Assembly: GCA_022396035.1 (NCBI GenBank)
Contig: JAIOXO010000016.1
Location: 1-38,933 of the forward strand
Reading direction: 5' to 3'
Length of the DNA: 38,933 nt
From: Actinomycetes bacterium
GTDB lineage: Bacteria; Actinomycetota; Humimicrobiia; Humimicrobiales; Humimicrobiaceae
The notes below the pieces were generated by a model. It was not told the origin of the DNA. It did not search any database and worked only from the letters and a program-made list of their open reading frames with translations. Below are positions 1 to 38,933 of this stretch, piece after piece (the stretch's first letter is position 1; each line of letters opens with the position of its first letter). A program made the position numbers and the translations under genes.

Positions 1-815
1 CGCTACTGCAAATCTATGCACCATCTCCCATATTACAGTGTTAGCTGTTGCTTATTTTTCCTCATTTGTCAAAGAACTCAGGTAAAATTCGGTTTGTTAA
101 AAGCTTTCTCCCGAATTTTTAATTTCGTGAAGCCCTATATGTTTTAATACTAAAATAAAAAAACCGACTATATTTAGTCGGTTTCGCTATTAGCTAAACT
201 TTTACTATACAATTGGCGACCAATTATAATAAGAAAAGCCTTAATGCTACTAAATTGTTTTTTTATTAAATTCGGTGATTGGTATTATTTAGTATAATTA
301 TAATACTGATATGGTGAATATCAAATTATTTTAAATTTCCTGAAAGAATAGCGGAAATCAGAAACTCAAATCTGGTATAAAAATATCCTCACTTAATCCC
401 AATAATCTGGTTCTAACTCTGCCCACAGTCCCCAGCCACCTCTAAGACAATTAATATTCAATTTTTATTTTAATTTTAAAAGTTCTTGCTATTACACTAA
501 TTGGGGCGGCCACTTCCAGATATCCATGTCATGGGCTATAGGAATAATGTCCTGCCAATACCTCCTAATATGCCTGAAATCGGAACTCTATCGCAAAAAA
601 TTTAACCTCTTTTTCCTCTTGTAATATAATAAGAAACTTTTAATCACCGAATGTTATTTTTTGACATTTTTCAATATATTATACTGGAAGTGCTGCAGAT
701 GCGACGCTCTTTTACTGTTTATTTAAAATAATAATAAAAATCATCTTCTATTGGAATAAAGCCATACAAATAATATATAATTATTTCTAATAAAATTTAA
801 TAAAACAAAAGTGAA
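1..815. other. AT-rich intergenic region, no convincing gene
   Basis: No reading frame here resembles a known protein. It contains one clear stem-loop (161-184, listed separately). A stretch around 361-392 resembles one at about 3138-3165, on the other side of the two lipoprotein genes; both contain ggtataaaaata. On the minus strand 492-587 is an open frame of about 30 codons that reads protein-like (ending in WKWPPQLV) and may be an eroded gene end, but it has no start or ribosome binding site. A TTGACA at 661-666 is followed by TATACT at 680-685, but the 13-base spacer is too short for a standard promoter. Confidence 0.5.
161..184 (-). terminator. Rho-independent terminator, minus strand
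   Basis: A perfect 10-bp inverted repeat (aaaccgacta / tagtcggttt) has a 4-base loop. Read on the minus strand the stem is followed by a T-rich run (the plus-strand A-tract at about 151-160), the layout of an intrinsic terminator. No recognisable minus-strand gene lies upstream of it within this window, so it may be left over from a lost gene. Confidence 0.6.
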
Positions 816-1883
816 ATGAAAAAAGTATCAAAAAAAATTCATATTGTCTTGTTTTTTCTTCTTTTAATGATCATCCTTTTATATGTTATTGGGTGCTCAA
901 ACACCTCCTCAAATGCATCTGACAGAATTGAATCTTCGGTTTCAAAAGACCAGGCAGCGTCCGCTGACTCTATTGGCAATAATAAAAATGATCAGGAAGG
1001 TGTGCCACTTCCCCAGGATGAAGCAAATGGTATTTACATTGATGGTGATTATGCATTTGTAGCTGATTACATGAAGGGGCTTTATGTCTATGATATTTCG
1101 GATAGGTTAAATCCCATAAAAATTTCAGAAATTGAGCTTCCTGGAGACGGCATGGATGTTTTTGTATTGGGTAAATTTGCCTACGTTGCATGCGGGTATG
1201 AGGGTTTGAATATTATAGATATTTCTGATATTAAAAATATGAAGGTATTATCAACCTTTAAACAAGACGATTTTTCCTCTGATTATGCGAAAAGAATGCA
1301 GATAAAAGATGACATATTATTTCTTGCAGATGGCGTGGGAGGTTTTAAGATTATAGATATAAGCATGCCTTACAGTCCCAGATTAATAAGCAAGTTTGGC
1401 TCAACCTACCAGGGGTCAATAGATGATGTTGGTATTGATGGAGACACAGCTTTTCTTGCAGATTACAGGGCAGGTTTTATATTGGTTGATATAAAAGATT
1501 TAAATAATCCCGGGCTTGTCTCAGAGATCCGTACAACCGGTATGGCAAAAGGATTATGCATAATAGAAAGAAATGAAGACAAATCATATGTAATGGTTGC
1601 TGATTATAAAAGCATCCAGGTAATAGATGTTTCTGATATTTCAAAACCTTTGATTGCCGGAAATTATGATGGTTTAAAAAATGTGGTAAGCATAACTTCA
1701 TCGGGAAACACTGCGTTTGCAGCAGATTATAATCTGGGACTTGTTCAGCTTGACATTACAGAGATTACAAGACCCATTCTTATAAATACTTTCGATACAG
1801 GAAAGACAAATGATGTCTGCATTTATGAAGGCTATATTTATGCCGTGGGAGAAAAAGGTATTTCTGTTTTTGCAATTGAATAG
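816..1883 (+). CDS. LVIVD-repeat beta-propeller lipoprotein
   Basis: This 355-residue secreted lipoprotein has a basic N-terminus, a hydrophobic stretch and a lipobox ending in VIGC at about residue 27, so it is probably anchored to the outer face of the cytoplasmic membrane. A low-complexity Ser/Asp-rich linker of about 40 residues follows. Then come six or seven repeats of about 43 residues with the LVIVD signature (GLYVYDISD, GLNIIDISD, GFKIIDIS, GFILVDIKD, IQVIDVSD, LVQLDITE), which fold as a propeller. Such domains are thought to act in surface binding; no enzyme activity is evident. There is no clear Shine-Dalgarno before the ATG. The gene is AT-richer than those after 5 kb and is followed after 29 bases by a second propeller lipoprotein, so the two probably form an operon. 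Confidence 0.85.
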   Translation: MKKVSKKIHIVLFFLLLMIILLYVIGCSNTSSNASDRIESSVSKDQAASADSIGNNKNDQEGVPLPQDEANGIYIDGDYAFVADYMKGLYVYDISDRLNPIKISEIELPGDGMDVFVLGKFAYVACGYEGLNIIDISDIKNMKVLSTFKQDDFSSDYAKRMQIKDDILFLADGVGGFKIIDISMPYSPRLISKFGSTYQGSIDDVGIDGDTAFLADYRAGFILVDIKDLNNPGLVSEIRTTGMAKGLCIIERNEDKSYVMVADYKSIQVIDVSDISKPLIAGNYDGLKNVVSITSSGNTAFAADYNLGLVQLDITEITRPILINTFDTGKTNDVCIYEGYIYAVGEKGISVFAIE

Positions 1884-1912
1884 TTTTAATTTATACGAGG
1901 GGAAAGAATTTT

Positions 1913-3061
1913 ATGAAAAGAGCAATATTTATTATGCTTGTAATAACTCTCATAATTTCACTTTTATTGTTGTTGAATGCTTGTAACATAAAAAAAGGTG
2001 TTACTGAAACAAAGGAAGGTGGGCAATTTACAGTAGAGAGCAGTAAAGATAGTACCCAGGCCCAGGAATCAAATAAAGAAGATATCCAGGATAGTTTATC
2101 ACCTGAAGATGAGGAAACATTTGAAAAATTATACAATCCTCCCCAAGAGGGAAGCCCTGAAAATATTGGTAAAATTATATTTTGCTCAGAACCTGAAGAG
2201 ACTGAAGAAAATGGGGATTATTATCTTTATACAATAAATTCTGATGGCTCAGAGATGACAAAAATTGCATTTTTTGGTGATTGGATGTGGCACCCTGTGT
2301 GGTCACCTGAATACTCAAGGATAGCCTATTCTGCAAATTTAGGAGATACAGAGAAGATTTTTATAATGACAGCTGATGGCAGTGCAAACAAGCAGCTTAC
2401 ATTTGGAGAAGGCCGGGACAAGTTTCCAACCTGGTCACCTGATGGAAAACTTATTGCATATATATCCTATATTGACAGCACACCAAATCTATCTGTTATA
2501 GATATTTATGGAAAAAGCCAAAAGCAGCTGACTTTTGTAGAAGGTAAAGATACTGTGGTATGGCCAAGCTTCTCTCCTGTAGAAGATACAATAGCCTATA
2601 CATATAATTCATCAGAAGAAGGAATAGGTGCAAGAATTATTGTAGTAAAAAGTGATGGAACAGAGATTGTAAAAATTCCGGCTCCTGAAAATCCAAAAGC
2701 ACACTTTTCTCATCCTGGCTGGTCACCCGACGGCAAAATAATGTATTTTCTTTCAAACCAGTCAAGACATGTTGAAGTTTGGAAGATAGATTATTATAAG
2801 CTTATACACAACCTGACCGCAGATGAGAACGATAAATATGATGATTTAGGGCTTATGCAGTTAACTGATCTATATGGCAATGGTGTAGCTGCAGATTACC
2901 GGCCAAGAGTATCTCCAGATGGAAAAAAGATTGTATTTTGTGGAGGATGCCAGGAAGAGCCTGTATCCGGGTTTAACCTTATTACAATAAATACTGATGG
3001 ATCTGATATTACAAACATAACCGATTTTACAATAGATGCATGTGAGTGGCCTGACTGGTAA
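1913..3061 (+). CDS. TolB-like WD40/PD40 beta-propeller lipoprotein
   Basis: This 382-residue protein has a signal peptide with lipobox LNAC at about residues 21-24 and an acidic linker to about residue 80. It then has repeated PD40/TolB-type motifs: WSPEYSRIAYSA, WSPDGKLIAYIS, FSPVEDTIAYTY, WSPDGKIMYFLS and VSPDGKKIVFCGG, each preceded by a strand reading like IFIMTADGS. The family is a six-bladed propeller used for protein contacts; this one lacks the Tol-Pal partners, so a generic extracytoplasmic binding role is all that can be inferred. The start is supported by gaggggaaag about 8 bases upstream of the ATG. It is probably co-transcribed with the LVIVD lipoprotein before it. Confidence 0.85.
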   Translation: MKRAIFIMLVITLIISLLLLLNACNIKKGVTETKEGGQFTVESSKDSTQAQESNKEDIQDSLSPEDEETFEKLYNPPQEGSPENIGKIIFCSEPEETEENGDYYLYTINSDGSEMTKIAFFGDWMWHPVWSPEYSRIAYSANLGDTEKIFIMTADGSANKQLTFGEGRDKFPTWSPDGKLIAYISYIDSTPNLSVIDIYGKSQKQLTFVEGKDTVVWPSFSPVEDTIAYTYNSSEEGIGARIIVVKSDGTEIVKIPAPENPKAHFSHPGWSPDGKIMYFLSNQSRHVEVWKIDYYKLIHNLTADENDKYDDLGLMQLTDLYGNGVAADYRPRVSPDGKKIVFCGGCQEEPVSGFNLITINTDGSDITNITDFTIDACEWPDW

Positions 3062-3222
3062 TAATTGTATATAGAAACTTTTATCTGTAAAAAATAAATA
3101 GTGAGTAACAAGGTAGGGTAAATACCTATTAAGTCTGAAAACTCAGCTCAGGTATAAAAATAATCTTATCTGAAGTTGTAATTACAGTCCTAACACCGTA
3201 CGCTATGGTCAGCCAACTTTTA

Positions 3223-3240
3223 GGCTCTTCACCAACAACC
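3223..3240 (+). repeat. 18-bp direct repeat, copy 1
   Basis: The sequence ggctcttcaccaacaacc occurs here and again, exactly, at 4062-4079. The two copies bracket the MazE/MazF remnant and the truncated transposase. They may mark ends or target flanks of a mobile element, or copies of a small intergenic repeat. Confidence 0.6.
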
Positions 3241-3283
3241 ATGGCAGCCCAATAACAACTTGCAATTTCATATGGCTATATCT

Positions 3284-3312
3284 ATATTGTAATTGCAATA
3301 TTATTACAATAT
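3284..3312. promoter_or_regulatory. Palindromic operator candidate of the antitoxin gene
   Basis: ATATTGTAAT (3284-3293) and ATTACAATAT (3303-3312) form a perfect 10-bp inverted repeat with a 9-base spacer, ending just before the antitoxin ribosome binding site (ggagaag). AbrB/MazE-type antitoxins bind palindromes in their own promoters, so this is the likely autoregulatory operator. The evidence is position and symmetry only. Confidence 0.6.
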
Positions 3313-3324
3313 ATTGGAGAAGTT

Positions 3325-3567
3325 ATGAAGTCAAAATTAATTAAGATAGGCAATTCTTGGGGAATAAGAATAAACTCTCATATAATTAAGGAGTGCGAAC
3401 TAGGCAATGAGATAGTAATAAAAGTAGCAGATAAAAAATTAATTGTTGAAGCTGTTAAGGAAAAAAGAAAAGGATGGGAATCTAGTTTTAAGAAAATGCA
3501 ACAAGCAAGTGAAGACAATCTTCTAATTAGTGAAGGAAATGATTTTGATAAGGACTGGGAATGGTAA
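3325..3567 (+). CDS. mazE: MazE-like AbrB-family antitoxin
   Basis: This 80-residue protein begins with the swapped-hairpin AbrB DNA-binding domain (KLIKIGNSWGIRI, then a strand ending IVIKVADKKLIVEAV, residues 3-45). The acidic, Trp-containing C-terminal tail (about 46-80) is the type that docks on MazF toxins. The ATG is set by ggagaag five bases upstream. Its stop codon overlaps the start of the toxin frame, the usual mazEF coupling. Because that toxin is truncated, the antitoxin is probably an orphan or retained as a regulator. Confidence 0.85.
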   Translation: MKSKLIKIGNSWGIRINSHIIKECELGNEIVIKVADKKLIVEAVKEKRKGWESSFKKMQQASEDNLLISEGNDFDKDWEW

Positions 3568-3734
3568 TTCGCCAATACGATATTTTTTGGGTAGACCTCA
3601 ATACAACCAAAGGCCATGAAATAAAAAAGGTTAGGCCTTGCGTTATTTTATCGCCTATTGAGATGAATTTAAATATTAGTACTATAATTATGATTATGTA
3701 TAATTTTTTCTGTAATTTGATAACCGGTCTTTAA
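3561..3734 (+). pseudogene. mazF: Truncated MazF/PemK-family toxin
   Basis: The ATG overlaps the last codons of the antitoxin gene. The first 45 or so residues match the N-terminus of MazF (IRQYDIFWVDLN, GHEIKKVRPCVILSP, then NISTII), including the Arg-Pro strand of the PemK fold. After about 3695 the frame loses all similarity and stops at 3732-3734, giving 57 residues instead of the usual 105-120. The missing C-terminal half contains catalytic and antitoxin-binding parts, so activity is unlikely. The break lies about 50-100 bases upstream of a transposase remnant, consistent with disruption by an insertion sequence. Confidence 0.75.
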
Positions 3735-3740
3735 CATAAT

Positions 3741-3801
3741 GTCCATCACTCTCCAAAATATTATGCTAACTATAAACAAATAAAAAGGAGAAGTGATGGA
3801 C
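3741..3801 (+). promoter_or_regulatory. Inverted repeat covering the transposase RBS and start
   Basis: GTCCATCACTCTCC (3741-3754) is complementary, with one bulged base, to GGAGAAGTGATGGAC (3787-3801), which contains both the Shine-Dalgarno and the ATG at 3796. A transcript reading in from upstream would fold this into a hairpin that hides the start site. This is a known way for insertion sequences to damp transposase translation from outside promoters. The role is inferred from the pairing. Confidence 0.5.
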
Positions 3802-4026
3802 AATTACAACAATAATGCTAAAGAGAAAAAGTTTCAAGATGCACTGGTAGATGAGAAGGATATTTTAAGAAATATTATTCAAGACTTTTGCCAGAACCTA
3901 CTGGAAGAAGAGATGGAAGACCACCTAGGCGCTAAAAAATATGAAAGGACTGACGTGCGGCAAGGACATAGAAATGGCAAACAGCTATGGATATTGCTAA
4001 TGATATGGATCATTTTAAGATATTAA
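3796..4026 (+). pseudogene. Truncated IS256 (Mutator-type) transposase
   Basis: About 76 residues remain of a protein normally near 400. The N-terminal region is recognisable: IIQDFCQNLLEEEMEDHLGAK followed by YERTD and HRNGK, the IS256-family signature preceding the zinc-binding and DDE core. After HRNGK the sequence departs from the family and stops at 4024-4026, so the DDE catalytic domain is missing. The ATG at 3796 has aaaggag five bases upstream; a GTG one codon earlier is less likely. It follows the broken mazF, so this insertion is the likely cause of that break. No matching far end of the element was found. Confidence 0.7.
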
Positions 4027-4061
4027 ATTTGCTCAGGGGAACCATCATACTTTAAATTATC

Positions 4062-4079
4062 GGCTCTTCACCAACAACC
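4062..4079 (+). repeat. 18-bp direct repeat, copy 2
   Basis: This is an exact copy of the 18-mer at 3223-3240. It lies just past the transposase remnant. Confidence 0.6.
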
Positions 4080-4100
4080 GTATAACACCCTAACCCGTAA

Positions 4101-4160
4101 ATGGTAGTTTCTAAACGAGAGGACCATATCCAGCTTAACATATGCAGTGGGGTCTTTTTT
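4101..4160 (+). terminator. Possible plus-strand terminator with nested hairpins
   Basis: ATGGT (4101-4105) can pair with ACCAT (4123-4127) and CATAT (4125-4129) with ATATG (4140-4144). An imperfect AGGACC/GGGTCT stem then leads into six T residues at 4155-4160. It could end transcripts from the transposase remnant. The stems are short and compete, so the call is weak. Confidence 0.3.
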
Positions 4161-4225
4161 AACACTTAAAGGAAAGGGTATTGCTTCAATGAATCCTCCC
4201 TAATTACCGGTGGGGTAACCAGAAA

Positions 4226-4391
4226 TAAAAAGGCCCCAACGAATCTTTTGCCTTAGCTTTCACACGTTAGGCTAATCAACACATTGGGACCCAGAGAGTA
4301 AAAGTTGTGCGGTAAATCTTTAAAAGATGCTAATTACTATTTACTTTCTTTCGTCTATAAATTTCATTGCCTTTTAAAGCTACCTAACTTT
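4226..4391 (-). ncRNA. Candidate small structured RNA, unit 1
   Basis: On the minus strand a promoter (4397-4424) is followed by about 165 bases with long self-complementarity: CTTTAAAAG (4318-4326) pairs with CTTTTAAAG (4371-4379), GGTA (4311-4314) with TACC (4381-4384), and AGTAAAAGTT (4297-4306) with AACTTTTACT (4386-4395). It ends in a conserved hairpin (4232-4290) followed by a T-rich run. A diverged second copy lies at 4709-4877; the shared parts are the terminal hairpin, including its loop motif AAAAGATTCG, and an internal ACGAAAG...GTAAA stretch. No known RNA family was recognised. Part of the outermost stem overlaps the predicted start site, so the 5' end is uncertain. Confidence 0.45.
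4232..4290 (-). terminator. Terminator-like conserved hairpin of unit 1
   Basis: The outer stem CCCAA/TTGGG (4235-4239 with 4284-4288) and inner stem GCCT/AGGC (4250-4253 with 4269-4272) are followed, on the minus strand, by a T-rich run (plus A-tract 4223-4231). Unit 2 keeps the same stems with base changes on both sides (CCCCAG/CTGGGG), which supports selection for structure. Confidence 0.5.
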
Positions 4392-4654
4392 TACTTTCTA
4401 TAATCATCATAGCAGACCTGTCAAGGGGTAGAATAGATTATAAGTTGTTTAGTGAATCACTGGCCGGAGTTATAGTAGTCAGGGAAGGGCAGGAGCAAAA
4501 ACTTGAAAACTTATTTAAGGGATACAACATAAAAATTACAGAAGTGGGCAATACTACCGATGATTGGAGCTTTACTGCTTATATAAACGGCAAGCCTATT
4601 CTAAATATTTCAAATGAGAAATTAGCACGAGCCTATCTTAGGGATTATAAATAA
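4388..4654 (+). pseudogene. Gene fragment resembling the PurL C-terminus
   Basis: The open frame runs from just after a stop at 4385-4387 to the TAA at 4652-4654. It has no good start codon (a TTG lies at 4445) and no ribosome binding site. From LFSESLAGVIVV to the end it resembles the C-terminal end of phosphoribosylformylglycinamidine synthase: an LFSES-G-hhV strand, a Glu/Lys helix, an IKITEVGNTTDDW stretch and a final helix with KLARAYL. About 80 of more than 700 residues remain, so it would be non-functional. It sits between the two RNA-like repeats, so it may have been caught in a duplication or insertion. The identification is by eye and moderate at best. Confidence 0.4.
4397..4424 (-). 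promoter_or_regulatory. Minus-strand promoter of RNA unit 1
   Basis: The -35 box is a perfect TTGACA (complement of 4419-4424) and the -10 box reads TATAGA (complement of 4397-4402), with a 16-base spacer. It points into unit 1. Confidence 0.5.
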
Positions 4655-4708
4655 CAAAGGCCCTAATTAAAGCTGGGTTTTTAAGTTTAATAAGAGTTTT
4701 GGTGCATC

Positions 4709-4877
4709 AAAAAACCCCAGCGAATCTTTTGCCTTTGCTTTAACACTTTAGGCTACTTAATACCCTGGGGTCTTTCCTTGAAACTTTTCTAAGGATCTCT
4801 CCGAAAGTAACTCATTTTTACGGCCTTTCGTTTGTAAAAAAAACTACTATCAAAGGTTGCCTTCTTTTTCAAGGCAT
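4709..4877 (-). ncRNA. Candidate small structured RNA, unit 2
   Basis: This is a second, diverged copy of the unit at 4226-4391 in the same orientation. From the predicted 5' end it contains four hairpins: TGCCTT/AAGGCA (4858-4863 with 4871-4876), CGAAAG/CTTTCG (4802-4807 with 4825-4830), TCCTT/AAGGA (4775-4779 with 4791-4795), and a terminal CCCCAG/CTGGGG stem (4715-4720 with 4765-4770) that encloses a conserved GCCT/AGGC stem. Six T residues follow on the minus strand. The length (about 168 bases), promoter and terminator match a stand-alone small RNA gene. The function is unknown, and it is not a tRNA, tmRNA or SRP RNA that I can recognise. Confidence 0.5.
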
Positions 4878-4881
4878 GTTA

Positions 4882-4911
4882 AATATACCTCAAGTGTAAG
4901 GTACTTGTCAA
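4882..4911 (-). promoter_or_regulatory. Minus-strand promoter of RNA unit 2
   Basis: The -35 box TTGACA (complement of 4906-4911) and -10 box TATATT (complement of 4882-4887) are separated by 18 bases, and transcription would start near 4877. The TGTCAAG core is shared with the unit 1 promoter. Confidence 0.55.
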
Positions 4912-4938
4912 GAGGAAAATCACCAGTGTCATCTAAGT

Positions 4939-4986
4939 TTTAAAAGTGCACACTTATATTAGGATTTAAAATTTAAAAGTGCACAC
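4939..4986. repeat. Two 15-bp direct repeats containing GTGCAC
   Basis: The sequence tttaaaagtgcacac occurs at 4939-4953 and 4972-4986, 33 bases apart. Paired subterminal repeats of this type resemble the ends of IS21-like elements. The second copy lies immediately before a TATAAT (4994-4999) and a short open frame. A transposon-end origin is inference. Confidence 0.4.
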
Positions 4987-5027
4987 CTCAGGCTATAATC
5001 AGACCAAAAACAGAAAGGTCAGAGGCT

Positions 5028-5087
5028 ATGGCACAGATCCACAATGGATTTGGTACCAGGAAAGTAAAAGTCATTGTTAAAAAGTAG
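5028..5087 (+). pseudogene. 20-codon frame, possible start of a lost element gene
   Basis: The ATG at 5028 is preceded by aaagg and gagg and by a TATAAT box at 4994-4999. The frame reads MAQIHNGFGTRKVKVIVKK and stops. Its position right after transposon-end-like repeats suggests the first codons of a deleted element gene. No protein family was identified. Confidence 0.25.
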
Positions 5088-5133
5088 ATAAAAAAGAAAA
5101 ATCGGAAACATAAATTATTTGGTCAAGAATCCC

Positions 5134-6594
5134 TTACTGGCGGGATAAAGTAAATATTTTGCCGGCGATACCCTGCTTGTCAACATGTGATTCAAACTGG
5201 CGGTAAGGAATAGTTACAGTAAAATCTCCTGCAGCATAGGGAGTTACCTGGTAAGGTAGAAAATTGACCAGCGGCCCTTCTTTAGTAATTAAAACCTGGG
5301 AGAAATTTTCTTTGGTAGGAGCAGTTCCGCTTTTTTTCCATTCAATCTCCGGCTCCAAGCCCTGTTGGCCAATCTGCATTTTCTCTTTCAAATCCTCAAA
5401 ACAATATTCTGACAGAAACTCAAGATAGTTGAAATCAGCCATGAAAATATGTTCCAAATCAATTATGCTATTATGGTTGAAACTGTAATTTATGGCCTGA
5501 AAATGCTGCATTCCATGGGCACCCCCGGTATAGGGGTATATATAGAAAAGGAGGGAAACAAAATTATCTTCATATTCAAATAATGAGTAGTCAACAGACG
5601 GCATATAACCTACTGACTGGTTTACGGTTTCCATATCTTCAGTTTGCTCAATCATATCTTCAAAATCAGATATCATAGGATCAATATTATCCTTTACAAT
5701 TAAGTCATTTAATCCCTTAGTATTATTACCGTTAGTTTGCAGCTCAGGATAAGCTGCTGTAATCTGGTAGGGAAACTGATTATCCTGTTTAAAGATATTA
5801 TGTCCTACAACCAGGCGGTTACCGGAAAAATCTGTACCATAATCATTTATTTTTAAAGAATCTATTATTAAATCAAAAGAATCATTCCATTCCTGCGCGG
5901 GTCCAGAGGCCCGGCCCTCTACCACATTCTGGTAAAAATCCTGTTGTTTCTCCAGATCCCATACAGGATTGGTACCGCAATCCTGGTTATCATAATTAAA
6001 ATATTCTTCCATAGAGCTGATAATGCTGTCTTTGTCTGCGGATAGAATAATTTCAACCCGGCAGCCTTGATTGTAAAAAACAGTATGTCTTTCAAAGACT
6101 ATATTGCAGGGGTTTCCCCTGGACAAAGTCATGTATTCCTTTATCTTTATATTATCTATTTCATAAGTTCTTAGGGAAGGCTCATAGGCCTGGTCATTTT
6201 CCTGAAGGCACTGTTCCTGTTGCAGCTTTCCCCCTTTACCACCAGCTGTAAGATTTTCTATTTTCTGTACCTGCACCACCAGGTTAAGCTTTGCATAAGG
6301 ATTGGTAACATAGAGGCTGGAGGATAATATGGTCCGGTCCAGGGGGTAAACAAATATAAAATCTGCATCATCTGAAAAGTACATTACATCACTGGAAGTT
6401 TCCTGCGCGGCAGCTGATCCCTCCGGCGAGGATGGTTCGGTTTCAGCCTCCTGGCCCCGGGCCTTATTTTCAGTTTCTGGTATTTGTGCAGGCGTATCAG
6501 CTGGTTCAATATTACTATAACCGGCACAGCCACTAGCAGCTACTATCAATACTGCCAGTAATGCAGCTGCATTGGTTAAGATTCTTTTGCCCAT
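5134..6594 (-). CDS. Lipoprotein with DUF3298/RsiV-like domain
   Basis: The protein has about 486 residues. The N-terminus (MGKRIL, hydrophobic segment, AASGC) is a lipoprotein signal with Cys at about residue 23. It is followed by a Pro/Glu/Ala-rich linker to about residue 70 and a central region unlike anything I recognise. The C-terminal half matches DUF3298: YPYTGGAHGMQHFQAINYSF, then DLEHIF and a final ITIPY-type strand pattern. This domain is shared with the RsiV anti-sigma factor and DUF4163 proteins and is extracytoplasmic. A TTG three codons earlier (6603) is an alternative start; neither has a clear Shine-Dalgarno, and the ATG gives a typical signal peptide. The gene is transcribed alone and divergent from the next gene. 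Confidence 0.75.
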   Translation of the reverse strand: MGKRILTNAAALLAVLIVAASGCAGYSNIEPADTPAQIPETENKARGQEAETEPSSPEGSAAAQETSSDVMYFSDDADFIFVYPLDRTILSSSLYVTNPYAKLNLVVQVQKIENLTAGGKGGKLQQEQCLQENDQAYEPSLRTYEIDNIKIKEYMTLSRGNPCNIVFERHTVFYNQGCRVEIILSADKDSIISSMEEYFNYDNQDCGTNPVWDLEKQQDFYQNVVEGRASGPAQEWNDSFDLIIDSLKINDYGTDFSGNRLVVGHNIFKQDNQFPYQITAAYPELQTNGNNTKGLNDLIVKDNIDPMISDFEDMIEQTEDMETVNQSVGYMPSVDYSLFEYEDNFVSLLFYIYPYTGGAHGMQHFQAINYSFNHNSIIDLEHIFMADFNYLEFLSEYCFEDLKEKMQIGQQGLEPEIEWKKSGTAPTKENFSQVLITKEGPLVNFLPYQVTPYAAGDFTVTIPYRQFESHVDKQGIAGKIFTLSRQ

Positions 6595-6893
6595 TCTTAT
6601 CAACTATGTTGTTAGTCAATTATTTATTAACAAAAGGCTATAATAAAAAGATAAAAATTAAACCATTTTTTAAGGATATAACTTAGATCAGCTCATTTAA
6701 AGGCTAAAAACCACCTTTGCCTTCCAAGCATCTGGATAATCTTGAGCCTGAAGGGGAAGATAAGGTTAAAATAACTTAAAAAAGTTTTCTAAATGAAAAA
6801 TATAGTTTATTATGATAACCAAACATGGTCCATAATATATTGGAATAAAACAGTGTAGGCAAGAATAGTATATTTTTAAAAGAAAGATTGCCC

Positions 6894-7133
6894 ATGAAAT
6901 ACTTAAAATCTTTTTTGTATACAACTTCTGCTTTTATCCTGTTTTACCTTATAGCACCCAATCCGGTATATGCTTATCTGGATGCAGGCAGCGGAAGCTA
7001 TGTAATCCAGATTTTAATTGCCGTCTTTATTGGCGGAGCATTCGGGATAAAAATATTCTGGCGAAGAATATATGCTTTCTTTAGTAAATCTTCTACAGGG
7101 GAAAAGAAAGGTGACCAGCCTCCCAAACAGTAA
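6894..7133 (+). CDS. Small membrane protein with AYLDAGSGS motif
   Basis: This 79-residue protein has an N-terminal hydrophobic segment (about 8-24), then AYLDAGSGSYVIQ, a second membrane segment (about 36-55) and the basic stretch KIFWRRIYAFF before a polar tail. The YLDPGSGS-transmembrane-FWRRI pattern recurs in many bacterial short membrane proteins of unknown function. Its 3' end overlaps the methyltransferase gene by 23 bases from that gene's preferred GTG start, and a membrane sulfatase-fold gene follows. A shared role in an envelope or polymer modification system is likely but unproven. The start is the ATG at 6894 rather than a TTG two codons earlier. Confidence 0.65.
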   Translation: MKYLKSFLYTTSAFILFYLIAPNPVYAYLDAGSGSYVIQILIAVFIGGAFGIKIFWRRIYAFFSKSSTGEKKGDQPPKQ

Positions 7134-8508
7134 AATAGATCCTGCATCTTTCAGGGATCCCAGCGGGTTTCTATTTACACATAATGGAAAAATCTACCGC
7201 CAAATAAATAACATCTACAAGCCGAACTATGATTTGCTGATGGAGTCAGGCCTTTACGGCCGGCTTACCGGACTGGGTTTGATGATCTCTCACCGGGAAG
7301 TGGACATAGAAGCCCCAAAACCCCAGGCAGCCTATAAGATAATAGAGCCGGAGCCCATTCCTTTTGTATCCTATCCTTATGAATGGTGTTTTGGTCAGCT
7401 AAAGGATGCAGCTGTTACCACCTTTAGTATACAGAAAACAGCCATGGATTACGGCATGACCCTTAAGGACTGCAGTGCCTACAATATACAGTTTAGGGGG
7501 TGTAAACCTGTTTTTATAGACACCCTGTCTTTTGGAAAGTATACACCGGGGCAGATATGGGTTCCCTACATGCAGGCCTGCCAGCATTTTATAGCTACTT
7601 TAGCGCTTATGTCCTATAAAGATGTAAGGTTAAACAAGCTGCTGAGGGTTTATCTGGACGGAATCCCCCTGGACCTGGCCAGCTCACTTTTGCCCTTTAC
7701 CACCAGGTTAAATTTTTCACTTCTTTCACATATACACCTGCATTCTAAAAGCCAGAAACATTTTGGTGGTAAAAAAATTGAGGTGGGCAAACGAAAAATA
7801 AGCAGAATGGCTTTCATGGGCCTAATTGACAGCCTGCAGACACTGGTAGAAAGAATGCAGGTCAGGGGATTGGGCACTGAATGGGCCCAATATTACCAGG
7901 ATACTAATTATTCAGAAAAAGCCTTTAACCATAAACACAAAATTGTTGAGGAAATGCTCGCCACAACCAATACCGGCATACTCTGGGATTTTGGCGCTAA
8001 TGACGGTTTATTTAGCCGGATTGGCAGCAACCAGAAAATTTATACTTTATCCATGGATATTGATTACGGGGCGGTGGAAAAAAATTACAGCAGGGGTAAA
8101 CAGAGCAATGAAGATTTTATACTGCCCCTGATAATGGACTTATCCAATCCTTCTCCCGGGATAGGATGGAAAAATGAAGAGAGAAAACCCCTGATCACCA
8201 GGGGGCCGGCAGATACTGTGCTGGCTCTGGCTCTAATTCATCATCTGGCTATCTCCAATAATCTGCCCCTGGGCAAGATCGCATCATTTTTCAGTCATTG
8301 CTGCCGTTATCTTATTATTGAATTTATTCCCAAGGATGATTCTCAAGTACAAAGGCTTTTAGCTACCCGGAAAGATATTTTTACTGATTATCACCAACAG
8401 GCATTTGAACAGGAATTCAGCCATTATTTTAAAATTCAAAAAGTAGAATCGGTTACTGATTCCAAAAGAACCCTATATCTTATGGAAAAAAGGGAAGGCC
8501 AGAAATGA
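7111..8508 (+). CDS. Class I SAM-dependent methyltransferase
   Basis: The protein has about 465 residues. The N-terminal 270 or so residues (FRDPSGFLF, IYKPNYDLLMESGLY, then YEWCFGQLKDAA) match an uncharacterised domain that precedes a Rossmann methyltransferase. The SAM-binding loop is ILWDFGANDGLFSRIG near residue 293, an acidic strand LSMDIDY follows, then LALALIHHLA (motif IV region) and IIEFIPKDD. The GTG at 7111 has gggga about nine bases upstream and limits the overlap with the preceding gene. An ATG at 7072 in the same frame would add 13 residues. The stop overlaps the next gene by ATGA. The substrate is unknown; context suggests a lipid-linked or surface polymer. Confidence 0.8.
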   Translation: MTSLPNSKIDPASFRDPSGFLFTHNGKIYRQINNIYKPNYDLLMESGLYGRLTGLGLMISHREVDIEAPKPQAAYKIIEPEPIPFVSYPYEWCFGQLKDAAVTTFSIQKTAMDYGMTLKDCSAYNIQFRGCKPVFIDTLSFGKYTPGQIWVPYMQACQHFIATLALMSYKDVRLNKLLRVYLDGIPLDLASSLLPFTTRLNFSLLSHIHLHSKSQKHFGGKKIEVGKRKISRMAFMGLIDSLQTLVERMQVRGLGTEWAQYYQDTNYSEKAFNHKHKIVEEMLATTNTGILWDFGANDGLFSRIGSNQKIYTLSMDIDYGAVEKNYSRGKQSNEDFILPLIMDLSNPSPGIGWKNEERKPLITRGPADTVLALALIHHLAISNNLPLGKIASFFSHCCRYLIIEFIPKDDSQVQRLLATRKDIFTDYHQQAFEQEFSHYFKIQKVESVTDSKRTLYLMEKREGQK

Positions 8509-10031
8509 GCAAAAAACCATGGCCACTTCACCCTTTTTTATTTGGTCTGTTTCCAATCCTTTTTCTGTATTCTCAAAATATGGGTCAGGTGGCCCTGGGA
8601 GAAATATTAATTCCTTCGGGCATAGCCATGGCAATGGTAGCCTTAATTTTGGCAGCATTGTGGCTACTGTTTAAAAGAAACATAAACAAGGCAGGAATTA
8701 CCGCCACCATAGCGGTAATCCTGTTTTTCTCTTATGGCCATATTTATAATATGGTGGGAGGAAAACAGTTGCTGGGGCTGGTTGTAGGTAGACACAGATA
8801 CCTGGTTCTTATATGGATTCTGTTATTGCTGGTAGTGATTTTTTTAATAGTTCGAACCAGGGTAGACCTTAAAAACCTTACCAGGGTCCTGAACATAGTT
8901 GCGGTATGCTTGATAGCGGTATCGGTTGTAAATATTTCCATATTTAAGATCAATGCCGGGGATACTGACTGGAACGTGGCTTCCTATTCTCCTGATATGC
9001 TTGAAGGGGCAGATACCCATGCCGGCATGGATGTATACTATATTATACTGGATGGTTATGCTAGCTCTACCACCCTGAAAGATGAGTATGGATATGATAA
9101 TAGTGAGTTTATCCACCACCTGGAGCAAAAGGGATTCTATATTGCTTCAGAGAGTGTAAGCAATTACCCCAGCTCGTTCTTGTCCCTGGCTTCTTCATTG
9201 AATATGGAGTATATAAATTATTTAAGTGACCGGTTAGGCCAGGGCTCCAATGACCGGTCACTTCCTTATGCCATGATTGAGCAAAACAAGGTGGTTGAAT
9301 TTTTTAAATCTCATGGCTACAGGTACATCCATTTTAGCTCCGGATGGGGACCAACCAATTATAATCAGTATGCTGATGAAAATGTGTCCGTATCCCAGAG
9401 CAGATGGAGCGAGTTTCAAACCCTGCTCATACAGACCACCGCCCTTACTGTCTTTGAAAAAAATTTCTTCAAAGACATCGCCAGGATGAGGGTAATCAAT
9501 AATTTTGAACAGCTGGCCCGGGTCCCGGGGATGGAAGGCAGTAATTTTGTTTTTGCCCATATTGTTTGCCCCCACCCGCCCTATATATTTAACCGGCAGG
9601 GAGGTCCGGTTCCTGAAACCGACTTTGATATGGATATATGGGGTCAAGACCAGAAAGATTACTACCTGGACCAGCTTATCTATCTGAACGAGGAGGTAAA
9701 AGCTTTTGTGGACAGGGTAACAGCTCAATCAGAAACCCCTCCTATAATAATCCTGCAGGCAGACCATGGGCCTAGAAATACTTTTATACCCGACCAGTAC
9801 CCCAGTGATTCCATGTTCAGGGAAGGGATGAGAATATTTAATGCCTATTATATGCCCCAGCAAGAAAATGATTTGCTATACAGGTCTATTACTCCGGTTA
9901 ATTCATTCAGGGTGGTGTTTAACACCTATTTCGGTACTAGTTTCCCCCTGCTGGAGGACAGAAGCTATAATTCATTTGAGGTAGAGCCATATAGATTTAC
10001 CGATATAACCGATACAGTGACCTATAAATAG
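8505..10031 (+). CDS. Membrane-anchored alkaline phosphatase superfamily (sulfatase-fold) protein
   Basis: The protein has 508 residues. The first 155 carry about five hydrophobic segments; the rest is an extracytoplasmic alkaline-phosphatase-like domain. Metal-site landmarks are YYIILDGYA (Asp183) and IILQADHGPRN (Asp420-His421). A conserved HIVCPHPPYIF lies between them and the probable nucleophile region is VSNYPSSFLSLASSLN. The family includes phosphoethanolamine and phosphoglycerol transferases (EptA, LtaS) and hydrolases. This subgroup lacks their exact Thr motif, so the reaction cannot be named. Translation is coupled to the methyltransferase by a 4-base overlap. Confidence 0.75.
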   Translation: MSKKPWPLHPFLFGLFPILFLYSQNMGQVALGEILIPSGIAMAMVALILAALWLLFKRNINKAGITATIAVILFFSYGHIYNMVGGKQLLGLVVGRHRYLVLIWILLLLVVIFLIVRTRVDLKNLTRVLNIVAVCLIAVSVVNISIFKINAGDTDWNVASYSPDMLEGADTHAGMDVYYIILDGYASSTTLKDEYGYDNSEFIHHLEQKGFYIASESVSNYPSSFLSLASSLNMEYINYLSDRLGQGSNDRSLPYAMIEQNKVVEFFKSHGYRYIHFSSGWGPTNYNQYADENVSVSQSRWSEFQTLLIQTTALTVFEKNFFKDIARMRVINNFEQLARVPGMEGSNFVFAHIVCPHPPYIFNRQGGPVPETDFDMDIWGQDQKDYYLDQLIYLNEEVKAFVDRVTAQSETPPIIILQADHGPRNTFIPDQYPSDSMFREGMRIFNAYYMPQQENDLLYRSITPVNSFRVVFNTYFGTSFPLLEDRSYNSFEVEPYRFTDITDTVTYK

Positions 10032-10233
10032 ACCCATAACCAAATCCTGGGGTTTAAATAAATTAGGCTTGTTTGGAAGATAATAATTATTTATTCCTTT
10101 TTTAAATTCAGCCATCCCCGGTAGTGGTCTGCCTGTAACAGAATTAAACTAATATTTGGGTTGTAGTCTTTCTGTGCCTGGTTAGGTAAAATATATACTA
10201 AGATTTATATAACTTTTAACTACTGGAGGTAAT

Positions 10234-10461
10234 ATGTCCAAAGAAGGATATTTAATCGGAAAATTAAACGGACAAATCGAGGGTTGGGAGTCAGAAATTA
10301 ATAATTTGAGATGTGAATTAGACGAGACCTCGGATGAAAATGTTAAAACAGACTGTGAAAACAAGATAGACCAGCTGCAGGGCAAGATTGTGGAAGCAAA
10401 AGAAAAAATAAACAGCATGAGCAAATCTGACCGGTCCAATATACCCCCTCATAGGTTATAG
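10234..10461 (+). CDS. Small coiled-coil protein, unknown function
   Basis: This 75-residue charged protein has no signal peptide. Residues 8-65 are predicted helix with heptad-like spacing (GKLNGQIEGWESEINNLRCE, then ENKIDQLQGKIVEAKEKI), consistent with a two-helix coiled coil. A strong Shine-Dalgarno (ctggaggtaat) precedes the ATG, so it is probably expressed. It stands alone, about 200 bases after the sulfatase-fold gene and 246 before the next. No family was recognised. Confidence 0.6.
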   Translation: MSKEGYLIGKLNGQIEGWESEINNLRCELDETSDENVKTDCENKIDQLQGKIVEAKEKINSMSKSDRSNIPPHRL

Positions 10462-10707
10462 GGAGCCAGTCGGGTCCCAGCTCCATGAGGTTAAAACCAT
10501 GTTATGGCCATGCTTCCACGAATCTTGTTCTTGGCTAAGAAATTATATTAGTTGAAATTGGCTGGTAAAAACCCTTTAACCTGAACCCGTTTTTTAATCA
10601 AATACCATTATTAGAAGGGGATAGAGACTGAGAGCTGAATTTTTCCTGATTATGTCCATATACAGGTTTGCAGTATAATTGGGGCCAAATTTTTAACAAG
10701 GAACACT

Positions 10708-11280
10708 ATGAAAAAAATATTTATTATTTTAATTCTAGTTGCAATTTGTGTATCTATTTCTGCCTGCAATAAAGATGATGACAGCAGCTTAACTGGCACT
10801 GCTAGTGAAGTTGCCGCAGAAGATATTACCGAAGAAGAAACCATGGATCAACCAGCACCGGATATGGAAACAGCAACGGAAGCAGAGGATGCTGTTTCGG
10901 ACCAGGAACAAAACATGGAGGAAGCCGGGAGCTCAGAAATATTAAATGACCAAAAACCTGTGGAAGTAGTAAGGATAAGCGTTAAAGAAGTATATGAGGA
11001 TATGCAGGAAGAACAGCCCCGGTATTTTCTGCTGGATGTAAGAACGCAGGAAGAATATGATTACGGCCACCTTGAAGGAGCCTACCTTGTACCGGTAAAT
11101 GAACTGGACCAGAGGTTGGATGAATTGCCCCAAAATAAACCAATAGTGGTATACTGCAGAAGCGGAAACAGAAGCGCCAGGGCAGCTGAAATACTTATAA
11201 ACAATGATTTTAAAGAAGTTTATGACATGGGCGGGATAAGGGACTGGATTGCAAAGGATTATCCTATCGTTTTTAACTGA
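10708..11280 (+). CDS. Rhodanese-domain lipoprotein
   Basis: This 190-residue protein has a lipobox ISAC at about residue 20 and an acidic, low-complexity tether of about 65 residues. A single rhodanese domain spans residues 90-188: FLLDVRTQEEYDYGHLEGA, then VVYCRSGNRSARAA with the active-site Cys150, and GGIRDWIAKDYPI at the end. The intact CRSGNRS loop suggests a working persulfide/sulfurtransferase site outside the cytoplasmic membrane. The substrate is not shown by context. The start has aagga about seven bases upstream, and a TATAAT at 10674-10679 may be its -10 box. Confidence 0.88.
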   Translation: MKKIFIILILVAICVSISACNKDDDSSLTGTASEVAAEDITEEETMDQPAPDMETATEAEDAVSDQEQNMEEAGSSEILNDQKPVEVVRISVKEVYEDMQEEQPRYFLLDVRTQEEYDYGHLEGAYLVPVNELDQRLDELPQNKPIVVYCRSGNRSARAAEILINNDFKEVYDMGGIRDWIAKDYPIVFN

Positions 11281-11294
11281 GGCTGCAGTTTTTT
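11275..11294 (+). terminator. Short terminator overlapping the rhodanese stop codon
   Basis: AACTG (11275-11279) pairs with CAGTT (11286-11290) around a 6-base loop, and further T residues follow. The 5-bp stem is weak, but its position directly at the end of the rhodanese gene fits. Confidence 0.35.
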
Positions 11295-11610
11295 ATAAAT
11301 TAATACTGACAACTAATGGTTGTATTGTATGCAACTATCCGGATTAGTGGAATTTTATCTTGCATGCTTAATCTTAAGCTAAATGTTATAAAAAATCAGG
11401 ACCAGTACCAGAATGGAGCACCAGCGACCTTTAAATAATTTAGGCATAATGTTATAAAATTGTGTAATCAGTATTTACTGGAAAAAATTTGCAGTTAATA
11501 GGTTTATCTTTAGTTTGGGTGGCTTTATTTACTTTTTTTGTTCCAGTTTAAGCAATAAGCAAAAGGCGTATATAAACATAAATGGCCAGAAGCAATAGAA
11601 AGGAGAAAAG
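11281..11610. other. Intergenic region with an imperfect direct repeat
   Basis: No gene was seen. ATGTTATAAAA occurs at 11383-11393 and 11449-11459 within longer similar stretches 66 bases apart. Each contains an extended -10-like TG-n-TATAAA, so one may be the promoter of the following small membrane protein. A TTTAAA at 11430-11435 is at about the right distance to be a -35 for the second copy. Confidence 0.35.
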
Positions 11611-11844
11611 ATGAATAGAAGGTTTACAGGAGTAATTTTTTGTTTTATATCCTCTTTCTTGTTTTCAGCCAGGTACATAACAGCGGCTATCTTTGCCAAT
11701 GGAATTACCAGCTGGAATAAGGAATTATTTGAAAGCATGCTTCAATATACCGGTAATGCTTTATTGGTTATTTCCATAATCTCCCTGGCGACAGGTGTAA
11801 TATACCTCATAGCGGGGGAATTTGAAGGAAGGAAAAATAAATAA
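11611..11844 (+). CDS. Small two-helix membrane protein, unknown function
   Basis: The protein has 77 residues with two predicted membrane segments: about 7-28 (GVIFCFISSFLFSARYI) and 48-67 (ALLVISIISLATGVIYLIAG). They are separated by a polar loop with WNKELFE, and the tail is basic. A clear aaggag lies upstream of the ATG. No family was recognised. The gene is convergent with the DUF3048 gene. Confidence 0.6.
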   Translation: MNRRFTGVIFCFISSFLFSARYITAAIFANGITSWNKELFESMLQYTGNALLVISIISLATGVIYLIAGEFEGRKNK

Positions 11845-11862
11845 TAACCTGGCAATAATTAA

Positions 11863-11891
11863 TAAAAACAGCCAGAGTTTTACCCCTGGCT
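11863..11891 (-). terminator. Terminator of the DUF3048 lipoprotein gene
   Basis: On the minus strand AGCCAG (complement of 11886-11891) and CTGGCT (complement of 11870-11875) form the stem, followed by GTTTTTATT. It starts about ten bases after the stop codon. Confidence 0.7.
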
Positions 11892-11901
11892 GGTCTATCA
11901 A

Positions 11902-12987
11902 TTAATAGGAGACTTTATCTTCTCCCTGCACCATTGCTACCCAGGTAGCTCCTCCAGTTAAACTTACTATACGCCCGCTGCCATCTTTATAGGTAAATGG
12001 CTGGCCAACATCAGACCTTTCCCAGGTGCCTCTTATGGCTTTGCCGTCCTGGAATATAAAAGCAGTGCCTGTTCCCACTGTTCTGACATCCATATGCCCG
12101 TACTGGTCCAGGGGGCCGGTAATATCGGTAACCATTACTACCACATTTTTAGCGGTAATCTGGGCGCCTGTATTAAAATCTATGTGGGGATATCCGCCCA
12201 TAAACCTGAAATAAGTATTAAGGTCCCGGTTATAGGTATACTTTAAATCAAATCCTCTGGGGGCATAAGCATGGGTGGCAAAACTAACCGTTATATTGGA
12301 TACACTGCCTCTTTGTGCCGGGGGAGGGTCACTCTTATAGGGAAACGGTAAACCACCAGCAAGAGGATAACCAAGCTGGGCAGCCTTCTGCCGGAGCTGG
12401 GCTACTGACATAAAAGCGGTATGTTCCTGGGCTGAATTCCGGGTCCAGTCCCTCCAGTAGGGAGCCTGTGCGGTTATACTGCTGTTGCCGGACCGGTCAG
12501 TCATGGCACTTAAAACCTGCAAACCCAGGTTCTGTATATATCCGTAACATTCAGGATAGGTTCCAAAGAAGGCATATACGGGATTAAAACTTTTAGCCAT
12601 CTCTGCATAATAAGGCCTGGCGCTCCTGACCGGGCCTACCATGGGGGCGTCATTGGAAGAATATATGGCTACAAACCGGGTAATGCCATATTCATCTACC
12701 ACCTCAAAAACCACATCTGCCAGATTGAGGCCTGATTGGGGCCTGGCGGCAAAACTGTTTTCCACCATTACTGCAATGGGCCTGCCGCCCGCAGCAGAGG
12801 CTTGCTGGTTTGTATCCGGGTTTTCTTCTGATTCAATAACTCCAGGATAAAAGGCAGGAGGCCTGCCAGTTTGCCTGGAAACTGTTTCCTGGCTGCTGCA
12901 GCCATAGGCCGTCAGAAAAATAAATGTAAGGCAAAGTATAGCAACAACCCATACAGAATGTTTCAGTAATCGGGGCATAGTGTGCAT
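11902..12987 (-). CDS. DUF3048 (YerB-like) lipoprotein
   Basis: The protein has 361 residues from the ATG at 12987, chosen because aaggagg lies four bases upstream; an ATG ten codons earlier lacks this. The signal peptide ends at a lipobox (TAYGC, Cys about residue 30). The DUF3048 N-terminal domain begins at RPIAVMVENS and continues with LADVVFEVVDEYGITRF, VGPVRSARPYY and AFFGTYPECYGYIQ. The C-terminal domain ends with a Gly-rich TGGATWVAMVQGE. DUF3048 proteins are extracytoplasmic and often called putative lipoprotein YerB; the structures known do not establish a reaction. The gene is alone on its transcript, ending at the terminator 11863-11891. Confidence 0.88.
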   Translation of the reverse strand: MHTMPRLLKHSVWVVAILCLTFIFLTAYGCSSQETVSRQTGRPPAFYPGVIESEENPDTNQQASAAGGRPIAVMVENSFAARPQSGLNLADVVFEVVDEYGITRFVAIYSSNDAPMVGPVRSARPYYAEMAKSFNPVYAFFGTYPECYGYIQNLGLQVLSAMTDRSGNSSITAQAPYWRDWTRNSAQEHTAFMSVAQLRQKAAQLGYPLAGGLPFPYKSDPPPAQRGSVSNITVSFATHAYAPRGFDLKYTYNRDLNTYFRFMGGYPHIDFNTGAQITAKNVVVMVTDITGPLDQYGHMDVRTVGTGTAFIFQDGKAIRGTWERSDVGQPFTYKDGSGRIVSLTGGATWVAMVQGEDKVSY

Positions 12988-13072
12988 AAAGCCTCCTTGT
13001 TTAATATAAATGAACAAAATTATGTCATACTCAAAAAATGTTGTAAACCCAGGAAATAAATTAAAGGTCTGC

Positions 13073-13384
13073 TTACTGGCTGTCCTTTTTTTCTTTTTTG
13101 GGTATTAATTCTTTCAGAATTGCGGCGGCAGCAGAAAGGTCATCCAGATATTTCTGGTTCTGTGCTGGATCATAAAGGTTCCTGCCCCGGTGGTATTTGG
13201 TGTCTTCAAAGCTTAGTTTCTTAAACTGGCCTATCTTGTTTCCCGGTTCGGGAGGCAGGGTTTTTAGAAGACTCATGGTGGCCGCATGCCAGGTTTTAAA
13301 CCGAGGATGCCGGGAATCGAAACTTTTTAATTTGTCTGCTTCCTTTATTTTGTTTTTTATAGCTTTTTTTATTTTTTCATCCAT
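13073..13384 (-). CDS. Small charged protein, unknown function
   Basis: This 103-residue cytoplasmic, Lys-rich protein has a helical N-terminus (KIKKAIKNKIKEADKLK), a conserved-looking centre (RFKTWHAATMSLLKTLPP, then FKKLSFEDTKYHRG) and a C-terminal helix ending in KKEKKDSQ. It could be a nucleic-acid-associated or toxin-neutralising type protein, but nothing shows this. No strong Shine-Dalgarno precedes the ATG. It lies between the DUF3048 gene and metF on the same strand, separated from metF by a terminator. Confidence 0.55.
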   Translation of the reverse strand: MDEKIKKAIKNKIKEADKLKSFDSRHPRFKTWHAATMSLLKTLPPEPGNKIGQFKKLSFEDTKYHRGRNLYDPAQNQKYLDDLSAAAAILKELIPKKEKKDSQ

Positions 13385-13417
13385 ACACTAATAATATATT
13401 TAAAACTGAAACAAAGC

Positions 13418-13452
13418 AAAAAAAATGAGCGGTTTTAATTAAAAAACCGCTC
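13418..13452 (-). terminator. Terminator downstream of metF
   Basis: GAGCGGTTTT (from 13427) and AAAACCGCTC (to 13452) form a stem of at least 10 bp. On the minus strand it is followed by T8 (plus A-tract 13418-13425). It lies about 60 bases after the metF stop. Confidence 0.8.
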
Positions 13453-13511
13453 GAAGGGGAAATGAATTGATGTCATTGTACAATAAAAAAAATATAATTC
13501 AAGGAAAAATA

Positions 13512-14429
13512 TTATTTTTTTTCCAGATCAAGCATTTCTATCAGTCTGGGCACATGTTTTTCCCATCCCAGAGCCTGTATATGCACTCCGGCACAGAAAG
13601 GCTTAACCTTATTTATGAGCTCAACCAGGATTTCCAGACAGGTATTTACCCTGTCTTCGGATTTGGCCATACGGTCCATGATTGGCTTGGGAACATAGAT
13701 GCCGGGAACAAACTTATTCATGTAATTGGCCATTTTGTCTGATTTAAGCAATATGACTCCGGCCAGCACTGGAACCTTTATGTTCAGCTTGCTTACCCTC
13801 TCCATAAAGCTTTCAAATACCCTGGCGTCAAATATGGCCTGAGTCTGGAAAAATTGGGCCCCCATCTCGATTTTCTTCTGCATTTTTATAAGCTGAAGCT
13901 CCATTGCCTCATGGGTATCTGCGCCCGGGTTTACCACTGCTCCCTTAAAAAAAGAAGGTTTTCCGTCCAGCTGGTTGCCGGCAACATCATATCCTTCCTC
14001 CAGCCTTTTTATGGCCCACAAAAGGGATACAGAATCCAGGTCGTTTACAGGTTTTGCCCCCGGGTGGTCACCCACTGAAACATGGTCGCCGGTAAGGGCT
14101 AAAACATTTCTTATCCCCAATACATAGGCACTCAACAGGTCAGACTGGAGAGCCAGCCGGTTCCGGTCCCTGCAGGTCATCTGAAATATGGGATCCAGAT
14201 CCATCTCTTTTAGAAGGTGACAGGTAACCAGAGATCCCAGCCTCATAACAGAGCTCTGCAGATCAGTAACGTTTATGCCGTCCACCAAACCTTTAAGCAG
14301 GTTTCCGGTTTCGGTAATCTCTCCGGTATTAACTCCTTTGGGGGGGCCAATTTCACAGGTAATGGTAAATTTGCCTTCTTCAAGCGATTTCTGGAAGGAA
14401 CCCTTTTTATCTTTATTATTTTCTGCCAT
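13512..14429 (-). CDS. metF: 5,10-methylenetetrahydrofolate reductase family protein
   Basis: The 305-residue TIM-barrel protein matches MetF. Landmarks are FTITCEIGPPKGVNT (strand 1 with the catalytic Glu), DGINVTDLQSSVMRLGS, FQMTCRDRNRLALQSDLL, NVLALTGDH, a long insertion with NPGAD, FFQTQAIFD and near the end GVHIQALGWEKHVPRLIE. It would reduce or oxidise the methylene/methyl-tetrahydrofolate pair in the cytoplasm using FAD. This style, without a fused SAM domain, is typical of anaerobes, where it often sits beside a MetV zinc protein; no metV is present here. GGAGG lies just upstream of the ATG, and a terminator follows. Confidence 0.9.
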   Translation of the reverse strand: MAENNKDKKGSFQKSLEEGKFTITCEIGPPKGVNTGEITETGNLLKGLVDGINVTDLQSSVMRLGSLVTCHLLKEMDLDPIFQMTCRDRNRLALQSDLLSAYVLGIRNVLALTGDHVSVGDHPGAKPVNDLDSVSLLWAIKRLEEGYDVAGNQLDGKPSFFKGAVVNPGADTHEAMELQLIKMQKKIEMGAQFFQTQAIFDARVFESFMERVSKLNIKVPVLAGVILLKSDKMANYMNKFVPGIYVPKPIMDRMAKSEDRVNTCLEILVELINKVKPFCAGVHIQALGWEKHVPRLIEMLDLEKK

Positions 14430-14524
14430 ATATCCTCCAATAAAGTAAGATAGTTGTGATAATTCTAATTGAATTATTTTCTTTTTACAAATTGAAGTCT
14501 AATATAAAGGAAGGAGGGATACTA

Positions 14525-14974
14525 TTGAACCATAAATCTATAAAAAAGAGTTATCGTCTGGTGGAAAATTTATCGGATATGGCAGTGGAAGCCTGGGGAG
14601 AAAACCCCGAAGAGCTGTTTGCCAGTATAGGTACGGGTATGTTTTCAGCCATTACAGATATTGATAAGGTAAATCCCAAATTTAAGGTAGACATTACCCT
14701 AGAGGAAGAACCTGGAGGCAGCTATGAAGATGCAGTCATAAGCTGGCTGCAGGAGTTGATTTACAGGTTTGAGGCTGACAAAATGTTGTTCTGCCGCTTT
14801 GAAATTGAAAACATTGGACTGGATGAAAAAATTTTGGTTAAAGCCTGTGGATGGGGAGAGCCCGTGGATAAAGAAAGGCATAACATAAACATAGGAATAA
14901 AAGCAGCTACCTATCACCAGCTAAAGGTAGTAAAAAATCAGCAGTGGCATTGCAAAGTAATATTTGATATCTGA
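14525..14974 (+). CDS. Archease, RtcB cofactor protein
   Basis: The protein has 149 residues, near the family norm of about 140. Archease speeds guanylylation of the RNA ligase RtcB and allows multiple turnover. The N-terminal signature reads YRLVENLSDMAVEAWGENPEELFASIGTGMF and the C-terminus ends KVIFDI, placing the expected terminal metal-binding Asp. The usual HTAD is replaced by NLSD, keeping the Asp but not the His. The TTG at 14525 is chosen because ggaggg lies six bases upstream; an ATG at 14456 has no such site. It is followed after 10 bases by rtcB. Confidence 0.88.
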   Translation: MNHKSIKKSYRLVENLSDMAVEAWGENPEELFASIGTGMFSAITDIDKVNPKFKVDITLEEEPGGSYEDAVISWLQELIYRFEADKMLFCRFEIENIGLDEKILVKACGWGEPVDKERHNINIGIKAATYHQLKVVKNQQWHCKVIFDI

Positions 14975-14984
14975 GGTGATTTAA

Positions 14985-16436
14985 GTGAATGATTACGGTA
15001 TAAAAAAAATAGATGATTATAAATGGCTTATACCCAAAAATGAAGATCTGGGGATGAGGGTAGACGGCATTATATTCGCCGATGAGGACATAATTGAGCA
15101 CGCAGTTAATGAAAAAACCCTGGATCAGGTCATAAATGTTGCTACCCTGCCGGGTATAGTAGGCGCTTCTCTGGCTATGCCGGACATACACTACGGGTAC
15201 GGCTTTCCCATTGGAGGGGTAGCAGCTATGGATTGCGGGGACGGAGTGATTTCTCCCGGCGGGGTTGGATTTGATATATCCTGCGGGGTCAGGCTGTACC
15301 GGACCGGTCTCTTTTACGATGATATAAAACAGCATATCCGTGAGCTGATGTCACTGCTGTCGGCTGCGGTACCCAAAGGGGTGGGCAGCAGCGGCAAAAT
15401 AAAGCTATCTGACAGTAAGATAAAGGATGTGCTTACCAAAGGGGCCAAGTGGGCAATTTCCAATGGCTACGGCATGGATCAGGAACAGGAATATTTGGAA
15501 GAAAATGGTTTTATGGAGGAAGCAGATCCCGGCCAGGTTTCTCCTAGAGCATACCGCCGGGGAAGCGACCAGCTGGGAACACTGGGCTCGGGCAATCATT
15601 TTCTAGAGATACAGAAAGTAGAAAAAATTTATAACCAGCAGGCAGCCGGGGTTTTTGGTATTGAGCCTGGCCAGATAACAGTAATGATACATTCGGGTTC
15701 GCGGGGTTTGGGCCATCAGGTATGCAGTGATTTTTTGAAAGTGATGGGACAGGCTTCGGCTAGATACGGTATACACCTGGCGGACCGCCAGCTGGCCTGT
15801 GCTCCCATAGATTCCCCGGAGGGCAGAAGTTATTATGGAGCTATGGCTGCAGCGGTAAATTATGCCCTGGCCAACCGTCAGTGCCTGGGCCACTGGGTGG
15901 TGCAGACTTTACAGCAGTATTTTAAAAAATCAGCAGATAAGCTGGGCATAAATTTGATATATGATGTTTCCCATAATATTGCCAAGATGGAAGATCACTA
16001 TTATGAGGGCAGAAAGTTAAAGTTATGTGTACACCGTAAAGGCGCCACCAGGTCCCTGGGTCCAAATAGTAGCCATATACCTGCTGCCTACCGCAGCCTG
16101 GGGCAGCCGGTAATAATACCTGGCGATATGGGCCGCTATTCATATGTCCTTACCGGTACCAATAAATCAGAACAGGAAAGCTTCAGCTCGACCTGTCACG
16201 GTGCCGGCAGATTGATGAGCCGGACCAGGGCAAAAAAGACCGTCAGGGGTCAAGAAGTTAAGGACTACCTGCTCCAGAAACATGGGGTGGTGGCTATTGC
16301 TGACAGCATGGCCAGCCTGGCCGAGGAAGCCCCCCTGGCTTACAAAGATGTAAAAAATGTGGTAGATATTACCCAGAAAGCTGGTCTGTCCGATAAAGTG
16401 GCCCGGTTAAAGCCGCTGGGTGTGCTAAAAGGGTAA
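14985..16436 (+). CDS. rtcB: RNA-splicing ligase RtcB
   Basis: The protein has 483 residues, the length of archaeal RtcB. It joins 2',3'-cyclic phosphate or 3'-phosphate RNA ends to 5'-OH ends using GTP and manganese. Seen residues include the metal Cys100 in SPGGVGFDISCGVRL, GTLGSGNHFLEIQ, IHSGSRGLGHQV, the His of YDVSHNIAKMED and the nucleophile His405 in CHGAGRLMSR. All core motifs are intact. The start is GTG with gaggtgat seven bases upstream, overlapping the archease stop region, so translation is likely coupled. The pair serves tRNA or damaged-RNA repair; no RtcA or RtcR neighbour is present. Confidence 0.95.
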   Translation: MNDYGIKKIDDYKWLIPKNEDLGMRVDGIIFADEDIIEHAVNEKTLDQVINVATLPGIVGASLAMPDIHYGYGFPIGGVAAMDCGDGVISPGGVGFDISCGVRLYRTGLFYDDIKQHIRELMSLLSAAVPKGVGSSGKIKLSDSKIKDVLTKGAKWAISNGYGMDQEQEYLEENGFMEEADPGQVSPRAYRRGSDQLGTLGSGNHFLEIQKVEKIYNQQAAGVFGIEPGQITVMIHSGSRGLGHQVCSDFLKVMGQASARYGIHLADRQLACAPIDSPEGRSYYGAMAAAVNYALANRQCLGHWVVQTLQQYFKKSADKLGINLIYDVSHNIAKMEDHYYEGRKLKLCVHRKGATRSLGPNSSHIPAAYRSLGQPVIIPGDMGRYSYVLTGTNKSEQESFSSTCHGAGRLMSRTRAKKTVRGQEVKDYLLQKHGVVAIADSMASLAEEAPLAYKDVKNVVDITQKAGLSDKVARLKPLGVLKG

Positions 16437-16510
16437 ATAAATCAGCAAATATAGAAAAATATTCTCCAGCCTCTAATTATTGATAAAATAATAGTAAAAA
16501 ATCAAAAAAA

Positions 16511-16519
16511 TGCTATAAT
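16511..16519 (+). promoter_or_regulatory. Extended -10 promoter element of the synthase operon
   Basis: TGCTATAAT (TG-n-TATAAT) lies about 100 bases upstream of the first synthase gene in an AT-rich gap. No good -35 box is present, which an extended -10 can tolerate. The leader from about 16526 to 16620 shows no obvious attenuator. Confidence 0.5.
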
Positions 16520-16620
16520 TAACTGGGTTTAGTAAAAAATTATTCATTTTAAGCTGTAAAATTAAAAAAATTTGTTATTTTTTACTTTTTTTAAAAAATT
16601 TAGATTGAGAGGCGATTAAT

Positions 16621-17829
16621 ATGAGGGGAATAGATCTTTTAACCGAATTTTCTCAAAAAGCCGGAAACAAGATTGATCCAGGCAAAATAAAGATTGATGA
16701 TACCACCTTAAGAGACGGGGAACAGACCGCCGGGGTGGTGTTTGCCAATGAAGAAAAGATACATATTGCCAAGATGCTGGATAAAATTGGGGTTCACCAG
16801 CTGGAAACAGGTATTCCGGCCATGGGTGGCGACGAAAAGGAAGCTATTAGAAGAATTGCTGCTCTGGGGTTAAACTGCAGCGTTCTGGGATGGAACAGGG
16901 CAGTAAGATCCGATATTGATGCTTCCATTGAATGTGGTGTTGATGCGGTGGCCATATCCATATCTTCATCTGATATCCATATAGAGCATAAATTAATGAA
17001 AAGCAGGGAATGGGTATTGGAAAGTGTAAAAAAGAGCGTGGATTATGCCAAGGAACACAACCTGTATGTTTCAGTAAATGCGGAAGACGCTTCCCGTTCG
17101 GATATGGAGTTTCTGCTTCAGTTTGCCCGGACTGCCCGGGATGCCGGAGCTGACCGGCTAAGGTACTGCGATACTCTAGGGATACTGGACCCCTTCGATA
17201 CTTTTATGAGGGTTAAAAATATCATAGACATTATAGGGATAGAGGTAGAGATGCATACCCATAATGATTTCGGCATGGCTATAGCCAATGCTATTGCCGG
17301 CATAAAGGCGGGAGCCACCTATGTTAATACCACTATAAACGGTTTGGGGGAAAGGGCTGGAAATGCTGCCTTTGAAGAACTGATAATGGCCTTAAAGCAT
17401 ATTGAAAGCGTGGACCTGGGTTTCAACACAACCTTGCTCAGGTCACTGTCTGAGTATGTAGCCAATGCATCCAACCGGGTACTGCCTACCTGGAAGCCCA
17501 TAGTAGGTGGAAACCTGTTCTTATATGAGGGAGAAAACAAGGCAGCTGCTGTGCTAACTGACCCCCGCACCTTTGAGCTGTTTTCTGCCGAAGACGTAGG
17601 GCTGGAAAGAAAAATAATTATTGGCAAATATTCGGGGATAATTTCCCTTACTGCCAAGCTTCAGTCTATGGGTTACCAGATAAATGAATCCCAGGCCAGG
17701 GAACTGGTGGAAATATTAAGGGAAAGGGCAGTAGCCTTAAAGAGGTCTCTGTTAGACAGTGAGATAGTCGAGGCCTACAAATCCTTTATGGATAAGAAAA
17801 ATAAATCCCATAAAAAGGGAGGGAAGTAA
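16621..17829 (+). CDS. NifV/Re-citrate-synthase-like protein, subunit 1 (barrel-active paralogue)
   Basis: This 402-residue protein of the homocitrate/isopropylmalate synthase family has no LeuA-type regulatory domain. The TIM barrel is intact: DDTTLRDGEQTAGVVF gives Arg31 and metal ligand Asp32, and EMHTHNDFG gives the metal ligands His212 and His214. In the C-terminal lid, the family motif HESGIHADG is replaced by YEGENKAAA (Tyr302, Lys307), losing both His residues, and GKHSG reads GKYSG. In characterised relatives the lid His acts on the neighbouring subunit's barrel, so this protein probably needs its partner encoded three bases downstream. The predicted reaction condenses acetyl-CoA with a 2-oxo acid, oxaloacetate or 2-oxoglutarate. 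gaggcgat precedes the ATG. Confidence 0.85.
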   Translation: MRGIDLLTEFSQKAGNKIDPGKIKIDDTTLRDGEQTAGVVFANEEKIHIAKMLDKIGVHQLETGIPAMGGDEKEAIRRIAALGLNCSVLGWNRAVRSDIDASIECGVDAVAISISSSDIHIEHKLMKSREWVLESVKKSVDYAKEHNLYVSVNAEDASRSDMEFLLQFARTARDAGADRLRYCDTLGILDPFDTFMRVKNIIDIIGIEVEMHTHNDFGMAIANAIAGIKAGATYVNTTINGLGERAGNAAFEELIMALKHIESVDLGFNTTLLRSLSEYVANASNRVLPTWKPIVGGNLFLYEGENKAAAVLTDPRTFELFSAEDVGLERKIIIGKYSGIISLTAKLQSMGYQINESQARELVEILRERAVALKRSLLDSEIVEAYKSFMDKKNKSHKKGGK

Positions 17830-17832
17830 GAT

Positions 17833-19011
17833 ATGGTAATGAAAAAAGATAAAAGACAGGTAAATATAATTGATACCACCCTCAGGAATGGAGAACAGAC
17901 AGCAGGTGTGGTTTTCTCCAAACATGAAAAATTAAGGATTGCCAAGATGCTGGACGAGATAGGGATACCGGAGATAGAAGTCGGCACTCCCGGCCTTGGT
18001 TCTCTGGAAAGAGATATTATAAAATCTATTGTAGACCTTGACCTGAGTGCAAAGGTGTTTGCTTATTGCGAGCCTTACCCCGAACATGTGGAGAAGGCGG
18101 CAGAAACCGGGATAAAAAATGTGATACTGAATATATCTACGTCTGATATCCATATTAAGAAGAAGTACAAGCAGAATAAAACCTGGACTGTAAACCGGCT
18201 TAAAGAGGTAATCAGGGTAGCAAAGAAGAATGATTTGAATTTTATTGTAAGTGCAGAAGATGCTTCCAGAAGTGATCTGGAGTTTCTGTTAAAGATTTTG
18301 CATATTGCCAAAAAAAGAGGAGCCTACCGGTTCAGGATCTGTGATACAGTAAGCAGGTATGATCCCTTCAGGACTTTCCTTAATATTAACAGTATAGCCA
18401 ATTCCGTAAATTTTCCCCTGGAGGTATACAACCATAATGACTTTGGTATGGCTACTGCCAACGGGATGGCCGCAATCAGGGCCGGTGCTACCAGTATAGT
18501 GGTTTCTGTAGGCGGCCTTGGCGAAGGCACCGGCAATGCAGCTTTAGAAGAAATAGTTATGGCCTTAAAGTATCTGGAAAATGTGGAACTGGGCATTGCT
18601 ACCATTAGATTCAGGGAAATTGCAGAGTATGTAGCCAAAGCCTCAGCCAGGGCTATTCCGGTATGGAAGGCTATCGTGGGTACCAATGTTTTTGCCCATG
18701 AATCAGGAATTCACGCAGACGGAGTTATAAAAAACCCTAAGAACTATGAAGTTTTCAAGCCCAGTGAGGTAGGGCTTACCAGACAGCTGGTAGTGGGTAA
18801 ACACTCGGGCTCACATACCATACTGCATAAGTTTAAGGAATTTGGAATAGATCTTACCGATAAGGAAGCCAATGACTTACTGACTCTGGCCAGGGAAATG
18901 GCTGTGGATTTAAAAAGGCCCTTATTTGATAAGGAGCTTATGTATATATATAAAGACTATATTAAGAAAAAAGAAGAAACCGAGGAAGTAGATTCACTTA
19001 CCAGCGAGTAG
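17833..19011 (+). CDS. NifV/Re-citrate-synthase-like protein, subunit 2 (lid-active paralogue)
   Basis: The 392-residue paralogue of the preceding protein shares the same fold and length. Here the barrel is altered: DTTLRNGEQT has Asn19 where the metal-binding Asp is expected, and EVYNHNDFG has Tyr199 for the first metal His, leaving only His201. The C-terminal motif HESGIHADG is complete (His289, His294), as is GKHSG. Two of three metal ligands are therefore gone while the lid residues are kept, the mirror image of subunit 1. The natural reading is a mixed oligomer with composite active sites. It starts three bases after the previous stop, with ggaggg upstream, and an aconitase-family pair follows. 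Confidence 0.85.
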   Translation: MVMKKDKRQVNIIDTTLRNGEQTAGVVFSKHEKLRIAKMLDEIGIPEIEVGTPGLGSLERDIIKSIVDLDLSAKVFAYCEPYPEHVEKAAETGIKNVILNISTSDIHIKKKYKQNKTWTVNRLKEVIRVAKKNDLNFIVSAEDASRSDLEFLLKILHIAKKRGAYRFRICDTVSRYDPFRTFLNINSIANSVNFPLEVYNHNDFGMATANGMAAIRAGATSIVVSVGGLGEGTGNAALEEIVMALKYLENVELGIATIRFREIAEYVAKASARAIPVWKAIVGTNVFAHESGIHADGVIKNPKNYEVFKPSEVGLTRQLVVGKHSGSHTILHKFKEFGIDLTDKEANDLLTLAREMAVDLKRPLFDKELMYIYKDYIKKKEETEEVDSLTSE

Positions 19012-19020
19012 AAAGGAATT

Positions 19021-20280
19021 ATGTTGAAAAAAACAATAGCGGAAAAAATTATTTCAGCCCATGCTGAATCGGAAGTAAGCGCCGGGGACATAGCAGTGGT
19101 GGATGTGGATGTGGTTATGGCCCAGGATGGGACCGGGCCGCTGGCGGTAAGCCAGATAGAAAAGATGGGTTTTGACCGGGTTAAACAACCCCAATCTTCC
19201 ATATTGTTTATAGACCATGCTGCCCCCAGCCCCCGCAAAGAACTCTCTAACTCACATATGGTACTGAGGCAGTTTGCAGAAAAAACAGGGGCCCAGGTCA
19301 GCGATGTGGGGGAAGGCGTATGCCACCAGATACTGGTAGAAAAATATGTATGCCCCAACCATATAGTTATAGGTGCTGATTCTCATACCTGTACCTCGGG
19401 AGCCCTGGGTGCTTTTGCTACCGGTATGGGATCCACCGATATTGCGGTGGGGTTCGCCCTGGCCAAGACCTGGCTGATGGTGCCCCATACCATAAGGGTA
19501 AATATAGAAGGAACCCCGGGCAAAGGAGTGTTTGCCAAGGATTTAATAATTTTTATTATAGGCAAGATTACTTCTGATGGCGCAACTTACAAGGCCCTGG
19601 AGTTTGGGGGTTCAGCCGTAGAGCATATGACCATGGATGACCGGTTTACCATATCCAATATGGCAGTGGAAGCAGGAGCCAAGACCGGCCTTTTTGCTTC
19701 TGACGATATCACCAAAAAATATTTGGAAAGTATGGACAGGGGAGACTGTTTTACAAATGTTTACCCTGATGAAGGCGCCGCCTATCAAGAGGTTATAGAT
19801 ATTGACTATTCGGCAATAAAGCCCATGATTTCCAAGCCCCATACCGTGGATAATGTCTCTTCGATAGACGAATTAGGCAAAATCAAGGTAGACCAGGTGT
19901 TTATAGGAACCTGTACCAACGGCCGGTTAAGCGATTTGGCCCTGGCCGCCAGCATACTTAAGGGCCGGAAAGTTGCTCCAGGGGTAAGACTTATAGTGGT
20001 TCCTGCTTCCAGGAAGGTTTATCTGGAAGCTATGGATAAAGGAATAATAAAGGATTTAACTGAAAGCGGAGCAGCGATTATGGCTCCCGGATGCGGTCCA
20101 TGTGTAGGGGTCCATGAAGGAATACTGGGGGATGGAGAAGTATGTCTTTCCACCCAGAACAGAAATTTTGTGGGCAGAATGGGTAATCCCAATTCCTTCA
20201 TTTATCTGGGCTCTCCGGCTACTGCAGCCTGGAGTGCGGTAAAAGGCTATATTGCGGATCCCAGGGAGGTGCTAGTGTAA
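19021..20280 (+). CDS. Aconitase/homoaconitase (LeuC-type) large subunit
   Basis: The protein has 419 residues, the short LeuC/HacA form. [4Fe-4S] ligands are Cys298 in GTCTNGR and Cys358/Cys361 in APGCGPCVG. Other family motifs are VGEGVCHQILVE, GADSHTCTSGALGAFATGMG and KTWLMVPHTIRV. It isomerises a 2- to a 3-hydroxy tricarboxylate by dehydration and rehydration with the small subunit. Between a citrate- or homocitrate-type synthase and an isocitrate dehydrogenase-like gene, the substrate is more likely citrate or homocitrate than isopropylmalate. AAGGA precedes the ATG, and its stop overlaps the next start by one base. Confidence 0.88.
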   Translation: MLKKTIAEKIISAHAESEVSAGDIAVVDVDVVMAQDGTGPLAVSQIEKMGFDRVKQPQSSILFIDHAAPSPRKELSNSHMVLRQFAEKTGAQVSDVGEGVCHQILVEKYVCPNHIVIGADSHTCTSGALGAFATGMGSTDIAVGFALAKTWLMVPHTIRVNIEGTPGKGVFAKDLIIFIIGKITSDGATYKALEFGGSAVEHMTMDDRFTISNMAVEAGAKTGLFASDDITKKYLESMDRGDCFTNVYPDEGAAYQEVIDIDYSAIKPMISKPHTVDNVSSIDELGKIKVDQVFIGTCTNGRLSDLALAASILKGRKVAPGVRLIVVPASRKVYLEAMDKGIIKDLTESGAAIMAPGCGPCVGVHEGILGDGEVCLSTQNRNFVGRMGNPNSFIYLGSPATAAWSAVKGYIADPREVLV

Positions 20281-20786
20281 TGAAAAATCAAGCACTTGAA
20301 GGCAAGAGCTTTAAATTTGGCGATGATATATCTACGGACCTTATAGCTCCGGGAAGATATTTTCATTTGAGGTCTAATCTGCCTGAATTAGCCAAACATG
20401 TCCTGGAAGATGCTGATCCCCAATTTGCCCAAAAGGTAAGGCCGGGGGATTTCGTAGTGGGGGGCAGAAATTTCGGGCTGGGCTCCAGCCGGGAACATGC
20501 ACCCGCGATAATAAAACTGGCAGGGATAGGAGCAGTACTGGCCAAATCTTTTGCCAGGATCTTTTTCAGAAACTGTATCAATGTGGGTCTTCCTGCATTG
20601 ATCTGTGATACAGACCAGATAGAAGAGGGAGATAATTTAAAAATAGACCTGTCGGAAGGGTTTATACATAACCTGGACAAGGGGACACAAATCAAATTTA
20701 ATCCGCTTCCCCCGGTTATGATAAAGATACTGTCTGATGGCGGTCTAACCGAACATATTAAAAAAAATAAGGGGTTCAACTTATGA
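20280..20786 (+). CDS. Aconitase/homoaconitase (LeuD-type) small subunit
   Basis: The 168-residue swivelling domain shows [20 protein letters not shown] near the N-terminus, the loop that sets substrate choice in this family, and [12 protein letters not shown] with the substrate-binding Ser-Arg. In archaeal homologues this loop reads YLRT in homoaconitase and is hydrophobic in isopropylmalate isomerase. Here GRYFHLRS carries a His and an Arg, favouring an acidic substrate over isopropylmalate. Overlaps of one base upstream and four bases downstream point to tight coupling with the large subunit and the dehydrogenase. Confidence 0.88.
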
Positions 20787-21871
20787 AACACAAGATAACA
20801 CTGATACCTGGAGATGGTATCGGTCCCGAGATTACGGAAGCCACGGTAAAGGTTATAGAAGCCACCGGGGTGGATATACAGTGGGATGAAGTTTATGCAG
20901 GCGCAGAAGTATACGAAAGCGAAGGCACTGTATTACCGCAAAAAGTAATTGACTCCCTGAATGCTAACAAGGTTGGCATAAAGGGTCCTATAACCACTCC
21001 AGTAGGTACCGGTTTTAGAAGTGTTAATGTAGCTATGCGTAAGCTGTTTAATCTTTATGCCTGTGTCAGGCCCTGTAAAAGCTACCGGGGAGTAAGAAGC
21101 CGTTACCAGGATATTGACCTGGTTATTATAAGGGAAAATACTGAAGACCTGTATGCTGGCATTGAATTTGAAAAGGGAAAAGATGAGACTCTAAGGCTAC
21201 TGGAATTTATCAAAAAGGAAAAAGAGGTTCAGATAAGACCGGATAGCGGAATCTCCATAAAACCAATTTCGGTTACCGGCACCGAAAATATAGTGAGGTT
21301 TGCTTTTGAATATGCCCAGAAGAATAACCGTAAAAAAGTAACCGGTGTACACAAGGCCAATATAATGAAATATACAGACGGCCTGTACCTGGATGTATTC
21401 AGAAAGGTTGCTTCCCAGTATCCGGATATCGAATCCGAGGACAGGATAGTAGATAATATGTGCATGCAGCTGGTACAGAAGCCGGAGTTATACGATGTAC
21501 TGGTGCTGCCCAATCTTTACGGGGACATACTCTCCGACCTGGCTGCCGGGCTGGTTGGCGGCCTGGGGGTTGCTCCCGGTGGCAATATTGGAGACGAGAT
21601 AGCTTTATTTGAGCCCACCCACGGCAGCGCGCCCAAATACAAAGGACAAAACAAGGTAAACCCTACTGCCATGATGCTCTCGGGAGTGCTTATGCTTAAG
21701 CATATAGGTGAGCCTGAATATGCGCAGCTGCTGGATTCAGCCATAGCGGCCAATATAGCAGAAGGAAAATATGTTACCTATGATTTTAAAGCTGACCGCA
21801 ATGATCCCAGCGCAGTAGGCACCAGTGAATATGCGGACGCCATAGTGGAAAAAATCAAGAAACTAAAATAA
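20783..21871 (+). CDS. icd: Isocitrate dehydrogenase (isocitrate/isopropylmalate DH family)
   Basis: This 362-residue beta-decarboxylating dehydrogenase carries the residues that bind isocitrate in the E. coli enzyme: Ser, Asn and Arg in FRSVNVAMR, Arg in YACVRP, Arg in [11 protein letters not shown], and the Tyr of that motif. It also has HKANIMK (catalytic Lys) and [12 protein letters not shown] (metal Asp). Homoisocitrate and isopropylmalate enzymes usually lack the S-x-N pair. [15 protein letters not shown] and VTYDF resemble the NADP-binding region of E. coli Icd (the KY pair and Tyr), although the last Arg of that set is not evident, so cofactor choice is open. It is the last gene of the operon, with an ATGA overlap and a hairpin after it. 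Confidence 0.88.
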
Positions 21872-21880
21872 ATTATGGAA

Positions 21881-21921
21881 ATATAAATAGAAGCCTGGAA
21901 ATACCGGGTTTCTATTTATAT
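21881..21921 (+). terminator. Terminator of the synthase-aconitase-dehydrogenase operon
   Basis: The arms 21881-21898 and 21904-21921 pair over about 18 positions with two G-T pairs (ATATAAATAGAA with TTCTATTTATAT at the base). The loop is short. The lower stem is AT-rich and no long T-run follows. Confidence 0.6.
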
Positions 21922-22003
21922 TACAGCAAGGTTAATGGTTCCAGCTTAAGGGATATTCTAAAGTATCCTGTAAAAAACTGGTTAAAACATGAGGAGGAAC
22001 AGG

Positions 22004-22420
22004 ATGAAAAGCTACAGAAAAGAACTATTTTTTAATACCAATACCAGAAGGCAGCTAATTAATATTACCCCCCAGATACAGGACTGCCTGGAAGAAAGCG
22101 GAATAAAAGAGGGGCTGCTTTTGTGCAATGCCATGCATATAACCTCCAGTATTTTTATTAATGATGATGAATCAGGCCTGCACCATGATTTTGAAGTATG
22201 GCTGGAAAAACTGGCTCCGGAGAAACCTCATAGCCAGTACAGGCATAACGGGTTTGAGGATAATGCTGATGCCCATCTGAAAAGAACCATCATGGGCAGG
22301 GAAGTGGTAGTGGCAATAACTGAAGGGCGCCTGGATTTTGGTCCCTGGGAACAGATTTTTTATGGTGAATTTGACGGTAAAAGAAAGAAAAGGGTCCTGG
22401 TTAAAATAATAGGGGAGTAA
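22004..22420 (+). CDS. yjbQ: YjbQ/UPF0047 family protein
   Basis: This 138-residue single-domain protein of the YjbQ fold shows [21 protein letters not shown], the signature [18 protein letters not shown] and [21 protein letters not shown]. Some members have been reported to show weak thiamine-phosphate synthase activity, but the physiological role is unsettled. The ATG at 22004 is preferred because gaggagg lies about seven bases upstream; an ATG 15 bases earlier is poorly placed. It is convergent with the ABC transporter operon, whose last stop is only 8 bases away, with no terminator between them. Confidence 0.9.
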
Positions 22421-22428
22421 ACATAAAT

Positions 22429-23049
22429 TTAAGCCTGTTTTCTCAATACAGAAGGGGTCACTTTTTTTTCGGTAAAAGTTAACAGAAGTTCCGTGGCCAC
22501 GGCAATAACCATTACCGGTATTATACCGTAAAATATCTTTCTCAGATTAAAGCTGGCCAGGCCTTCAAAAATCAGTTTTCCCAGGCCTCCGCTGCCAATA
22601 ATTGCGGTTAAAACAGCGATTCCATTGGTAAGTATGGCTGCAAATTTAATGCCGGCAAACATGGGAGCGTAAGCATGGGGAAACCTTATGGTTTTAAGTA
22701 TCTGGAACCTGGTAAGCCCTATACCTTTTCCGGCATCAATGTAAAAACTGTCCACACTTTTTAACCCGATGTAGGTATTCTTAATTATGGGCAGCAGGGC
22801 CCGAAACAGTATGGCTACTATTGCCGGCTTAAAGCCGATACCCATAAGGGGCACCACCAAAGCTACCACCGCAAAACTGGGGATAGCTTCAACCAGATTG
22901 GCCAGAGTCATAATAACCCCAGCAAGTTTCCGGTTGTACAGGGAGGCAACAGCCAGAGGGATGCCTGCTATTATGCTTACTGCCAGTGAGCCGTAAGCCA
23001 GCAACAAGTGCTCCGAGGTTAGGGATAAGACCTTGCTAAGCATTTCCAT
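22429..23049 (-). CDS. Quaternary-amine ABC transporter permease (OpuC/ProW type)
   Basis: The 206-residue membrane protein has about five to six hydrophobic segments and the inner-membrane ABC permease loop (RALLPIIKNTYIGLKSVD followed by GIGLTRFQILKTIRFPHA), which contacts the ATPase. GGLGKLIFEGL is typical of the OpuCB/OpuCD and OsmF-system permeases. It is the last gene of the operon and overlaps the other permease by 14 bases. Together they would form a heterodimeric channel for betaine-like solutes. Confidence 0.88.
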   Translation of the reverse strand: MEMLSKVLSLTSEHLLLAYGSLAVSIIAGIPLAVASLYNRKLAGVIMTLANLVEAIPSFAVVALVVPLMGIGFKPAIVAILFRALLPIIKNTYIGLKSVDSFYIDAGKGIGLTRFQILKTIRFPHAYAPMFAGIKFAAILTNGIAVLTAIIGSGGLGKLIFEGLASFNLRKIFYGIIPVMVIAVATELLLTFTEKKVTPSVLRKQA

Positions 23050-23677
23050 AACTGTACCTCTTCTTCAGTAGTTTTTCTGCCAGCGCCCCTATACCGTCTA
23101 AGGCCAGTGCCAGAAGGCCAACCCATATTCCGGTAAGAAGTATCAGCGGCTTGTCATATAGATGGATTCCGGTTTGAAGAGGGGCACCCAGGCCTCCAGC
23201 GGCAATAAGACCACCCAGGGTAATTACGCCAATGGTAAACACTATGGCTATTCTTATCCCCCCGGCTATAAGGGGCAGGGCCAGCGGTATTCTAATGCGG
23301 AACAGTATATCTTTTTTATTTAACCCAATAGCTTTTCCGGTTTCAATATAATCCTGGTCTATATTGGCCAATCCGGCATAGGTATTCCGGGCAATAGGAA
23401 GTATTGAATACAGTACGCAGGCGGCTATGGTAGGCAGTTTTCCTAAACCCAGCAGGGGGAGAAGCAGTATAAGCAAAGCCAGGGTGGGTATTATCTGAAT
23501 AATGTTTAAGGCATTAAATACAGTATTGGATACCTTTTTATTGCTGTAGATAAGTATGCCTATCATAACCCCTATGGCTATGGACAGGCCTATGGCTATG
23601 GCAAACATGCCCAAATGCTCCATGGTCCTTAGGCCAAGCTTATGGGTCTCCCATAGTTGTGTAATCTGGGCTATCAT
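23036..23677 (-). CDS. Quaternary-amine ABC transporter permease (OpuC/ProW type)
   Basis: The 213-residue permease is paralogous to its downstream neighbour: six predicted membrane helices, the EAA-like loop YSILPIARNTYAGLANIDQ then GLNKKDILFRIRIPLALP, and GGLGAPLQTGI. The start codon immediately follows the ATPase stop, so the genes are translated together. Substrate preference is set by the binding protein rather than by this subunit. Confidence 0.88.
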   Translation of the reverse strand: MIAQITQLWETHKLGLRTMEHLGMFAIAIGLSIAIGVMIGILIYSNKKVSNTVFNALNIIQIIPTLALLILLLPLLGLGKLPTIAACVLYSILPIARNTYAGLANIDQDYIETGKAIGLNKKDILFRIRIPLALPLIAGGIRIAIVFTIGVITLGGLIAAGGLGAPLQTGIHLYDKPLILLTGIWVGLLALALDGIGALAEKLLKKRYSYGNA

Positions 23678-24793
23678 CTATACCAGCTCCAGAAGAAGTT
23701 TGTCTGTGGTCAGTATACCTAATGGCTGAGTGCCTTCGGCTACTACTGCCAGAGTAATATTTTTATCTTTAAGCTCAGCCACGGCTTCCGACAGGTTTTT
23801 TTGGGCATCAAAACTTATTACCTTCTCTGCCACCTGTTTTAAGGTTTTATTCTGCAGGTTGCAAATCTTGTTTAAATTAGCTATACCCTCAAGTTTTCCG
23901 TCCCTTACTATTACCGCCAGTTCTATTCCCTGTTTTCTCATATCTTCGGCAACCTGCCGGGTAGAGAGACCGGAATCAAATATATATTTTTTGTCCAGGG
24001 GAACCATCATATCTTTGACTATCAAGTTATCCATATGCAAGAATTTTTTATGCGAGCTTACCAGATCGGAGACAAACTGGTTCTTTGGCTCCAGGATAAG
24101 TTGGTTGGGTCTGCCTACCTGTATAAGGCTGGCTTTATCCATTATGGCAATGCGGTCTCCCAGCTTGAAGGCTTCTTCAATATCATGGGTAACAAAAACA
24201 ATGGTTCTTCCCAGCTTCTGTTTCAGGTTTAAAAATTCTATCTGCAGCTGCTTGCGAAGTATGGGGTCCAGGGCGCCAAAGGGTTCATCCATAAGCAAAA
24301 GATGGGGATCTTTAACCATGGAACGGGCCAGGCCAATTCTCTGCTGCTGTCCGCCGCTTAACTGGTGGGGAAATCTTTCAGCAAAATTCAGGGGCAGGTC
24401 AACCAGGCTGAGCAGTTCTTTTACCCGGGCGTCAATTTTTGATTTATCCCACTTTTCTATTTTGGGAATAAGACCGATATTATCTTTGATATTTAAATGG
24501 GGAAATAATCCTATCTGTTGTATTACATAGCCAATATTCCGCCTCAGCTCTACCGGGTTGTAGTTAAGGATATTGTGGCCATTAATGATTACTGAGCCCC
24601 GGTCAGGTTCTATCAGCCTGTTTATGGTTTTGAGAGCAGTAGTTTTTCCCGAGCCGCTGGGTCCAATTAATATAATCAGCTCGCCGCCTTCTATTTCCAG
24701 GTTGAAGTCTTTAAGGGCCACAGTAGAGCCGTAACTTTTGGTTAGCCCCTGCATGGATATAGACTCGATTTTTCCGAATATTTTTTCTTCCAT
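23678..24793 (-). CDS. Quaternary-amine ABC transporter ATPase with CBS pair (OpuCA type)
   Basis: The 371-residue protein has an ABC domain at residues 10-245 with Walker A GPSGSGKTT, signature LSGGQQQRIGLARSM, Walker B LLLMDEPFGALDP and the switch His in VTHDIEEA. Two CBS motifs follow (about 255-371: VKDMMVP, LAVIVRDGKLEGIANL, LAVVAEGTQPLGILTTDKLL). In OpuA-type systems this CBS pair senses ionic strength or cyclic di-AMP and gates uptake, so osmotic control is plausible. It lies one base after the flavoprotein gene. Confidence 0.93.
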   Translation of the reverse strand: MEEKIFGKIESISMQGLTKSYGSTVALKDFNLEIEGGELIILIGPSGSGKTTALKTINRLIEPDRGSVIINGHNILNYNPVELRRNIGYVIQQIGLFPHLNIKDNIGLIPKIEKWDKSKIDARVKELLSLVDLPLNFAERFPHQLSGGQQQRIGLARSMVKDPHLLLMDEPFGALDPILRKQLQIEFLNLKQKLGRTIVFVTHDIEEAFKLGDRIAIMDKASLIQVGRPNQLILEPKNQFVSDLVSSHKKFLHMDNLIVKDMMVPLDKKYIFDSGLSTRQVAEDMRKQGIELAVIVRDGKLEGIANLNKICNLQNKTLKQVAEKVISFDAQKNLSEAVAELKDKNITLAVVAEGTQPLGILTTDKLLLELV

Positions 24794-24794
24794 A

Positions 24795-26126
24795 TTAAAT
24801 CATATATTTAATATCACTGGTGTTGCTGGGGTAGGTAAGTACCGTATCCTTAATCTGTTGAGTATTCAGATTGTTTCTAAGGATTAGCGAAAAGATATCC
24901 ATCAGGTCTTCAGCATGGGGGTACAGCAGATGCACCCCAAGCAGCCTTCCGGTCTGCTTTTCTTTTAAAACTTTGAATGCAGCATGCTTTATACCCAGTC
25001 TGCGGTTATTGTACCAGTTTGAGGCATCCTTGAATGCTACATCAAATTCCAGGCCTTCTTTTTTAGCCTGTTCTTCTCCCAGGCCTACTGACCCCAGCGG
25101 GGGTATGGTAAAGACAACTGAGGGTATTACTGAATAATCCATAGCATGGCGGTTGCCCTCAATTATGTTTTCAACAACTGTTCCTGCTTCCATGGAAGCT
25201 ACCGGAGTAAGGGGAGGGCTGGACTCTACACAATCGCCTGCTGCGTATATGTGGTCATTAGATATACTTTGCATGTAGGAGTTGACTTTTATGCCCTGGC
25301 CATATTCAACATTTGCCGCTTCAAGGTTAAGGCTGTCTATGTCGGCCACCCTTCCAGCACCATGTATGGCCAGATCGCATTCAAAAGACTGGTTATCGGT
25401 GGATACTATTATCTTGTTTCCCTGCTTTTTTATGGCTCTGGCCGGGGCATTGGGTATAAAATTAATGCCTGCTTCCCGGCTTATCTTAAGCACCCGGTCT
25501 ACCAGGTCTTTGTCAAACATGGACAAGGGCCGGTCATCTATATGCAGTATGGTTATATCCACACCTGAATTGACGGCAATATGTGCAAACTCAAAGGATA
25601 TATAGCCTCCTCCTATGAACAGAATGGAGGGAGGCAGAGATTCATATTCCAGAAACTGGTCACTGGTTATAATATGGCTGGCTCCTTCCAGGCCCATTGG
25701 CCTGGGTTTGGACCCGGAAGCAATTACTATTTTTTTTGCTTTAATCATGCGGGACCCCACCTGAATGGTGTGGGGACCGGTAAATTGGGCCTGGCCTTCA
25801 ATTACCTCAATGCCCGACTGTTCCAGCGATTTTTTTCTTTTGCCGGAAACAGGATCGGTAAAAGTCTTTTTAAATTTGATTAGCTGTGGCCAGTCAAGCT
25901 TAATCTGCCCATCAAAAACATGGCTTATATTTTTGGCTGAGGCTGCAATCTGCGAGGCTCCCCATAATATTTTTTTTGGGTCACAGCCCCGGTTAGGACA
26001 GGTGCCTCCAAAGGCATCCTTTTCTATTATGGCTACTTTTAAACCCCTTTTTTTGCACTTAAATGCTACTGCGGATCCGGCTACTCCGCTGCCAATTACT
26101 GCCAGGTCGAATACTTCATTCATCAT
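24795..26126 (-). CDS. FAD-dependent pyridine nucleotide-disulfide oxidoreductase
   Basis: The 443-residue protein has an N-terminal FAD site VIGSGVAGSAVAF, the redox disulfide Cys43/Cys48 in GGTCPNRGCDPKK, an NAD(P) site ILFIGGGYISFEFAH and the second FAD motif IYAAGDCVE. The fold is that of dihydrolipoamide dehydrogenase, glutathione reductase and mercuric reductase. The C-terminal catalytic His-Pro-Thr...Glu of the first two is replaced by YPSNTSD, and the vicinal Cys pair of mercuric reductase is absent, so the substrate is unknown. It sits inside the betaine-type transport operon, 7 bases after the binding protein and 1 base before the ATPase, so it may act on the imported compound. aggag precedes tandem ATGs. 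Confidence 0.85.
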   Translation of the reverse strand: MMNEVFDLAVIGSGVAGSAVAFKCKKRGLKVAIIEKDAFGGTCPNRGCDPKKILWGASQIAASAKNISHVFDGQIKLDWPQLIKFKKTFTDPVSGKRKKSLEQSGIEVIEGQAQFTGPHTIQVGSRMIKAKKIVIASGSKPRPMGLEGASHIITSDQFLEYESLPPSILFIGGGYISFEFAHIAVNSGVDITILHIDDRPLSMFDKDLVDRVLKISREAGINFIPNAPARAIKKQGNKIIVSTDNQSFECDLAIHGAGRVADIDSLNLEAANVEYGQGIKVNSYMQSISNDHIYAAGDCVESSPPLTPVASMEAGTVVENIIEGNRHAMDYSVIPSVVFTIPPLGSVGLGEEQAKKEGLEFDVAFKDASNWYNNRRLGIKHAAFKVLKEKQTGRLLGVHLLYPHAEDLMDIFSLILRNNLNTQQIKDTVLTYPSNTSDIKYMI

Positions 26127-26133
26127 TTTCTCC

Positions 26134-27036
26134 TTATTTAATTAACCCCTGCTCCAGCAGGAAATCCCTGGCTATATCTCTGGCTTCCCTCTGGTCTACA
26201 TCATACTGGTAGTTAAGCTGTCTCATGGTATCAGTATCAATTCTGCCTTCCAGCTTTTCTATTGCTTCCATAACCTCCGGCTGATTAAGGGTTTCTTCTT
26301 TTACCAGGACTATAGCATCATAGGGAATAAGTGCATTCTTATCGTCTATTAAAAACATAAGTCCGAACCTGTCTATTCTGGTATCGGTAGTGTAGCCGGA
26401 TATGGCATCTACATCCCCATTCCTTATGGCTTCATACATAAGGGTGGGTTCCATCTGGGCAGTTTCTCCAAAGGTTATACCGTATACTTTTTCCAGCTGC
26501 GGCAGCCCGTCAGGGCGGGTAGCAAATTCCGGATCGGTACCAATAGCCATATCCTGCGAATAGGCTTCCAGTTCACTTATGGTTTCTATATTGTTATCCT
26601 GGGCCCAGTCCCGGGGGACAGCAATTCCGTAATTGTCCTGAAATCCAATATTAGCAGCAATATGTATACCGTCGTTTTCAATCATGCCCTGCTCGGACTC
26701 CTGGTATACTACTTGCGGATCCCAAGTCTCCTTCTGGGGAAGATTCAGTATTACACTGTATGCTGTTCCCGTATATTCAACATATGCATCTATCTGATCC
26801 TGCTTTAAGGCTTCGTAATTGATTGAAGTCCCGCCCAGTCCTTCCTGAACTTCAGTTTCAATTCCCTGGTCTTCTACCAGCAGGGCAATCATATGGGCCA
26901 GTATGTATTGTTCATTAAATGGCTTGGAGCCTATGGACACCTTCTGGCCGGAGCAGGATACAACCAGAAATATTAAAATAAGGGTAAGAATTAAAGAAGT
27001 AGATAAAAATATTAACCGGGTTTGCTTTTTTGCCAT
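26134..27036 (-). CDS. Quaternary-amine ABC transporter substrate-binding lipoprotein (OpuCC/ProX type)
   Basis: This protein of about 300 residues has a signal peptide and lipobox VVSC at about residue 27. The binding fold shows SIGSKPFNEQYILAHMIA, GLGGTSINYEALKQDQIDAY immediately followed by VEYTGTAY, and DVDAISGYTTDTRID, all typical of the OpuAC/OsmX class. Such proteins cage trimethylammonium groups with aromatic residues. The ATG at 27036 is preferred because ggaagga lies upstream and it gives a normal signal peptide; starts up to 25 codons earlier exist. It is the first gene of the five-gene transport unit. Confidence 0.9.
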   Translation of the reverse strand: MAKKQTRLIFLSTSLILTLILIFLVVSCSGQKVSIGSKPFNEQYILAHMIALLVEDQGIETEVQEGLGGTSINYEALKQDQIDAYVEYTGTAYSVILNLPQKETWDPQVVYQESEQGMIENDGIHIAANIGFQDNYGIAVPRDWAQDNNIETISELEAYSQDMAIGTDPEFATRPDGLPQLEKVYGITFGETAQMEPTLMYEAIRNGDVDAISGYTTDTRIDRFGLMFLIDDKNALIPYDAIVLVKEETLNQPEVMEAIEKLEGRIDTDTMRQLNYQYDVDQREARDIARDFLLEQGLIK

Positions 27037-27128
27037 GTAGTCCTTCCGTTTCATATATTTATTTAATATTTTATTAGATTTTACCTTAACATTAACCCTG
27101 AAAGGACTCAATAAATTTTTTTTTAGCC

Positions 27129-27914
27129 TTATTTATACTTCCATCTGGTTAAGATGTGCTCCCGGTCAAATACTTTTATGGCCAGCCTGAGCAGAAGGGG
27201 GCAGGCAAGCAGCAATACCAGGCAGCCAAGCAGCAGATAAAGGTAGTTAATTAAGAATAACCCCGCAATCTGCAGGCCTATTATCAGATAGATGGGAAAT
27301 ATTATGGTGCTGCCGATACCCTGGGCCGACCTGATATCGGTAGCCCTGGAAGAAAATATTATACTGACTATGGTTATTATAAAGGATATGGTGGGGCTTA
27401 ATATAAGTACAGCCACTGTCCATTCCAGATTGGGCAGGGGCACTATGCCCGCTTTGATGTAAGCCAGTATATTTATATTTATGCTCAGTACCACAAAATT
27501 TATGGCTGAAATGGCAAAAGAAGGTATCATGCTGGTAAGTGTTTTGCCCAGAAGAAGCTCGCTGGTTTTAATGGGGGTAGCTAGCAGTGGTTCCAGGGTC
27601 CGGGAATCTTTTTCCAGAATTACTGATGCCGGAGCAATGAGGCTGGGTACCATGGCCGGTATCAACAACAGGAATACAGTAAATTGTTTGACCATAAAAT
27701 TTATCATGGCTACAGATATATCAGCCTGGGTTCCAAATATTTTAGTTGCAAAATCAGCTATCTCGGGGTCATTGGCAAAGTCTACAAACAACATCAGCGC
27801 CAGGGGTAAAAATACTGAAAAAATCAGGCTAACAATAAGGGTGGGAGCCCAGATACTCCTGTTCTTAAGGATTTCTTTAATTTCTTTTCTAAAAATTTTA
27901 AGGGCGTTATTCAT
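27129..27914 (-). CDS. ABC-2 type exporter permease
   Basis: The 261-residue protein has about six membrane segments. The N-terminus (IFRKEIKEILKNRSIW) and the motif EKDSRTLEPLLATPIKTSELLLGKTLTSM are typical of ABC-2 permeases of the NatB/YhaP kind. It overlaps the ATPase gene by 8 bases. The cargo is unknown. The osmolyte operon begins about 92 bases downstream on the same strand with no terminator between, so read-through is possible. Confidence 0.85.
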   Translation of the reverse strand: MNNALKIFRKEIKEILKNRSIWAPTLIVSLIFSVFLPLALMLFVDFANDPEIADFATKIFGTQADISVAMINFMVKQFTVFLLLIPAMVPSLIAPASVILEKDSRTLEPLLATPIKTSELLLGKTLTSMIPSFAISAINFVVLSININILAYIKAGIVPLPNLEWTVAVLILSPTISFIITIVSIIFSSRATDIRSAQGIGSTIIFPIYLIIGLQIAGLFLINYLYLLLGCLVLLLACPLLLRLAIKVFDREHILTRWKYK

Positions 27915-28830
27915 TTCTCTCTTGTCTTATAAGGGTAAGGTATATTTCTTCCAGGCTTTCCTTTATTTCATTGATATAAATTATATCCGCTCCATTGTCG
28001 GTCAGGGTTTTAATTATCCGGGGGTTTGTCTTTTCCGGCTCAACCAAACCCACCATCAACCTATTATCTTTTATGCTTACCTGCTTAACCCCGGTTACTT
28101 CCTCCACCAGGTTTTTAAAATTCCGGGGAGGCTGAACCAGCCTTATTTCCACATCACTGATATCCCGGTAATTTTGCAGCTCGGAAAGGGAGGATAGTTT
28201 GATAATTTCTTTATTTATTATACATACCCTGTCCGAGAGGCTGGCCGCTTCATTGAGATTATGGGTACACAGGAATACAGTAGTATTTTCTTTTTTAAGC
28301 GAATATATGAAATCCCTTACCATGTGGGCGCTTTCCGGATCCAGCCCTGAAGTGGGCTCATCTAAAAAAAGTATCCTGGGCTGGTGGACCAGGGCCCGGG
28401 CTAGAGCCAGCTTTTGTTTCATGCCTTTGGAAAAAGTGGCTACCAGCTCATCTTTTCGGGACCAGAGACCAAACATTTCTAACAGCTTTTTGATATTGGC
28501 TTCTCTGCTGCCGGCAGGAAGGTTATAAAAGGAAGCAAAATAATTCAGGTTTTCATAAGCTGATATTTTCTCATACATCCCCGGAGCCTCGGTGAGTATG
28601 CCTATAATGGACCTTATATAGCTACTGTCTTTCTTGATGTCACGGCCATCTACGGTTATATTTCCGCTGGTTGGACCCAGAAGAGTGGAGAGCATTCTTA
28701 TGGTGGTGGTCTTTCCGGCCCCATTGGGTCCCAGAAAGCCAAATATCTCACTTTCCTTTACTTCAAAGGAAATGTTGTCTACTGCCAGAAAGCCATTAAA
28801 TTTTTTAGTAAGATTTTCTGCTATTATCAT
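27907..28830 (-). CDS. ABC-2 type exporter ATPase
   Basis: The 307-residue protein has Walker A GPNGAGKTTTI, signature FSKGMKQKLALARAL, Walker B ILFLDEPTSGLDP and the switch His in CTHNLNEA. A C-terminal domain of about 85 residues follows, as in NatA/CcmA-type exporters (DrrA family, PF13732-like). It pairs with the following permease and presumably dimerises. It is divergent from pabA. Confidence 0.92.
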   Translation of the reverse strand: MIIAENLTKKFNGFLAVDNISFEVKESEIFGFLGPNGAGKTTTIRMLSTLLGPTSGNITVDGRDIKKDSSYIRSIIGILTEAPGMYEKISAYENLNYFASFYNLPAGSREANIKKLLEMFGLWSRKDELVATFSKGMKQKLALARALVHQPRILFLDEPTSGLDPESAHMVRDFIYSLKKENTTVFLCTHNLNEAASLSDRVCIINKEIIKLSSLSELQNYRDISDVEIRLVQPPRNFKNLVEEVTGVKQVSIKDNRLMVGLVEPEKTNPRIIKTLTDNGADIIYINEIKESLEEIYLTLIRQERNE

Positions 28831-28907
28831 TATTGAAATATAACTGTTATTGATTCTGTCAAATATGTATAATAATTAATATTAAACCATTAGTAAAGAA
28901 CAAAGGC
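28831..28907. promoter_or_regulatory. Divergent promoter region between ABC exporter and pabA
   Basis: This 77-base AT-rich gap separates divergent operons, so it must contain both promoters. A TATAAT at 28868-28873 reads toward pabA, with the sequence TG directly in front of it. No well-spaced -35 box was found for it, and the minus-strand promoter was not located. Confidence 0.35.
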
Positions 28908-29486
28908 ATGGCTGAAAAAATAGATATACTTATGATAGATAACTATGATTCCTTTACCTATAACCTGGTGCAGTACCTGGGTACCCTGGGCCAGAACATC
29001 AAGGTAGCCAGAAATGATAAAATTACTCTAAAACAGATTGAAAGTCTGGCTCCTGCCAGGATAGTTATATCACCAGGCCCGGGAAGGCCGGCAGACGGGG
29101 GAATCAGCAAACAGGTCATAGAAAAATTTTATCAGGCCCTACCCATACTGGGGGTCTGTCTGGGCCACCAGTGCATAGGAGAAGTTTTTGGGGCCCGGGT
29201 AATAAATTCAGGAATAGTGGTTCACGGCAAAACCAGCCTTATATATCATGACGGCTTGACTGTTTTTAACCATATTGATAACCCTTTTCCGGCAGCCAGG
29301 TACCATTCTCTGGTGCTTCAGCCTGATACCATAGTAGGACCCCTGGCCGTATCTGCCCGTACCCAGGAAGGGATAGTAATGGGCATAAGGCACAAACAAT
29401 ATCCTTTAGAGGGAATACAGTTTCACCCCGAGTCTTTTCTTACCGGCCGGGGAATGAAGATTTTAAAAAACTTCTTAGAATTATGA
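28908..29486 (+). CDS. pabA: Aminodeoxychorismate/anthranilate synthase glutaminase subunit
   Basis: This 192-residue class I glutamine amidotransferase has MIDNYDSFTYNLVQYLG, the oxyanion region ISPGPGRP, the nucleophile Cys84 in GVCLGHQ and the His/Glu of IQFHPES. It supplies ammonia to the chorismate-binding subunit. It overlaps the next gene by four bases. The PabA assignment rests on the following PabB and PabC; the protein alone could also serve as TrpG. Confidence 0.92.
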   Translation: MAEKIDILMIDNYDSFTYNLVQYLGTLGQNIKVARNDKITLKQIESLAPARIVISPGPGRPADGGISKQVIEKFYQALPILGVCLGHQCIGEVFGARVINSGIVVHGKTSLIYHDGLTVFNHIDNPFPAARYHSLVLQPDTIVGPLAVSARTQEGIVMGIRHKQYPLEGIQFHPESFLTGRGMKILKNFLEL

Positions 29487-30982
29487 GTTATGCCACTGTA
29501 TTTAAAGAACTTGATCTGAGGTTAAAACCCCAGGATTTATTTTACCGGGTAAAAGATACCGGCCCGTTAATATTTTTAGACAGCAGCCTGCCCTCCAGAT
29601 ATTCCCGATATTCATACCTGGGCTGGGACCCGGTTATCACTTTTACCAGTTATGGTTTAAAGAACAGGGTTTGCAGCAAGTCTGAACCCGGTTATACTGC
29701 CTACCAGCACCCTCTCAGGTTTCTTGATTCTTTCCTTGCTCGGTATATAGATAAGGAAAGCAAGAATTTTTACCTGAGCAGGAAAAATAAAATAAGAAAA
29801 ATTCCCTGGACTTTCAGCCTACCCTCCTTTAAGGGAGGATTTATGGGTTATTTTTCCTATGACCTTAAAAACTATATTGAAAAGCTTCCCCAGTCTGCAG
29901 CTGACCATTACTGTATGCCTCTGATATACCTGGTACAGTTCAGGCATCTTGCTGCCTATAGCCACAGGAAGAAGAGATGGTACTGTATAAAAAATTTCCA
30001 GAAACGGCATTGGCCAAAAATATGTTCAGCAATGGAGAGAGAAGCCGGCTTTATTGAGGGTTTGGGCCAGGGCAGCAAAGATGTCGGGTCCAGTATACTG
30101 GCCCGGTATAGAGAGAAAGATTATGGCAATATTGAACTTCAATCCAACTTTAGCAAAAAAGAGTATATGGAAGCAGTCAGGCAGGCTAAGGAATATATAA
30201 CCGCCGGAGATATATACCAGGTTAATTTGAGCCAGAGGTTTACCTGTGATGCGCCCATTGAGCCTGAAGATTTTTATTATATCTTAAGGGAGGTCAATGC
30301 GGCTCCCTTTTCCGCCTTTATAAAGGGGGATGATTTTTGTGTGGCCAGCTCTTCTCCTGAGCGCTTTATTTTCTGCAGTCAGGATTCCATACAGACCAGG
30401 CCCATAAAAGGCACCAGGCCCAGAGGGCATAATATTTTACAGGATTATAAATACAGCAGGCAATTAAAGCACAGCATAAAAGACAGGGCAGAGCTTAATA
30501 TGATTGTGGACCTGGAAAGAAATGATCTGGGAAAATTTTGCGATTATGGAAGCGTTAAGGTTAGCGGCCACGCAGTAATTGAAATGTATGCCAGGGTCAT
30601 ACATTCAGTATCCACAGTAACCGGCAAAATGAAGAATAAAGTAACTGTAGCCGATATAATAAAGGCAGCCTTCCCCGGAGGTTCTATAACCGGAGCCCCT
30701 AAAATCAGGGCCATGCAGATAATTGACCAGCTGGAGCCCTGTACCCGGGGAGTATATACCGGGAGTATTGGCTATATTTCAATTGACGGCACTATGGATT
30801 TAAATATTGCCATAAGGACACTTATAGTAAAAAATAATTGTTACTACTTTAATGTAGGTGGTGGAATTGTAGCCGATTCGGATCCAGAAAGCGAATACTT
30901 AGAAACTCTGGATAAGGGGAAGGCTATTGAAAATTCATTTAATTTTTTTGAGTCAGAAAACCTGAGAAAGAAGGATCTATGA
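29483..30982 (+). CDS. pabB: Aminodeoxychorismate synthase component I
   Basis: The 499-residue chorismate-binding protein converts chorismate plus ammonia to 4-amino-4-deoxychorismate. The C-terminal domain has the landmarks AGDIYQVNLSQRF, SSSPERF, RPIKGTRPRG, GGSITGAPKIRAMQIID and VGGGIVADSDPESEYLET. The Lys in PIKGT is the residue that marks PabB, where TrpE has Ala. The N-terminal 200 residues are the usual less conserved half with a FMGYFSYDL motif. ATGA overlaps join it to pabA and pabC. Confidence 0.93.
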   Translation: MSYATVFKELDLRLKPQDLFYRVKDTGPLIFLDSSLPSRYSRYSYLGWDPVITFTSYGLKNRVCSKSEPGYTAYQHPLRFLDSFLARYIDKESKNFYLSRKNKIRKIPWTFSLPSFKGGFMGYFSYDLKNYIEKLPQSAADHYCMPLIYLVQFRHLAAYSHRKKRWYCIKNFQKRHWPKICSAMEREAGFIEGLGQGSKDVGSSILARYREKDYGNIELQSNFSKKEYMEAVRQAKEYITAGDIYQVNLSQRFTCDAPIEPEDFYYILREVNAAPFSAFIKGDDFCVASSSPERFIFCSQDSIQTRPIKGTRPRGHNILQDYKYSRQLKHSIKDRAELNMIVDLERNDLGKFCDYGSVKVSGHAVIEMYARVIHSVSTVTGKMKNKVTVADIIKAAFPGGSITGAPKIRAMQIIDQLEPCTRGVYTGSIGYISIDGTMDLNIAIRTLIVKNNCYYFNVGGGIVADSDPESEYLETLDKGKAIENSFNFFESENLRKKDL

Positions 30983-31842
30983 GTTACAGTATTATGGTAA
31001 ACGGCAAATTTTATTCCAGCCGCCAGGCCTGCCTGCCGGTAGAAGACAGGGGCTTTCTCTTTGGCGACGGCCTGTTTGAGACTATGCGCACCTATAACGG
31101 CCGGGTATTTGGCATAGAAAGGCATATCAAGCGCCTGTTTTCCTCACTCCATGCTCTGGATTACAATATCAGTTTTAATCCCGGGAAATTAACCGACTTA
31201 ATCGGGGCTTCAATCAATAAAAACGGCCTGCAGTCAGGGCAGGGCTATGTAAAGGTTATAGTTACCAGGGGGATGCATAAAGGAAAAATATCTTTCAGCC
31301 AGACTACTAGTCCCAATATAATAATAATAGCCAAAGAATTGAAACCCTATCCGCAGGACTTATACCGGCAGGGAGCCAGGATTATAAGGTCTTCCATAGT
31401 AAGACCGTCATTTAGCAATCCTGCCTACCGGCACAAGCTGCTCAACTATTTTGAAAGCACATATGCTAAAAATGAAGCCGAGAAAAAAGATGCCCTGGAA
31501 GCTATCTTTTTAACCAGGGACCGAATGGTTCTGGAAGGAGCCACCAGTAATATATTTATTGTAAAAGGTAAAAGAATTTATACCCCGCCGCTTACCTATA
31601 ATCTGCTTCCTGGAATTACCAGGGAAATAGTCTTAGATATTTGCCGGCAAAACAATATGCCTGCAAGGGAGAAGAAATTTGATTTTTTTGAGCTTATGCG
31701 TTCTGATGAGGTATTTGTAACCAATTCACTTATGGAAGTTATGCCGGTTACCTTTATTGAATCCAGTCCGGTGTCCAATGCCAGGACAGGGCCGTTAACC
31801 AGGCAACTTATGGCTTTATACCGAAATATGGTGTCTTCCTAA
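30979..31842 (+). CDS. pabC: Aminodeoxychorismate lyase (class IV PLP enzyme)
   Basis: The 287-residue fold-type IV protein has the opening VEDRGFLFGDGLFETMRTYNG split as usual, the PLP Lys in YRHKLLNYFES, and LEGATSNIFIVKG and LLPGITREIV, which hold the cofactor phosphate. It releases pyruvate from aminodeoxychorismate to give p-aminobenzoate. The fold is shared with branched-chain and D-amino acid transaminases; position after pabAB decides the call. It completes the p-aminobenzoate branch needed for folate, which metF also depends on. Confidence 0.88.
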   Translation: MSYSIMVNGKFYSSRQACLPVEDRGFLFGDGLFETMRTYNGRVFGIERHIKRLFSSLHALDYNISFNPGKLTDLIGASINKNGLQSGQGYVKVIVTRGMHKGKISFSQTTSPNIIIIAKELKPYPQDLYRQGARIIRSSIVRPSFSNPAYRHKLLNYFESTYAKNEAEKKDALEAIFLTRDRMVLEGATSNIFIVKGKRIYTPPLTYNLLPGITREIVLDICRQNNMPAREKKFDFFELMRSDEVFVTNSLMEVMPVTFIESSPVSNARTGPLTRQLMALYRNMVSS

Positions 31843-31906
31843 TTATGTTTTGGTTTTTTACGGCAACTGTATTATCATTATCTAAAATGAAATTGAAAGG
31901 AACATA

Positions 31907-33133
31907 ATGGATATTTATGAAGAAGCATTAGAAATGCATAAGAAATATAAAGGTAAGATAGATGTAATAAGCAAGGTAACCACTAAAGACGAACACGACC
32001 TCTCTCTTGCTTATTCCCCGGGAGTAGCCCAGCCCTGCAGGGAGATTGCCAAGGATCCGTCCCTGCTTAATACCTATACCGCCAGGGCTAATATGATTGC
32101 AGTAGTAAGTGACGGTTCGGCAGTCTTGGGCCTGGGAAACATTGGGGCCAGGGCATCCCTTCCGGTAATGGAGGGAAAATGTGTGTTGTTTAGAAACTTC
32201 GGAGGAGTATCGGCTTTTCCTATCTGTATTGAAAGTCAGGATGTGGATACCATAGTAAATACAGTCAAGCTGCTGGAGCCCTCTTTTTCAGGAATAAACC
32301 TGGAAGATATTTCGGCTCCCAGATGCTTTGAGATAGAAGACAGGCTGAAGGCTGAAACCGGTATGCTGACCTTTCATGATGACCAGCACGGAACAGCTAT
32401 AGTTACTTTAGCCGGTTTGTTTAATTCCTTAAAGATTTACAAAAAAGAACTTGCAGAATGTAAAATTGCCGTAAGCGGGGCAGGGGCAGCAGGCACTTCC
32501 ATAGTTTACCTGTTGGATTATCTGGGGGCAACCCAGGTTAAGGTATGTGATTCGCGGGGAATAATGGCTCCCTCCAGGGATGACCTGAATCCAGCCAAGG
32601 CCAAAATAGCCGAGCTTACCAATCCGGACAACCAGACTGGCAGCCTGGCCGATGCGGTTGAGGGCGCAGATGTATTTATAGGAGTGTCGGTAGCAGATAT
32701 TTTAACTGCTGACATGGTTAAGAGCATGGCTGATAAACCGGTAATATTTGCCATGGCCAACCCTGAACCCGAGATTTCACCCTCTCTGGCTAAAGAATGC
32801 GGGGTAGAGATTATTGCTACCGGCAGAAGCGATTATCCCAATCAGGTAAACAATGTGCTGGCTTTCCCCGGAATATTCAGGGGCGCTCTGGATGCCAGAG
32901 CCAGGGAAATAAATATGGAGATGAAGGTTGCTGCTGCCAGGGCCCTGGCCGGTATAATAGGTGAAGAATTAAATACTGACTATATAATTCCCAAGCCGTT
33001 TGATCCCCGGGTTTTACCAGCGGTGGCAGTTAGTGTAGCCAAGGCAGCGGTAGATACGGGATTTGCCCCGGAGGACACTGATTTGGAGTGGATAGAACAA
33101 AAAGCCAAAGATTTGCTAACCCAGATAAGATAG
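31907..33133 (+). CDS. NAD(P)-dependent malic enzyme
   Basis: The 408-residue short bacterial form lacks a phosphotransacetylase extension. It decarboxylates malate to pyruvate. Landmarks are SLAYSPGVAQPCREI, VVSDGSAVLGLGNIG, LEDISAPRCFEIE, FHDDQHGTAIVTLAG (metal Asp pair), a Rossmann site VSGAGAAGTS and ANPEPEI. The start is set by aaaggaac. It is a single gene that may supply pyruvate/acetyl-CoA or NAD(P)H. It follows pabC after 64 bases. Confidence 0.95.
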   Translation: MDIYEEALEMHKKYKGKIDVISKVTTKDEHDLSLAYSPGVAQPCREIAKDPSLLNTYTARANMIAVVSDGSAVLGLGNIGARASLPVMEGKCVLFRNFGGVSAFPICIESQDVDTIVNTVKLLEPSFSGINLEDISAPRCFEIEDRLKAETGMLTFHDDQHGTAIVTLAGLFNSLKIYKKELAECKIAVSGAGAAGTSIVYLLDYLGATQVKVCDSRGIMAPSRDDLNPAKAKIAELTNPDNQTGSLADAVEGADVFIGVSVADILTADMVKSMADKPVIFAMANPEPEISPSLAKECGVEIIATGRSDYPNQVNNVLAFPGIFRGALDARAREINMEMKVAAARALAGIIGEELNTDYIIPKPFDPRVLPAVAVSVAKAAVDTGFAPEDTDLEWIEQKAKDLLTQIR

Positions 33134-33275
33134 AAGGAATTACGGCAGTTAACCTAAAGTAAACTATTTACTTATCGGTCTAACAAACTAAAAAAAGGTG
33201 CAAAGATATTTTAATTCCGGTGGTTGGCGATGAGCTTAATATATATGTTATTATATAGCGTAAGGAGGGATAACC

Positions 33276-33809
33276 GTGAAATCATTTACCAGTATCATGG
33301 ATATTATAGAAGCAAGGAAGAGCATAAGGAGCTATGAACCGAAGCCCCTAGAAGAAGAGAAGCTTCAATATGTTCTTCAAGCTTTCAGGAAGGCTCCTTC
33401 TGCTAAAAATATTCAACCCTGGAAACTTGTAGTAGTAAGGGACGAGAAGAAAAAAAATGATTTGGCAATAGCCTGCAACAACCAGACTTTTATAGCCAAT
33501 GCACCAGTAATTATTGTTGCCTGTGCCAACGAAAAAGAAGCCTATGGGGTAATGGGTGGCTATATGAGTAGTTTCGCCATTGATATTGCTATAGGTCTGG
33601 ACCATTTAATGCTGGCAGCCACTGAAAAAGGTTTGGGTACCTGCTGGATTGGTGCTTTTAAGGAAAAGCTGGTAAAAGACCTTTTGGGAATCCCGGAAAA
33701 CATTAGGGTAGTAGCATTAACCCCACTGGGATACCCGGCCAAAGAAGCAGGGGGAAGGGGCAGAAAGCCGCTTTCAGAGATAGTATGTTTTGACCGATAT
33801 GTGGAATAA
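33276..33809 (+). CDS. Nitroreductase family flavoprotein
   Basis: This 177-residue FMN enzyme of the NfsB/FRase superfamily shows IIEARKSIRSYEPKPL (FMN phosphate binding), APSAKNIQPWKLVVV, LDHLMLAATEKGLGTCWIGAF and VALTPLGYPA. The short length is typical of anaerobe members, whose substrates are usually unknown. The start is GTG with aaggaggg, a very strong Shine-Dalgarno. It lies 25 bases before the nucleotidyltransferase fusion gene and is probably co-transcribed with it. Confidence 0.92.
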   Translation: MKSFTSIMDIIEARKSIRSYEPKPLEEEKLQYVLQAFRKAPSAKNIQPWKLVVVRDEKKKNDLAIACNNQTFIANAPVIIVACANEKEAYGVMGGYMSSFAIDIAIGLDHLMLAATEKGLGTCWIGAFKEKLVKDLLGIPENIRVVALTPLGYPAKEAGGRGRKPLSEIVCFDRYVE

Positions 33810-33834
33810 TGTGCTGCCGGACTAAGGGCAGGAT

Positions 33835-36441
33835 ATGGATATAATTGTTACACACATTAGCTCTGATTTTGATGCCTTTGCCGCTCTGGTGGCAGCAAAA
33901 AAGATTTACCCTGAAGCAAAAGTAATTTTACCTACTTCCATAAACCAGAATGTCAGAAAGTTTATGGCCCTGCATGAAGATGAACTGGTTACCATGCAAG
34001 AGGTATCGGAAATAAATATAAGCAGGGTAACCAGGATTATTATGGTAGATACCAGGATAGCAGCCAGGCTGGGCAAAGCCGCCGGTACCCTTTCCAATAA
34101 GAATATCCACATTATAATTTATGACCACCATCAACAGACTGACCAGGATGTTAGGGGCGATGTTGACTACTCTGAGGATATCGGGTCTGCCACCACTTTG
34201 CTGATACGAATACTGAAGAAGAAAAATATACCCATAACTCCTTTAGAAGCTACTCTTTTTGCTCTGGGAATATATGAGGATACTGGCTCTTTTACCTATC
34301 CCAGCACTACCTATAAGGACCTGGAGGCAGCGGCTTACCTGTTGGCCAAGGGGGCTAATTTATATGTGCTGAATAAATTCCACAATATATCCCTTACTGA
34401 AGACCAGCACCAGCTCCTGGAGGTGCTGATTGATAATGCACAGAAGATAACTATAAATGAAAAGGAAGTGCTTCTTTCCAGTGCCCGGACCATGGACTAT
34501 GTGGAAGGGCTGTCGGTGCTTACCAGGAAACTATCCCAGATTGAGGACATAAATACAGTTATAAGCTGGTGCCAGATGAAGGGGAAAGTGTACATAGTGG
34601 GCAGAAGCTATGACAGGAGCGTGGATGTATCGGATGTGCTGGGTGACCTGGGTGGAGGAGGTCATCCCCAGGCAGCTTCTGCGGTACTGGAGGCTGAACA
34701 GTTTGAAGAGGTACAGGATAGAATAGTAGCTGCTTTAAGCAGACAGATTAAAACCCCGGCCAGGGCCAGGGATATTATGTCCTATCCGGTAAGGTATGTT
34801 GATGAGGACGAAACCATTTCCCAGGTTGACCGATTGTTAAGGAAATATGGCCATTCAGGAATCCCTATAGTAAACAAGGACAGTAAATTAGTGGGAATTA
34901 TAACCAGAAAAGATATAGATAAAGCCATAAACCATGATCTTTCTCATGCTCCGGTAAAAGGTTTCCGTTCCCATACGGTTATTACTGCCGGACCCCGGGA
35001 TTCTATTGATCATATCCAGACCCTGATGATAGACAATGGAATCGGCAGGGTACCCATAATAGAGAATGGCAGGATGATAGGCATAATAACCCGGAAGGAT
35101 ATACTGAGACATCTACACGGAAGAGGCTTTGACCAAAAGCTTAAAATATTTGAAGATTCCAAAAACAGGTTGAGCAGCCATTTCCCTCCCAAAATACAGA
35201 ACATATTAAATATTATCTCTGCAGAGAGCCACAAATTAGGCTACAGACCCTATCTGGTAGGAGGAATAGTTAGGGATATATTGTTAGATATACCCAACCT
35301 GGATATAGATATTGTAGTAGAGGGAGACGGCATAAGACTGGCTAACCAGCTTAAGAAAAAGATAGGCTGGAAGGTGGAGAGCTACCAGAAATTTAAAACT
35401 GCGGTTTTAGTGGTAGACCCCGAGCTGCACATAGATATTGCTACTGCCCGGGTAGAATACTATGCCAGCCCGGCAGCCCTTCCCAGCGTAGAAACGGGGA
35501 GCATAAGGCAGGATTTGGGCAGGAGGGATTTTACTATTAATGCCATGGCTATCAGTCTGGATAAAAAAGATTTTGGCAGCCTTTTAGATTTTTTTGGGGG
35601 AAGAAAGGATCTGGGGCAGAAGAAAATAAAAGTACTGCACAAGATGAGTTTTATAGAAGACCCTACCCGGATATTCAGAGCGGTAAGATTTGAGCAGAGG
35701 CTGGGCTTTAAAATAGATTCCCAGACGGAAAAGCTTATAAGGACTACTGTTGATATGAATATGGTATCCAGGCTTACCGGAGTAAGGATCAGGGATGAGC
35801 TTATTGCAATTTTACGGGAAAAAAATCCTTATAAGCCCATAAACCGGTTGTATCAGCTGGGGGCTCTGGCCAAGATTGGCTTGAATATAGAAATTGACCA
35901 ATCCTTCAGCAGTAGAGTGAAGGGGGTCCTGACATGGGCAGAAAAGCTAAGCCCATTTATAGACAACAAAGTGAAAACATGGAGGCTTCTATTTATAATG
36001 CTGCTGCAGAATCAACCAGTGCACAGCATAAAGAAATGGTGTCTGGGTATGAAAGTTAAAAACAGGGATATCCATATAATAGTTGACACAGTCTCTAACC
36101 TGGAAAAAGCAAGGGATTTGCTGGCAGAGCCCATAGACAAAAATTCATTGCTTTACAGTACCGCCAAAAATTTTAGTCCCGAGCTGCTTATAATATGCTG
36201 TTCGTGGGGCGGGGGTTATAGAGAAAATGTATTAAAATATCTTACTCGGCTAAGAAATGTGAAATTGGAGATTGATGGCCGGACATTAAAAGAAATGGGA
36301 TATGAACCCTCACCAAAGTATAAGACAGTGCTGGATGAGCTTTTTGACCTGAAACTGGATGGATTTATAACCGGCAGAGAAGATGAAATAAAGTATGCCG
36401 AAAAACTATTTGATATCCAGGGCCATAAGGGCAGCGCCTAG
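33835..36441 (+). CDS. DHH phosphoesterase-CBS-tRNA nucleotidyltransferase fusion
   Basis: The 868-residue multidomain protein has, in order, a DHH domain (residues 1-170; HISSDFDAFAA and the DHH in YDHHQQTD), DHHA1 (about 210-305; LGGGGHPQAAS), two CBS motifs (about 315-435; ARDIMSYPVRYV and GIITRKDI twice), a class II nucleotidyltransferase head (about 465-600; YLVGGIVRDIL then DIDIVVEGDG, and RRDFTINAMAI) and RNA-binding helices to the end. The head adds CCA, or only the terminal A, to tRNA 3' ends. Similar fusions are known in Aquifex- and Geobacter-type bacteria. The DHH part may trim RNA ends or degrade oligoribonucleotides. The 3' end overlaps the opposing gene by 36 bases. Confidence 0.92.
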   Translation: MDIIVTHISSDFDAFAALVAAKKIYPEAKVILPTSINQNVRKFMALHEDELVTMQEVSEINISRVTRIIMVDTRIAARLGKAAGTLSNKNIHIIIYDHHQQTDQDVRGDVDYSEDIGSATTLLIRILKKKNIPITPLEATLFALGIYEDTGSFTYPSTTYKDLEAAAYLLAKGANLYVLNKFHNISLTEDQHQLLEVLIDNAQKITINEKEVLLSSARTMDYVEGLSVLTRKLSQIEDINTVISWCQMKGKVYIVGRSYDRSVDVSDVLGDLGGGGHPQAASAVLEAEQFEEVQDRIVAALSRQIKTPARARDIMSYPVRYVDEDETISQVDRLLRKYGHSGIPIVNKDSKLVGIITRKDIDKAINHDLSHAPVKGFRSHTVITAGPRDSIDHIQTLMIDNGIGRVPIIENGRMIGIITRKDILRHLHGRGFDQKLKIFEDSKNRLSSHFPPKIQNILNIISAESHKLGYRPYLVGGIVRDILLDIPNLDIDIVVEGDGIRLANQLKKKIGWKVESYQKFKTAVLVVDPELHIDIATARVEYYASPAALPSVETGSIRQDLGRRDFTINAMAISLDKKDFGSLLDFFGGRKDLGQKKIKVLHKMSFIEDPTRIFRAVRFEQRLGFKIDSQTEKLIRTTVDMNMVSRLTGVRIRDELIAILREKNPYKPINRLYQLGALAKIGLNIEIDQSFSSRVKGVLTWAEKLSPFIDNKVKTWRLLFIMLLQNQPVHSIKKWCLGMKVKNRDIHIIVDTVSNLEKARDLLAEPIDKNSLLYSTAKNFSPELLIICCSWGGGYRENVLKYLTRLRNVKLEIDGRTLKEMGYEPSPKYKTVLDELFDLKLDGFITGREDEIKYAEKLFDIQGHKGSA

Positions 36442-37188
36442 GGCGCCCACTATCTGAGGATCTTCAGGTATATCTATGCTGGTTTCAAGCGTTTCTTCCA
36501 AAGCCTTAACTACTCCCATATTCTTGGCCACTCCACCGGTCATACATACCGGCTGGGAGAAACCAACCCGGTCAATCATGGTATTTATCCTGTGGGCAAT
36601 GGAATATACCAGCCCCTTTATTATTTTGTTTTTTTCCTCGCCGCGGCCGATAAGAGAAACGATTTCAGATTCAGCAAATACGGTGCAGGTAGAAGTTATG
36701 TCCACTTTTTGCTTGGTATTTAAAAATATTTCACCGAAGTGAGTTATGTCTATTTCCAGGGCTTGAGCCATTACTTCCAGGAATCTACCGGTGCCCGCAG
36801 CACATTTGTCATTCATTAAGAAATCAAAGGGGTTGGCATTATCATCCAGCCTTATAACCTTGCTGTCCTGTCCGCCGATATCTATAACCAGTCTGGTATT
36901 GGGGTAGTAATAAAGAGCACCCCGGGCATGACAGCTAATTTCTGTAATATTCTTATCGGCAAATTCCACATTTATTCTTCCATATCCGGTTGCTACTGTC
37001 TTGTCTATATTGTCCCCGGAGACACCGGCCTGGTCGCTGGCCAGCTGCAGTACCTTCCGGGCAGCTATTTTACTGTTGGAGCCGGTAGGGATTATGGCAT
37101 AACCCAGTATACTGGTGTCTTTTTCATTATTTTGCAGTATTACTGCTTCTGTAGATACAGATCCTATATCGATGCCACAGGTAATCAC
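36406..37188 (-). CDS. BadF/BadG/HgdC-type dehydratase activator ATPase
   Basis: The 260-residue actin-fold ATPase has GIDIGSVSTEAVIL (phosphate 1), VIDIGGQDSKVI, MTGGVAKNMG and the subunit-bridging [4Fe-4S] Cys129 (NDKCAAGTGRF) and Cys168 (TSTCTVFAESE). Such proteins use ATP to push electrons into 2-hydroxyacyl-CoA dehydratases or benzoyl-CoA reductases and imply anaerobic life. No dehydratase subunit genes lie next to it; its neighbours are a GT4 and a DUF5752 gene. The start is GTG with aaggag six bases upstream. Confidence 0.92.
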   Translation of the reverse strand: MITCGIDIGSVSTEAVILQNNEKDTSILGYAIIPTGSNSKIAARKVLQLASDQAGVSGDNIDKTVATGYGRINVEFADKNITEISCHARGALYYYPNTRLVIDIGGQDSKVIRLDDNANPFDFLMNDKCAAGTGRFLEVMAQALEIDITHFGEIFLNTKQKVDITSTCTVFAESEIVSLIGRGEEKNKIIKGLVYSIAHRINTMIDRVGFSQPVCMTGGVAKNMGVVKALEETLETSIDIPEDPQIVGALGAALMALDIK

Positions 37189-37203
37189 GGGCTTCTCCTT
37201 ATC

Positions 37204-38427
37204 CTATACATAAATAATACTCTGGTTCATATTATAGAGCACATAAAACAGGGCCAGATAATCCCTCAGGTGCCGGGTAATTAAAAAGTTGCTACCCACA
37301 TAGTCCCTGGCTGCCTTTCCCATCTGCTGCCTTACCCGGGCCCGGTTAATAAGGTAGCGTACCCGGTAGGCTGCCCCTTCCGGAGAGTGTACCAAAAACC
37401 CGGTATGGTGGTTCTGTATCTGGATGGTGATGCCTCCTACAGCTCCCCCTACTACCGGTTTACCCTTATACATGGCTTCTGTAACCACCAGCCCAAAGCC
37501 TTCACGGGTGGACTTTTGTATGATTACGTCTGCGGCTCTCTGCAGGGCATTAATCTCGATATGGGAGCCGGGATCCAGCAGCAGCACATGTATATCAGGA
37601 TCATCTCCTGCTGCCCTCTTTACCTCCTCGAACACCATGGCTCCTTCGGGGTCATCTGAAGCGGTGCCGCCGGCTAATACCAGCTGCAGGTCCAGCTCCT
37701 TTTTTACCAGGCGGTAGGCTTTAATTACCCCTACCGGATCCTTAAATTTATCAAACCGGGATACCTGAAGCAGCATGGGCTTATCTGTATTCAGCTTATA
37801 TCTGGACAGTACCTTTTTTATCTGTTCCGGGCTCAGGTGGCGGTTCTTATCTGATAAGGGATCTATGGAAGGGGGTATAAGGTACTGGGGGTGGGGAAGC
37901 AGCCGGGAAAACTTAGCTATAGAGTATATGCTGGCATCATAGCCCAGTAGATGTGATTTAAAAAACTTCCACAGAGACAGCTCCGGCTTGGAGGTGTCTA
38001 TATGGCATCTCCATACCCATTTGGCCCCGCCCTTTTTAGCATAGCTTACCAGGGCCAAAGGCTGGGGATCATGTATTACCACTATGTCTGCTTGAAGGTC
38101 AAGCCGTTCTGCGTTCTGCTGGTTTATCTTCAGATAGTAGTCCAGGGCGTCAGGGCTAAAGTTTATCTTTTTTCCCTGCATGGCATTGTGCATGGACTTG
38201 GTTATCTCAAAGAAGGCCGCATCGCCTTCGATAGTGGTCCACTGGCAGTCTATGCCCAGCTCGCACAGCAGGGGCACCAGCTGGTGCAGTATCTCTGCTA
38301 CCCCTCCACCGTCTTTGGTGGAGTTTACCATCAGCACTTTTTTACCCTTAGACAGGGAAGCCAGGCGGTAGAGCTGGTCTATTTCATCTTTTCCTACTAT
38401 TTGCTGGTAGGCGGCAAGTTTGCTCAT
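37204..38427 (-). CDS. GT4 glycosyltransferase, trehalose synthase (TreT) like
   Basis: The 407-residue GT-B enzyme begins YQQIVGKDEIDQLYRLA and KKVLMVNSTKDGGGVAEIL, typical of trehalose glycosyltransferring synthase/phosphorylase. It continues with VIHDPQPLAL, WRCHIDTSKP, LLQVSRFDKFKDP, LVLAGG and the nucleotide-sugar-binding REGFGLVVTEAMYKGKPVVGG split over the C-domain. TreT-type enzymes join NDP-glucose and glucose to trehalose. The start has ggag seven bases upstream, and its ATGA overlaps the DUF5752 stop. The linkage with DUF5752 supports the TreT assignment. Confidence 0.88.
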   Translation of the reverse strand: MSKLAAYQQIVGKDEIDQLYRLASLSKGKKVLMVNSTKDGGGVAEILHQLVPLLCELGIDCQWTTIEGDAAFFEITKSMHNAMQGKKINFSPDALDYYLKINQQNAERLDLQADIVVIHDPQPLALVSYAKKGGAKWVWRCHIDTSKPELSLWKFFKSHLLGYDASIYSIAKFSRLLPHPQYLIPPSIDPLSDKNRHLSPEQIKKVLSRYKLNTDKPMLLQVSRFDKFKDPVGVIKAYRLVKKELDLQLVLAGGTASDDPEGAMVFEEVKRAAGDDPDIHVLLLDPGSHIEINALQRAADVIIQKSTREGFGLVVTEAMYKGKPVVGGAVGGITIQIQNHHTGFLVHSPEGAAYRVRYLINRARVRQQMGKAARDYVGSNFLITRHLRDYLALFYVLYNMNQSIIYV

Positions 38428-38933
38428 AGGTTCTCCAATAGGTTTTGCAGTTTATGTCTTATCTCGGCCAGGCTAAAAAAGTAGAAGTCTATCTCCCTTA
38501 TGGCTTCCACCAGCCGAGGAAGGTTAAAGTTGGATTCTATCCATACTGAAAAGTCATCGCTTTTTTTGGCCTTATGCCTTTTTCTAGCCTCATAGAAATG
38601 GTAGTAGAGGCTGGAGTCGGGTATCTGGTTTAAAGCGGCCTTAAACTGGTCTATGGTCTCTACCTCGGTAGCGGTAGCCAGCACTATGGTAGAGGAGTAG
38701 CTAAAGTAGAATTCAAACCCGGGCCTTACCCAGGGCACGGTGGGCAGATCCCACAGGTGCTCTTCTATGATGGCGGTAAGCACCTCTTTGGCCTCGGTTA
38801 CGCTGGGAAAGTCGTAAGGGTCAAAGCTGGCCAGCTTTTCAGCTAAAGCAATGTCTTCTAGGGCTTCTGCGGTCCAGTTAGCAAAGTCATTGGGATAATC
38901 TCTAAAGGTATAGGCATACTTTATATGGGACTG
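38424..38933 (-). CDS. DUF5752 family protein (5' end outside the window)
   Basis: The reading frame is open to the window edge, giving 169 visible residues and no start codon that need be real; a GTG at 38783 is internal. It shows two DUF5752-type units. The first is cut by the edge (NDFANWTAEALEDIALAEKLASFDP); the second is complete (PGFEFYFSYSS, TATEVETIDQFKAALNQIPDSSLYYHFYEARKR, DDFSVWI, IDFYFFSLAEIRHKL). DUF5752 genes accompany trehalose-synthase-like glycosyltransferases in many anaerobes; the biochemical role is unknown. The stop overlaps the glycosyltransferase start by four bases. Confidence 0.82.
   Translation of the reverse strand, partial: QSHIKYAYTFRDYPNDFANWTAEALEDIALAEKLASFDPYDFPSVTEAKEVLTAIIEEHLWDLPTVPWVRPGFEFYFSYSSTIVLATATEVETIDQFKAALNQIPDSSLYYHFYEARKRHKAKKSDDFSVWIESNFNLPRLVEAIREIDFYFFSLAEIRHKLQNLLENL

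Follow-up and report, generated by a model that had tools for sequence, protein, structure and literature searches.

Several kinds of structured bacterial RNA are relevant to the locus described here. 6S RNA, a standalone RNA about 185 nt long, targets a protein in trans and is multicopy in some species, and the protein-titrating small RNAs of the CsrB/RsmZ type occur as redundant standalone copies carrying a GGA-containing motif. The c-di-GMP-I riboswitch (GEMM, RF01051) has two arms joined via a GNRA tetraloop and its receptor, and the sequence CCUAAG/UAUGG is the 11-nt receptor of GAAA tetraloops. For the OLE, ROOL and GOLLD RNAs, cryo-EM gives A-minor-rich homo-oligomers composed of RNA only (PMC12286853).

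The window, a stretch of 38,933 nucleotides from an Actinomycetes bacterium, carries two units on the minus strand between 4226 and 4911, each made up of a promoter, an RNA 167-170 nt long and a G+C-rich hairpin with T residues after it. On comparative sequence grounds, these units are genes for an undescribed structured small RNA of about 170 bases with no Rfam match. The initial annotation had described a tandem pair with TTGACA promoters, spacers of 16 and 18 bases and terminators; both units are present with these features and its outer coordinates, 4911 and 4226, are correct, but the pair belongs to a far larger family, of which the covariance model places five copies in this genome (both window units, C4:55177-55346, C7:52294-52464 and C13:177-343). 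The features of the two units are as follows.

4882 to 4911, minus strand: unit 1 promoter, TTGACA at 4911-4906, spacer of 18, TATATT at 4887-4882 (from the sequence).
4707 to 4873, minus strand: unit 1 RNA, predicted, about 167-170 nt (covariance model R1, 136.9 bits, E 5e-22; model R2, 124.4 bits).
4826 to 4829, minus strand: GAAA tetraloop capping arm 1 of unit 1 (from conservation of GAAA over dereplicated copies).
4732 to 4752, minus strand: putative tetraloop receptor of the 11-nt type in unit 1, CCTAAA at 4752-4747 and AAAGG at 4736-4732, within the terminator hairpin.
4709 to 4771, minus strand: arm 2 and intrinsic terminator of unit 1, stem ACCCCAG/CTGGGG, T run at 4714-4709 (from the sequence).
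4397 to 4424, minus strand: unit 2 promoter, TTGACA at 4424-4419, spacer of 16, TATAGA at 4402-4397 (from the sequence).
4226 to 4395, minus strand: unit 2 RNA, predicted, a divergent subtype (model R1, 124.2 bits).
4349 to 4352, minus strand: GAAA tetraloop of unit 2 (from the sequence).
4251 to 4271, minus strand: putative tetraloop receptor of unit 2, CCTAAC at 4271-4266 and TAAGG at 4255-4251 (from the sequence).
4226 to 4292, minus strand: arm 2 and terminator of unit 2, stem GGGTCCCAA/TTGGGGCC, T run at 4231-4226 (from the sequence and fold).

When the two units are aligned, GCCT/AGGC and AAAAGATTCG are kept and the outer stem has changed on both sides, as had been noticed from the window alone. 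Unit 2 is atypical in that the GAAA loop, receptor and terminator are retained and the AGGYAAC/GAGAAAAG internal loop is gone; its -10 element ends about 2 bases upstream of the modelled 5' end of the RNA, and it may be a specialised or decaying copy. A 69-codon open reading frame with no Pfam match lies between the units on the opposite strand (4445-4654, plus), and a fragment of a Mutator-type (IS256-like) transposase (Pfam PF00872) lies downstream of unit 2 (3793-4026, plus).

Comparison with Rfam 15 returned no family above its gathering threshold for the window or the copies, and permissive thresholds were also empty apart from weak matches to eukaryotic snoRNA and lncRNA families, which we attribute to chance. 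6S RNA (RF00013), with which the initial annotation had suggested a comparison, matched neither the window nor the copies, and the window's genome has a separate 6S gene at C2:114018-114201 (91.5 bits). Of 35 host-family genomes, 34 gave matches to the RNA in covariance-model searches, at 1-10 copies each and about 100 in total; the sole negative genome is 79% complete. Contigs end at or beside RNA copies in L123, L124, L142, L166, L200 and L207, so copy numbers from draft genomes may be underestimates. All blastn matches to unit 1, in many genomes, fell within the host's family, and model R1, built from 18 copies, gave no match at E <= 0.001 outside that family among 397 genomes sampled from the phylum. 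A broader model, R3, added a single relative from another family of the same class (genome G035, locus L212; E 9e-8), a short form with promoter, terminator and core loop and a shorter arm 1, which is the only credible match among about 360 phylum genomes outside the host family. Further weak matches in G066 and G152 did not recur in the family of G066 and were treated as chance terminator-like matches rather than as a wider superfamily. Other families of the phylum gave weak matches at L214 547-610, L215 509-717 and L216 456-552, mostly to the terminator arm with its GAUG..GAGUAG / AAAGGUAUC-like internal loop, and these found no counterpart in the relatives of G066. Scanning about 85,000 species genomes for a pattern yielded 31 stretches; those confirmed by the model were all metagenome-assembled and labelled Actinomycetota, Actinobacteria, Actinomycetes, plain 'bacterium' or Candidatus Hydromicrobium, a genus assigned to Candidatus Humimicrobiia.

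The proposal that the units encode a functional small RNA of unknown family is supported by homologues with compensatory changes. The first fold, from a plain MAFFT alignment, had double changes in 20 of 34 pairs. Over 95 copies and a 54-pair structure, 46 of the 54 base pairs show compensatory changes and 87% of cells are paired. The covariation score is 0.379, compared with 0.203 +/- 0.004 for shuffled alignments (none of 500 shuffles reaches the observed value), in an alignment that was fitted to the structure and is hence biased towards it, although the margin is large. Sliding the pairing partners by 1-3 columns lowers the score to 0.05-0.11. The predicted structure has two arms. Arm 1 runs from P1 (CUUAGAAC/GUUCUAAG) through an asymmetric conserved loop (AGGYAAC and CCURAGAAAAG) and P2-P3 to P4 with its C-GAAA-G cap. 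In arm 2, the terminator stem is followed by an internal loop, by CCUAAR...ANGG and by a small variable hairpin at the apex. Helix 7, in this arm with the terminator, is 93.9% paired over the 95 sequences, and in 68 of 71 copies CCCC and CCTAA are spaced by 18 nt. This dominance of base-pair covariation leaves hardly any room for a small protein-coding gene, an idea that would make a ribosome-binding site of the GGAGG that 56 of 86 copies have close to their 5' ends: a start codon follows 5-14 nt downstream in only five of these 56, and the open reading frames span 3-17 codons.

The initial annotation had pointed to the conserved terminator loop as unusual, and rightly. By motif match, this loop is one strand of an 11-nt-type GAAA-tetraloop receptor (CCUAAR/ANGG), and the likely reason for its conservation is that the receptor sits inside the terminator hairpin. 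The receptor consensus fits nearly all of 81 dereplicated copies, with the exact CCUAAG/UAUGG form in 13. Across the 95 copies its CC/GG pairs covary, for example to UC/GA (UCUAAG with UAUGA), and the UAA and A remain constant. The variable receptor base corresponds to the flipped-out base of the known structure; a replacement of this base and a CCUAAAG form like the one seen here have both been examined as receptor variants (PMC11381326). A GAAA tetraloop caps arm 1 in 80 of the 81 copies, and the loop stays fixed on a P4 stem that takes 69 different sequences among 77 copies. From the motif and its conservation, together with the rigid spacing and the fixed loop on a variable stem, we infer intramolecular docking, and the RNA is probably clamped into a compact shape by the GAAA loop-receptor contact. 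Rough, hand-made helix counts permit such docking provided that the AGGYAAC/GAGAAAAG loop lets arm 1 fold back. The G035 relative has no recognisable receptor, and the clamp is therefore not universal.

Of 86 copies, 81 have upstream of them a sigma70-type promoter with a score of 9 or more out of 12, compared with 15% of shuffled upstream regions, and the 5' halves of the five promoter-less copies appear degenerate. A T run ends 84 of the 86. With its own promoter and intrinsic terminator, the RNA is predicted to be transcribed from a standalone small-RNA gene. We regard it as such a gene and not as a leader, because the downstream genes face either way and because promoter and RNA remain conserved between copies whose flanks can no longer be aligned. 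The alternative is a cis-acting attenuator or riboswitch, in which a ligand would stabilise or open the terminator arm and thereby control the downstream gene. The location of the receptor in the terminator would suit this mechanism, as would the first of two ancient loci, where the RNA lies upstream of ilvE on the same strand. However, several ilvE genes have a promoter of their own past the RNA terminator (TTGCAA-N17-TANAAT), and at the second ancient locus the RNA is divergent from tyrA-aroA, with the downstream genes opposed to it. The dispersed copies are near random in orientation (28 downstream genes co-directional, 24 opposed). The genes downstream of the RNA are unrelated to each other, and we noticed no conserved antiterminator pairing as an alternative. 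A general cis riboswitch would have a consistently co-directional downstream gene, which this family lacks, with a possible exception at loci with a small RRM-domain gene. Four copies precede such a gene, and there its leader begins about 120 nt after the RNA terminator without a promoter of its own, unlike elsewhere, where the RRM leader has one; some copies may therefore act in cis. As an account of the family as a whole, control in cis seems unlikely to us. The c-di-GMP-I riboswitch specifically gave no match, and the near-random orientation of the downstream genes also speaks against it.

Small RRM-domain genes occur in 39 of 40 genomes of the class, and they have a long conserved leader of the form CUCUUUGUUUGAUAGUAUUUUAAUUAAGAG ... 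GUUACCUCUC ... GGAGGUAA (L219, L220, L221, L224-L226, L230 and L234). The UACCUC in this leader could mask the ribosome-binding site; no Rfam match was found at the three loci scanned (L219, L226 and L234), and the leader may be of the cold-shock type. An obligate partnership between the RNA and the RRM protein was rejected, as RRM genes are also found in genomes lacking the RNA and few copies are adjacent to one. The RRM leaders of several genomes also contain GUUACCUC, complementary to the GGAGG-like core, which would fit a regulator acting by base pairing of a single-stranded seed with mRNAs or with the 3' end of 16S rRNA. The frequency of GGAGG noted above would also agree with this, but the core AGG is mostly paired in the consensus structure (helix 2), GGAGG is missing from many copies, the cores are degenerate in the RRM-adjacent copies, and the other conserved loop bases, rich in A, appear to have a structural role. 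We consider base pairing to be marginally less probable still than control in cis.

The genomic dispersal of the copies raises a further alternative, a selfish or mobile promoter-RNA-terminator cassette of about 222 bp. Copy number ranges from 1 to 10, and several related pairs lie in different contexts and share a stretch of about 220 bp, which extends from roughly -48 to +2 relative to the RNA, with nothing in common beyond. Unit 2 belongs to such a block (4221-4442, 222 bp), with 90% identity to a non-syntenic locus in another genome (L126 in G002) and dissimilar flanks. Set against this, inspection of the copy ends by eye revealed neither terminal inverted repeats nor target-site duplications, no linked transposase was seen at the copy boundaries, the copies differ in their neighbours, and the RNA was not found in phage, plasmid or viral collections, the four viral pattern matches having failed the covariance model. 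Moreover, the promoter spacers of related copies drift and the hexamers are kept, which points to selection on the transcription unit, and two loci are fixed across many genera. A mobile cassette is thus an improbable explanation, clearly more so than either control in cis or base pairing. Nor do the units fit the ends of an insertion sequence, a case that the initial annotation had named as refuting its proposal: the IS-like repeats at about 4935-4990 lie outside the units, and matches to these repeats are separate from RNA copies. These are two TGTGCACTTTTAAA repeats resembling IS21-family ends, just upstream of unit 1; similar ends are found upstream of an RNA copy in L158 and in unrelated places (L032, L036, L037 and L039). 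Additional copies of the RNA in two genomes (L195, L199, L185 and L189; G033 and G021) adjoin a Gp49-like (HigB-type) toxin gene and/or its HTH partner.

We slightly favor, as a whole, the reading that each unit is a self-contained gene for a trans-acting structured RNA of about 170 nt, docked by its loop-receptor contact and presenting loops to a partner. Its comparative support comprises the promoter and terminator unit, the covarying helices of both arms, the near-invariant GAAA and the putative 11-nt-type receptor in arm 2. The RNA would fold compactly after the terminator hairpin forms, with arm 1 bending back at the AGGYAAC/CCURAGAAAAG loop so that its GAAA loop docks into the receptor of arm 2. 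The folded RNA may then present purine-rich internal loops to a protein or small ligand, and a protein might be titrated or scaffolded as by 6S-like or CsrB-like RNAs, with copy number setting the dose; presentation and titration are the weakest steps. That the RNA acts in trans by binding a protein or ligand is our best guess, a judgement from its anatomy. In a bolder version, the terminator hairpin doubles as the receptor arm, with the consequence that transcription release and tertiary docking would coincide in one event and the RNA would become functional only after termination. The docked form, as a monomer or as swapped dimers, would then be a type of sensor or scaffold not previously described in bacteria, a speculative extension that we think doubtful.

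Ribozymes and riboswitches aside, a multicopy structured RNA that occurs in nearly every genome of a bacterial family and has a textbook tertiary-contact motif in its terminator is unusual. Its length of 170 nt puts chemical probing and structural work within reach, and its fold and partner are therefore directly testable even though the hosts are uncultured. Compared with 6S RNA, it is alike in its standalone status, similar length and several copies per genome, but has two arms with a tetraloop and receptor where 6S has one long stem with a central bubble. It has redundant standalone copies and a GGA motif in common with CsrB/RsmZ, although its GGA is single and partly paired and there are no repeated GGA hairpin loops. 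The small two-armed plan resembles that of the c-di-GMP-I riboswitch, whereas core and length differ and the new RNA is not a leader. OLE, ROOL and GOLLD are likewise structured non-coding RNAs of poorly understood function, but they are several-fold longer and unrelated, and the new RNA, at 170 nt, is dispersed and multicopy. Finally, the receptor type and GAAA loop are the same as in the contacts of the group I intron P4-P6 domain, group II introns and the engineered miniTTR, but here the receptor lies within the intrinsic terminator hairpin of a small free-standing RNA.
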